From an uncultured SAR86 cluster bacterium (GTDB lineage: Bacteria > Pseudomonadota > Gammaproteobacteria > Magnimaribacterales > AG-339-G14): a stretch of DNA of 48,704 nucleotides. The stretch spans positions 1-48,704 of the forward strand of contig CACOQX010000006.1 of the NCBI GenBank assembly GCA_902629465.1. The letters run 5' to 3'. The translations under genes and the position numbers were made by a program. Below the pieces are notes generated by a model, which was given only the letters and a program-made list of their open reading frames with translations, did no database searches and was not told the DNA's origin. Below are positions 1 through 48,704 of the stretch, piece after piece (position 1 is the stretch's first letter; every line of letters starts with the position of its first letter).

Positions 1-2
1 TG

Positions 3-272
3 TCTATTTTAGATATAGATTTTTCTAAACTTTTACTAGAAGAACAGAAAGATTCAAAAACTCTTCTTCAGGAATTTTTGCAGTCTCTAGACGAAGATTT
101 GCCTGATTACATAACTACTGAAAAAAAACAAAACGGAGAAATTTATTTTGTCTCTAAGGTAACTTTGCCAATACATAATGTTTTTGGTGAAGGACAAGGA
201 AAAAGTAAAAAATTAGCAGAACAAGAGGCCGCTTCTAACGTTTTAATGATGTTGAATAAAGATGGAAAATAA
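3..272 (+). CDS. rnc: Ribonuclease III, C-terminal part with dsRNA-binding domain (5' truncated by window edge)
   Basis: Frame open from the window start; ends ...FGEGQGKSKKLAEQEAASNVLMML, typical dsRBD; precedes era as in many gammaproteobacteria. Confidence 0.85.
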   Translation, partial: SILDIDFSKLLLEEQKDSKTLLQEFLQSLDEDLPDYITTEKKQNGEIYFVSKVTLPIHNVFGEGQGKSKKLAEQEAASNVLMMLNKDGK

Positions 273-1155
273 ATTTGGTTTTGTTTCGCTATCAGGCCGA
301 ACAAATGTTGGTAAATCAACTTTGCTTAATGCTTTCTTTCAAAAAAAGATTGCCATTACTTCGAGAAAACCACAGACCACGCGCAATCGTATTTTAGGAA
401 TACTCACAGAAGAAAAATCTCAAATCGTTTTTCTAGATACTCCCGGAGTACATCTTGGATTTAAAAGGCAGCTTAACAAAGTCATGAATAAAATCGCCTC
501 TCATTGCTATGAAGAGGTAGATCTTGTTCTCTTCTTGATTGATCGTTTTAAGTGGCAAAAGGAAGAAGAAAATATTCTCAAAAGTTTAAAAAACCTCAAT
601 AAGCCTGTTGTTTTAGTCATCAACAAAATAGATAGATTAAGAGATAAAACTAGGCTGTTAGCATTTGTTAAAGATATCAGTGAAAAATTTAATTTTCTAT
701 CTATTGTTCCGATTTCCGCATTGAAAAAAGATAATTTGATGGAATTAAAAAAAGTTATTCTAAATAATCTGGAAACTGGTCCGCATCATTTCCCAGAAGA
801 CTCTGTAACAGAGTTTTCAGATAATTTTTTTATTTCGGAAATAATTAGAGAAAAAGCAATCAATAGATTAGGCGACGAATTACCTTATCGACTAAATGTC
901 GTGATTGAAAAAATTGATGATTCAAAAAAGCTTAAGACCATTTATGCAGCCGTCATCACTGAGTCTCAAAGTCAAAAAGGGATCATTCTTGGCAAGCAGG
1001 GCATTATGATTAAAGCCATCGGAACAGCTGCTAGAAAAGAATTGGAAAAAAAGTTTTCAAAAAAAGTGAACCTTCAACTTTGGGTTAAAGCCAACAAAAA
1101 TTGGACAAACGACATCAACAAGTTAAAAAAATTTGGGCTTGGAGTTGATTTTTGA
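262..1155 (+). CDS. era: GTPase Era
   Basis: GRTNVGKSTLLN P-loop, DTPG, NKID, C-terminal KH domain (GKQGIMIKAIGTAARKELE). Confidence 0.96.
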   Translation: MENKFGFVSLSGRTNVGKSTLLNAFFQKKIAITSRKPQTTRNRILGILTEEKSQIVFLDTPGVHLGFKRQLNKVMNKIASHCYEEVDLVLFLIDRFKWQKEEENILKSLKNLNKPVVLVINKIDRLRDKTRLLAFVKDISEKFNFLSIVPISALKKDNLMELKKVILNNLETGPHHFPEDSVTEFSDNFFISEIIREKAINRLGDELPYRLNVVIEKIDDSKKLKTIYAAVITESQSQKGIILGKQGIMIKAIGTAARKELEKKFSKKVNLQLWVKANKNWTNDINKLKKFGLGVDF

Positions 1156-1850
1156 AATCTTTAGGCGCTAATGAATCAGAAGCAATTCTTTTACTTAGTA
1201 GAAAGTTTTCAGAAACCAGTCTGATCTGCGAGCTATTTACCAAAAAAAATGGCAGAGTTTCTGTCATAGCGAAAGGCGCACGATCAAAAAGGAATAAATT
1301 TCAAAATGTTGCCGCTCCAAATATTCTAGCTAACGTTAATTATTCTGGTAGAAGCGAACTAAAGACCTTAACTTCTTGGGAAGAAATCAAATACTTTCAA
1401 ATACTTGGAAAAAATTTAAAAATTTTACTTTATCTCAACGAATTGATTTTCAAATTAATAGAAAAGGAAGCAAAACAAGAAAAAATTTTTAATGCCGTAA
1501 TTGATTTTTACAAAATCTTAGAATTAGGAGAAGCTAAAAATATTGAGATATCTTTAAGAGAGCTTGAATATTTTTTAATCTGTGAACTAGGTTATGGATT
1601 TAATTTTCAGGTTGATGACAAAGGCAAAGAGATACAAAAAGATGGAATCTATTATTTTCATCCAGCTCAAGGATTTTCAGAAAAACCTTTAAATAATTTT
1701 TTAAAAGTCTCTGGAATTGATATCATAAATTTTACCAATGGAAAAATCACTTCTGCTTCAGCAAGAAGTAAAATAAAAAAAATCATGCAACTTGCTATCT
1801 CTTATATTGCTGAAAAACCTATGAATGCGGGAACAATATATAATGACTAA
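1152..1850 (+). CDS. recO: DNA repair protein RecO
   Basis: N-terminal OB-fold-like sequence, position after era, 4-nt overlap. Confidence 0.85.
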   Translation: MKSLGANESEAILLLSRKFSETSLICELFTKKNGRVSVIAKGARSKRNKFQNVAAPNILANVNYSGRSELKTLTSWEEIKYFQILGKNLKILLYLNELIFKLIEKEAKQEKIFNAVIDFYKILELGEAKNIEISLRELEYFLICELGYGFNFQVDDKGKEIQKDGIYYFHPAQGFSEKPLNNFLKVSGIDIINFTNGKITSASARSKIKKIMQLAISYIAEKPMNAGTIYND

Positions 1851-2229
1851 ATTAAGAAGCGGAATAGATCTGGTAAAGGTCTCAAGACTAGCAAAGGCTT
1901 ATGAAAACTTTGGTCTTAGATTTTTGCACAGAATATACGACAACCTTGAAATCGAACAATTTCAAAAAAAATCTTCTAGAGCTAAACCTTTCTTTTTAGC
2001 AAAAAACTTTGCTGGTAAAGAAGCTGTATCAAAAGTCATAGGTTATGGCTTTACCAATGGCGTCAGGCCAAAAGACATTGTGATACTCAGAAAATATGGC
2101 AGCCCAAAAGTAAAACTCAATGGAAGAGCTAAATTATTAGCAAAAGAGCAAGGGCTTAAAGATATTTCCCTTAGCCTAAGCGATACCGAAGAACACGCGA
2201 CTGCGATGGCTGTAGCAATCACAGAATGA
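1843..2229 (+). CDS. acpS: Holo-[acyl-carrier-protein] synthase
   Basis: [34 protein letters not shown] motifs; ATG at 1843 preferred over the upstream 1825 start. Confidence 0.92.
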
Positions 2230-2873
2230 ATCTCATTATTTTAGGCCCACCTGGAGCTGGTAAAGGAACTCAAGCAGCTTTCATTGCCTCAGAAAAAAAA
2301 ATACCGCATATCTCTACAGGTGATATGTTACGAGAAGCCATTAAGAATGGAACAGAATTAGGCTTGCAGGCAAAGGCAGTAATGGATGCTGGGAATTTGG
2401 TTTCTGATGAGCTCATCATCGAATTGGTCAAAGAGAGGATTTCACAAGACGATTGTAAAAATGGTTTTTTATTTGATGGTTTTCCTAGGACAATACCTCA
2501 AGCTGAAGCACTTCAGAAAAATAACGTTGACATAAATGGAGTCATAGAATTAGTTATTGCAGATGAAGAAATTATCAAAAGAATGTCTGGTCGAAGAATC
2601 CACTTAGCGTCAGGTAGAACATACCACGTTGATTTCAATCCACCCATAAAACCTGGACTGGACGATGAAACGGGCGAGGAACTTATCATTAGAAAAGATG
2701 ATGAGCCAGAAACAGTCAAAGATCGTCTTAAAGTCTATTGGACTCAAACTCAACCGTTGATTGAATATTATTCAAACTTTAAAAACGTTTCAGATTTCAA
2801 GTATCTTACTGTTGATGGCACTTTATCCGTTGAGGAAATTAAAAATAATATTAAAGACTTTTTATCTCAGTAA
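2226..2873 (+). CDS. adk: Adenylate kinase
   Basis: [26 protein letters not shown] motifs. Confidence 0.97.
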
Positions 2874-3545
2874 ATGACCAACATTTTAGCTATTGAAACC
2901 TCTTCGGTTTATTGTTCAATTGGCTTAGCTAAAAATAAAGAAATATATATCGAGCATTCTCAGGAAGAAAATACTCACGGTAAAAATATTTTTGGTTTTA
3001 TCGATAACCTCCTTAAAAAATCTCAACTTGAAAAAGAAGACCTAGACTTCATTGCCTTGAGTGTCGGCCCAGGATCTTTTACAGGGTTAAGGGTAGGGTG
3101 TTCTGTAGCGCAAGGCCTTGCTTTTGGTTTGCAAAAGAAAATTTTACCTCTTTCTAGTCTTGTGATTTTAGCTCAAACTGTTTTTTTAGAACACAAAGCC
3201 AAAGAACTTTTTATTGTCAAAGAAGCACATATGAACGACTTATATGTTGGAAAATTTATAAGAACAAATAATGATGTAGCTCTTCCTTTAATTAACGATA
3301 CTGCTATTAAGAAAACAGAACTTTCTGATTTTATTTCTTCAGATAACAAGGAAGTCATCTGTAGCGATTGTCATGAGTTTTTTGACTACTTAATTAAACC
3401 TAGCCTATTAGAAACAAATAATCATGCAAAAGGTTTATTACACTTAGCCTGTAATCTCGATGATTTAGATACCAGATTGAAAAATCCTGAAGAGGTATAT
3501 CCTACTTATCTTTCAGGCACCGAACAATGGAAGAGAGTTAAATAA
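2874..3545 (+). CDS. tsaB: tRNA threonylcarbamoyladenosine biosynthesis protein TsaB
   Basis: ILAIETSS, GPGSFTGLRVG motifs. Confidence 0.93.
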   Translation: MTNILAIETSSVYCSIGLAKNKEIYIEHSQEENTHGKNIFGFIDNLLKKSQLEKEDLDFIALSVGPGSFTGLRVGCSVAQGLAFGLQKKILPLSSLVILAQTVFLEHKAKELFIVKEAHMNDLYVGKFIRTNNDVALPLINDTAIKKTELSDFISSDNKEVICSDCHEFFDYLIKPSLLETNNHAKGLLHLACNLDDLDTRLKNPEEVYPTYLSGTEQWKRVK

Positions 3546-4322
3546 ATGGAAGTTTTGCAAATTCTAATTTTGTCAATCATACAAGGCTTGACTGAATTTT
3601 TGCCTATTTCTAGCTCTGCGCACTTAATAATAACTTCCTCAATCTTAGGTCAAGAGACCCAATCAATTACTATTGATATTTTTGCTCATGGTGGCAGTTT
3701 ATTTGCAGTAATTATTTATTTTAGAGCAGAACTAACTGACGCTTTACAAGATTACAAATTATCTTCAAGCGATTCTTTTTTAAATAAATTATTGCTTGGA
3801 TCCTTGCCAATATTAATTACAGGATTTTTATTAAGAGATTTCATTTCAGAAAATTTAAGGACACTAGACATTGTTGCGCTATCAACTATTTTTTTTGGCA
3901 TTCTTCTTTGGATTGCTGATAGAGACTCAAAAGAAGAAATGGCTTATGAATCAGTAACTTTTAAACATGCTTTTTTCATTGGTTTAGCTCAATGCTTGGC
4001 TTTGATTCCAGGAACCAGCCGTTCGGCGATCACAATAATTTGTGCTTTATTTTTGAGCTATTCTAGAACGGTTGCCTCAAAGTTTGCTTTTATGCTTGCA
4101 ATACCTACTTTGGGTTTTATTTTCTTTTCTGAAATTATCGCCTTAGGATTTACCTCATCAGAAATAAATTGGCTTGATGTTCTTTTGGTTTCAACCTTTT
4201 CTTTTTTGAGCTCTTACTTATGCATCGGAATTTTTTTAAATCTTATCGAAAGAATAGGCTTTACACCTTTTGTCGTCTATAGAGTTTTGCTGGGGATTTT
4301 TTTACTTTTTTTAGCCTACTAA
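3546..4322 (+). CDS. uppP: Undecaprenyl-diphosphatase UppP/BacA
   Basis: IIQGLTEFLPISSSAHL and PGTSRSA motifs, polytopic membrane protein. Confidence 0.95.
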   Translation: MEVLQILILSIIQGLTEFLPISSSAHLIITSSILGQETQSITIDIFAHGGSLFAVIIYFRAELTDALQDYKLSSSDSFLNKLLLGSLPILITGFLLRDFISENLRTLDIVALSTIFFGILLWIADRDSKEEMAYESVTFKHAFFIGLAQCLALIPGTSRSAITIICALFLSYSRTVASKFAFMLAIPTLGFIFFSEIIALGFTSSEINWLDVLLVSTFSFLSSYLCIGIFLNLIERIGFTPFVVYRVLLGIFLLFLAY

Positions 4323-5162
4323 TTGTCTTTTGATGCTCCACCCACTATATTTTTGAACCACATAAAAGATATAGGATATAAATCTAACGATTCCAGGAAT
4401 CTTTGTTTCTTCTGCAAAAACTTCTCTTTTTAATAAGCTTTCATACCAATCATTAACATTGGGATGAAGAATATGTATTGGATATCTTGCAGCCTTAAGT
4501 CTTGAAACATAAATAAACCATGCAATATCGGGCAAGGTTAGTTCGTTGCCCAAAATGTAGGTATGGTGAGTAAGTTTTTCATTGATTTCATCAAGATGCA
4601 GTTTGAGATTGAGTAAAGATTTGGTTGCAACTTCGTCTGTGATCCCTACTTTTTTATAATTCTCCCAAAACTTTCTATTTGCGTCGTCTTCTGAATCCTG
4701 ATTCCCATGCAAGGTAGCCTTTGATTCGGATTTTTCTTGAATTTTTACGTTATTCAAAAATTTTGGAACTAAGAATTTAAAAGTAACATTTCGGATATCT
4801 AAATGAAGGTCATTTTCTTCAATCATCATCTGATTTATCTCTTCTTCTTTTTCTGCAGGTATCAAAGTCATGGCAGGGAATTTATTGTCTAAATACTTAA
4901 GGATGTCATTACTCTCGATATGAACCTCTCCGTCATCAACCAAAACAGGAACCAACGATCTTGGAGTAATGCCTTGAAAGTAAGGAGAAAAGTTTTCTTT
5001 TTTTTGAAGATTAATATGATGGCCTGTGTAATCTATATTTTTTAGACCCATAAAAATTCTTGTTTTCATTGAACAAGCAGAAAAAGTGAAATGAAAGAGA
5101 TGGATTCCTTTCCAAGAAAGGACTTCTTTTGTTTTAATATCTTCTTGTCTGAGTTTAACCAT
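4311..5162 (-). CDS. Glutathione S-transferase family protein
   Basis: N-terminal thioredoxin-like fold with SLVPVLVDDGEVHIESNDILKYLD, C-terminal helical domain. Confidence 0.75.
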   Translation of the reverse strand: MVKLRQEDIKTKEVLSWKGIHLFHFTFSACSMKTRIFMGLKNIDYTGHHINLQKKENFSPYFQGITPRSLVPVLVDDGEVHIESNDILKYLDNKFPAMTLIPAEKEEEINQMMIEENDLHLDIRNVTFKFLVPKFLNNVKIQEKSESKATLHGNQDSEDDANRKFWENYKKVGITDEVATKSLLNLKLHLDEINEKLTHHTYILGNELTLPDIAWFIYVSRLKAARYPIHILHPNVNDWYESLLKREVFAEETKIPGIVRFISYIFYVVQKYSGWSIKRQLVG

Positions 5163-5176
5163 TTTTTTTTACTAAC

Positions 5177-5950
5177 ATGAATAATTTTACAGAAAGAAAG
5201 CCATTTGTATCTTATCTTTCGAAAAGTGAAATCAGATTTGCAGAACAATTTGCTTCAAAACATGGTTTGCAATTTATCACACCGAGAAACTTAAGGATCT
5301 CCGATATACACAAGCAAGTCATATGGGCATCAGCCAAAAACCTTGCATTGCAAGATTTGGCAATAAAGAACTCAAAACCTTTTGTCATCGATTACAAGGA
5401 CTTTAAAAAAATTATGGCCAAATCATCTTTGCTAAAGAAATGTTTTTCCAAAAAAGATATTGGGAGAAAGGTTATTGATATGACTGCAGGATTTTGCATA
5501 GATGCTTTAGAAATAAGTTTCCTTGGTTATTCAGTCACTGCTATAGAAAAAAAATCTTGGCTGTATGAATTTACAAATCAATGTCTGCAAAATTCAAAGC
5601 ATAAAGATTTGAAACATTCCATTAATCGAATAGATTTTCTAAACGGCGATTCTTTGGATCTCATAAAAAATTTTTCAGATCATGAGATTGTCTATCTGGA
5701 CCAAATGTTTGAACAAAAAAATGATGCAAGAGCCAAAAAAGAAATACAATTTTTAAGAAATTTAGATTTTGAAGAATTTGATTTAATGAGATTTAAAAAG
5801 TCTCTGAAACATAACAATTTCAAGAAAATTATTTACAAATCAGCTCTGCATAGCAACATGAGCACGCTTATTAATTTAAAGCCTTCCCGTGTTATCAAAG
5901 GCAAAGCATTTAAATACAATATATTTACCGTAGACCAGGAGAACGAATGA
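5177..5950 (+). CDS. rsmJ: RsmJ-like 16S rRNA (guanine1516-N2) methyltransferase
   Basis: VIDMTAGFCIDALEISFLGYSVTAIEK and VYLDQMFEQKNDARAKKEIQ resemble the RsmJ (YhiQ) SAM-binding and catalytic motifs. Confidence 0.75.
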   Translation: MNNFTERKPFVSYLSKSEIRFAEQFASKHGLQFITPRNLRISDIHKQVIWASAKNLALQDLAIKNSKPFVIDYKDFKKIMAKSSLLKKCFSKKDIGRKVIDMTAGFCIDALEISFLGYSVTAIEKKSWLYEFTNQCLQNSKHKDLKHSINRIDFLNGDSLDLIKNFSDHEIVYLDQMFEQKNDARAKKEIQFLRNLDFEEFDLMRFKKSLKHNNFKKIIYKSALHSNMSTLINLKPSRVIKGKAFKYNIFTVDQENE

Positions 5951-6315
5951 ATTATCAAAAAGATGTATCTAACTTTATGATCTTAGGAGAACAAAAAATA
6001 TCTTCAGATCTTAATCTTAATAATAAGCAAACTCAGCTTTATATGAATTTGATCAAAGAGGAGTTTGAAGAGACCGCGAAAGCATTTGATGAAGAAGACT
6101 TGATTGAGGTTGCTGATGGTCTTGCAGATATGGTTTGGGTCATTATGGGTATGTGCAATAGTGCGGGCATAGATTTTGATAAGATTTGGGAAGAGGTGAA
6201 AAGCTCAAATATGAGTAAATTTGTTGATGGAAAATTCATTAAAAATGACGCTGGGAAGATTATGAAGCCAGAGACATATTTCAAACCAAACATCAAAAAA
6301 GCTTTGGGTTTATAA
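5947..6315 (+). CDS. MazG/HisE-like nucleoside (phosphoribosyl-ATP-type) pyrophosphohydrolase
   Basis: EEFEETAKAFDEEDLIEVADGLADMVWVIMG: EExxE...ExxD motif. Confidence 0.75.
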   Translation: MNYQKDVSNFMILGEQKISSDLNLNNKQTQLYMNLIKEEFEETAKAFDEEDLIEVADGLADMVWVIMGMCNSAGIDFDKIWEEVKSSNMSKFVDGKFIKNDAGKIMKPETYFKPNIKKALGL

Positions 6316-6317
6316 TT

Positions 6318-6344
6318 CATGCCGCCTTGAAGGCGGCATGTTTT
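6318..6344 (+). terminator. Hairpin catgccgcctt/gaaggcggcatg followed by tttt
   Basis: Perfect inverted repeat just after the 6315 stop. Confidence 0.8.
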
Positions 6345-6352
6345 GGGGGAGA

Positions 6353-6799
6353 TTATTCTGTAATTAATTCTCCTGAATTAATTTGAATAACTTTTGCTTT
6401 TTCTGACTCTGGAATAATCCTTTCTAGATTTATCTTTAATAAACCATTCTTTAGATCGGCTGTTTTTACAACAACTTCAGGCGCAAGAGAGAATTGCAAT
6501 TTAAAGGCCCTCGCAGCAATACCTTGATGTAAGACTTCTCCAGAAGAATTTTTAGAACCTTCGTGAGTTATGCTCAAGTTATTTTCCTTAGTTTCGACGG
6601 TTAAATCGTCTTCGCTAAGTCCTGCAACTGCTACCTCGATGGTAATATCATTCCCTTCGCGTTTGATGTTGTAAGGCGGATAAGACCTTGAATCTTCTCC
6701 TATTTCACTGAATGTTCTCAATGAATCAAACAAACTATCAAATCCTAAAAACCTCGTTGAGAAAAAAGGATCTGATAAATTTAATAAACTATTTTTCAT
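6353..6799 (-). CDS. Small heat shock protein Hsp20/IbpA family
   Basis: Alpha-crystallin domain: YPPYNIKREGNDITIEVAVAGLSEDDLTVETKENNLSITHEG. Confidence 0.94.
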   Translation of the reverse strand: MKNSLLNLSDPFFSTRFLGFDSLFDSLRTFSEIGEDSRSYPPYNIKREGNDITIEVAVAGLSEDDLTVETKENNLSITHEGSKNSSGEVLHQGIAARAFKLQFSLAPEVVVKTADLKNGLLKINLERIIPESEKAKVIQINSGELITE

Positions 6800-6899
6800 A
6801 ATAAACTCCTTAAAATTTAAGCAAGTTAATAAAAAGACACCTCATTCAAGCATGTCAACCCATGGAAAGATCCCATCACGGCAATCTTTCTCAATATTT

Positions 6900-6927
6900 A
6901 TATGGGGGTATTTTTTATCTTTTCAAG
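6900..6927 (-). promoter_or_regulatory. Sigma32 heat-shock promoter for hsp20
   Basis: Minus strand reads CTTGAAA-N13-CCCCATAT, matching consensus CTTGAAA-N11-16-CCCCATnT, about 100 nt upstream of the hsp20 start. Confidence 0.88.
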
Positions 6928-6930
6928 ACT

Positions 6931-9300
6931 TTAAGGAGTGTTTTTGGAAAGTTCTTTCAGCCAATTTGGCTCTAAAAACTTATTGGCATCTTTTTCTAAT
7001 CGTTGAGTTATTCTTGTGGGATAAAGCATTCCCTTATCATCCTCGCGGACATATTTATTTTCTATTAACCGATTTAAGAAAACATCAAACATCCATTTTT
7101 CTGAAAATTCTGGCGTAAGTCTTGCTTGAGTTTTTTCTAAATTTTTGAGTACTTCTAGAGAATTTCTTTCCAATTCATTTTTTGAAATATGTTCAGCTGA
7201 ATTTTTCCATAATTGGGAAATCAGAACGTAAAATCTATCAATGGATGGTTGAACAAGTCTTCCCAGCGATTGAGTTTCATAAAATTCCTTTGATTTAAAA
7301 TCAGGCCTTCTAAAAACTTTGGAATCTTCAAGAATGAGATTTTTATTTATAAGTTTGTTAAGTTTTAACTCAATTATTTGATCCAAATCGTCCTCATCCC
7401 ATTTAAGAAAAAATTCTTCTTTTAAAAACGGATAAATCATTTTTATGGACTGCAATAAATCTTCCTTAATTATTTCTTTTTGATACTGAAAAAAACCACA
7501 TATTAGTGACTCAAAAATAAGCAAGTGAGAAATATTATTTCTGTAAAAGCTAAGTTTAGCCGCCTCTAAATTTGTCAAAGAAATTCTGTCGTTTATGTCT
7601 TCCTTAGAAAGGAAACCCAACTTTCTCATTTGATCAATTATTTCCTCTCCAGTTTTTTCACAAATCAAAGTTTTGGCAGAATATTTATCCTCTTCAAGCA
7701 AGTACTTCAATAATTTAATACTTGAAACAAGTTCTCGTTTTGAGATAGAGAAACCATCACTGTTCAAAATTGCCAAAGAAAATAACGCAGTAGATGTCAC
7801 AACAGTTGAGTCGTTGATATTTGTCATGATTTTCTTACCAAGAACAGGAGTAACTTTGAAGAGCCAATCCTTCTCAGATGAATAATCACTCAGTGGATAT
7901 TCTTTTAAAAGGGTATTCAAATTTATAGGCTCTCCAAATTGCAAATAAGCCTCTCCAAGATAATTTCTAAAATCTCTAAATACCGAAAAAATATCTTTTA
8001 AATTTTCTTTTTTCTTCTCTGCACCCATTACTTCATTAATATAAGAATTTCCTTCAAGGACTTTTTCATAGTTAATAGAAATAGGTACGAAACTAACTTG
8101 TTTTTCATCCATACCCAAGAAGGATCTTAGAATCATCGAAATAATCCCGGGTCTTGGCGGCATTAATTTTCCTGACCTAGATCGACCCCCTTCCGGAAAA
8201 AATTCAATCGAATGACCTCTTTGCATCAACTTTCTTAGATGCTCATAAAATACAACAGAGTAAAGACGATTATTGCTAAAAGACCGCCTCATAAAAAAAG
8301 CACCTCCTTTTCTCAAAAGTGGGCCTACCAGCGGTAAATTTAAATTTTTACCAGCGACGATTTGAGGCAGCATCAAGTCTTTGTAGTAAAGCAAATAAGA
8401 TAAAGCTAAATAATCAATATGAGAACGATGACAAGGTGAAAAAATTAGAGAGGTGCTGGGCGCAATTTTTCTAATTTCTTCGAAATTCAATACTTCCAAG
8501 TTCTCATATCTCGAGTTCCAGAACCAACTAAGGCCTCTATCGTAAAGATAAATAAATGGATAAGACATATCCGAACAAATTTCCCATACATATTTACTAG
8601 CTTTTTTTCTTAATTGAGCTATTTTTTTAGGACTGCCTTCAGATTCAGATTCAATAAAACTTTTAATCGAATTAGAATTTAGAATACTAGTTACCAATGT
8701 TCTTCTATTGGAAATATCTGGTCCTAAATGAGCTTTTCGATTTTGTCTGAATCTAGCTCTCAAAAGCCTTTCAGTTTTTAAAACAAGATTTTTATCTGAT
8801 TCTGGACTATTGAAAATTTCATCCACTTCAAGAGGTTTGTGAAAAAATATTTTCACATTCCTACCATTAAATAAAAGTTTGAATAAGTTTCTGATAAAAC
8901 TAGTTCCTTCCCAAGATTCTCTAAACAAAAGCTTTAGCCAGTTATCCTGTCGTTCCGGTGATTTTCCCCAAAAAACGTCTACCGGAATGATGATTGCTTT
9001 TTTTGAAAAATTTCTATTTTCAGCAAGGATTCCCAATTCTTTTGGGTGCATTCTTTTTGGAGTCTGCCATGGAAATTTTCTTTTTGGATTTCTAATTTGA
9101 AAATAATTTTTTTTAATTGGAGATTTTTCATTTTTTAAATCAAGTCCAGTTAAATTTTTTTGCTTAGTAAGGATTTTTAAAGCTTGATAATCTATTCTTG
9201 AGGTTGAGGAAAGTGCGTAGATAATGTCTTCATTTTTCAAAAGTAATTCGGTTTTTTTCGATTCACTCTCGTGATTAGCTTTGATTAGAAAATTAAACAT
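6931..9300 (-). CDS. plsB: Glycerol-3-phosphate 1-O-acyltransferase PlsB
   Basis: SPCHRSHIDYLALSY (HXXXXD), GAFFMRRSF, FFPEGGRSRSGKLMPPRPG motifs; length. Confidence 0.95.
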   Translation of the reverse strand: MFNFLIKANHESESKKTELLLKNEDIIYALSSTSRIDYQALKILTKQKNLTGLDLKNEKSPIKKNYFQIRNPKRKFPWQTPKRMHPKELGILAENRNFSKKAIIIPVDVFWGKSPERQDNWLKLLFRESWEGTSFIRNLFKLLFNGRNVKIFFHKPLEVDEIFNSPESDKNLVLKTERLLRARFRQNRKAHLGPDISNRRTLVTSILNSNSIKSFIESESEGSPKKIAQLRKKASKYVWEICSDMSYPFIYLYDRGLSWFWNSRYENLEVLNFEEIRKIAPSTSLIFSPCHRSHIDYLALSYLLYYKDLMLPQIVAGKNLNLPLVGPLLRKGGAFFMRRSFSNNRLYSVVFYEHLRKLMQRGHSIEFFPEGGRSRSGKLMPPRPGIISMILRSFLGMDEKQVSFVPISINYEKVLEGNSYINEVMGAEKKKENLKDIFSVFRDFRNYLGEAYLQFGEPINLNTLLKEYPLSDYSSEKDWLFKVTPVLGKKIMTNINDSTVVTSTALFSLAILNSDGFSISKRELVSSIKLLKYLLEEDKYSAKTLICEKTGEEIIDQMRKLGFLSKEDINDRISLTNLEAAKLSFYRNNISHLLIFESLICGFFQYQKEIIKEDLLQSIKMIYPFLKEEFFLKWDEDDLDQIIELKLNKLINKNLILEDSKVFRRPDFKSKEFYETQSLGRLVQPSIDRFYVLISQLWKNSAEHISKNELERNSLEVLKNLEKTQARLTPEFSEKWMFDVFLNRLIENKYVREDDKGMLYPTRITQRLEKDANKFLEPNWLKELSKNTP

Positions 9301-9385
9301 TAGAAGTCATTCCTTCTTTATAGTGATAAGATGCGAATTTTAACAAAACAAATCTTATTTTTAATGAATTTTACTCTGTAATATA

Positions 9386-9471
9386 GCCGGAGTGGCGGAA
9401 TTGGTAGACGCGTTCGATTCAAAATCGAGTGCCCACAAGGCGTGAGAGTTCGAGTCTCTCCTCCGGCACCA
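9386..9471 (+). tRNA. tRNA-Leu (CAA), CCA encoded
   Basis: gccggag...ctccggc acceptor stem, ttcga-ttCAAaa-tcgag anticodon arm, variable arm, T-arm gagttcgagtctc. Confidence 0.95.
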
Positions 9472-9485
9472 AAGGAGAATTTAAT

Positions 9486-9800
9486 ATGAAAGAAACCGAA
9501 ATAGTCATGGCTCAACAAACGCCAAGTTTTTTTGGCCCTCAATTAATTTTATTAATTGGTTTTGTCGCCATAATGTATTTTTTAATCATCAGGCCCCAAA
9601 ACAAAAGGCTCAAAGCTCAAAAAGAAATGATTGAGTCACTCTCTGTGGGAGACGAAGTGATTGCTTCGGGCGGTATGGTCTGCGTTATTACAAAGATGAA
9701 TGATGACTTTTTAACCGTACGAGCCAATGACACAGTTCTTACAATCCAGCGAGAATCTGTAAGTAACGTTTTGCCAAAAGGAACAATTAAATCTCTCTAA
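9486..9800 (+). CDS. yajC: Preprotein translocase subunit YajC
   Basis: MYFLIIRPQNKRLKAQKEMIESLSVGDEVIASGGMVCVI; ATG at 9486 with SD aaaggag preferred over the 9429 start inside the tRNA. Confidence 0.95.
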   Translation: MKETEIVMAQQTPSFFGPQLILLIGFVAIMYFLIIRPQNKRLKAQKEMIESLSVGDEVIASGGMVCVITKMNDDFLTVRANDTVLTIQRESVSNVLPKGTIKSL

Positions 9801-9803
9801 AAA

Positions 9804-11624
9804 GTGCTCAGATTTCAGCTCTGGAAAATATTAATCATAGTGTTTGTCGTCACCATTGGCATTACTTATGCTTTACCTAATTTTTATCCGCCAAGTCCAG
9901 CAGTTCAAATCACTTTGGATAGTTCTTTGGGAAAAATATCTCCTAATATTGCAAAGCGAATTGAACAACTAGCAATAGACACAGAAATCAGTTTCTCCTC
10001 CAATCTTACTGAAGAGCTTGATGGTTACGACTCAATTTTATTTAAGGCAGAGAATTATCAAGATCAAGTTAAGCTAAAAGAATATTTAGAACAAAATTTA
10101 GAGAGAGAATTTATAATAGCTTTGAATTTAGCTCCAAATACACCTACCTGGTTGTCAGATATTCAAGCTTCGCCAATGAAATTAGGCTTAGATCTTAGGG
10201 GAGGAGTTCATTTTTTAATGGAAGTAGACTCCGAGTTACTCATTTCAACTCGCTTGGAATCCTATTTGGCTGATATCAAAAGAAAACTTCGAGAAGAGCG
10301 AATTGGAATTAGTCGTTCTGAAATTGCTGAAAACAGAATAATTTTCACCACAAGAACGGATGCTACAGATCAGTTAGACGACTATTTAGAAAGTAACATC
10401 GATCTTGAGTATAGAAAGCAAGGCAATAACCAATTTATTGTCGAGTACAACGAGCAAGGCCTTGATGATTTAATTGACTACGCTGTTTCCCAAAATTTAG
10501 TGACTCTAAGAAATAGAGTCAATGAGCTTGGAATCTCCGAGCCTGTTGTAGTTCGTCAGGGAAAAAATAGAATTTCTGTTCAACTGCCAGGTGTCCAAGA
10601 TACTGCTGAAGCTAAAAAAATCATTGGGAAAACTGCAAATTTAGAATTTCGTCTCGAGGCTGAATCAAATAGTTTGCTATCTAGAACTGATCAATTTGAT
10701 TTTTCTGGACAACGTGTGAGGTTATTGAAGCAGGTCATCATTACCGGTGACAAAGTAGCAGATGCCAGCGTTGGCTATGATGAAAGTGGGTTTCCACAAG
10801 TAAATATTTCTTTAGACGGCGAGGGCGGAACAAAAATGCATCGTTCAACCAGAAACAACGTAGGCAGAAAGATGGCAGTAATTTTTGTTGAACGCAAAAT
10901 CAAAACATCCAATACAAGCGATGAAATAGAAAGTTACTTTGATAAAAGAATCATCAGTTTAGCAACTATTCAATCCGCTCTTGCAAACCAATTTAGAATT
11001 ACCGGCTTAGATAGTCCAAATGCCGCTTCTGAATTGGCTTTGCTCTTGAGGGCAGGGGCATTAGCTGCACCAATGAATTTTGTTGAGGAAGGCACAGTTG
11101 GCCCATCTTTAGGGGCTGACAACATTCGCGTTGGGGTTCAATCTTTGGTACTAGGGCTGTCTTTAGTTCTGATTTTCATGATTTTTTACTACAAAGTTTT
11201 TGGTGTCATTGCCAATATTGCAGTCGCATTAAATATCGTTCTGATTAGCGCCATTATGTCAATTTTATCAGCAACCTTAACGCTGCCTGGCATTGCAGGA
11301 ATTGTTTTAACAATTGGAATGGCGGTTGATGCAAATGTCTTAATTTTCTCTAGAATCAAAGAAGAATTAAAAAATAGACTTAAACCTTTAGATGCAATAA
11401 ACGCAGGATATGATCGTGCATACATCACTATTGTAGATGCAAATTTAACTACTTTGATAGTTGCACTGATTCTTTATACGATTGGTACAGGACCCGTGCA
11501 AGGCTTTGCGATAACCTTATCGGTTGGAATTTTAACTTCGATGTTTACCGCTATCTTAGTTACAAGATTTTTAGTTTGGTTAATTTATCGAAATAGAAAA
11601 CATCTCGAAACGCTATGGATATAA
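9804..11624 (+). CDS. secD: Protein translocase subunit SecD
   Basis: LGLDLRGGVHFLMEVD; GTVGPSLGADNI; GMAVDANVLIFSRIKEE. Confidence 0.97.
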   Translation: MLRFQLWKILIIVFVVTIGITYALPNFYPPSPAVQITLDSSLGKISPNIAKRIEQLAIDTEISFSSNLTEELDGYDSILFKAENYQDQVKLKEYLEQNLEREFIIALNLAPNTPTWLSDIQASPMKLGLDLRGGVHFLMEVDSELLISTRLESYLADIKRKLREERIGISRSEIAENRIIFTTRTDATDQLDDYLESNIDLEYRKQGNNQFIVEYNEQGLDDLIDYAVSQNLVTLRNRVNELGISEPVVVRQGKNRISVQLPGVQDTAEAKKIIGKTANLEFRLEAESNSLLSRTDQFDFSGQRVRLLKQVIITGDKVADASVGYDESGFPQVNISLDGEGGTKMHRSTRNNVGRKMAVIFVERKIKTSNTSDEIESYFDKRIISLATIQSALANQFRITGLDSPNAASELALLLRAGALAAPMNFVEEGTVGPSLGADNIRVGVQSLVLGLSLVLIFMIFYYKVFGVIANIAVALNIVLISAIMSILSATLTLPGIAGIVLTIGMAVDANVLIFSRIKEELKNRLKPLDAINAGYDRAYITIVDANLTTLIVALILYTIGTGPVQGFAITLSVGILTSMFTAILVTRFLVWLIYRNRKHLETLWI

Positions 11625-11625
11625 A

Positions 11626-12525
11626 ATGCAAATAAATTTCATGCGACCAAGGAAGATAGCATCAACGTTATCAATTTTATTAGTTGTCCTTTCAGTTTTT
11701 TCTCTTTCTTTTAAAGGATTGAATGCTGGATTGGATTTTACCGGCGGCACTTTGATTGAGATCAAGTTGTCACAATCAACCAATTTAGAAGAAATTAGAG
11801 AAGTGCTTGGTTCTAGAATAGAAGATGATTTTCAGGTCTCTTATTTTGGTTCAGAGCAAGATGTTCTGATTAAGATTCCAGGTGGTTCAGAAAATAATTT
11901 ATCGGATGAGATAGTTACTGCATTAAAAAATTCATTTCAGTTCGATTTAAGACGAAAAGATTTTATTGGCCCTCAAATAGGAGAAGAGTTAAGAGATCAA
12001 GGAGGTCTGGGAATACTAGCAGCTATGTTGGTAATGATGGTCTACATCATGTTTAGATTTCAATTCAAGTTTGCCATCGGTGCTCTCTTAGCTTTGATTC
12101 ATGACGTTTTGATTGTGTTAGGCTTTTTTTCGATATTTTATATTGGTTTTAATTTGACAGTCTTAGCAGCCATTCTCGCTGTAATTGGTTACTCTTTGAA
12201 CGATACAATCGTAGTATCAGATAGAATAAGAGAGAATTATAGAAAAAAAAGAAAGTCAGATAACGTTGATGTGATCAATAGATCTCTAAATCAGATGTTG
12301 GGAAGAACCTTGATTACTTCTTTGACAACTTTACTAGTTTTATTCGCACTTCTTATTTTGGGCGGTGATTTCATTCAAAATTTTGCGATTGCTTTGATTT
12401 GCGGCGTCATTGTTGGTACTTATTCATCAATTTATGTTCTTTGTAATAATTTGATATTAATGAATTTAAATTTTGAAGATCTCGCTATTAAAAAGAGCGA
12501 AACTTATGATGATGGCATGCCTTAA
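11626..12525 (+). CDS. secF: Protein translocase subunit SecF
   Basis: GLDFTGGTLIEI; GYSLNDTIVVSDRIREN. Confidence 0.97.
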   Translation: MQINFMRPRKIASTLSILLVVLSVFSLSFKGLNAGLDFTGGTLIEIKLSQSTNLEEIREVLGSRIEDDFQVSYFGSEQDVLIKIPGGSENNLSDEIVTALKNSFQFDLRRKDFIGPQIGEELRDQGGLGILAAMLVMMVYIMFRFQFKFAIGALLALIHDVLIVLGFFSIFYIGFNLTVLAAILAVIGYSLNDTIVVSDRIRENYRKKRKSDNVDVINRSLNQMLGRTLITSLTTLLVLFALLILGGDFIQNFAIALICGVIVGTYSSIYVLCNNLILMNLNFEDLAIKKSETYDDGMP

Positions 12526-12550
12526 AAAAAGGGAGGTCCGAAGACCTCCC
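12524..12550 (-). terminator. Rho-independent terminator gggaggtc-ttcg-gacctccc-ttttttt (minus strand); may also act on secF
   Basis: Perfect 8-bp stem, C(UUCG)G tetraloop, 7-T tail on the minus strand; the plus-strand tail is only ttt. Confidence 0.9.
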
Positions 12551-12558
12551 TTTGGGTT

Positions 12559-12651
12559 CTAAGACATAAGTAAAATCAATACAGTTGAGATTAAAAACAA
12601 TCCAATTATTGCGTCGATTTTACCAAGCTTTTGATGTCTTGCTTTATACAT
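12559..12651 (-). CDS. 30-aa single-transmembrane peptide, MYKARHQKLGKIDAIIGLFLISTVLILLMS
   Basis: ATG overlaps the stop of the upstream 55-aa ORF (ATGTATAA); hydrophobic segment IIGLFLISTVLILLM; directly followed by the terminator. Below the ORF-track length cutoff. Confidence 0.6.
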   Translation of the reverse strand: MYKARHQKLGKIDAIIGLFLISTVLILLMS

Positions 12652-12811
12652 CTCTGACACCACGATACCATTTAGGATAAACAGTAGTAGATGTCTTTCT
12701 GTTTTCAGAATCTATTGCATCATGCCTTATTCCACGGTAAATGCCTGAAGAAATAACTTTTTGTTCCTTCGCAACATTTTGTGGAGTTTGTTTGATACCT
12801 CTGTAGTACAT
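12644..12811 (-). CDS. 55-aa YRG-motif small protein (DUF4278-like), MYYRGIKQTPQNVAKEQKVISSGIYRGIRHDAIDSENRKTSTTVYPKWYRGVRDV
   Basis: SD ggagg 8 nt upstream of ATG; three YRG motifs; preceded by a glutamine-riboswitch-like leader. Below the ORF-track length cutoff. Confidence 0.75.
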   Translation of the reverse strand: MYYRGIKQTPQNVAKEQKVISSGIYRGIRHDAIDSENRKTSTTVYPKWYRGVRDV

Positions 12812-12872
12812 CGGTTTGACCTCCAGTTTTCGTTTCGATTTCGTACATACGCTTCCCAGCGTACACCCTTCT

Positions 12873-13003
12873 CAACGCGTTCCTTCGGTAAAACTTTCGG
12901 TCTCTTTCCCCTTACGGGTACTTGCTTACCTATCTTTTCAGATAGAGGTTTTCAGGTTTTCCTACTTCCGTTCAATGCACTAAAAAAGGGCACTGAATGA
13001 ACG
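12873..13003 (-). ncRNA. Glutamine riboswitch candidate (glnA / Downstream-peptide RNA class)
   Basis: Minus strand: CGTTCA...GAACGGAAGTAGG...ACCGAAGGAACGCG; P1 cguuc/ggaacg; P3 ggaaaac/guuuu(a)cc; precedes a small-peptide ORF. Confidence 0.78.
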
Positions 13004-13013
13004 ATTTAAGTGC

Positions 13014-13043
13014 ATTTTATCAAAAAAAGCAGAAGTTTGTAAA
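13014..13043 (-). promoter_or_regulatory. Sigma70-like promoter for the riboswitch transcript
   Basis: Minus strand TTTACA-N18-TAAAAT; predicted TSS about 13007, a few nt before the aptamer 5' end. Confidence 0.6.
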
Positions 13044-13047
13044 TATT

Positions 13048-13839
13048 CTAGATAAAAGATTTTTCAATTTCTTTATTGATTGCTTTCACACATGACATGT
13101 TACCGGCAACTATACTATGCGACGAGAAGACGTTCTCATCTCCGTTGAAATCATTTACAAAGCCTCCAGCTTCCATAACTAATAACGCGCCAGCAGCAAA
13201 GTCCCAAGCTTTCATGCCATATCCTAAAAATGCATCAAGCTTCCCAGAAGCAACAAAAGCCAAATCTAGCGCTGTTGATCCAGTTCTCCTTAGCGTTAAA
13301 GAATTTGAATAAAGATTTCTTATTAAAGTAAGTTGATCAAATTTTGGTTCAAGATTAGGTCCGCCATGAAAAGAATTACATATTAAAGAATTTTTTAAAC
13401 CCTTAATTTCAGAAACTCTAATACGAGTTTTATTAAGAAAAGCTCCTTTTCCTTTCGAGGCATAATATTCATCATCTCTAGAAAGATCATAAATTAATCC
13501 ATGCTCTATTGAGTCCTTATAAAAACACGCAATAGAAATTGAGTAAAAGGGAAAATTATGGATAAAATTTGTGGTTCCATCCAAAGGGTCTATAACCCAA
13601 TGATAATCCGCATTCTTATTACCTCGACGACCAGATTCCTCACCTTCAAATGAATGGTCAGGAAAGGAGGTCTTCAGAGTATCAATGATTATATTTTCTG
13701 CAATAGTATCTACTTGAGTCACAAAATCAGTAGGTCCTTTCTCAAAAACATTTATCTTGTCCCTGCGTCGAGAAAATTTATGTATCTCCTTTGCTGCTAG
13801 TCTAGCGGCATTGATCGCAATAGTAACTTTTGGTTCCAT
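13048..13839 (-). CDS. suhB: Inositol monophosphatase family protein (SuhB)
   Basis: GEESG, WVIDPLDGTTNFIHNFPFYSISI, AWDFAAGALLVMEAGG. Confidence 0.94.
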   Translation of the reverse strand: MEPKVTIAINAARLAAKEIHKFSRRRDKINVFEKGPTDFVTQVDTIAENIIIDTLKTSFPDHSFEGEESGRRGNKNADYHWVIDPLDGTTNFIHNFPFYSISIACFYKDSIEHGLIYDLSRDDEYYASKGKGAFLNKTRIRVSEIKGLKNSLICNSFHGGPNLEPKFDQLTLIRNLYSNSLTLRRTGSTALDLAFVASGKLDAFLGYGMKAWDFAAGALLVMEAGGFVNDFNGDENVFSSHSIVAGNMSCVKAINKEIEKSFI

Positions 13840-13874
13840 GGTTTTTTTTAAGGAAAGAATTGTAAACTATAAAG

Positions 13875-14618
13875 GTGTCTGATTCTTCACTTAAAAATAA
13901 ATTTGATTTCATTTTGGTTGAACCCTCTCATCCTGGAAACATTGGAGCTGCTGCAAGAGCAATCAAAAACATGGGGTTCACAAATCTTTCTTTGATCAAT
14001 CCAAAGGATTTTCCAAATGACGATGCCTTTTATAGGGCCAAAGGTGCAAAAGACATTTTAGAAAATGTAAAAATCTATGAAGATTTATCCAATGCTTTGA
14101 AGGATTCAACTTTGATATTTGGAACAAGTGCAAGAACCAGAACTATTCCTTGGCCAACGAAGATTTCATCTGAATTGAGTATTGTTTTAAAGAAAGCTTT
14201 GGAGAGCAGCAATGCAAAAGTTTGTCTTGTTTTTGGAAGAGAAATCAGCGGTCTGAGTAATGAAGAGCTACAAATGTGTGATTATCATATCAAGATTCCA
14301 ACTGATGAGGATTTCTCATCTATAAATTTGTCTCATGCAGTTCAAATTATTTCTTATGTGTTGAAGATGGAAATAGATAGCATCGATTTGCCACCAGAGA
14401 TGGAAAACGAATCTCCAACGTTTCAAGAAAATGAATACTTAATAGACCATTTCGATGAAGTCATGAAAAAAATGGATTTTTACGATCAAGAAAATCCTAA
14501 GCAAGTAAAAACAAGAATGCGAAGACTTATTAAACGGCTTCAACCTGATAAATTAGAAACGGGGATCCTTAGAGGATTTTTAGCTAAAATCGAACAAATA
14601 CTTAACAAAAAAAATTAG
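13875..14618 (+). CDS. trmJ: tRNA (cytidine/uridine-2'-O-)-methyltransferase TrmJ
   Basis: SPOUT motifs: LVEPSHPGNIGAAARAIKNMGF, LVFGREISGLSNEELQMCD, INLSHAVQIISY. Confidence 0.93.
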   Translation: MSDSSLKNKFDFILVEPSHPGNIGAAARAIKNMGFTNLSLINPKDFPNDDAFYRAKGAKDILENVKIYEDLSNALKDSTLIFGTSARTRTIPWPTKISSELSIVLKKALESSNAKVCLVFGREISGLSNEELQMCDYHIKIPTDEDFSSINLSHAVQIISYVLKMEIDSIDLPPEMENESPTFQENEYLIDHFDEVMKKMDFYDQENPKQVKTRMRRLIKRLQPDKLETGILRGFLAKIEQILNKKN

Positions 14619-14643
14619 TCTGATAAAATCATCCACTTTCTGT

Positions 14644-14718
14644 GTCCCCTTCGTCTAGCGGTTAGGACACCGGGTTTTCATCTCGGCAACAGGGGTTCGA
14701 TCCCCCTAGGGGACGCCA
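14644..14718 (+). tRNA. tRNA-Glu (TTC), CCA encoded
   Basis: gtcccct...aggggac acceptor stem, ccggg-ttTTCat-ctcgg anticodon arm, ggggttcgatcccc T-arm. Confidence 0.96.
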
Positions 14719-14897
14719 AGAATTTTCTCTTGGCAAAAACATCTGCATTGCTTTTTATTGGTGCAAATGGTTTATCTAAATATCTCTTTTTGAAAAGTTT
14801 TAGTGCAAAACACCATATTTTTGTTCTTTTAACTTCTAATTTAGCTTGTTTACAACGCTCTATAATTTCATAGATTAATCTTTAATTAGGTGAAGAT

Positions 14898-15254
14898 ATG
14901 AAACTTTTAACAATAGTCGTTAAGCCGTCCAGATCCGATGGGGTAAGGCGTGCTTTATCAACCATTGGTACAGGTGGAGCTACAATCATTTCTGCTCAAG
15001 GTTTTGGAACCCAAAAAGGACATTCTGAAACTTATCGTGGTGCTAGTTATGAAGTAGATACAAAACCTAAAACGATGTTTCAAGTAGCTTGTAAAGACGA
15101 TGACGTCGAAAACATCATCCGAGCCGTGCGAGAAGTTGCAAATACCGGTGAGATAGGTGATGGCAAGATTTTTGTAACAGAACTTAACGATGTCGTTCGC
15201 ATCAGAACAGGTGAAACTGGTGAGGACGCTATAAAGGAGAATAGCAATGAGTGA
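14898..15254 (+). CDS. P-II family nitrogen regulatory protein
   Basis: PII fold with T-loop GFGTQKGHSETYRGASYEVDTKPKTMF and GEIGDGKIFV; upstream of amtB. Confidence 0.94.
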   Translation: MKLLTIVVKPSRSDGVRRALSTIGTGGATIISAQGFGTQKGHSETYRGASYEVDTKPKTMFQVACKDDDVENIIRAVREVANTGEIGDGKIFVTELNDVVRIRTGETGEDAIKENSNE

Positions 15255-16473
15255 ATTAGAGTATGCTTTGAATACTTTTTATTTATTAATCTCTGGAGCC
15301 TTCGTAATGTGGATGGCTGCAGGATTTACCATGTTAGAAGCCGGTTTAGTTAGATCTAAAAATGTATCAGAAATTGTTACAAAAAACTTAGGTCTTTACT
15401 CTATCGCATGTGTCATGTACCTAGTATGTGGTTTCTTTTTAATGTACCCAGGTGATAGCGTGTACAACGCATACTTCCCAATGATAGGAAGTACTTGGGG
15501 TATTTCTTTAGGAGGCTTAACTTTCAATACCGATTTGGGTTATTCAGATGCTGCTGACTTTTTCTTTCAGGTAGTTTTCGTTGCGACAGCAATGTCAATT
15601 ATTTCTGGAGCAGTTGCAGAGAGAATGAAGTTAATTCCGTTTTTCTTATTCGCCATAGTTTTAACGGGCTTTATCTACCCAGTTCAAGGTTACTGGAAAT
15701 GGGGTGGCGGTTGGTTAGACGCTATTGGTTATTCTGATTTCGCAGGATCGGGTGTTGTTCACTTATGCGGTGCAGCTGCTGCTCTTGCTGCGGTAATTAT
15801 TCTTGGCCCAAGAACTGGAAAATACGGTTCCGATGGATCCGTTAAAGTTATGAGAGGTTCAAATATTCCAATCGCAGCCTTAGGTGCACTAATCCTTTGG
15901 TTAGGTTGGTTTGGTTTCAATGGTGGTTCTCAATTAGCTGTCAACGACGCTGCAAATGCAAATGCTGTTGCTCAAGTCTTTTTAAACACAAATGCTGCTG
16001 CTGCAGGCGGTGTAATAGGCGCATTGCTAATAGCAAAAGTTTTAACTGGTAAGGCTGATGTAACAATGGCCATTAACGGCGCCATTGCGGGTTTGGTTGC
16101 CATTACAGCAGCACCAGACACTCCTTCAGGCGGATTAGCTACAATCATCGGGTTTATCGGTGGAATAATCGTCTACCTCTCAGTAGTCTTCTTAGACACA
16201 GTTCTTAAAATAGACGACCCTGTAGGTGCAATTTCTGCTCACGGTACAGTTGGTATTTGGGGAATCATGGCGACACCTCTATCCGGTGCTGGAGCATTTG
16301 GTACTCAAGCAATTGGAGCTATTTCGATTTTCCTTTGGGCTTTCATCTGTACTGCAGGCACTTTACTAGTGCTAAATGCAATTGTAGGCATAAGACCTTC
16401 AGAGGAAGAAGAAACTTCAGGACTAGACGCTTCAGAAATTGGAGTGGAGGCTTATCCTGAATTTGCAGATTAA
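15247..16473 (+). CDS. amtB: Ammonium transporter
   Basis: AGFTMLEAGLVRSKN; GSGVVHLCGAAAALAA; LGWFGFNGGS; GAISAHGTVGIWG. Confidence 0.96.
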   Translation: MSELEYALNTFYLLISGAFVMWMAAGFTMLEAGLVRSKNVSEIVTKNLGLYSIACVMYLVCGFFLMYPGDSVYNAYFPMIGSTWGISLGGLTFNTDLGYSDAADFFFQVVFVATAMSIISGAVAERMKLIPFFLFAIVLTGFIYPVQGYWKWGGGWLDAIGYSDFAGSGVVHLCGAAAALAAVIILGPRTGKYGSDGSVKVMRGSNIPIAALGALILWLGWFGFNGGSQLAVNDAANANAVAQVFLNTNAAAAGGVIGALLIAKVLTGKADVTMAINGAIAGLVAITAAPDTPSGGLATIIGFIGGIIVYLSVVFLDTVLKIDDPVGAISAHGTVGIWGIMATPLSGAGAFGTQAIGAISIFLWAFICTAGTLLVLNAIVGIRPSEEEETSGLDASEIGVEAYPEFAD

Positions 16474-16492
16474 TTAATTATCCTCCCTCTAA

Positions 16493-16523
16493 AAGCAGGT
16501 AAGGAAACTTACCTGCTTTTTTT
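16493..16523 (+). terminator. Rho-independent terminator agcaggtaag-gaaa-cttacctgct-ttttt
   Basis: Perfect inverted repeat plus T tract after amtB. Confidence 0.92.
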
Positions 16524-16535
16524 ATATAATCTCTC

Positions 16536-18542
16536 ATGCCTTTCGTTTTCTATTTATTGGTATTTTTTTCTAGTTTTTCCTTTCTTACAGAAACGAACGA
16601 AGAATTAACTGTCTCTACCATTCAGAATTGGAATTTCAAGCCTTCCTCAGAAACAATCTCCTCTGACGAAATTAGATTTTTAAATGTCACTCACAATAAA
16701 GAGCTTTTCAATGCATCTGCAGGTAGCTGGATTAGTAGAGGATCTGGTCAAGAAAGTTTAATTTCTTTGAGATCTCCAGTATTAACCGGCTCAGGAGCGT
16801 GCGGTTCTTTCTTGATCTTGGAGGATGGTTTGCCAATCAGACCGGCTGGATTTTGCAATGTTAATAATTTATTTGAAGTTTCTACAAATTTAGCTTTTAA
16901 GGTTGAAATTTTAAAAGGTCCATCTAGTGCTAGATTTGGGGGAAATGCTTTGCATGGGGCAATCAATTTTCAATCTCTCAAAGTTGATGCAGATAAATTT
17001 CTAAAGACAGAAGTAAATGATGATGAGTCTTTCAAAGCCTCTTTTCAATATCATGAAACAACCGACTGGTCCTTGGGAGTTGCTTTGGATAGAGATCGAG
17101 GATTTAGAGATTCTAGTGGCTTTGACCAACAAAAATTGGCTTTTAAATCAAAAAATAACACTAAGAATTGGCAAGCTACAACACATTTAAACCTTACCAA
17201 CATCAATCAAGAAACGGCAGGCTATATCAGCTCTTATAAATCAGATTTAAGATTAACGAACGCAAATCCAGAAGCATATCGTGATGCCAAGTCACTCCGC
17301 TTAAATACCCTTTTAACTCAAATAAAAGATAATTTCGAATTTCAATTAAGACCCTACCTAAGGTATAGCAAGATGGATTTCATCCAGCACTATTTACCGG
17401 GCAAGCCTGTAGAAAAAAATAGCCAAACCAGTTCCGGTTTGAATTTTTTAATGGACGTGAAAAGCTTTCTTGATCACAAACTTTCTTTTGGAATTAATTT
17501 TGAAATGGCTGGAGTTCAATTAGAAGAATTTCAAAAGAATAAACTAACAACCAGCTCAGCTTTTAATAATGCGGTAAGACCTCAAGGCCTGCATTACGAC
17601 TTTGAAGTCGACACAAATTTAATTGCTATGTTTTTATCTCATGAATTCACAATTGATAACGATTTTAAAATATTTTCTAATGTAAGAACTGAAAAACTCA
17701 ACTACGATTACGATAATCTCATGCTTGACGGCAGAACCAAAGCCGATGGTTCGGCATGCGGATTTGGCGGATGCTATTACTCAAGACCTGCCGATACTGA
17801 CATTTCGTTTTCCGATAATTCGTTTAGGTTTGGCTTTTCTAAGAAAGTAATGACAAACGAATTCTTTTTGCAGTACAGCAAAGGTTTTAGACCGCCTCAA
17901 ATAAATGAGCTATTTAGACTACAAAAAGCACAAACTTTGGCAGATTTAAGTTCTGAAAAAATAGATTCCCTAGAATTTGGAATTCTTTCAAATGGAGATA
18001 ATTTTTTAAACAAATTTGTTCTATTTTCTTCCAATAAAAATAATTATATCTTTAAAGATAATGATGCATCATCCGTAACTGGAGGAAAGTCAAAGCACCA
18101 AGGTATTGAAATTTCCGGGTCTGTGGATGTAACTCCTATGCTCATGATTAAATATGCTTGGAGTTTCGCTGAACATGTTTATGATTATTCTTTTTCATCC
18201 ATTGGGGTTTATGAGGGTAACTTAATTGATACGGCACCTAGAGTGCAAGGCAGTATATTTTTAAACATCTTTCCGCTTGATAAGCTGACCCTTCAAATCG
18301 AAGAAGAATACTTAGGTAAATACTTTACCGATCCTGCAAACCAATATAGCTATCCCGGACATTATTTGACCAACTTTAGAGGTTTTTACAATTTGACTTC
18401 AAAGCTTGATATCAACTTTAGTATTCTCAACGTATTCAATAAGCGCTATGCCGAACGTGCTGATTACTCCTCTTTTTCTGGACAAAGATATTTTCCAGGT
18501 CTTCCGTTACAATGGCGATTCGGATTTAGTTATTCTTTTTAA
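16536..18542 (+). CDS. TonB-dependent outer-membrane receptor
   Basis: Plug domain (FLILEDGLPIRPAGFCNVNN...VEILKGPSSARFGGNALHGAINF) and C-terminal barrel ending FGFSYSF. Confidence 0.9.
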   Translation: MPFVFYLLVFFSSFSFLTETNEELTVSTIQNWNFKPSSETISSDEIRFLNVTHNKELFNASAGSWISRGSGQESLISLRSPVLTGSGACGSFLILEDGLPIRPAGFCNVNNLFEVSTNLAFKVEILKGPSSARFGGNALHGAINFQSLKVDADKFLKTEVNDDESFKASFQYHETTDWSLGVALDRDRGFRDSSGFDQQKLAFKSKNNTKNWQATTHLNLTNINQETAGYISSYKSDLRLTNANPEAYRDAKSLRLNTLLTQIKDNFEFQLRPYLRYSKMDFIQHYLPGKPVEKNSQTSSGLNFLMDVKSFLDHKLSFGINFEMAGVQLEEFQKNKLTTSSAFNNAVRPQGLHYDFEVDTNLIAMFLSHEFTIDNDFKIFSNVRTEKLNYDYDNLMLDGRTKADGSACGFGGCYYSRPADTDISFSDNSFRFGFSKKVMTNEFFLQYSKGFRPPQINELFRLQKAQTLADLSSEKIDSLEFGILSNGDNFLNKFVLFSSNKNNYIFKDNDASSVTGGKSKHQGIEISGSVDVTPMLMIKYAWSFAEHVYDYSFSSIGVYEGNLIDTAPRVQGSIFLNIFPLDKLTLQIEEEYLGKYFTDPANQYSYPGHYLTNFRGFYNLTSKLDINFSILNVFNKRYAERADYSSFSGQRYFPGLPLQWRFGFSYSF

Positions 18543-18569
18543 ATAACTCATATCCAACACTTTTTTAGC

Positions 18570-19943
18570 ATGCAAGAATCTACTGCTCCTACAGATATTG
18601 ACGATGAATCAACCGAAAAGGTAGCTAGTCCTGAAACACTTTCAGTTTGGGGCCTTGCATGGCCATCTATATTAGCAAATATTCTTTATGCTTCTGTTGG
18701 TGTAGTTGCATTAAAAGCAGTAGGAAATTTAGGCACAGATGCTGTTGCTGCTGTGGGCACAGGCGGTCGAATCTTTTTTGTAATTCAATCTATCATGATG
18801 GCGATTTCAACAGGGACTACTGCTTTGGTTGCAAGAGCTTATGGTGCAAGACGATACCAAGAAGCAAGCCAAGTCTTATATGACTCAATTTTAATAAGTA
18901 TCTTTTTAAGCTTTATCTCTATTTTTGTCATTTGGGTCGCTGGGGAAGATTTAATGAGTCTTTTTGGTTTGGAGTCAGAGGCAAAAGATTTTGCTGTAGA
19001 TTATTTAAAAGTACTTATATTATTTTCTCCTGCTTTTGGAGTTTCGATTGTTCAAGGTGCGGCAATTAGAGCTGCAGGAGATGTAAAAACGCCTCTGTAT
19101 TTAGGGTTAATTCAAAACGTAATAAATATTTTTCTTTTGATTGGATTTGTTAATGGCCGGTTTGGTTTTCCTGAACTTGGCGTTGTTGGAGCAGCATACG
19201 CTGGTGGTATATCTTTCGCTATTGGCGCAGTATTGGGAATGTTAGTTTGGGTTTCAAGAATCATTACTATTCCTCTTCCAAAACTTGCTAGTTTTTCTTT
19301 TTCTAGGTTTAGAGAATTGATTCATGTATCTACTCCAGCTGGACTAGAACAAGGCGTATTTCAATTGGGTCTTCTTCTTTATTTTTGGATTATTTCCTTA
19401 TATGGAAACGCACCAATTGCTGCTTACAATGTCGGGATAAATATTTTGATGCTCTCTTTTATGGTTGGACACGGCTTTGCTGTTGCTGGTGCAACTTTAA
19501 CTGGACAATTCATCGGCGCAGAGAATCCTAAAGAAGCAAAAAGAAGTGGGTGGCGTTCCGCGGGACTGACAATGGTTTCTATGGGAATTTTAGGGATTGT
19601 TTTAGCTTTAGCATCTCGTCCAATTGCCAGTTTTTTCGTTGATGATCCTGAAGTAATTCGTTTGACGGTTTTGTTTGTCTGGCTCCTTGGGATTATGCAG
19701 CCATTGATGGCTTTGGAATTTGCTTTGGGAGGAGCTCTTCGTGGTGCTGGAGATACTAAATCACCCCTTTACATTGTTACAATAAGCCTTATTTTCTTCA
19801 GACTTACTTTCGCTGGCTTTTTTGTTTGGCTGAATTTTCCAATTGAATACATTTTTGCAAGTTTAATTATTGATTATATTGTTAAAGGAATTCTCTTTAC
19901 ATATCGCTTTGAATCTGGTCGGTGGATAAAACTTAAAACCTAG
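18570..19943 (+). CDS. MATE family efflux transporter
   Basis: LAWPSILANILY, 12-TM pattern, internal duplication, GALRGAGDTKSP. Confidence 0.93.
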   Translation: MQESTAPTDIDDESTEKVASPETLSVWGLAWPSILANILYASVGVVALKAVGNLGTDAVAAVGTGGRIFFVIQSIMMAISTGTTALVARAYGARRYQEASQVLYDSILISIFLSFISIFVIWVAGEDLMSLFGLESEAKDFAVDYLKVLILFSPAFGVSIVQGAAIRAAGDVKTPLYLGLIQNVINIFLLIGFVNGRFGFPELGVVGAAYAGGISFAIGAVLGMLVWVSRIITIPLPKLASFSFSRFRELIHVSTPAGLEQGVFQLGLLLYFWIISLYGNAPIAAYNVGINILMLSFMVGHGFAVAGATLTGQFIGAENPKEAKRSGWRSAGLTMVSMGILGIVLALASRPIASFFVDDPEVIRLTVLFVWLLGIMQPLMALEFALGGALRGAGDTKSPLYIVTISLIFFRLTFAGFFVWLNFPIEYIFASLIIDYIVKGILFTYRFESGRWIKLKT

Positions 19944-20028
19944 AGTTTTTCAGAAAATCCGTATATTATTTAAAGATAACTCATTTAGGAGAGTTAATTT
20001 ATAAATTAAATCACTTTTGGGAGGATTT

Positions 20029-20715
20029 ATGAGCTATTTAGCTACAAATGATTACGTAGGTATCTCGTTCTGGATTGCGACTGCTATTATGTTAGCGTCG
20101 ACAGTATTCTTCTTTGTAGAAAGACAAGACGTCTCTGGTAAGTGGAGAACTTCTCTTACCGTTGCTGGTCTTGTAACTGGTATTGCTTTTTGGCACTACT
20201 TATACATGAGAGGAATGTGGTCAGATATGGGAGCTTCTCCTACGGTATTTAGATACATTGACTGGTTAATCACAGTCCCACTTCAAATCATTGAGTTTTA
20301 CTTGATTGTTGCTGCTGTAACAGCAGTAAGCGCAGGTATATTCTGGCGTTTACTTATCGCATCAATTGTAATGCTTGTTGGTGGTTATCTTGGTGAAACA
20401 GGACTCTGGGCACCTTCAGTAGGTTTTGCTGTAGGAATGATTGCTTGGATATACATCATCTATGAAATATTTCTTGGTGAGACTGCGGCAGCCAATGCCT
20501 CTAGTGGAAACTCTGCAAGTCAAAGCGCATTTAATACGATTAAATGGATCGTAACAGTTGGTTGGGCTATCTATCCAGTTGGTTACGCGCTTGGTTACTT
20601 CGCAGGTGGAGTAAATAACGAAGCATTAAACATTGTTTACAACCTTGCTGATTTGATAAACAAAACAGCATTTGGTTTAGCAATTTGGGCAGCTGCTAAA
20701 GCAGATTCAGCTTAG
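20029..20715 (+). CDS. Proteorhodopsin (proton-pump type, blue-type Q at tuning position)
   Basis: GIAFWHYLYMRG (H75), FRYIDWLITVPLQIIEFYLI (D97, T101, Q105, E108), NLADLINKTAFGLAIW (Schiff-base K); SD gggagga before ATG 20029. Confidence 0.97.
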   Translation: MSYLATNDYVGISFWIATAIMLASTVFFFVERQDVSGKWRTSLTVAGLVTGIAFWHYLYMRGMWSDMGASPTVFRYIDWLITVPLQIIEFYLIVAAVTAVSAGIFWRLLIASIVMLVGGYLGETGLWAPSVGFAVGMIAWIYIIYEIFLGETAAANASSGNSASQSAFNTIKWIVTVGWAIYPVGYALGYFAGGVNNEALNIVYNLADLINKTAFGLAIWAAAKADSA

Positions 20716-20732
20716 TATCAGCCTTAAAATAA

Positions 20733-20767
20733 AAACCCTAGCTTGAAAAAGCTAGGGTTTTTTTTTG
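20733..20767 (+). terminator. Rho-independent terminator after proteorhodopsin
   Basis: aaccctagctt-gaaa-aagctagggttttttttt. Confidence 0.92.
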
Positions 20768-20874
20768 AGCCCCTTGTACATGTCTCCCCCAAGAGCACAA
20801 GGGACAATATCAAAATATATAAAATTCTTCCCCAACGGTCAAAGAAAATAAAAAAATTATAAGGAAGAAAGTCT

Positions 20875-21612
20875 TTAGAGAATGGCATCAAAAGTTTCAC
20901 TGATGCTGTCATTGATAACTAAATCTGCATATTGATCCAATTCGGTAGGCTCATTATTTAAAATGACAAATTTCGCTCCGCTTTGTTTACCGATCAAAGG
21001 AATTGTTGCAGCTGGATAAACTACAAGTGACGAACCCACTGCAACCATAAGATCGCAATTGGCTGCCTCATTTTGAGCACGCATCATTTCCCTTTCTGGC
21101 ATGGGCTGACCAAAAGATATGGTTGCTGTTTTTATAAAACCCTTGCAATCTTGACAGTTGGGGGGTTCTTGATTTTCTTTGAATGCTTGATGAATAGGCT
21201 CAAGCTCAAATTTCTTTTCACAGTTAAGGCATACCGCGTAAGTAGCATTACCATGTATTTCTGTAACTTGATCTTCTGCGAGACCCGCTGCCTGATGTAA
21301 ATTATCTACATTTTGAGTAACACAATGTCCGTTTTCTTTTGAATTAATAATATTCGCTATGGCTTCGTGACCCTTATTGGGTTTGAATGTTGAGAAATTA
21401 CTTTTGAAATTCACACTTTGTTCCCAATATTTTTTTCTCATATCATCTGATGACATAAAATCTTGATAATAAATTGGCGTATTTTTTTTCCAGAAACCAT
21501 TGGGCCCTCTGAAATCGGGAATCCCGGAGTCAGTACTTATGCCAGCACCTGTAAAGAATACTGGGTAAGAAGAGTTCTCTACAAGCTTTTTAAATTCTGC
21601 AAGATCGGTCAT
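20875..21612 (-). CDS. cobB: NAD-dependent protein deacylase, Sir2 family
   Basis: FTGAGISTDSGIPDFRGPNGFW, TQNVDNLHQAAG, Cys pairs CLNCEKK / CQDCKG, VGSSLVVYPAA. Confidence 0.94.
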   Translation of the reverse strand: MTDLAEFKKLVENSSYPVFFTGAGISTDSGIPDFRGPNGFWKKNTPIYYQDFMSSDDMRKKYWEQSVNFKSNFSTFKPNKGHEAIANIINSKENGHCVTQNVDNLHQAAGLAEDQVTEIHGNATYAVCLNCEKKFELEPIHQAFKENQEPPNCQDCKGFIKTATISFGQPMPEREMMRAQNEAANCDLMVAVGSSLVVYPAATIPLIGKQSGAKFVILNNEPTELDQYADLVINDSISETFDAIL

Positions 21613-21705
21613 AAAATTAATCTATCATCTTGAGTAAAAGTTTTCCTTAAAAAAAATTCTATCAAACTTGAAATAACTCATTTCTCAGAGTAAATTGAAT
21701 TTATT

Positions 21706-21781
21706 GCGAGTATAGCTCAGCTGGTAGAGCGCGACCTTGCCAAGGTCGAGGCCACGGGTTCGAACCCCGTTACTCGCTCCA
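21706..21781 (+). tRNA. tRNA-Gly (GCC), CCA encoded
   Basis: gcgagta...tactcgc acceptor stem, cgacc-ttGCCaa-ggtcg anticodon arm, T-arm cgggttcgaaccccg. Confidence 0.96.
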
Positions 21782-21797
21782 TTTAAGGAGCGCCGTT

Positions 21798-22727
21798 ATG
21801 AAATATCTTTTAATTGCTTCCGTCTTCTTCCTTAACTACTTATTAGCATCTGAATCTTGTGAGTATTCAAAATGGGGTAAAGGCGATGAAATTGGAAATG
21901 CAAATCTAATTACCGATAAGTCTGTTTTTAACGCTGCAAAACTCATAAAAACTGGAGAAGTTTACAGTCTGGGTTTAACACTTGATTCAAATACGCCAGC
22001 TTATCCACCAAGAAGCTTAAGCCTTCAGGTGGTTCAGCCAACACAGCAATTCGGTGAAAAGGCTTTTCCTAATTCGACCTATAACGATGATATCTTTCAA
22101 GGTTGGTTTGGTATCGGCTCTCAACTTGATGGTTTGGGTCATATCGGTAGACCCGATGGCAAGTTTTACAATTGTTTTGATGGAAAAAAAATTGCTCCCA
22201 TCACAGGCCTTACAAAATTAGGAATTGAGAAAGTCCCTCCGATTGTAGCTCGCGGGGTGCTTTTTGATATGACAAAAGTTTTAGGCGTGGAGTACCTTAA
22301 GGCGGGGCAAACATTCTCAATTAAAGAATTACAGTTGGCAGAAAAATTACAAGGGGTAAAAGTTGAAAAGGGCGATGTTGTGCTTTTTCATACGGGTTGG
22401 ACAGATGCAATGTTAGAAAAATTTCCAGAAAAATGGGGCGCAGAAATTCCTGGTTTGACGCCGGAGTTAGCGCAACACTTAGCGGATTTAGAGGTTATTG
22501 CAGTAGGTTCAGATACTTATGGATTGGATGTCATCCCACCGGTAGATCCTGAGGAACCTTTTCAAGGACACGTTATCTTGTTGCAACAAAATGGAATTTA
22601 TATTTTAGAGGCCATGAACACTGGACCACTTGCTGATGATGAGACTTTCGAATTTTTATTTATTTTGGGACAAGCTAAGGTAAGAGGTGCAGTTCAAATG
22701 TATATAAATCCTGTCGCAATCAAATAG
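21798..22727 (+). CDS. Cyclase / kynurenine-formamidase-like family protein with signal peptide
   Basis: N-terminal signal peptide MKYLLIASVFFLNYLLAS; QLDGLGHIG; VARGVLFDM; GDVVLFHTGWTD. Confidence 0.85.
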   Translation: MKYLLIASVFFLNYLLASESCEYSKWGKGDEIGNANLITDKSVFNAAKLIKTGEVYSLGLTLDSNTPAYPPRSLSLQVVQPTQQFGEKAFPNSTYNDDIFQGWFGIGSQLDGLGHIGRPDGKFYNCFDGKKIAPITGLTKLGIEKVPPIVARGVLFDMTKVLGVEYLKAGQTFSIKELQLAEKLQGVKVEKGDVVLFHTGWTDAMLEKFPEKWGAEIPGLTPELAQHLADLEVIAVGSDTYGLDVIPPVDPEEPFQGHVILLQQNGIYILEAMNTGPLADDETFEFLFILGQAKVRGAVQMYINPVAIK

Positions 22728-22728
22728 A

Positions 22729-23370
22729 TTAGATTTGGTCTGCGAATTCATGATTCTTATCACGGTGACCCGCTTCATCAGCCCTAACTGCAATGACAAC
22801 ATCTCTAAGTGTCGCATCAGAACCAAGACTCCAATAATCGATGGCTATTTGAGGAGCAGGACGATTTAAAATCTTACCATTATCTATTTCAGCTAAATAT
22901 TCTGAATATGACATTACAGCTTCTTCTTCAAAATAACCTATCATTCTATGTGCAGTTTTTTTGAAAAATATGTACAAAAAAGTGTAGAAAATTCCAAAAA
23001 ATATTTGTGCCAGCAAAATAAGAAACCTTTCAAATTTCGAAGGTTTTGCAATTTCTATGAATGTCATAAGGTGCATTCTTTCATTTTCTGCCTCTTCAAG
23101 AAGTTCTTTTATCATGCCATTGTCATCTTCCATATTTCTCAAAGATCTTAAATGGTGTATGACACCAGCAACCATACCGGGTACCCCAGCTACTGTTTCT
23201 AAAACAACAGCTCTGTGACCATACCTTTTACGAAAAAGGGTGTCTGCAAAAAATCTAAGTGTTTTAGTGATAAAGAGCGCGAACGAATCACTTAAGCTCT
23301 GAGGGGGAGTATGAAGTTGAGACCCAAGGGATTCGTTCGATACAAATTTGTTGTCATCTGTATTTAGCAT
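22729..23370 (-). CDS. Alternative oxidase (AOX), di-iron ubiquinol oxidase
   Basis: LETVAGVPGMVAGVIHHLRSLR, LLEEAENERMHLMTF, HRMIGYFEEEAVMSY, RADEAGHRDKNH: all four di-iron ligand motifs. Confidence 0.93.
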   Translation of the reverse strand: MLNTDDNKFVSNESLGSQLHTPPQSLSDSFALFITKTLRFFADTLFRKRYGHRAVVLETVAGVPGMVAGVIHHLRSLRNMEDDNGMIKELLEEAENERMHLMTFIEIAKPSKFERFLILLAQIFFGIFYTFLYIFFKKTAHRMIGYFEEEAVMSYSEYLAEIDNGKILNRPAPQIAIDYWSLGSDATLRDVVIAVRADEAGHRDKNHEFADQI

Positions 23371-23481
23371 ACAAGTACTATATATACTTCATAGTTATAT
23401 TAAATATTTAAAACCTAATTATTAGATATATATAGCTTTTATGCATAAGTGCTAAAGTTCATATAAATATTGAGGTCAAAA

Positions 23482-24291
23482 ATGAATTCACTCAGAACAG
23501 AAATGAAAGAAAAAGGAGTCTTTGTGATTACCTTAAACAGACCAAAAGTCTTAAACAGTCTTAATAAAGAAATTATTGATGAGCTGCTTGAAGCATTTGA
23601 TAAAGCTTATGAAGACCAATCAATCAGAACTGTAGTTCTTACTGGAGAAGGTAGAGGATTTTGCAGTGGTGCAGATCTTGCGGGAGGAGGTTGGCCCAAT
23701 GATCCAAAATGGTCTCCGGGAGAAACAACAGCAAATGCCATGGAAATCGGTTTCAATCCTCTGGTTAGAAAGATTGTAAATTGTCCAAAACCTGTAGTAA
23801 ATGCAATTAATGGTATTGCTGCTGGGGGCGGTGTAGGTTTGGCTCTTTGTGGAGATTTAATTTTAGCTGCTGACACTGCAAAATTTAAATTGGTATTTGG
23901 TCCGCAATTAGGAATTATTTCTGATGTAGGAGCCTCATGGTTGGTGCCTAATCTTTTGGGTCGAGCGAAAGCTAATGGTATGGCTTTACTAGGCGAGGAT
24001 ATCAGTGCTTCACAAGCAGAAGCTTGGGGATTGATTTGGAAAGTCATTCCTGAAAAAGACCTTTTGGATGAAGCTTGCAAGTTAGCAGGCCGAATGGCAG
24101 ATGGTGCTATCACTGGCTTGAAGGCAATTGTAAAAGCTCACGACAATGCTCTTCAAGTATCTTTATCTGATCAATTGGATTATGAAAGAGATACGCAAAG
24201 GGTTTTATGTGACGGAGAGGTTTTTAAAGAGGGCGTAAAAGCTTTTCTGGAGAAAAGAAAACCCAATTTCAGAGATATTGAAGAAGTTTAA
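23482..24291 (+). CDS. Enoyl-CoA hydratase/isomerase family protein (PaaG-like)
   Basis: LNRPKVLNSLN, GEGRGFCSGADL, GIAAGGGVGLALCGDLILAA. Confidence 0.92.
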   Translation: MNSLRTEMKEKGVFVITLNRPKVLNSLNKEIIDELLEAFDKAYEDQSIRTVVLTGEGRGFCSGADLAGGGWPNDPKWSPGETTANAMEIGFNPLVRKIVNCPKPVVNAINGIAAGGGVGLALCGDLILAADTAKFKLVFGPQLGIISDVGASWLVPNLLGRAKANGMALLGEDISASQAEAWGLIWKVIPEKDLLDEACKLAGRMADGAITGLKAIVKAHDNALQVSLSDQLDYERDTQRVLCDGEVFKEGVKAFLEKRKPNFRDIEEV

Positions 24292-24297
24292 CTTTGG

Positions 24298-25428
24298 CTA
24301 ATTTGAATTAAGTCTTTCTAGAAGATTCTTATAAATTCCTTTTAGCGTTTCAAGATCTTGAAGACTCACATTCTCGTCGGTTTTGTGAATGGTTTCGTTT
24401 AAAGGACCGAGTTCAACAATTTCAGATCCCATAACCTGCAAGAAACGTCCATCAGAAGTACCGCCTCCATTATTGATGATCGGTTCATAACCCGTGATGG
24501 ATTTAATTGAGTCAATAATCTGTTCGATGAAATATTTTTTTTCAGTTAAATAAGGCAGACCGCTTAATACCCATTCCACTTCGTATTTGAGATTCAGCTT
24601 TTTAAGAACAGCCTCAAAGGTTTCTTTCAAGTAAGCTTCATTGGATTCCGAACAAAATCTGAAATTGAACATCATTTCTAAAACTCCCGGTACAACGTTG
24701 GTGGCACCAGTTCCAGATTTGATGTTGGAAATTTGAAAAGAGGTTGGTTGAAAATGTTCATTACCTTTATCCCAAGTAATACTTTCCAGTTCAGAGATTA
24801 ATTTAGCACTAGTAAATATAGGATTTTCAACTTTTTCAGGATAAGCGACATGGCCCTGTTTACCTAAAACTTTTAACGTTCCGCTTAATGAACCACGTCT
24901 ACCTATTCTGATGGTATCGCCCACCTTTTTATTAGAAGAGGGCTCACCAACCAGGCAAAAATCAATGTGTTCGCCATCATCCATAAATTTTTTAATGATG
25001 ACATCGATTTTGCCATCTTCAGGCTCACCTTCTTCATTGGAAGTTAGTAGCACTGCCAATCGATAATTTAAAGTAGGTTTGGTGCTTAAGAAATCTTTTA
25101 AAGCCAAGAGGTAGGCGGCAATATTTCCTTTCATATCGGCAGTTCCTCGACCATACATATACCCATCTATGGTAACTGCTGAAAAAGGTGGTTGAGTCCA
25201 ATTTTCAACAGGTCCGGTTGGTACCACATCGGTGTGTCCCAAGAAACACATCAGGGGGCCCTCATTACCAAGAACTGCGTAAAGATTTTCGACATTGTCA
25301 TAATTTATGCGTTCGCATCTGAAGCCCAAATCTTTCAAAAACGGCTCAATCAGGTTGAAACAACCTTCGTCTTTAGGTGTGATTGACTCAATTTTAATCA
25401 AGTCTTTTAATAAACCTTCTATTTCCAT
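24298..25428 (-). CDS. dapE: Succinyl-diaminopimelate desuccinylase
   Basis: FLGHTDVVPTGP, YGRGTADMKGN, TSNEEG, GGTSDGRF. Confidence 0.94.
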   Translation of the reverse strand: MEIEGLLKDLIKIESITPKDEGCFNLIEPFLKDLGFRCERINYDNVENLYAVLGNEGPLMCFLGHTDVVPTGPVENWTQPPFSAVTIDGYMYGRGTADMKGNIAAYLLALKDFLSTKPTLNYRLAVLLTSNEEGEPEDGKIDVIIKKFMDDGEHIDFCLVGEPSSNKKVGDTIRIGRRGSLSGTLKVLGKQGHVAYPEKVENPIFTSAKLISELESITWDKGNEHFQPTSFQISNIKSGTGATNVVPGVLEMMFNFRFCSESNEAYLKETFEAVLKKLNLKYEVEWVLSGLPYLTEKKYFIEQIIDSIKSITGYEPIINNGGGTSDGRFLQVMGSEIVELGPLNETIHKTDENVSLQDLETLKGIYKNLLERLNSN

Positions 25429-25523
25429 TTGGCGCTATTATAAGTCGATTAACAAACTTGTTTTAAATTTTATTACTGCTGTTAAAATCATTATTTTATT
25501 AGAACTTAATCATAGGAACCAAT

Positions 25524-27680
25524 ATGACAAATCGTATCCAGAGAGGCGATCTCCAAGTAAGTGAAGAGTTAGACAAACTGATTAGTGAAAAAGTTTGTGT
25601 GAATATTGATGTTGAGCCTGAGCAATTCTGGAATTCTTTTAATGAAATTGTCAAAGAATTTACTCCCAGAAATGAAGCTTTATTGGCAGAAAGAGAAGCG
25701 CTGCAAACCAAAATAGACAATTGGCATAAAGAAAACAAAGAATTTGATAAAGAAACTTACAAGACCTTTTTAAGAGAAATCGGCTACTGGGTTGATACCA
25801 ATGATGATTTCGAAATAGAAACCACTAACGTGGATGCTGAAATATCTACCATCGCGGGAGCTCAACTGGTAGTGCCTGTCATGAATGCTAGATTTGCTTT
25901 GAATGCTGCCAATGCCAGATGGGGAAGTCTTTACGATGCACTTTACGGAACGGATATGATTTCCGAAGATGGTGGAGCTGAGCGTGGTGGCGCTTATAAC
26001 CCTGTCAGAGGAGATAAAGTCATTGAGTTTTCCAAAAACTTTATGAATGAAAACTTTCCTTTGAGCAAGGGTAATTATCAAGAAATTGCTGCATTCCAAA
26101 TTGCTGATGGTAATTTGGAAATTACTCTCAAAGATCAAACCAAAGTGACTTTGGCAGATAACGATAAGTTTGTTGGCTATTCTGGAGATGTTGAAAATCC
26201 CACAGGGATTTTAATGAAAAATAATAATCTTCATGTTGAGGTACAAATCGATCGTGACGATTCAGTCGGTAAAGACGACTTAGCCGGAATTAAAGACATC
26301 TTAGTCGAGTCGGCAGTTACTACCATCCAGGATTGTGAAGATTCGGTTGCCGCTGTTGATGGCGAAGACAAAGCTACTGTTTACAGTAATTGGCTTGGCT
26401 TGATGCAAGGAAATCTAGAGGAAACTTTTGACAAAGGCGGCAAAGCCATGACCCGAAAGCTTAATCCTGATCGAGATTATTCTAATCCTGAAGGTGTAGG
26501 ATTCACTTTGCCTGGTAGAAGTACGATGTTGGTTAGAAATGTTGGACACTTAATGACTACTCCTGCCATTTTGAATGCTCAAGGCAATGAGATTTTTGAA
26601 GGCATCATGGATGCTATGTTTACCATCACCATAGCCAAACACGATTTACTAAGCAACGGCACTTTCAAAAACAGTCGTACCGGAAGTATTTATATCGTTA
26701 AGCCCAAAATGCATGGTCCAAAAGAGGTGCAATTGACTTGCGATTTATTTGCTGCGGTTGAGAAAGCGGTAGGCTTATCACCATTGACAGCAAAGATTGG
26801 CATCATGGATGAGGAGCGTCGTACGACAATCAATTTAAAGGAATGCATTAAAGTTGCCAAAGATCGTGTGATTTTTATTAATACCGGCTTTTTAGATCGT
26901 ACCGGTGATGAGATTCATACTTCTATGGAAGCAGGCCCTATGATTAGAAAAGCGCAAATGAAGCAAGAGCCTTGGATCTTAGCTTACGAAGACTGGAATG
27001 TGGATAAGGGCTTACAAACTGGTTTTAAAGGCAAAGCACAAATTGGAAAAGGGATGTGGGCTATGCCAGATGAAATGCTGGGCATGTACGAAAACAAAAC
27101 TGTACATCCGGAAGCAGGCGCCAATTGTGCTTGGGTACCTTCGCCTACAGCTGCAACCTTACACGCGCTGCATTATCATCAAATCAGCGTCCCAAGCGTT
27201 CAGGAAGATTTGCAAAAAAGAAAAGAAGCAAACATGGATGAAATTTTGGAAATTCCTCTTTTAAAGGAGGAGTTGTCAGCTGAAGAAATCCAAGCTGAGT
27301 TAGATAATAACGCTCAAGGAATCTTGGGTTATGTGGTTCGTTGGATTGATCAAGGCGTGGGATGTTCTAAAGTACCGGATATCAATAATGTGGGCTTAAT
27401 GGAAGATCGAGCAACTTGTCGAATTTCCAGTCAGCACATCGCCAATTGGCTGCATCATGGTTTGTGTGATGAAACGCAAGTTTTAGAGACCATGAAAAAA
27501 ATGGCCGTCGTAGTCGATGATCAAAATTCCGGTGACCCAGAATACGAAAACATGGCACCCGGTTATGATGGAGATGCCTTTCAAGCAGCCTGTGACTTGG
27601 TTCTAAAAGGTCGGGTGCAACCCAGCGGTTACACCGAGCCAATTCTCCACGCTCAACGATTGGTTAAAAAAGCTCACTAA
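25524..27680 (+). CDS. glcB: Malate synthase G
   Basis: [55 protein letters not shown]; about 720 aa. Confidence 0.97.
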
Positions 27681-27686
27681 AGCAAG

Positions 27687-28700
27687 ATGAGCGATCTTTC
27701 TCAAGCAGAATGGTTGGCTCAAATCTCAGAGGAGATCATTGATCCAAACCAAAGAATCATTGATCCGCATCATCATCTTTGGCCTGGAAACATAGAAGGA
27801 AATCAATATCTGTTGGATGAACTTTGGGCTGATACTGGCTCGGGACATAACGTGACGAATACGGTTTTTATCGACTGCAGTCAGTGCTATTGGAATTTAG
27901 AAGATGCAGCATTGAATCCAGTAGGGGAGACGGAATTTGTCAAAGAATTGGCTGATGCTTCCAAGGCAGATAAAAACCAAGCTACCATTTCAGGAATTGT
28001 CGGACATGTCGATATGTTGTTGGGTTTTGAAGCAGAGAGAGTCTTGGAAAAGCATTTGGACATTGGTCAGGAATTGTTCAAAGGGATTCGTCATGCTGGT
28101 GGTTGGGATCCTCATTCTAATGTTCGCAATTCGCATCATGATGCATGTGAGGGTTTGTATCTCTTGCCAAATTTTTTAGACGGATTGCAGACTCTTACCA
28201 AATTGGGTTATGTTTTTGAAGCTTGGCAATATCACCATCAAATTCCGCAAATCACCCAGTTAGCAAAAAAATTTCCAGATCTTATTATTATCCTCAATCA
28301 CTTTAGCGGTCCCTTAGGTATCGGACCTTATGAAAACAAACAGGCTGAAATCTTTCCTCGATGGCAAAAGGATTTAAAAGATCTTAGTCAACACGAAAAC
28401 GTTTACGCCAAGCTTGGCGGACTCGCCATGCCGGTAAACGGTTTTGGTTTTCATTTACGAACGAAACCACCAACATCCGATGAATTTGTAAGTAAGCAAA
28501 AGGCTTATTATGAAACTGCACTTGAGTATTTCACTCCTGCAAGATGCATGTTTGAAAGCAATTTTCCAGTAGACAAAACTTCGATTTCTTATCCGGTACT
28601 CTGGAATGCCTTCAAAAAAATTGCCAAAGACTATAGCTCAGTAGAAAAAGATCAGCTCTTTTATCAAACGGCTGCAAAGGTTTATCGAATTACTGATTGA
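27687..28700 (+). CDS. Amidohydrolase family protein (COG3618-type TIM-barrel hydrolase)
   Basis: IIDPHHHLWPG, GIVGHVDM, GIRHAGGWD, CMFESNFPVDK. Confidence 0.88.
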   Translation: MSDLSQAEWLAQISEEIIDPNQRIIDPHHHLWPGNIEGNQYLLDELWADTGSGHNVTNTVFIDCSQCYWNLEDAALNPVGETEFVKELADASKADKNQATISGIVGHVDMLLGFEAERVLEKHLDIGQELFKGIRHAGGWDPHSNVRNSHHDACEGLYLLPNFLDGLQTLTKLGYVFEAWQYHHQIPQITQLAKKFPDLIIILNHFSGPLGIGPYENKQAEIFPRWQKDLKDLSQHENVYAKLGGLAMPVNGFGFHLRTKPPTSDEFVSKQKAYYETALEYFTPARCMFESNFPVDKTSISYPVLWNAFKKIAKDYSSVEKDQLFYQTAAKVYRITD

Positions 28701-29784
28701 AGCCTTGAATTTCGGCTGCTTCTTCGCGAATCAATTCTGGACCGCCTAAAAGCTGACGGTTTAGACCAATTCTCTTGAACCAATAATGGAGCCCCAAAAG
28801 ATCGGTAAAGCCCATGCCACCATGCACTTCGGTGGCTTTTTTGGAAACCATTTTTGCAACTTCAGAAATATGCGATTTTGCCTGGCAGGCTTGCAGACGA
28901 GCTTCATCCGGTTCGTAATCGAAAGAATGCGCTGCCTGCCACAACATGGCATAACAAGGTTCTAAATCCGAAGCCATCTCAGCACACATATGTTTAACTG
29001 CTTGAAACGAGCCAATTACTCGGTTGAACTGTTTACGTTCTTTCGCATAAGAAACCGCTTTTTCGATCATACTTTCCGAAGCTCCTAAACTATCGGCGGC
29101 AAAAATGATACGACCAGCATCTAAAACTTTTTTTGCAACTTTTGGATCGCTTTCCGAGCCTGGTAGAATCTCAGCAGTGACATTTTTCAGATTCAATTCC
29201 AAGTAAGATCTGGTTTTATCCACCGAAGTCAATTTGGTAATTTCGATTCCTTTATCTTTAGCGTCAACCAAAAATAAGACTCCTCCCTTATTGGCGAGTA
29301 AAAAATAATCCGCTTCATCACCGTCAATGACAAATAATGCTTTGCCGTTTGCTTTACCACCAGACAAATCAATCCCAGCATCTTCCCGAGCTGCTACATA
29401 TTCACTTAACCCTACTCCAAATTTAGTTTCATTAGAGACGATTTGTGGTAAGTATTTAGCTTTTTGCTCATCTGAACCTGCAAAGTTAATAGCAATTGGC
29501 GCCATGACATAAGCACCTGCAAAGGGAATCGGTCCAACTCCAGAGCCTAAGCCTTGGGCAACTGCAACTGCAGATAATAAATCCGCTCCTAGACCGCCAT
29601 ATTCCTCAGGAACCAAAAGTGCATTGATGCCTAAGTTGATGAGACCGCTATAGATTTCTTTGGCCAAAGCCGCATCTTCACCGTTGGCAATTTTTCTAAT
29701 TTCATCGACCGTGACATTATCAGCCAAAAATTTCTTAACGTAATCTTGAAATTGTTCTTGTTCTTCCGATAACCCAAAAAACAT
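28690..29784 (-). CDS. Acyl-CoA dehydrogenase family protein (short subunit)
   Basis: FGLSEEQEQFQDYVKKFL, VPEEYGGLG, RKQFNRVIGSFQAVKHMCAEM, VHGGMGFT. Confidence 0.92.
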   Translation of the reverse strand: MFFGLSEEQEQFQDYVKKFLADNVTVDEIRKIANGEDAALAKEIYSGLINLGINALLVPEEYGGLGADLLSAVAVAQGLGSGVGPIPFAGAYVMAPIAINFAGSDEQKAKYLPQIVSNETKFGVGLSEYVAAREDAGIDLSGGKANGKALFVIDGDEADYFLLANKGGVLFLVDAKDKGIEITKLTSVDKTRSYLELNLKNVTAEILPGSESDPKVAKKVLDAGRIIFAADSLGASESMIEKAVSYAKERKQFNRVIGSFQAVKHMCAEMASDLEPCYAMLWQAAHSFDYEPDEARLQACQAKSHISEVAKMVSKKATEVHGGMGFTDLLGLHYWFKRIGLNRQLLGGPELIREEAAEIQGFNQ

Positions 29785-31031
29785 TATGAAGCCTCTGTGA
29801 CTTTAGGTTCTTTTGGCATTCCCAAACCACGCTCAGAAATGATGTTTTTTTGGATTTGATTGGTTCCCCCACCAATGATCAGACCAAGGAAGTACATGTA
29901 TGTAAATTGGAAAGAACCGTCTTCTTTTAAGTAAGGACTGTCTTCGTACAAAGTACCAATTTCCCCTAGTACATCGATAGCCAGACCTTCAAGCTCATGA
30001 CGCAACTCAGTTCCAACTAATTTTTGTATCATTCCACCTAATTTGACGTTTTGTCCTGGGTTGATTTTCGAGGAGAGCAACCTCAAGGAATGTGCTTGAC
30101 TAGCCATAACTTTGCCTTGAACTTGCATGAGACGATCTCTGTAAGAAGGAATATCTATCAATCTTCTGCCGTCAATGGTTTGCTCTTTCATCATGCTAAT
30201 CAAAGTATTTAGCCTATTCATCGTGGCATTAGGATCAGCCAAGGAACCACGCTCATGACCCAAAACCGAGTTGGCAACTGACCAACCTTCACCACGTTTG
30301 GCCACGATATTCTCTTCTGGAACAGTGACGTCATCAAAAAACACCTCATTGAAGCCAGCCTTCAAGGTCATATCAACTAAAGGCCTGATCTCAATACCCG
30401 GCGTATCCATTGGAATTAAAATGAAACTGATACCGGAATGCTTAGGCGCTTGCGGTTCGGTCCTCACCAAACAAAACATCATTTGTGAGTATTGCGCAGT
30501 ACTGGTCCAAATTTTTTGCCCATTGATTACCCAATTGCCATCAATGAGTTCGCCTTTGGTTTGCAGGCTAGCCAAATCACTTCCTGCATTAGGCTCTGAA
30601 TAACCCTGACACCAAATCATCTCACCATGCAAAGTAGGGCGAATGTATTTTTGTTTTTGTTCTTCGCTGCCCCATTCAAGTAAGGTTGGTACCAACATAT
30701 CAATCCCTTGGCCGCCCATGCCGCCCGGCACTTTAGCTTTAGAAAATTCAGTCGCAATGATTCGACTTTTGATGATATCGGTTTCGCCACCATAGCCGCC
30801 ATATTCTTTAGGAATTGCTCTAGCGATGTAGCCTTTTTCAATTAAAATTTGCTGCCACTCAGAACGAGTAACTTCTTTTTTTGATTTTTTATTTGCTGAG
30901 GAGCCGCTTAAAGCATCCGACATGGTATTTTCGTTGCTCTCACTTTTGAAAGATACACCTTGATACTCCTTACAAAAGGCTTGTACTTCTTTGCGGAAAT
31001 CTTCATATTCTGCACCATAGTTTAAATCCAT
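29784..31031 (-). CDS. Acyl-CoA dehydrogenase family protein
   Basis: IPKEYGGYGG, WCQGYSEPNAGSDLASLQTKGE, GGGTNQIQKNIISERGLGMPK. Confidence 0.93.
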   Translation of the reverse strand: MDLNYGAEYEDFRKEVQAFCKEYQGVSFKSESNENTMSDALSGSSANKKSKKEVTRSEWQQILIEKGYIARAIPKEYGGYGGETDIIKSRIIATEFSKAKVPGGMGGQGIDMLVPTLLEWGSEEQKQKYIRPTLHGEMIWCQGYSEPNAGSDLASLQTKGELIDGNWVINGQKIWTSTAQYSQMMFCLVRTEPQAPKHSGISFILIPMDTPGIEIRPLVDMTLKAGFNEVFFDDVTVPEENIVAKRGEGWSVANSVLGHERGSLADPNATMNRLNTLISMMKEQTIDGRRLIDIPSYRDRLMQVQGKVMASQAHSLRLLSSKINPGQNVKLGGMIQKLVGTELRHELEGLAIDVLGEIGTLYEDSPYLKEDGSFQFTYMYFLGLIIGGGTNQIQKNIISERGLGMPKEPKVTEAS

Positions 31032-31157
31032 TTGTTTCTCCTTATTTTTGATGAATGGCGTGTAATTATTCTAAGGCTAAAAAACACAAACGCCAACCGG
31101 AGAGGGGAAAAAGTATTGTTGGCGCTTAGAAAGCAAACTCGCTAAAATCAAAAAATC

Positions 31158-31838
31158 ATGTCCCGCTGGTTTCTGATATTTCTCTCTTCTCTTCTGATTG
31201 TCTTAGGAGCTCGTTATGGTACTTATTCCCCTCTGCCATCAGCAGTCTTTAGCGATTGTGAAACACCAGTTACTGAAACCAAACTTCAAGGTCTTTGGGA
31301 ATTGGATCGAATTGATAATTATGAAGCTTTTCATGAGGCGCTTGCTGAAGATTCAGGATTTTTGAGTTATTTAGAAGTATTAGCGTATCCATTTATTTTG
31401 GAGCGTAGCCAGCTTTATCGTATCGAGCAGTGCGGTTCGAATATAGCGCTTTCAGTAAATTATTTGAAAACATGGCTTGTTGCAACGGCAGAAATAGAAG
31501 AGCCGGATATCCGAGTAGAAATGAAAGATTTTACTACTGAATTGAAAGAAACTCTTGAGGAGACTTTTGAGGATGTATTAACGGATGTCAAAGATGCTCT
31601 TTCAATTGAAGCAAAACCAAAGGTCAATAAAGCTCTGAAATTTTTACGAAAGCCTGACAATTTAAATCTTATTGCAGAGTTAACTTTTTCAGATGAAGAA
31701 ATCACTATTTATGGCACCCTCAATGGTAAAAACTACAAAGAAAAAATTTATTACGATGCCGGCGAACTAGTAAGGGAAATTGCTTTTGTTGATTCTACTT
31801 TAGGTTCGACTGACTTTATTTATCGACGTTATCCGTAA
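31158..31838 (+). CDS. Hypothetical secreted or membrane-anchored protein
   Basis: N-terminal hydrophobic signal (WFLIFLSSLLIVLGA), no family recognised. Confidence 0.65.
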   Translation: MSRWFLIFLSSLLIVLGARYGTYSPLPSAVFSDCETPVTETKLQGLWELDRIDNYEAFHEALAEDSGFLSYLEVLAYPFILERSQLYRIEQCGSNIALSVNYLKTWLVATAEIEEPDIRVEMKDFTTELKETLEETFEDVLTDVKDALSIEAKPKVNKALKFLRKPDNLNLIAELTFSDEEITIYGTLNGKNYKEKIYYDAGELVREIAFVDSTLGSTDFIYRRYP

Positions 31839-32460
31839 TCTCCCAAGGGTGTGTTTCTTTGAGAATACGCTCTATCACAGCATTTCTTTGCTCATTGGGT
31901 ATATCGACTACTATCACATTTTTAGCCAATTTTTTGAAAGCCTCTTTTTCCGATAATTCACCATCGACTATTTGTTGGATTGCGCCCATTGCTGCCCACT
32001 GCACATAATGGCGTGAAAGACGAAAGTCCATTAAATCCTCAATATCGGTATTTTTAATTTGTTTGGCTTTAACGGCATTGAGAAAAGTATTTTCCATATT
32101 TGGCTGAGTTATCTCTTTAAAGACTTGAACAACCATTTGGATATCATCCAACAACCACTTTATCGAAGGAGAATTCGATAACAAATTCAAAGCCCGCAAC
32201 AAAGCCAAATATATGATGTATACGTAATCTTTTTCGTTGATTACATTGAGTTTGAAGTCAATCAACATATCTTTCACTGTTTTGCTCAAGGCCTCAAATT
32301 GAATGTCCTCGATGCTATCAAAGTGATTGTAAAAAGTTCCATAACCTACATCGGCTATTTTTATGAGTTTCTTGACGCTCATTTTCGCCTTACCTTCAGA
32401 ATTTAAGTAGGTTATTGCTGCATCAACTAACTTTGCTTTGGTTTTGCTCATTTCTGACAC
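31816..32460 (-). CDS. TetR/AcrR family transcriptional regulator
   Basis: N-terminal HTH: LVDAAITYLNSEGKAKMSVKKLIKIADVGYGTFYNHFDS. Confidence 0.88.
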   Translation of the reverse strand: MSEMSKTKAKLVDAAITYLNSEGKAKMSVKKLIKIADVGYGTFYNHFDSIEDIQFEALSKTVKDMLIDFKLNVINEKDYVYIIYLALLRALNLLSNSPSIKWLLDDIQMVVQVFKEITQPNMENTFLNAVKAKQIKNTDIEDLMDFRLSRHYVQWAAMGAIQQIVDGELSEKEAFKKLAKNVIVVDIPNEQRNAVIERILKETHPWEITDNVDK

Positions 32461-32512
32461 AGTGTACAGAAAATATGACAGACATCACAGATTTTGCTTT
32501 AATACGGTTCAT

Positions 32513-35500
32513 ATGAGGATAAAAATTAAGTTTTTATCTCATCAAAGTACCAAAAACATCTTTATAAAACTTTTTGTCACCTTGGTGGGATTGTCTGCGG
32601 GACTCTTTGCCTATACCCAAGAGGAGATAGGTGTAGCTGCTGCAGTAAACACTACGACAACCGATAACTTTTACGATCCTTCAGGGATGTTCGCTGAACG
32701 TCGCTTGGTTGATGAGGGTTATAAGATCATCCAAAACCGAACCATTGAAACCGATGAGAAAGGTAAGGCACAAATGATTCTTATCGATGGAACAGCTTTT
32801 ACTATCGGTCCCAATTCCAAAGTTATTCTTGATAAATTCGTTTACAACCCGGAGACCAACGATGGATTCCTGGAAATGCAAGCCACCGGATTGTTGCGTC
32901 TGGTTGGAGGAAAAGTAACAAAGAAAAATGCCGCAATGATCAATACCAGCGTTGCAACGGTGGGTATTCGAGGAGGAATAGTCATTGTTGATTCCGATGC
33001 TGAGACAACCTCAGCAGCTTTTGTTTATGGCCAAGAAATGGAAGTGATTCCTCTTGAAAATGAAGCAGGCAGAACACTTTTAACAGAAGATGGGTTTGTT
33101 GTAGAAGTAAACGATCCATATGATGACATCGATACACCTGAACTTTTAACTGCTGAAGCTTTAGCAAGTTATTCGGCAGAACTTGAAGGAAGTGAGGAAG
33201 AAGAGGAAGAAGAGTCCGAAAGCGAATCGGAAGAAGAATCTGAGGAAGAGGAAGAAGAATCAGAAGAGGAAGAGTCCGAGGAAGAATCAGAAGAATCAGA
33301 AGAGTCTGAAGAATCTGAAGAAGAATCCTCAGAAGAAGAATCAGAAGAAGAATCAGAAGAGTCAGAAGAATCGGAAGAGTCAGAAGAAGAATCAGAAGAG
33401 TCAGAAGAAGAATCAGAAGAGTCAGAAGAATCTACAGAAGAAGAATCCACAGAAGAAGAATCTACAGAAGAAGAATCCACAGAAGAAGGAGACTCTGCAG
33501 AAAGTGATGATTCAGGATCTGAGTCCTCAGAAGAACAAACTGAAGACACTCCAGCAGAAGATTCTGATACTAATGAGCAAAATTCCGATGAAACTCCAAA
33601 CGAGGAACAAACTGAAGAAAGCGCTCCAATTGAGCAAGATGAAAATGATCAGCCTGTAAGTGATTCAAATACTTCTGAGGAAAGCACTCCTATCGACTCA
33701 GGCGATGATCAACCAGTTACTGATGCAGATACTCCAGAAGTAGGTGCTCAAGAAGACAGTGGTGAAGTCGACTTAAACAATGAATTTAATGAAGTTTCAG
33801 AACAAGAAGAGCCTGAAATTGTAATAGATGAAGACTCGCTTTTGACTGACTCAGGAATTACCGATAACAGTTCAAATGTTGCTCCTGACCAGTTGACTAC
33901 TTCCGATGATATTGGAGGTGAATTAGGTGCAAGCGACTTGTTCGAAGTTGAAGAGCAAGAAGAAGAGCCGGTTGAAGAGACTACTGAAGAAGTCCAAGAC
34001 ACTACTGCGGAGACTGTCCAACAGGAAGCTATTGAGGAGAAAATGTCAGCCAATGTTTCAGTAAGAGCTGAATCCTTCATTGAAAGTTCTCCAAAAAATA
34101 CTTTAGTAGCTACTACTGCAGTTGAAGGACAGGGCATGACTTATGCATTGGAAGATGATTTTGGAGTATTCAAAGTCAATAAACGAGGAAAGATAAAAAC
34201 CAAAAGTTTCTTAGATTTTGAAACTAATCAAAAGTATGACCTTGTACTTTTAGTTACCAATAGAAAAGGGGAAACCATAAGAGTTCCTTTCACGATCAAT
34301 ATTGCCGATGTCTCTGAATTGTCTGCTACATCTTCAGTAAGAGCAACAAACTATCACGAAGGAACAACTTCTGTTGATACGATCCTTGCAGACATTAATC
34401 CTGTCTCAGATGAGACGCCAACTTATGAGATCACTGGTGAAGGTAAGGAGTATTTCCGAATCAACAGAAATGGGAAAATTAAACTGGATAAAGCTTTTGA
34501 TTCCACTGACCGCACAGTATTCAACTTAGTTGTAAAAGTTACAGCTGGAACGGAAACCGTTGATGTACCAGTAAAAATTGACGTTCTAGAAAACATAGCG
34601 CCTGATTTCACTACCGCATGTCAAAGTTCTTGTGCTTTAGCTGAGTCAGCAACAACTGGAACAGTTGTGATCAATGCCTCGAGAACCGACACCGATATCG
34701 ATGATCTGACTTATTCCTTAGAAAACAATTTTGGTAATAAATTTTCCATCAACCAAACATCGGGTCAAGTTACTCTAAATAGCGCTTTGGATTATGAGAC
34801 AACAAATTCCTACAACTTGAAGGTCATCGCAACCGACTCTAAAGGCATTACCAAAGAACGTAGTTCAACTTTCAGTGTAACGGATGTATCTCCAGGCTAT
34901 AGTGGCAATCTTATTTCTGCCAGTAAAGCGGAATCTGCGGCTACCGGTACAGTCATTTTAAATTCTTCAATTTCAAATTTTGCTAATCCTAATTACTCAA
35001 TTTCTGGTGGAGATAATAAATTCGCTATAAATGCCTCTACTGGGCAAGTAACTCTTACCAACCCTCTAGATTATGAAACGGATCAATCGCATTCCTTTAC
35101 AGTTAGCGTAACTGCGGGAGGAGAGACTGAAACTCAGAGTTTCACTTTGAACGTCTCAGATGTAAGTTTGGGTTACAGCGGTACTTTGGTATCAAGCAAT
35201 CAATCAGAAATCATTCCAACTGGAACGGTAATTTTGAATTCTGCCTTAGGCGGAAGTTTCAGCAATCCAACTTACTCGATTTCTGGCGGTAATGGCAAAT
35301 TCTCAATAGATTCATCTACCGGACAAGTTACTTTGACTAATCCTTTGGACTATGAGACCAAAACGTTTCACCAGTTTACCGTAACTGCTCAAGCAGGCGG
35401 CGAGAGCGAACAGCAGAATTTCACCCTTAATGTAGGTAATTACACAGTGCCTTTGAATGTGATTGCAGAAAATGGACAAACTGTCACCGGTGGTGGTTCT

Positions 35501-38500
35501 GGTTCTCAATTCAGTTTAGGAGAATTTTCTCCTGTAGGAACTGTGGTGAGTACGGCAAACTCCGGAGGAACCTCAGGTGTGACTTACAGTCTTTTAAAAC
35601 ATACCAGTAATAACCCACTTCAAATAGATGCTAATACTGGAACAGTATCTTTAGGCGGAGCTTTGGATTATGAAACAGCCACTAATTTTATATATCAAGT
35701 ATTAGCTCACAAAGGCAATGAGACTAGGTATTCTGGAAGAATTACGTATTTAGTTGAGAATGAAAGTGTTACCGTTTCAGCTCCAGCTTCAAGTACCAGC
35801 AGTTTTGTAAAAAAAGGAGAATTTTATAGAACCGGCTCAGCCAATTACACTTATTTGATAGACGAAGATATTACGAGCAAAGGAGCCTCAGATAGAGTTA
35901 TTGGAAATTTTTCAACTGGCGTTGCCGGTACAACCTATAGTTTAGGCGGAACAAATCAGAGTTATTTTAGTATAGATTCATCAGGTATTTTGACGATTGA
36001 CGATTGTATGATGTGTGAAGCCAGCATCAGAGTTCAAGAAGAAGCAATCGGATCTAATCCGACCGTACCTGCACAAAATTTCGTTTTAGATTTGGAAGTC
36101 ATCGCCTCTATTCCAGGGGAAGGCAACGTAAGTAGCGGGAATTTTCAATTAAAAGGTAAGAATGTTGAGGCCAACGAAAATCTGGTGATGAAATTTGCCA
36201 GTGGTTACAGCAGCAAGACTCACAATTTTCAAGGGGCTAATCCGTTTACTGCAATAGCTACACGTAACTCCAGTGGAACTGGTGGTTTAAACAATGCAGT
36301 AGTCACTGAATCGGTTTTAACAGTAGCCGACCGAGTGAGCAGTCCCCATATAGCCTCGGCCAATGACGAGTTTTATACACGTTATGGTCAAGGTGGCGGC
36401 AAATCTTATTACCGAACCAGCACAAGATCCAATGGTGATAACGAACACGGTACCGAAATTTTGGATTTTGAATACTGGTTCCCAATTGATTCCAATGCCC
36501 ACTCTGGAAACGTCACTGCTCGACAGTATGCTCCTATGTCCGATTTAGCTGCTGCTTGGGATGATCGAAGACCTGCTAGAGAAGAGGCTAAATATGCTTG
36601 CTTGGACTCCGGACAAGGTTGTGGTGGTGGGACCACCGAAGTCGACATAAATGGAAATTGGACTTCTACCACAGAAGGCTCCGATTTTTCTGGTTATCTA
36701 GTCACGCAAAGAAATTTTAACCGATCTGTGGATAATCTTTTGAACGCCAACGCGAATGGTTCGTCCGCAGGAAACGGAACAGGAACTAATACTCTTTTGG
36801 GTCAGTACAATCAAGGCTTTGGTAATACTAACCTCGCCACGAATTCAGCATTTGAAATCGTGACTCTACCTGAAACTTTTAAGTATTTTGGACAATCTTT
36901 TTCTCACATTTATGTAAATGAAAATGGATTTTTAACTTTTGGAAATGGAGGCGCTAATTCAGATAAACCATGGTTCCAAGTAAATATTCCAGATGCGGCT
37001 GTAGGTGGTGGTAGGCCTTTGATGTATTTGCATGAGTCGGGGGCCTATTCTTCAAGCGGCAATATGCGTCCCGATAGCCATAGAATACCTGACCTTTATG
37101 GAAAGCCTGGAACTCAGTACGAAGATAATCTGGATAATACGATCTTTGCTCTCTGGAATGACTACTTTACAGATAATGACAACAATAATTGGTCAATACG
37201 TCAATTATGGAATAGTACGACAAAAATCCTTACCATTGGTTGGTACAACATCAGAAGTTATAGTTCGTCGAATAATAATGCGGAAGCCAACTTCGAAGTC
37301 CAGTTAGATTTCAATGACGACTCTTTCCGAATCGTTCATGGAGATTTTGGAGGTAGTTTTCCCGCTGCAGGTACAAATAATGCATTTGTTGGTATTTCTA
37401 AAGACGTCTCTTGTGCAACAAATGCTGAAGACATTTCCATGTGTGAGGGAAAAGATTACATCCAACTTTATTTTCACGATAATCATTTTGGTAAATATGA
37501 ATCTCCAAGTTCAAATAGATTCGACACTTTCCAAAACCCGGAAGGAAACGATACCCCCCAAAGCATCCATCATATGTATAACTCCTACTTTCACGGTTCT
37601 CAAACTGTTAATGGGACAAAATATTGTTATTCCACCGACTTAAACTTAAACTCAACCTCTTGTGCCAGCTCTTATAATCAAAATCAAGCCAAGGCTGGTA
37701 CTCATTTTAGTTTTGCTCCTCAAGGTACGGGCGGAGTCAAAAATGTTCTTCTGCCTTCGGACATCAAACAATCTTATCGTTCCGGTCTTACGGCACAATT
37801 CATGTGGATGCATTTGGATAAAGATCCAACCACTTTGGTTTACACGCCGCCAGCAAATAATGCGACCGGTTTTGATGCTCCGGGACCCAATTCTCGAGAC
37901 GGTGTAACCGGTGGCTCGCTGAGTGCAGGAAGTGCAATCACGCATACCACGGCACTTGATGAGATTGTCATTGCAGGGGAGGTTTACACCAACAGAAAAC
38001 TAGAAAGTTTCTTAGGCAATGCCAAGAAGGTAGTTGCCTACGCACCCATTCCTTTGTTGCACACCAACAAATACGAATTGCCACAACTTACAACAAATCA
38101 CAGCTATGGTCCTTGGTACGATGATCGATACAAACGTGTCCACACCATTATGCCGCCCTTTATTTCCACCGATTATATGGAAAGCAAAGACAACGGTACG
38201 GATGCCAATTTTGATTTCCACCAATTGAACGATAACAGTTATTTCAAAGGCAACATCCACGGTATTGTCTACAATACCATTGGTTCCACCTTTAATAATC
38301 AGATTTGTTGCCACAATTGGCAAAACGAAAGTCGCCTTGACAGCATGTACGGTTATGCGGCTAAGGCATTGGATCAAAACACTCATGTTGCTTCAGAACG
38401 TTTTGGCGATTTAGCCAATAATGCTGATTTCGTGCCTATAGGACAGTCGCTTTGGTATCAAGTTTTCAACCCAACGGGTAGAGGCGTGGGACTTTTTGCT

Positions 38501-40372
38501 CAGCTCAATTGGAGTTGTGGGCAAGGCGGTGATAACCCCAATGCTTGTCACCATGGCATGCATGGCACAGAAACAACGGTTGCTCCGCACCATTCTCAAC
38601 AAAGTTTGTTTTCCGTCTTGATTGTAGACTCCGGTGACAAATCGAATTTTGCCAAGACGAATAACCCAGCAGGTTATTCGGCAGCATCCACTGGAACAGT
38701 CGTTGATGGTTTGCATTATTGGAGTTACAAACGTCGAGACGGAAGGACTGCGACAACCGATGGCGAATATGCGGGTGCAGAAAAAGCACCACAAATTGCT
38801 TTTGGTATCAACCCAATTGCTTGTGTTTCCGGTCCTGATAACGGGTGTTTCTTTGGTGACAATCAAGGTGCGAATTCCAGTACGATTGGTGCGCCCTCAA
38901 CTGCAATCATTACCACCAGTGATCCTTGCAGCAGCACTTCAGCGCATAACCATACTAGGTGTTATCAGCCAAATTCATCCAACATGGAATTGGGTGTAAT
39001 GTACTCCATGGAAGCCAATAGCTCTGCAACCTTAGCGGATCAAAAATACAAAACTGAAACCTTTTATCAAGGTATAGCTCAGCAAAAACAATACGACGGT
39101 TCCAACTATGTGGATGCCATAAATCTAAACGGTTCCAACAGTTGGCGAACTGGAAACAATTCCACAGCGAATACTTGGACTGGAAGATTCTCAGGACATT
39201 GGCTGACCGATGTTGCATCAAACCAAAAAAGCATGCCACAGTACTTTCGATCAGGTTTAACGGCTTCTTTTGATGAAACCAACGACCGAGTCAAAGTTAC
39301 TGCCACCAATATCTACATTCATGCCGATCCAGATTGGAATGAGAATACTAATGTAGGGGAAAACACTTGGTACCATTCAGAAACAGGCTGTAGTTTTGGT
39401 GCTGTATCTTGGAGTGCTGGCAGTTGTGTTGCTGTACTTCCCACGAACAATGGCGCAATTGGAAATTCTGGATTCACTTTGCAATTCGGTGACGATGATA
39501 ATCAAAAAGATTCGGCAAATTTTGCTAACTCCGCTTACATCAATAAAAAAGTTTTCGGTGCCATGCTTAAAAATGAATCAAAAAATCTTAAGTGTGGTTC
39601 GCTTTGCTCTGTGAATCTTTTAGCAACAGCAAACGTTGATAATGCCGGGGCATTGGTTACTTGGGATACCATCGATGAAAAAGACAAAGACTGGATGAGT
39701 CCTTGCAATAACAACTACAGCCATAATTGCGCTGATTCTGAACCTTCTCTGGAATACATGACCTGGGGTGTTTGGGGCTTTGCTACTAATGACGGTCTTG
39801 AATACATGGCTGGCGAACAACCTAGTGCCGTGCACATGGGTACTTGGTATGCCGGTGATTTATTAGATGCCGGCGATTGGCCAGTCAGCAGAACTGCAAC
39901 TCTTGCCGGAATGGCAATGTTTAACATGTGGAAAAGCCAAACCGTAAGTGGCGTTACGACCAATTACGCTTGGACCGAAGGCTCCAGAGCAGATGGTTCT
40001 GTTGTCTTTGATGGTTCGGGGAATTATGGCGTGACCATCAATGTTCACGATCTAGGAAGAACCACTTGTGGTAATGGCGGTGCAAGCGGATACCCTTGTA
40101 GTTCAGGTGCTGGTAGTTCCGCAAGTTCTTTCGATAACGGACAAAGGATGGGTACTATTACTTGGACGGCAACCAACACTAGTGGAAATCCCAATTTCAG
40201 TGGAGGATATAGTACTGCTACTGTTAATAATGGGGTGACTACTTGGAAATACATGCATGGCAGTCTTTACGGCACTTCCTCACACGTCGAAGCAGGCGCA
40301 GAGCTAATTTATTCCAAACAGGACGCAAACAATTATATTCAAGCGATTGGTACAGTCATTTTATCGGAGTAA
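32513..40372 (+). CDS. Giant FecR-domain / cadherin-like repeat surface protein (paralog 1, about 2,619 aa)
   Basis: Signal peptide from ATG 32513; FecR domain GKAQMILIDGTAFTIGPNSKVILDKF...ATVGIRGG; Glu/Ser tract; cadherin-like FSINQTSGQVTLNSALDYET; nidogen-like IYVNENGFLTFGNGG; C-terminal beta-rich domain. Confidence 0.93.
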   Translation: MRIKIKFLSHQSTKNIFIKLFVTLVGLSAGLFAYTQEEIGVAAAVNTTTTDNFYDPSGMFAERRLVDEGYKIIQNRTIETDEKGKAQMILIDGTAFTIGPNSKVILDKFVYNPETNDGFLEMQATGLLRLVGGKVTKKNAAMINTSVATVGIRGGIVIVDSDAETTSAAFVYGQEMEVIPLENEAGRTLLTEDGFVVEVNDPYDDIDTPELLTAEALASYSAELEGSEEEEEEESESESEEESEEEEEESEEEESEEESEESEESEESEEESSEEESEEESEESEESEESEEESEESEEESEESEESTEEESTEEESTEEESTEEGDSAESDDSGSESSEEQTEDTPAEDSDTNEQNSDETPNEEQTEESAPIEQDENDQPVSDSNTSEESTPIDSGDDQPVTDADTPEVGAQEDSGEVDLNNEFNEVSEQEEPEIVIDEDSLLTDSGITDNSSNVAPDQLTTSDDIGGELGASDLFEVEEQEEEPVEETTEEVQDTTAETVQQEAIEEKMSANVSVRAESFIESSPKNTLVATTAVEGQGMTYALEDDFGVFKVNKRGKIKTKSFLDFETNQKYDLVLLVTNRKGETIRVPFTINIADVSELSATSSVRATNYHEGTTSVDTILADINPVSDETPTYEITGEGKEYFRINRNGKIKLDKAFDSTDRTVFNLVVKVTAGTETVDVPVKIDVLENIAPDFTTACQSSCALAESATTGTVVINASRTDTDIDDLTYSLENNFGNKFSINQTSGQVTLNSALDYETTNSYNLKVIATDSKGITKERSSTFSVTDVSPGYSGNLISASKAESAATGTVILNSSISNFANPNYSISGGDNKFAINASTGQVTLTNPLDYETDQSHSFTVSVTAGGETETQSFTLNVSDVSLGYSGTLVSSNQSEIIPTGTVILNSALGGSFSNPTYSISGGNGKFSIDSSTGQVTLTNPLDYETKTFHQFTVTAQAGGESEQQNFTLNVGNYTVPLNVIAENGQTVTGGGSGSQFSLGEFSPVGTVVSTANSGGTSGVTYSLLKHTSNNPLQIDANTGTVSLGGALDYETATNFIYQVLAHKGNETRYSGRITYLVENESVTVSAPASSTSSFVKKGEFYRTGSANYTYLIDEDITSKGASDRVIGNFSTGVAGTTYSLGGTNQSYFSIDSSGILTIDDCMMCEASIRVQEEAIGSNPTVPAQNFVLDLEVIASIPGEGNVSSGNFQLKGKNVEANENLVMKFASGYSSKTHNFQGANPFTAIATRNSSGTGGLNNAVVTESVLTVADRVSSPHIASANDEFYTRYGQGGGKSYYRTSTRSNGDNEHGTEILDFEYWFPIDSNAHSGNVTARQYAPMSDLAAAWDDRRPAREEAKYACLDSGQGCGGGTTEVDINGNWTSTTEGSDFSGYLVTQRNFNRSVDNLLNANANGSSAGNGTGTNTLLGQYNQGFGNTNLATNSAFEIVTLPETFKYFGQSFSHIYVNENGFLTFGNGGANSDKPWFQVNIPDAAVGGGRPLMYLHESGAYSSSGNMRPDSHRIPDLYGKPGTQYEDNLDNTIFALWNDYFTDNDNNNWSIRQLWNSTTKILTIGWYNIRSYSSSNNNAEANFEVQLDFNDDSFRIVHGDFGGSFPAAGTNNAFVGISKDVSCATNAEDISMCEGKDYIQLYFHDNHFGKYESPSSNRFDTFQNPEGNDTPQSIHHMYNSYFHGSQTVNGTKYCYSTDLNLNSTSCASSYNQNQAKAGTHFSFAPQGTGGVKNVLLPSDIKQSYRSGLTAQFMWMHLDKDPTTLVYTPPANNATGFDAPGPNSRDGVTGGSLSAGSAITHTTALDEIVIAGEVYTNRKLESFLGNAKKVVAYAPIPLLHTNKYELPQLTTNHSYGPWYDDRYKRVHTIMPPFISTDYMESKDNGTDANFDFHQLNDNSYFKGNIHGIVYNTIGSTFNNQICCHNWQNESRLDSMYGYAAKALDQNTHVASERFGDLANNADFVPIGQSLWYQVFNPTGRGVGLFAQLNWSCGQGGDNPNACHHGMHGTETTVAPHHSQQSLFSVLIVDSGDKSNFAKTNNPAGYSAASTGTVVDGLHYWSYKRRDGRTATTDGEYAGAEKAPQIAFGINPIACVSGPDNGCFFGDNQGANSSTIGAPSTAIITTSDPCSSTSAHNHTRCYQPNSSNMELGVMYSMEANSSATLADQKYKTETFYQGIAQQKQYDGSNYVDAINLNGSNSWRTGNNSTANTWTGRFSGHWLTDVASNQKSMPQYFRSGLTASFDETNDRVKVTATNIYIHADPDWNENTNVGENTWYHSETGCSFGAVSWSAGSCVAVLPTNNGAIGNSGFTLQFGDDDNQKDSANFANSAYINKKVFGAMLKNESKNLKCGSLCSVNLLATANVDNAGALVTWDTIDEKDKDWMSPCNNNYSHNCADSEPSLEYMTWGVWGFATNDGLEYMAGEQPSAVHMGTWYAGDLLDAGDWPVSRTATLAGMAMFNMWKSQTVSGVTTNYAWTEGSRADGSVVFDGSGNYGVTINVHDLGRTTCGNGGASGYPCSSGAGSSASSFDNGQRMGTITWTATNTSGNPNFSGGYSTATVNNGVTTWKYMHGSLYGTSSHVEAGAELIYSKQDANNYIQAIGTVILSE
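33191..33490 (+). repeat. Glu/Ser low-complexity coding tract (paralog 1) ending in 4x 15-nt STEEE units
   Basis: gaagaatcagaagag-type trinucleotide periodicity; 33431-33490 is tctacagaagaagaatccacagaagaaga(a/g) twice, a nearly exact 30-nt duplication. Confidence 0.95.
34895..35446 (+). repeat. Two tandem cadherin-like repeats, period 276 nt (92 aa)
   Basis: GYSG(N/T)L(I/V)S...TGTVILNS...YSISGG..KF.I..STGQVTLTNPLDYET in both copies. Confidence 0.9.
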
Positions 40373-40427
40373 TTATTGAATAGGGAGAAATAGAATTTGA
40401 ATTGAGCATGATAACGGAGATTAATAA

Positions 40428-40489
40428 CCTTTCTTTTGGAACCTTCTTTGGTTCTTTGTTGTCTTTTTGGTACTTTGACAACAGAAAGG
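40428..40489. repeat. Nested inverted repeats (candidate three-way-junction structure) between the two giant genes
   Basis: Outer cctttct/agaaagg (40428-40434 / 40483-40489) encloses ggaacc/ggttc and tgttgtc/gacaaca. Confidence 0.55.
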
Positions 40490-40631
40490 CTATTCATCAC
40501 CCAATCTTGCTCGGCTGGGCTCGGTGGGTTCCATCGGGTTCAGCCCAAGTTATTGATTTTATTTGGAAAAAGCTAAGTAAAAAGATTGAAAAAAGGCCGT
40601 ATTTTGCTAATTTTCACCTTGGCTTTTTGCT

Positions 40632-40664
40632 AAAACCTCAAAAAATTCGTTTTTTTGGGGTTTT
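40632..40664. repeat. 14-bp AT-rich hairpin aaaacctcaaaaaa-ttcgt-ttttttggggtttt upstream of paralog 2
   Basis: Inverted repeat with one T.G wobble, 5-nt loop. Confidence 0.7.
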
Positions 40665-40681
40665 TGGCGTTGGTTAATAGT

Positions 40682-43600
40682 ATGTGTATGAGAAAAAAAC
40701 ATATGAATCTCTTGAAAACTGCACTCATTGCAGTGAGTTTCATCGTCTATCCGTTGTCTTTTGCGCAAGAAGAAATTGGAGTAGCCGCTGCGGTAAACAC
40801 CAAAACCGTTGACATGGTTGCCTATCCTGGAGGCAATATTCAAAATGTAAACGTTGACCCAGGCTATAAAATTATTTCCAATCGAACCATTGAAACCAAC
40901 AAAAGTGGAAAAGCCCAAATGTTGTTGGTTGATGGAACTGCCTTCACCATTGGTCCAAACTCCAGAGTGACTTTAGATAAATTTATTTATGATCCAGCAA
41001 CAGCTTCGGGAAGTTTAGAGGTATCAGCTAGAGGCTTGGTTAGACTTGTTGGAGGAAAAGTAACAAAAAAACGACCTGCAATTATTAAAACGAGTACTGC
41101 AACAGTAGGCATTAGAGGAGGAATTGCAATCGTTGAAGCAAATCCTGAAGAAACTAAAGCATCCTTTGTTTATGGTGTAGAAATGGAAGTGGCTCCGTTA
41201 GAAAATCCAGATAACAGTTTAGTTTTAACCCAAGTTGGATTGAGTGTAGAAGTTGAAGCCGGTTCCGATGAAGTCGAAGATCCTGAAGTCTTAACTTCAG
41301 AAGAATTAGACAGTTATTCTGATGATTTTGAAGGAAATGAAGAGCCCGATGAAGAATCAGATACCGAAGAATCAGAAGACAGCTCAGAAGAAAGTGAAGA
41401 ATCTGAGGGAAGCGAAGAAACTGAGGAAGACTCAGAAGAATCTGAAGATAGTGAAGAATCAGAAGAAGAAGAAGCTGAAGAAAGTGAGGAATCAGAAGAA
41501 GAAGCTGAAGAAAGCGAGGAATCAGAAGAAGAAGAAGCTGAAGAAAGCGAAGAATCGGAAGAAGAAGCTGAAGAAACCGAAGAAAGCGAGGAGTCGGAAG
41601 AAGAGGCCGAAGAAACCAAAGAAACCGAAGAAAGCGAGGAATCGGAAGAAGACTCTGAAGATGCCAAAGAAGCCGAAGAAGTCGAAGATAAAGAGGAATC
41701 AGATGAAGACTCTGAAGAAACTCAGGAAGTAGAAGAAACTGAAGAAACAGAGAGTCAGGAAGTTGATGAAGAAGCCGAAAGTGAAAATGTCGATGATTCC
41801 GAAGAAACAAATGATTCATCTACTGGTGAAGATTCATCTGAGGTTGAGGAAAATGAGTCAAACCAATCATCTGATTCAGAAACTCAGGATGACGAAAATT
41901 CTTCAGATGATTCAAATGATCTTCAAGAGAAAACTACGCCCCAAGAATCTACCGATACAGAAGACGAGCCATCAGAGAATAACACTCCACTAGAGACCAA
42001 AAGTTCAGACGAAGATTCAACTTCTAACGATGGTAGCGAAACATCTAAAATTGGTACAGAAGACGACTCCCAAAAACAATCTTCTGACAACATTGAATCA
42101 AATGATGGCATAGCAAATGAAACCACATCATCGGATACGTCAGGAAATACCACTGATAATGACTCTGCAAATGATCAATTCTCGGAAGGTTCAGAAAGTG
42201 AAGTTGAAACTCAACCAGCTTCAAACGAAAATCAATCGGCTCCAGAAGTTCAGCGCCCAACAGTATCAAGTTCTTCATCAAGCGATAATGCCAGTCCACC
42301 AACGCAATCTAATGAAGGTAGAGGAATTAGAGAAACTCCGCCGACTCAATCTAATGACGGGAGAGGAATTAGAGAAACTCCGCCGACTCAATCTAATGAC
42401 GGGAGAGGAATTCAAGATACTCCATTAACAAAACCCACAGAAGAACCTGTAACCTCGCCTGGAACAGTAACAACAAATTCCTCATCAGAATCTGTACCGC
42501 TTATTCAACCTCCAATCAGCACTTCTTCATCAGAATCTGTACCACCTGTTCAACCACCGATCGCTACGTCTTCTTCAAATTCTGTACCGCTTATTCAACC
42601 CCCAGTTGCCACGTCATCGTCAGACTCCATAACTATAGAGCCAGTAGAGGAACCTCAACCTGTGATTCTAGAAATTGATGAAAGTTTATTGGATAATTTT
42701 GACATTTCAAAAAATACCTCAGATACCGGCATTGAAAATTTAACTACTGCTTACGATCAAGGAGGAGAACTATTTATAGATGACACCCAAATTGAAACTC
42801 AAGAAGAAGAATTTGTTGAAGAGGCAACTGAGGCAAATGAAGAGGTCCAAGTAGAAGAGGTTCAACAAGAAGCAAAAGTTGAAGCTGTTGTAGAAGCTCA
42901 GTTATCAACAAATACATCATTTTTAAAAAATGACATCAATGAGGATACCTCAGTAGGAACAGCTCTTGGAAAAATAGAAGTTGAGTACACTGGCGCAGAT
43001 GTACTTAAGTTTGCAATTGGAGGACCTGGAAGCGAAAAATTTAATATCGATCAAGCGGGAAACATTACTCTTCGGGAAGCACTAGACTTCGAAGAAAAGC
43101 AAACATACAACTTACTTGTTTTTACTTTTCTAGGTGAAAAATCTATTACAAATAAACTTGATATAAATGTCGTTGATATTGATGAAGAGCCAGAAGTAGA
43201 TTTAAATATTTTATCTTCTTCTTTAAGTGAAGACGTAGCAACAAACATAACAATTGCTGAAGTTAAGGTTTTGGATCCAGAAAAAAATGGTATTGCTTTA
43301 TCTATTTCCGGAGAAGACAGCAATAAAATAAGTGTTTCAGAATCAGGGAAATTGATATTAAAACAGTCTTTAGATTATGAGCAAAAAAAGGAGCTTAAAT
43401 TTGTCCTAGATGTTCATGATGGAAAAAATACCGTTTCAACCCCAATTAAAATTAACATTGAGAATGTTCATGATATCAGTGGATCAATTAACCTTGTTAA
43501 CAATACTCTCCATGAGGGAAGTTCTGTTGACTCTGTCATTGGAAGCGTAAACATACTAGGAGACAATAGGCTTTCTTATTCAATTTCTGGAAGCAATAGT

Positions 43601-46600
43601 GACGATTTCATCGTATCGTCTGACGGAAAAATTAAAGTCAAAAATCCCTTGGATTATTCTTCAAAAAATTCATATCAGTTGACCTTGAACGTTCAAGGTC
43701 AAACTGATTCAGTTAGCATTCCTTTAAATATAACTATTGCTGAGAATATCAATCCTGATTTTACTACGAATTGCAAAAATTCATGTTCGCAGAGTGAAAA
43801 TGTTGCTACTGGAACTGTGATTATTAACTCCTTAAGGACAGATAGTGATACCGATTCAATTAGTTATGCTCTTGAAAATGATTTTAGTAATCAGTTTTCT
43901 ATTGATAACAAAACTGGTGAAGTAAAACTAATAGCTCCTTTGGACTACGAAAGTTCTAATTCATATAATTTAAAGGTCATCGCTACAGATTCAAAAGGAG
44001 TCACAAAAGAAATAAGCTCAAGTTTTGTAGTAAGTGATGTCGAAGTAGCAGCAAGGACATTCAATGCGAGAAATACAAATTTTGTTGGAAATAAAATTCT
44101 CGAAGCAGAGCCTAGTGATGAAAAAGGAAGATTTTATTTGAGTGATGATATTAGCTCAAAAGATCAAATTAAAAGAGTGTTATTTAACCTTGACCAAGGA
44201 ACTTTACCTGCTGGATCAACCTTTTCAGTAGCAGCAGAGGATGCATCTAAATATGAGGTTGACAGTTCAGGAATCGTTAGGATAAAACCAGGAGTAATAT
44301 TAAACGATGATGTTTCTAAAAAATTAACAGGACAAAATTTAATAAACTATCTTGCTGGAGCTCAAGGCTCTATTGCTAAAGCAGATCATGAAGACTTTGA
44401 AGACTCGGCTAATTTTATTATTGATATTCCCAACGAACCGAGTCAAAACGTAGAGTTGAAAGTCGTACCAAAAAAGACTGAATCTCAGGAAAATTTAGTC
44501 ATGAAATTCGCTTCAGGATACAGCGGTGTAAATCATAGCAAAAGCAATCCTTTTAAAGCTTCAGCTACAAGAGGCGATGGCACATCTAAAAATTATAATT
44601 CTTCAGTTCAGGTTCAAGGCGGAACAATAACAGAATCCACTTTATCGACGAGTCAGTTAGACGGAAATTCTAAACTTGATTCTGTTATCAAGAAAGATGA
44701 TGGCACATCGGCTTTCTATGCCTCATCTGACGGAGATAAAGCATTTTATCGAACAAACACCGTTTCTAATGGAATCAATGAAAATGGTACAGATACACTG
44801 GACTTCGAATATTCGTTTCCTATTAATAATAAATCAGGTAGTTCAAACACAGGCACTGAAAAAACAAAAGGCCAATATGCCCCTCTAGCTGTAGCAAATG
44901 CAGACTGGGATGGCGAAATGCATGAAAATGAGAAAGCTAAATATGGGTGTTATGATTCTGGTCAGGGCTGTGGCAGTGCTACTCATGAACTGGCCCTTTC
45001 GGGCAGCATGGTCCAATCAACAGAAGATCCTTTCTTTACAGGATATCAAGTAATTCAGTCCAATATATCTGTAAATACTGACACTCTAAATAACTCTGAT
45101 ATGAACGGCGCCAATGCTGGAAATGGAATTTCTGCAGGCTCGGGTTCATTTAATGAAATCATTGGAAGTGGAGCAGTTGGAGGATTTACCGGTTTTAACT
45201 TAGGTCAAACAAATGACGAAAATTATCAAGAATTTGAAATTGTAACCTTACCGGAGAGTTTTACTTATTTCGGTAAAAACTTTACACACGTTTATGTAAA
45301 CGAAAATGGATTTTTAACATTTGGAAATGGAGGAACTGATGCTGATAAACCTTGGCACGACTTAGAATTTAGCGGAGTTGATAACCAATCAAGTAATTCA
45401 TCACCTGATTTTGGTGGAGGAAGACCTTTGCAATATTTAGATGACCCTGAGAGTTATGGTAATGATGTGGTTCAGTATCCTGATTTCCTAAGATATCCAG
45501 ATGCTTATGGAAAACCTGGCACTTCTTTTGAAGGAAATCTTAACAATTCAATCTTTGCTCTTTGGGCTGATTATTTCAATGATAGTGATGATGCTTCATG
45601 CGACAGCGATGGCTGTAATGATTTTTCAATAAGAAAGCTTTGGAATGCTGAAAGTAAAATCTTAACCATTGGCTGGTACAACATGAAAACTCTAACTTCA
45701 AATGAAGAGAGTGCTGAAGCAAACTTCGAAGTTCAGTTAAATTTCAACACAGATGAGTTTAAAATAGTTCATGGAAAGTTTGGACAACATTTTCCAAAGA
45801 ATTTTCATAATAATGCTTTTGTAGGTTTCTCTAAAGATGTGACCTGTTCATCTTCAGAAGGAGACATTTCAGCTTGTGAAGGAAAAGAATACGTCCAACT
45901 TTATTTTCATGATTCTCACTCCGTCTCATTTGACTCTCCTGGCGACTCTAATATTGCTTCTTTTCAAAGTACTTACGATGATGGCACAGCAAATGGAGGC
46001 TCTCCCGCTTTTGTTAATCATATGTACAACAAATATTTCCAAGGCAACCAAACAGTAAATGGAACTGTGTATTGTTTTGATTCCGGATCGTCAGCAAATT
46101 TCTTTGGTTCCACAGCTAATTGTTCAACCAATTATTCGTGGAATGATGCTAAAGGAAACAGCAGCTCTAAAAGCTTAACCAGAGCAGTTCCTCAGTTCTC
46201 AAGCGACAAAGTAGAAAACGTTTTTTTAGGCTCAAATATAAAGCAATCTTATAGAGTAGGTTTAGAGGCAGAGTTTATGTGGATGCATTTAAATAAATCC
46301 TCGACTACTCTTTCATACACACCTCCTGAGAGTAATGCCTCTGGATTTGAGCAGAACGGAGCTAATAGTAATCAGAATGTAACGGGAGGAAATCTTAACT
46401 CAGGAAACCCCGTTTCAACTACAACCTATGCTGACGAAATTGTTATTGGAGGAGAGGTTTATAAAGATTCACAACTTAAATCATTTTTAAATGATAATAA
46501 AAAAGTAATTGCGTTCGCCCCAATTCCTGTTTTGCATACAAATAAATATGAGATGCAACAAACTTCAGGTTCTTCTGACGTCAGATTCAAACATGTTCAC

Positions 46601-48703
46601 ACCATCATGCCTCAATTTATTTCAGATGAATTTATGGAAGATAAAAACAATGGAACAGATTTACGCTTTGATTTTCATCAATTGGTAGACCATGATTATT
46701 CAAAATCAGGCAATCATTTAAGATATGGTACTGAGGGCAATGTTTCTTTTAATCTTCAGAATCAATTTGCTGCAACACATGGTGAAACAGATTTGGACGG
46801 TCTTTATGCATATGCATCTAACGTTCTAGACAAAAAAGTAAGCTCAAAACGCTTTTCTGGAGCTAACTCTGGAGAAGAATATGTTATACCAGAAGGTCAA
46901 TCATTATGGCAACAGGTTTTTGATCCCGATGGAAGAGGTGCTGGGATTTTTGTTCAAATGAATTGGAGTTGTGGTTCTGGAGGCGATGGTCGATGTAATG
47001 AAGCTACGTCATCAAGGATAGACGGACCCCACAAAACTCAACAAAGTTTACTTTCAGTCTTGATAGCGGAAGTTGGCGACAAAGTATTTTTCGAAGAAGG
47101 ACAAAATGGTCAAGACCGATATACGGCTCTAAATTCAGGTCAAGTGATGCAGGGAGAACATTTTTGGAGTTACAAAAGACGTTCTGGGAGAACAATATCA
47201 AGCGATGGTGAATTTGCTGTTACTGATAGCAGTCCACAATTAACTTTCGGTATAAGTCCTATAGCCTGTGTATCTGGAAAAGATAACGGATGTTTTTTTG
47301 GGGATGGCCAAAGTTTTGATTCTAATACTTTGGGTGCTCCATCAACTGCAATAATATCTACAGATGATCCATGTCATTCTAAATTCATTTCAGGGTGTCT
47401 TAGCGACATGGATTTGGGCGTTATGCATTCTATGGCAGAAACAACAGATGAAACTAATCCTGAGTATAAAGTTGGGACTTTTTATCAAGGAATTATTCAG
47501 CAAAAACAAAGAGATACTAAAAATAATCTAGTTGATGCAATTAATCTTAAAGGAACAGACAGCTGGAGGTCTGGAAAAGTATCTACTTCTGATACTTGGA
47601 GTGGGATGATGACAGGATTATTCATTACCGATACGAATAATACTCTTAATCCTCATCCTCAATATCTGAGAGCAAATACTACTACAACATTTGACAATCA
47701 AAATGACAGAGTAATGGTGGAACAAACTTCCTTAAACATTTATTCAAATCAATCGAATCAATTAAATTCAAATGATTGGTACCATTCGTCTGGTTCTTTT
47801 AGCGGAAAAGAAGCAAATCTTGTGAATATTTTTAACAAAACAGGGTTTAAGTTTGGAGGTGCGAATGCCTCAATCACGCAACCTTATCACGGAGCAAATC
47901 AATGGGCTCCTTCAGCATACTTGAACAAAGATGTTTTTGGCGCAATGCTTGAAGGGCAGAATGTCGGTAAGACAGACAAAGGCTTTCTAGGTAACGGAAA
48001 TGTATCGTCTGATAGCAATACCGATAATGCCGGAGCTCTTGTTACTTGGAACACTATAGATGAGAAAGATAGAGATTTTATGAGTGATAATTCAGTTGAG
48101 CCTGAATTGGAATATATGACTTGGGGAGTATGGGGCATGGCAATGAGCGACAGTCAGCTTGATACACCAGGATACCAAACGAGCGCTGTGCATATGGGAA
48201 CTTGGTTTGCAGGAGATTTGTTAGATGTAAGTGACTGGCCGGTCAGCCGCACAGCAACATTAGCAGGGATGGCAATGTTTGATGTGTTTGCTCGAATTGA
48301 AGATTCTGGAGTTACGAATTCCTATCAATGGACAGAAGGAGCAGGCGCAACAGGCTCTGTCGTTTTTGACGGAACTGGAGATTACGATATTGATATTTCG
48401 GTTGCAAATCTTGGGACAGAAAATTGTCCTTCTTCATATTGTGGCTCGAGCTTTCAATCTGGAACCATGACGAAAGGTTCTGTTGGCACGATAACTTGGT
48501 CTGCAAGTGCAAAAGCAGGGCAAGCTAATTTCGAATCAGCCCTTATAAACAACAATAGCGGAAGTACTCTCACCAGCAAGCAAATGTGGGGAGAGCTTTA
48601 TGGGAAGAGTAATCATGTTGAAGCAGGAGCACTTCTTCAATATTCTCTACAAAGCAGTAATGAGATGATTATGTACTCGGGAACAGCAATCTTATCTGAA
48701 TAG
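40682..48703 (+). CDS. Giant FecR-domain / cadherin-like repeat surface protein (paralog 2, about 2,670 aa); start may be 40682, 40688 or 40703
   Basis: Same architecture as paralog 1: QEEIGVAAAVNTKT start of mature region, FecR domain, longer acidic tract, cadherin-like repeats, YVNENGFLTFGNGG, shared C-terminus ending ILSE. Confidence 0.93.
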   Translation: MCMRKKHMNLLKTALIAVSFIVYPLSFAQEEIGVAAAVNTKTVDMVAYPGGNIQNVNVDPGYKIISNRTIETNKSGKAQMLLVDGTAFTIGPNSRVTLDKFIYDPATASGSLEVSARGLVRLVGGKVTKKRPAIIKTSTATVGIRGGIAIVEANPEETKASFVYGVEMEVAPLENPDNSLVLTQVGLSVEVEAGSDEVEDPEVLTSEELDSYSDDFEGNEEPDEESDTEESEDSSEESEESEGSEETEEDSEESEDSEESEEEEAEESEESEEEAEESEESEEEEAEESEESEEEAEETEESEESEEEAEETKETEESEESEEDSEDAKEAEEVEDKEESDEDSEETQEVEETEETESQEVDEEAESENVDDSEETNDSSTGEDSSEVEENESNQSSDSETQDDENSSDDSNDLQEKTTPQESTDTEDEPSENNTPLETKSSDEDSTSNDGSETSKIGTEDDSQKQSSDNIESNDGIANETTSSDTSGNTTDNDSANDQFSEGSESEVETQPASNENQSAPEVQRPTVSSSSSSDNASPPTQSNEGRGIRETPPTQSNDGRGIRETPPTQSNDGRGIQDTPLTKPTEEPVTSPGTVTTNSSSESVPLIQPPISTSSSESVPPVQPPIATSSSNSVPLIQPPVATSSSDSITIEPVEEPQPVILEIDESLLDNFDISKNTSDTGIENLTTAYDQGGELFIDDTQIETQEEEFVEEATEANEEVQVEEVQQEAKVEAVVEAQLSTNTSFLKNDINEDTSVGTALGKIEVEYTGADVLKFAIGGPGSEKFNIDQAGNITLREALDFEEKQTYNLLVFTFLGEKSITNKLDINVVDIDEEPEVDLNILSSSLSEDVATNITIAEVKVLDPEKNGIALSISGEDSNKISVSESGKLILKQSLDYEQKKELKFVLDVHDGKNTVSTPIKINIENVHDISGSINLVNNTLHEGSSVDSVIGSVNILGDNRLSYSISGSNSDDFIVSSDGKIKVKNPLDYSSKNSYQLTLNVQGQTDSVSIPLNITIAENINPDFTTNCKNSCSQSENVATGTVIINSLRTDSDTDSISYALENDFSNQFSIDNKTGEVKLIAPLDYESSNSYNLKVIATDSKGVTKEISSSFVVSDVEVAARTFNARNTNFVGNKILEAEPSDEKGRFYLSDDISSKDQIKRVLFNLDQGTLPAGSTFSVAAEDASKYEVDSSGIVRIKPGVILNDDVSKKLTGQNLINYLAGAQGSIAKADHEDFEDSANFIIDIPNEPSQNVELKVVPKKTESQENLVMKFASGYSGVNHSKSNPFKASATRGDGTSKNYNSSVQVQGGTITESTLSTSQLDGNSKLDSVIKKDDGTSAFYASSDGDKAFYRTNTVSNGINENGTDTLDFEYSFPINNKSGSSNTGTEKTKGQYAPLAVANADWDGEMHENEKAKYGCYDSGQGCGSATHELALSGSMVQSTEDPFFTGYQVIQSNISVNTDTLNNSDMNGANAGNGISAGSGSFNEIIGSGAVGGFTGFNLGQTNDENYQEFEIVTLPESFTYFGKNFTHVYVNENGFLTFGNGGTDADKPWHDLEFSGVDNQSSNSSPDFGGGRPLQYLDDPESYGNDVVQYPDFLRYPDAYGKPGTSFEGNLNNSIFALWADYFNDSDDASCDSDGCNDFSIRKLWNAESKILTIGWYNMKTLTSNEESAEANFEVQLNFNTDEFKIVHGKFGQHFPKNFHNNAFVGFSKDVTCSSSEGDISACEGKEYVQLYFHDSHSVSFDSPGDSNIASFQSTYDDGTANGGSPAFVNHMYNKYFQGNQTVNGTVYCFDSGSSANFFGSTANCSTNYSWNDAKGNSSSKSLTRAVPQFSSDKVENVFLGSNIKQSYRVGLEAEFMWMHLNKSSTTLSYTPPESNASGFEQNGANSNQNVTGGNLNSGNPVSTTTYADEIVIGGEVYKDSQLKSFLNDNKKVIAFAPIPVLHTNKYEMQQTSGSSDVRFKHVHTIMPQFISDEFMEDKNNGTDLRFDFHQLVDHDYSKSGNHLRYGTEGNVSFNLQNQFAATHGETDLDGLYAYASNVLDKKVSSKRFSGANSGEEYVIPEGQSLWQQVFDPDGRGAGIFVQMNWSCGSGGDGRCNEATSSRIDGPHKTQQSLLSVLIAEVGDKVFFEEGQNGQDRYTALNSGQVMQGEHFWSYKRRSGRTISSDGEFAVTDSSPQLTFGISPIACVSGKDNGCFFGDGQSFDSNTLGAPSTAIISTDDPCHSKFISGCLSDMDLGVMHSMAETTDETNPEYKVGTFYQGIIQQKQRDTKNNLVDAINLKGTDSWRSGKVSTSDTWSGMMTGLFITDTNNTLNPHPQYLRANTTTTFDNQNDRVMVEQTSLNIYSNQSNQLNSNDWYHSSGSFSGKEANLVNIFNKTGFKFGGANASITQPYHGANQWAPSAYLNKDVFGAMLEGQNVGKTDKGFLGNGNVSSDSNTDNAGALVTWNTIDEKDRDFMSDNSVEPELEYMTWGVWGMAMSDSQLDTPGYQTSAVHMGTWFAGDLLDVSDWPVSRTATLAGMAMFDVFARIEDSGVTNSYQWTEGAGATGSVVFDGTGDYDIDISVANLGTENCPSSYCGSSFQSGTMTKGSVGTITWSASAKAGQANFESALINNNSGSTLTSKQMWGELYGKSNHVEAGALLQYSLQSSNEMIMYSGTAILSE
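41330..41830 (+). repeat. Glu/Ser/Ala/Thr acidic low-complexity tract (paralog 2)
   Basis: Repeated EEAEESEESEEE-type units, e.g. gaagaagctgaagaaagcgaggaatcagaa variants. Confidence 0.93.
42296..42421 (+). repeat. 3 x 42-nt tandem repeat, PPTQSN(E/D)GRGI(R/Q)(E/D)T
   Basis: Copies 2 and 3 share ccgccgactcaatctaatgacgggagaggaatt exactly. Confidence 0.95.
42479..42628 (+). repeat. 3 x 45-nt tandem repeat plus partial copy, SSS(E/N)SVP(L/P)(I/V)QPP(I/V)(S/A)T
   Basis: Visible in translation and DNA; Ser/Pro-rich linker. Confidence 0.92.
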
Positions 48704-48704
48704 T

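Follow-up and report, generated by a model that had tools for sequence, protein, structure and literature searches.

A glutamine-I riboswitch with a nested P3 domain ahead of a small YRG protein in SAR86 bacteria and T4-like phages: a probable nitrogen-control cassette

The minus strand just past suhB in an uncultured SAR86 cluster bacterium raises the question of what kind of RNA leads a short transcript there, what its two very small reading frames encode and what the whole does for the cell. The window (the entire stretch of DNA that was analysed, 48,704 nucleotides) carries at 12524–13043 a promoter, a structured leader, a GGAGG sequence, a 55-codon ORF, an overlapping 30-codon ORF and a UUCG hairpin followed by seven T residues. 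These elements had been proposed by a first-pass annotation of the same DNA and all of them are present in the sequence. The features are as follows.

13014..13043, minus strand: sigma-70-like promoter TTTACA-N18-TAAAAT (−35 at 13043–13038, −10 at 13019–13014), from the sequence, a pattern scan and relatives.
12820..13005, minus strand: extended glutamine-I riboswitch leader from P1 to the Shine-Dalgarno sequence (model R1, 206.7 bits).
12874..13005, minus strand: RF01739 glutamine aptamer core, consisting of P1, P2 and the loop-E core ACGGAAGUAGG / CCGAAGG (cmscan).
13003–12999 with 12882–12878, minus strand: aptamer helix P1.
12889..12960, minus strand: nested domain within P3, from alignments; no Rfam match.
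12820..12877, minus strand: 3′ domain of helices P5 and P6 followed by the constant ACUGGAGG; presumed expression platform.
12824–12820, minus strand: Shine-Dalgarno sequence GGAGG, at the end of the 3′ domain.
12644..12811, minus strand: ORF1, a 55-aa basic protein with three YRG motifs, borderline divergent member of DUF4278.
12559..12651, minus strand: ORF2, a 30-aa peptide with a single membrane span, overlapping the ORF1 stop by 8 nt (ATGTATAA).
12524..12550, minus strand: intrinsic terminator GGGAGGTC-TTCG-GACCTCCC-T7 with an 8-bp stem and a UUCG loop, read directly.
14898..16473, plus strand: glnK-type PII gene and amtB gene of the marine subtype, probably the functional setting.

The promoter, as read in the sequence, lies 5 bases past the suhB stop. 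A scan for TTTACA-N18-TAAAAT found one copy compared with 1.8 in shuffled sequences, and the pattern alone is thus not above chance; the −35/−10 pair followed by TGCAC is kept in most of the relatives shown. The hairpin at 12550–12524 was not reported by a consensus terminator scanner.

Positions 13005–12874 match the glutamine-I riboswitch (glnA RNA, RF01739) by cmscan with 42.2 bits against a gathering threshold of 35, and with an E value of 6e-6 over the window and 9.3e-8 over the local stretch. The first-pass annotation had assigned the leader to the glnA and Downstream-peptide RNAs together. The covariance-model match bears out the first of these; the second, glutamine-II or RF01704, also places a glutamine RNA before a short ORF in marine picocyanobacteria, but the SAR86 leader has no match to it up to E = 10 in an Rfam scan of the local stretch, and glnA/type 1 alone fits. 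With RF01739 the leader shares the P1–P2–P3 junction, the ACGGAAGUAGG/CCGAAGGAACG core, a score above gathering and a nitrogen context. The glutamine-I core is invariant in alignment A2; helix P1 is invariant too, and P2 and P3 covary. By every computable test the leader belongs to the glutamine-I class, here in a host lineage new to it, and we infer that it binds L-glutamine. A review (PMC6316151) calls these riboswitches restricted to cyanobacteria, whereas the host here is a gammaproteobacterium.

The leader exceeds the known aptamer: ∼70 nt separate the two parts of the loop-E core (ACGGAAGUAGG ... CCGAAGGAACG) and form a nested three-way domain within P3; the second loop-E-like motif of this domain and a conserved P5/P6 3′ domain are likewise additions to RF01739. 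The nested domain comprises the P3 stem AAAAC/GUUUU, an invariant GAAAACCUC, a hairpin and AGC-AGUA ... GAAC-GAGACCGA, of which AGUA/GAA forms the loop-E-like motif, and is matched by no Rfam family. The P3 stem is AAAAC:GUUUU in the clade of the window instead of AGAUA:UAUCU. When 27 host leaders are aligned, 96.7% of cells are paired under the proposed structure, 14 pairs have changed at both positions, and the covariation score reaches 0.262, compared with 0.121 ± 0.008 for shuffled alignments and 0.056 or less when the structure is slid. When 56 distinct host and phage core inserts were compared, 54 carried the nested domain, and in all 54 of these GAAAACCUC, GG, AGC, AGUA, GAA and GAGACCGA occur without exception; the base after GAA is C in 53, the lone exception being the window itself, with A (GAAA for GAAC). 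Among 92 distinct inserts, 20 carry an additional U in one strand of the second helix, and those 20 alone carry an additional A in the other strand; we therefore regard the two insertions as a compensating pair; neither an unpaired U nor an unpaired A was inserted singly in any of the 92. The nested domain is a strongly conserved and concrete RNA structure without an Rfam match, and it stands where other SAR86 genera have tandem canonical aptamers before the YRG gene. The P5 and P6 helices, which precede the constant ACUGGAGG, appear by eye to be kept between host and phage leaders despite sequence change. The invariant CCUC of the nested domain is complementary to the Shine-Dalgarno sequence; its predicted partners differ between species, and sequestration by CCUC is therefore no more than a hypothesis.

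Homologues of the YRG peptide are present in 27 of the 61 genomes searched, counting the window's own, and at all 27 loci an RF01739 aptamer above gathering (35.3 to 45.8 bits) lies directly upstream. In the scan of the genome collection the peptide-bearing genomes are almost all SAR86 cluster bacteria; a contig filed under a Flavobacteriales MAG (L103) also carries the nested-domain riboswitch and the YRG peptide and is possibly a mis-binned phage contig. The length of the insertion keeps the RF01739 profile from detecting the insert form in several genomes, and a covariance model spanning the entire leader (R1, 191 positions) was therefore built. R1 matches 59 of 200 genomes of the order, in 12 of 22 genera and four families; full-length insert forms have E values below 1e-40 (families f1, f2 and f3), and the weaker, short R1 matches are canonical aptamers. 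Outside the order no credible copy was found in the other gammaproteobacteria searched, a match in G539 being rejected as high-GC sequence that reads as coding. With RF01739 itself, scores above the cut-off came from 41 of 81 genomes within the order; of 369 genomes sampled from the class, one that is not SAR86 had such a score, and of 399 sampled from the phylum, none. The single non-SAR86 genome, a 1.1-Mb gammaproteobacterial one (G483), contains two such aptamers (L207 and L210). A candidate second copy in the window's own genome (G000:C7, 15.9 bits) was not confirmed by cmscan.

The three YRG motifs of ORF1 are invariant in its relatives save for one substitution in one member. Pfam DUF4278 (PF14105) is matched by 14 of 15 members of the family, with scores of 26.4 for a same-genus orthologue (the best), 25.3 for another member and 16.7 for the window protein against a gathering threshold of 25.3; by sequence similarity the protein is thus a borderline, divergent DUF4278 member. 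It has a pI of about 10. PDB sequence searches with the peptide gave no match, and its AlphaFold model (mean pLDDT 65.9, pTM 0.20) shows only local hairpins at the YRG motifs. ORF2 is missing from most SAR86 and is present in the five-genome subclade of the window and in T4-like phages, which also carry ORF1. Both ORFs are under purifying selection, with host–phage dN/dS values of ∼0.25 for ORF1 and ∼0.16 for ORF2, and dS exceeds dN between L003 and L118 in the ORF2 frame alone. The earlier proposal of two real peptide frames conserved with their leader among relatives is therefore upheld as regards selection, and as regards conservation for the leader and the YRG peptide; the second peptide is real and confined to the window's subclade and phages. 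The main reading of the first-pass annotation stands. It had not noticed the domain nested in P3, the relation to DUF4278, the copies in phages, the broader set of SAR86 riboswitches or the glnK–amtB neighbourhood.

The glnK–amtB genes are ∼2 kb from the window's cassette. In three of the family's four genera (g1, g3 and g4) no more than ∼2.5 kb separates the cassette from glnK–amtB, and the arrangement differs among the three; amtB does not lie close to it in the regions inspected from g2 and from other families. Canonical glutamine riboswitches, commonly as tandem copies and as triplicates in two genomes, are present in other SAR86 genomes, where they precede glutamine synthetase (GlnII), gltB, an outer-membrane protein followed by amtB, or unrelated small ORFs. 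In genera g7 and g11 glutamine synthetase is immediately preceded by a single aptamer or by tandem aptamers (L212–L216 and L228), and in g3 a single one precedes gltB (L073, L074 and L217). Genus g11 also has triple tandem aptamers before the outer-membrane protein and amtB (L065 1903–2078 and L066 1959–2133) and a double aptamer upstream of a TonB-receptor-like gene (L227). The small ORFs unrelated to YRG, of 46 aa ending NPFYP, 54 aa ending FFPYYL, 71 aa and ∼43 aa, follow tandem aptamers at L067–L072, L220–L223 and L075–L076 (single in L223).

Searches that find GlnE and GlnD in E. coli found GlnE in none of the 61 genomes of the order (G000–G060) and GlnD in none of the 37 genomes of the window's family. 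By family, GlnD was not found in f1 and f4 and was found in f2 and most of f3. Single absences are limited by incomplete genomes, and the pattern over 37 genomes is consistent. The glutamine synthetase of the window's own genome is GlnII-like, with 354.6 bits to the GlnII model, below the strict cut-off. One SAR86-family genome has a 474-aa GS-type ORF beside a short GlnII-like one (G036:C8 73582–75680).

We consider it probable that the locus is a glutamine-responsive nitrogen-control cassette of SAR86, with an ON riboswitch, a YRG protein that damps assimilation, a role as a stand-in for GlnD and GlnE, and a copy exchanged with phages. Glutamine binding would stabilize the aptamer and open the Shine-Dalgarno region, as in cyanobacterial gifB, and the leader would thereby control translation of the 55-aa YRG/DUF4278-like protein and of the coupled 30-aa membrane peptide. 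Control is probably translational, since no terminator-like U-run is apparent within the leader. The ON direction is drawn from analogy, because the predicted folds show no consistent sequestration of the Shine-Dalgarno sequence. With plentiful glutamine the YRG protein would be made and nitrogen assimilation damped, presumably because the protein binds some part of the PII, AmtB or glutamine synthetase machinery, and in the window's SAR86 family the cassette would take the place of the missing GlnD/GlnE glutamine-sensing cascade. More tentatively, the leader may have two inputs. The nested domain, which accompanies the YRG gene in all 121 assessable phage contigs and all 27 host loci, would then either hold a second ligand site of the same three-way, loop-E design or be bound by the basic YRG protein in an autoregulatory loop, and the protein itself would be a PII-T-loop-like effector that replaces GlnD signalling.

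The closest known arrangement is that of Synechocystis gifB, in which a glutamine riboswitch likewise precedes a small DUF4278 protein, IF17. DUF4278 is the N-terminal part of cyanobacterial IF17 (PMC6316151), and according to that review the IF17 gene is under an activating glutamine riboswitch in Synechocystis and DUF4278 genes are tied to glutamine riboswitches. The YRG protein could then be a GS-inactivating factor like IF17/IF7 that inhibits SAR86 glutamine synthetase directly at high glutamine; the DUF4278 similarity, the riboswitch logic shared with gifB (PMC6316151) and the small size and basic pI all fit. We nevertheless think this unlikely. DUF4278 is the dispensable part of IF17 (PMC6316151) and the sole Pfam match of the 55-aa SAR86 protein, in which the C-terminal, GS-acting IF7-like part is absent; the enzyme inhibited by IF17 is of type I, in contrast to the GlnII-like SAR86 enzyme; and glutamine synthetase is itself behind a glutamine riboswitch in genera g7 and g11. 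The second membrane peptide is a further difference from gifB.

Another account, to which we give similarly little credence, is that YRG imitates the T-loop of PII (GHSETYRGASYEVD in the window's PII) and that the protein blocks AmtB or competes for PII partners, replacing GlnD-controlled GlnK. The sole YRG among the 41 window ORFs of at least 100 aa is that of the PII T-loop, where ∼0.008 would be expected in a protein of that size, although the three-residue match was picked post hoc and about one YRG is expected by composition among the window ORFs. Divergent ORF1 members read YRGVSY, YRGISY and YRGIKY, the family lacks a detectable GlnD and the cassette is near glnK–amtB at three different positions in g1, g3 and g4; against this, it is not near amtB in g2, and the AlphaFold model is of low confidence.

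Marine T4-like phages have close copies of the entire cassette. The leader is present at all 60 viral-contig loci found by the peptide in IMG/VR. A DNA pattern derived from the nested domain alone and run on IMG/VR gave 104 and 45 contigs; among the 125 readable matches, all 121 that are not truncated at the edge of a contig are flanked by the glutamine core and followed by a YRG peptide. The converse linkage is loose, as SAR86 genera g14 and g15 have the YRG peptide behind tandem canonical aptamers with no nested domain, and some phages have a plain aptamer. T4-like hallmark genes lie beside two of the phage cassettes, namely a UvsW-like helicase and a late sigma factor in L118 and a gp23-type major head protein and a scaffold protein in L128. 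Downstream of the L118 cassette, on the opposite strand, another ORF (3285–3440) encodes 51 aa that probably include a membrane span. The window ORF1 has 80–84% amino-acid identity over its full length to phages L105, L108, L110 and L118, compared with 40–43% to same-locus orthologues in its own genus, and trees join the window clade with the phages with support of 100/99 for the peptide and 97/91 for the leader. The simplest reading of these comparisons is that the window's cassette has been exchanged between phage and host, in either direction. INPHARED isolate phages contain no match to the window peptide or leader.

Given the many phage copies and the clustering of the window's cassette with them, the element might mainly be a phage takeover device that SAR86 has captured and that regulates nothing in the bacterium; its occurrence across several SAR86 families, its fixed locus across the genus and purifying selection among hosts make this improbable. 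A chance juxtaposition of an aptamer-like leader with spurious small ORFs, which are common and here follow a promoter pattern that is not above chance by itself, is rejected as having a negligible likelihood because of conservation among relatives and phages and covariation, together with the RF01739 match and the dN/dS values.

Related RNAs are known from phages. The Melnitz and Mosig glutamine riboswitches (PMC9004378) are, as here, RF01739-type RNAs in marine phages, but the Melnitz RNA sits at ssrA, unlike the SAR86 cassette. Cyanophage S-H34 has an RF01739 aptamer with a YRG peptide downstream; its P3, however, holds a different insert, and the invariant nested domain is not seen. The S-H34 P3 (L229 1367–1457) seemingly contains half of a second glutamine aptamer, which is possibly a hint at how nested domains arise.

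Riboswitches of the glnA type before PII, glutamine synthetase and ammonium transporter genes were previously known only from environmental sequences whose hosts were unknown (PMC2864571, PMC6316151); SAR86, an abundant ocean heterotroph, is one host for them. The function of the nested domain is directly testable. If the two-input reading is true, the leader would be a one-piece gate with one sensor inserted inside another, and the YRG effector would replace GlnD signalling in bacteria and in their phages. The nitrogen-control cassette suggests how SAR86 can sense glutamine without GlnD or GlnE, so that a bacterium without the customary glutamine sensors may keep track of its nitrogen supply by this means, and the sharing of the cassette with phages links the nitrogen status of the host to T4-like infection.
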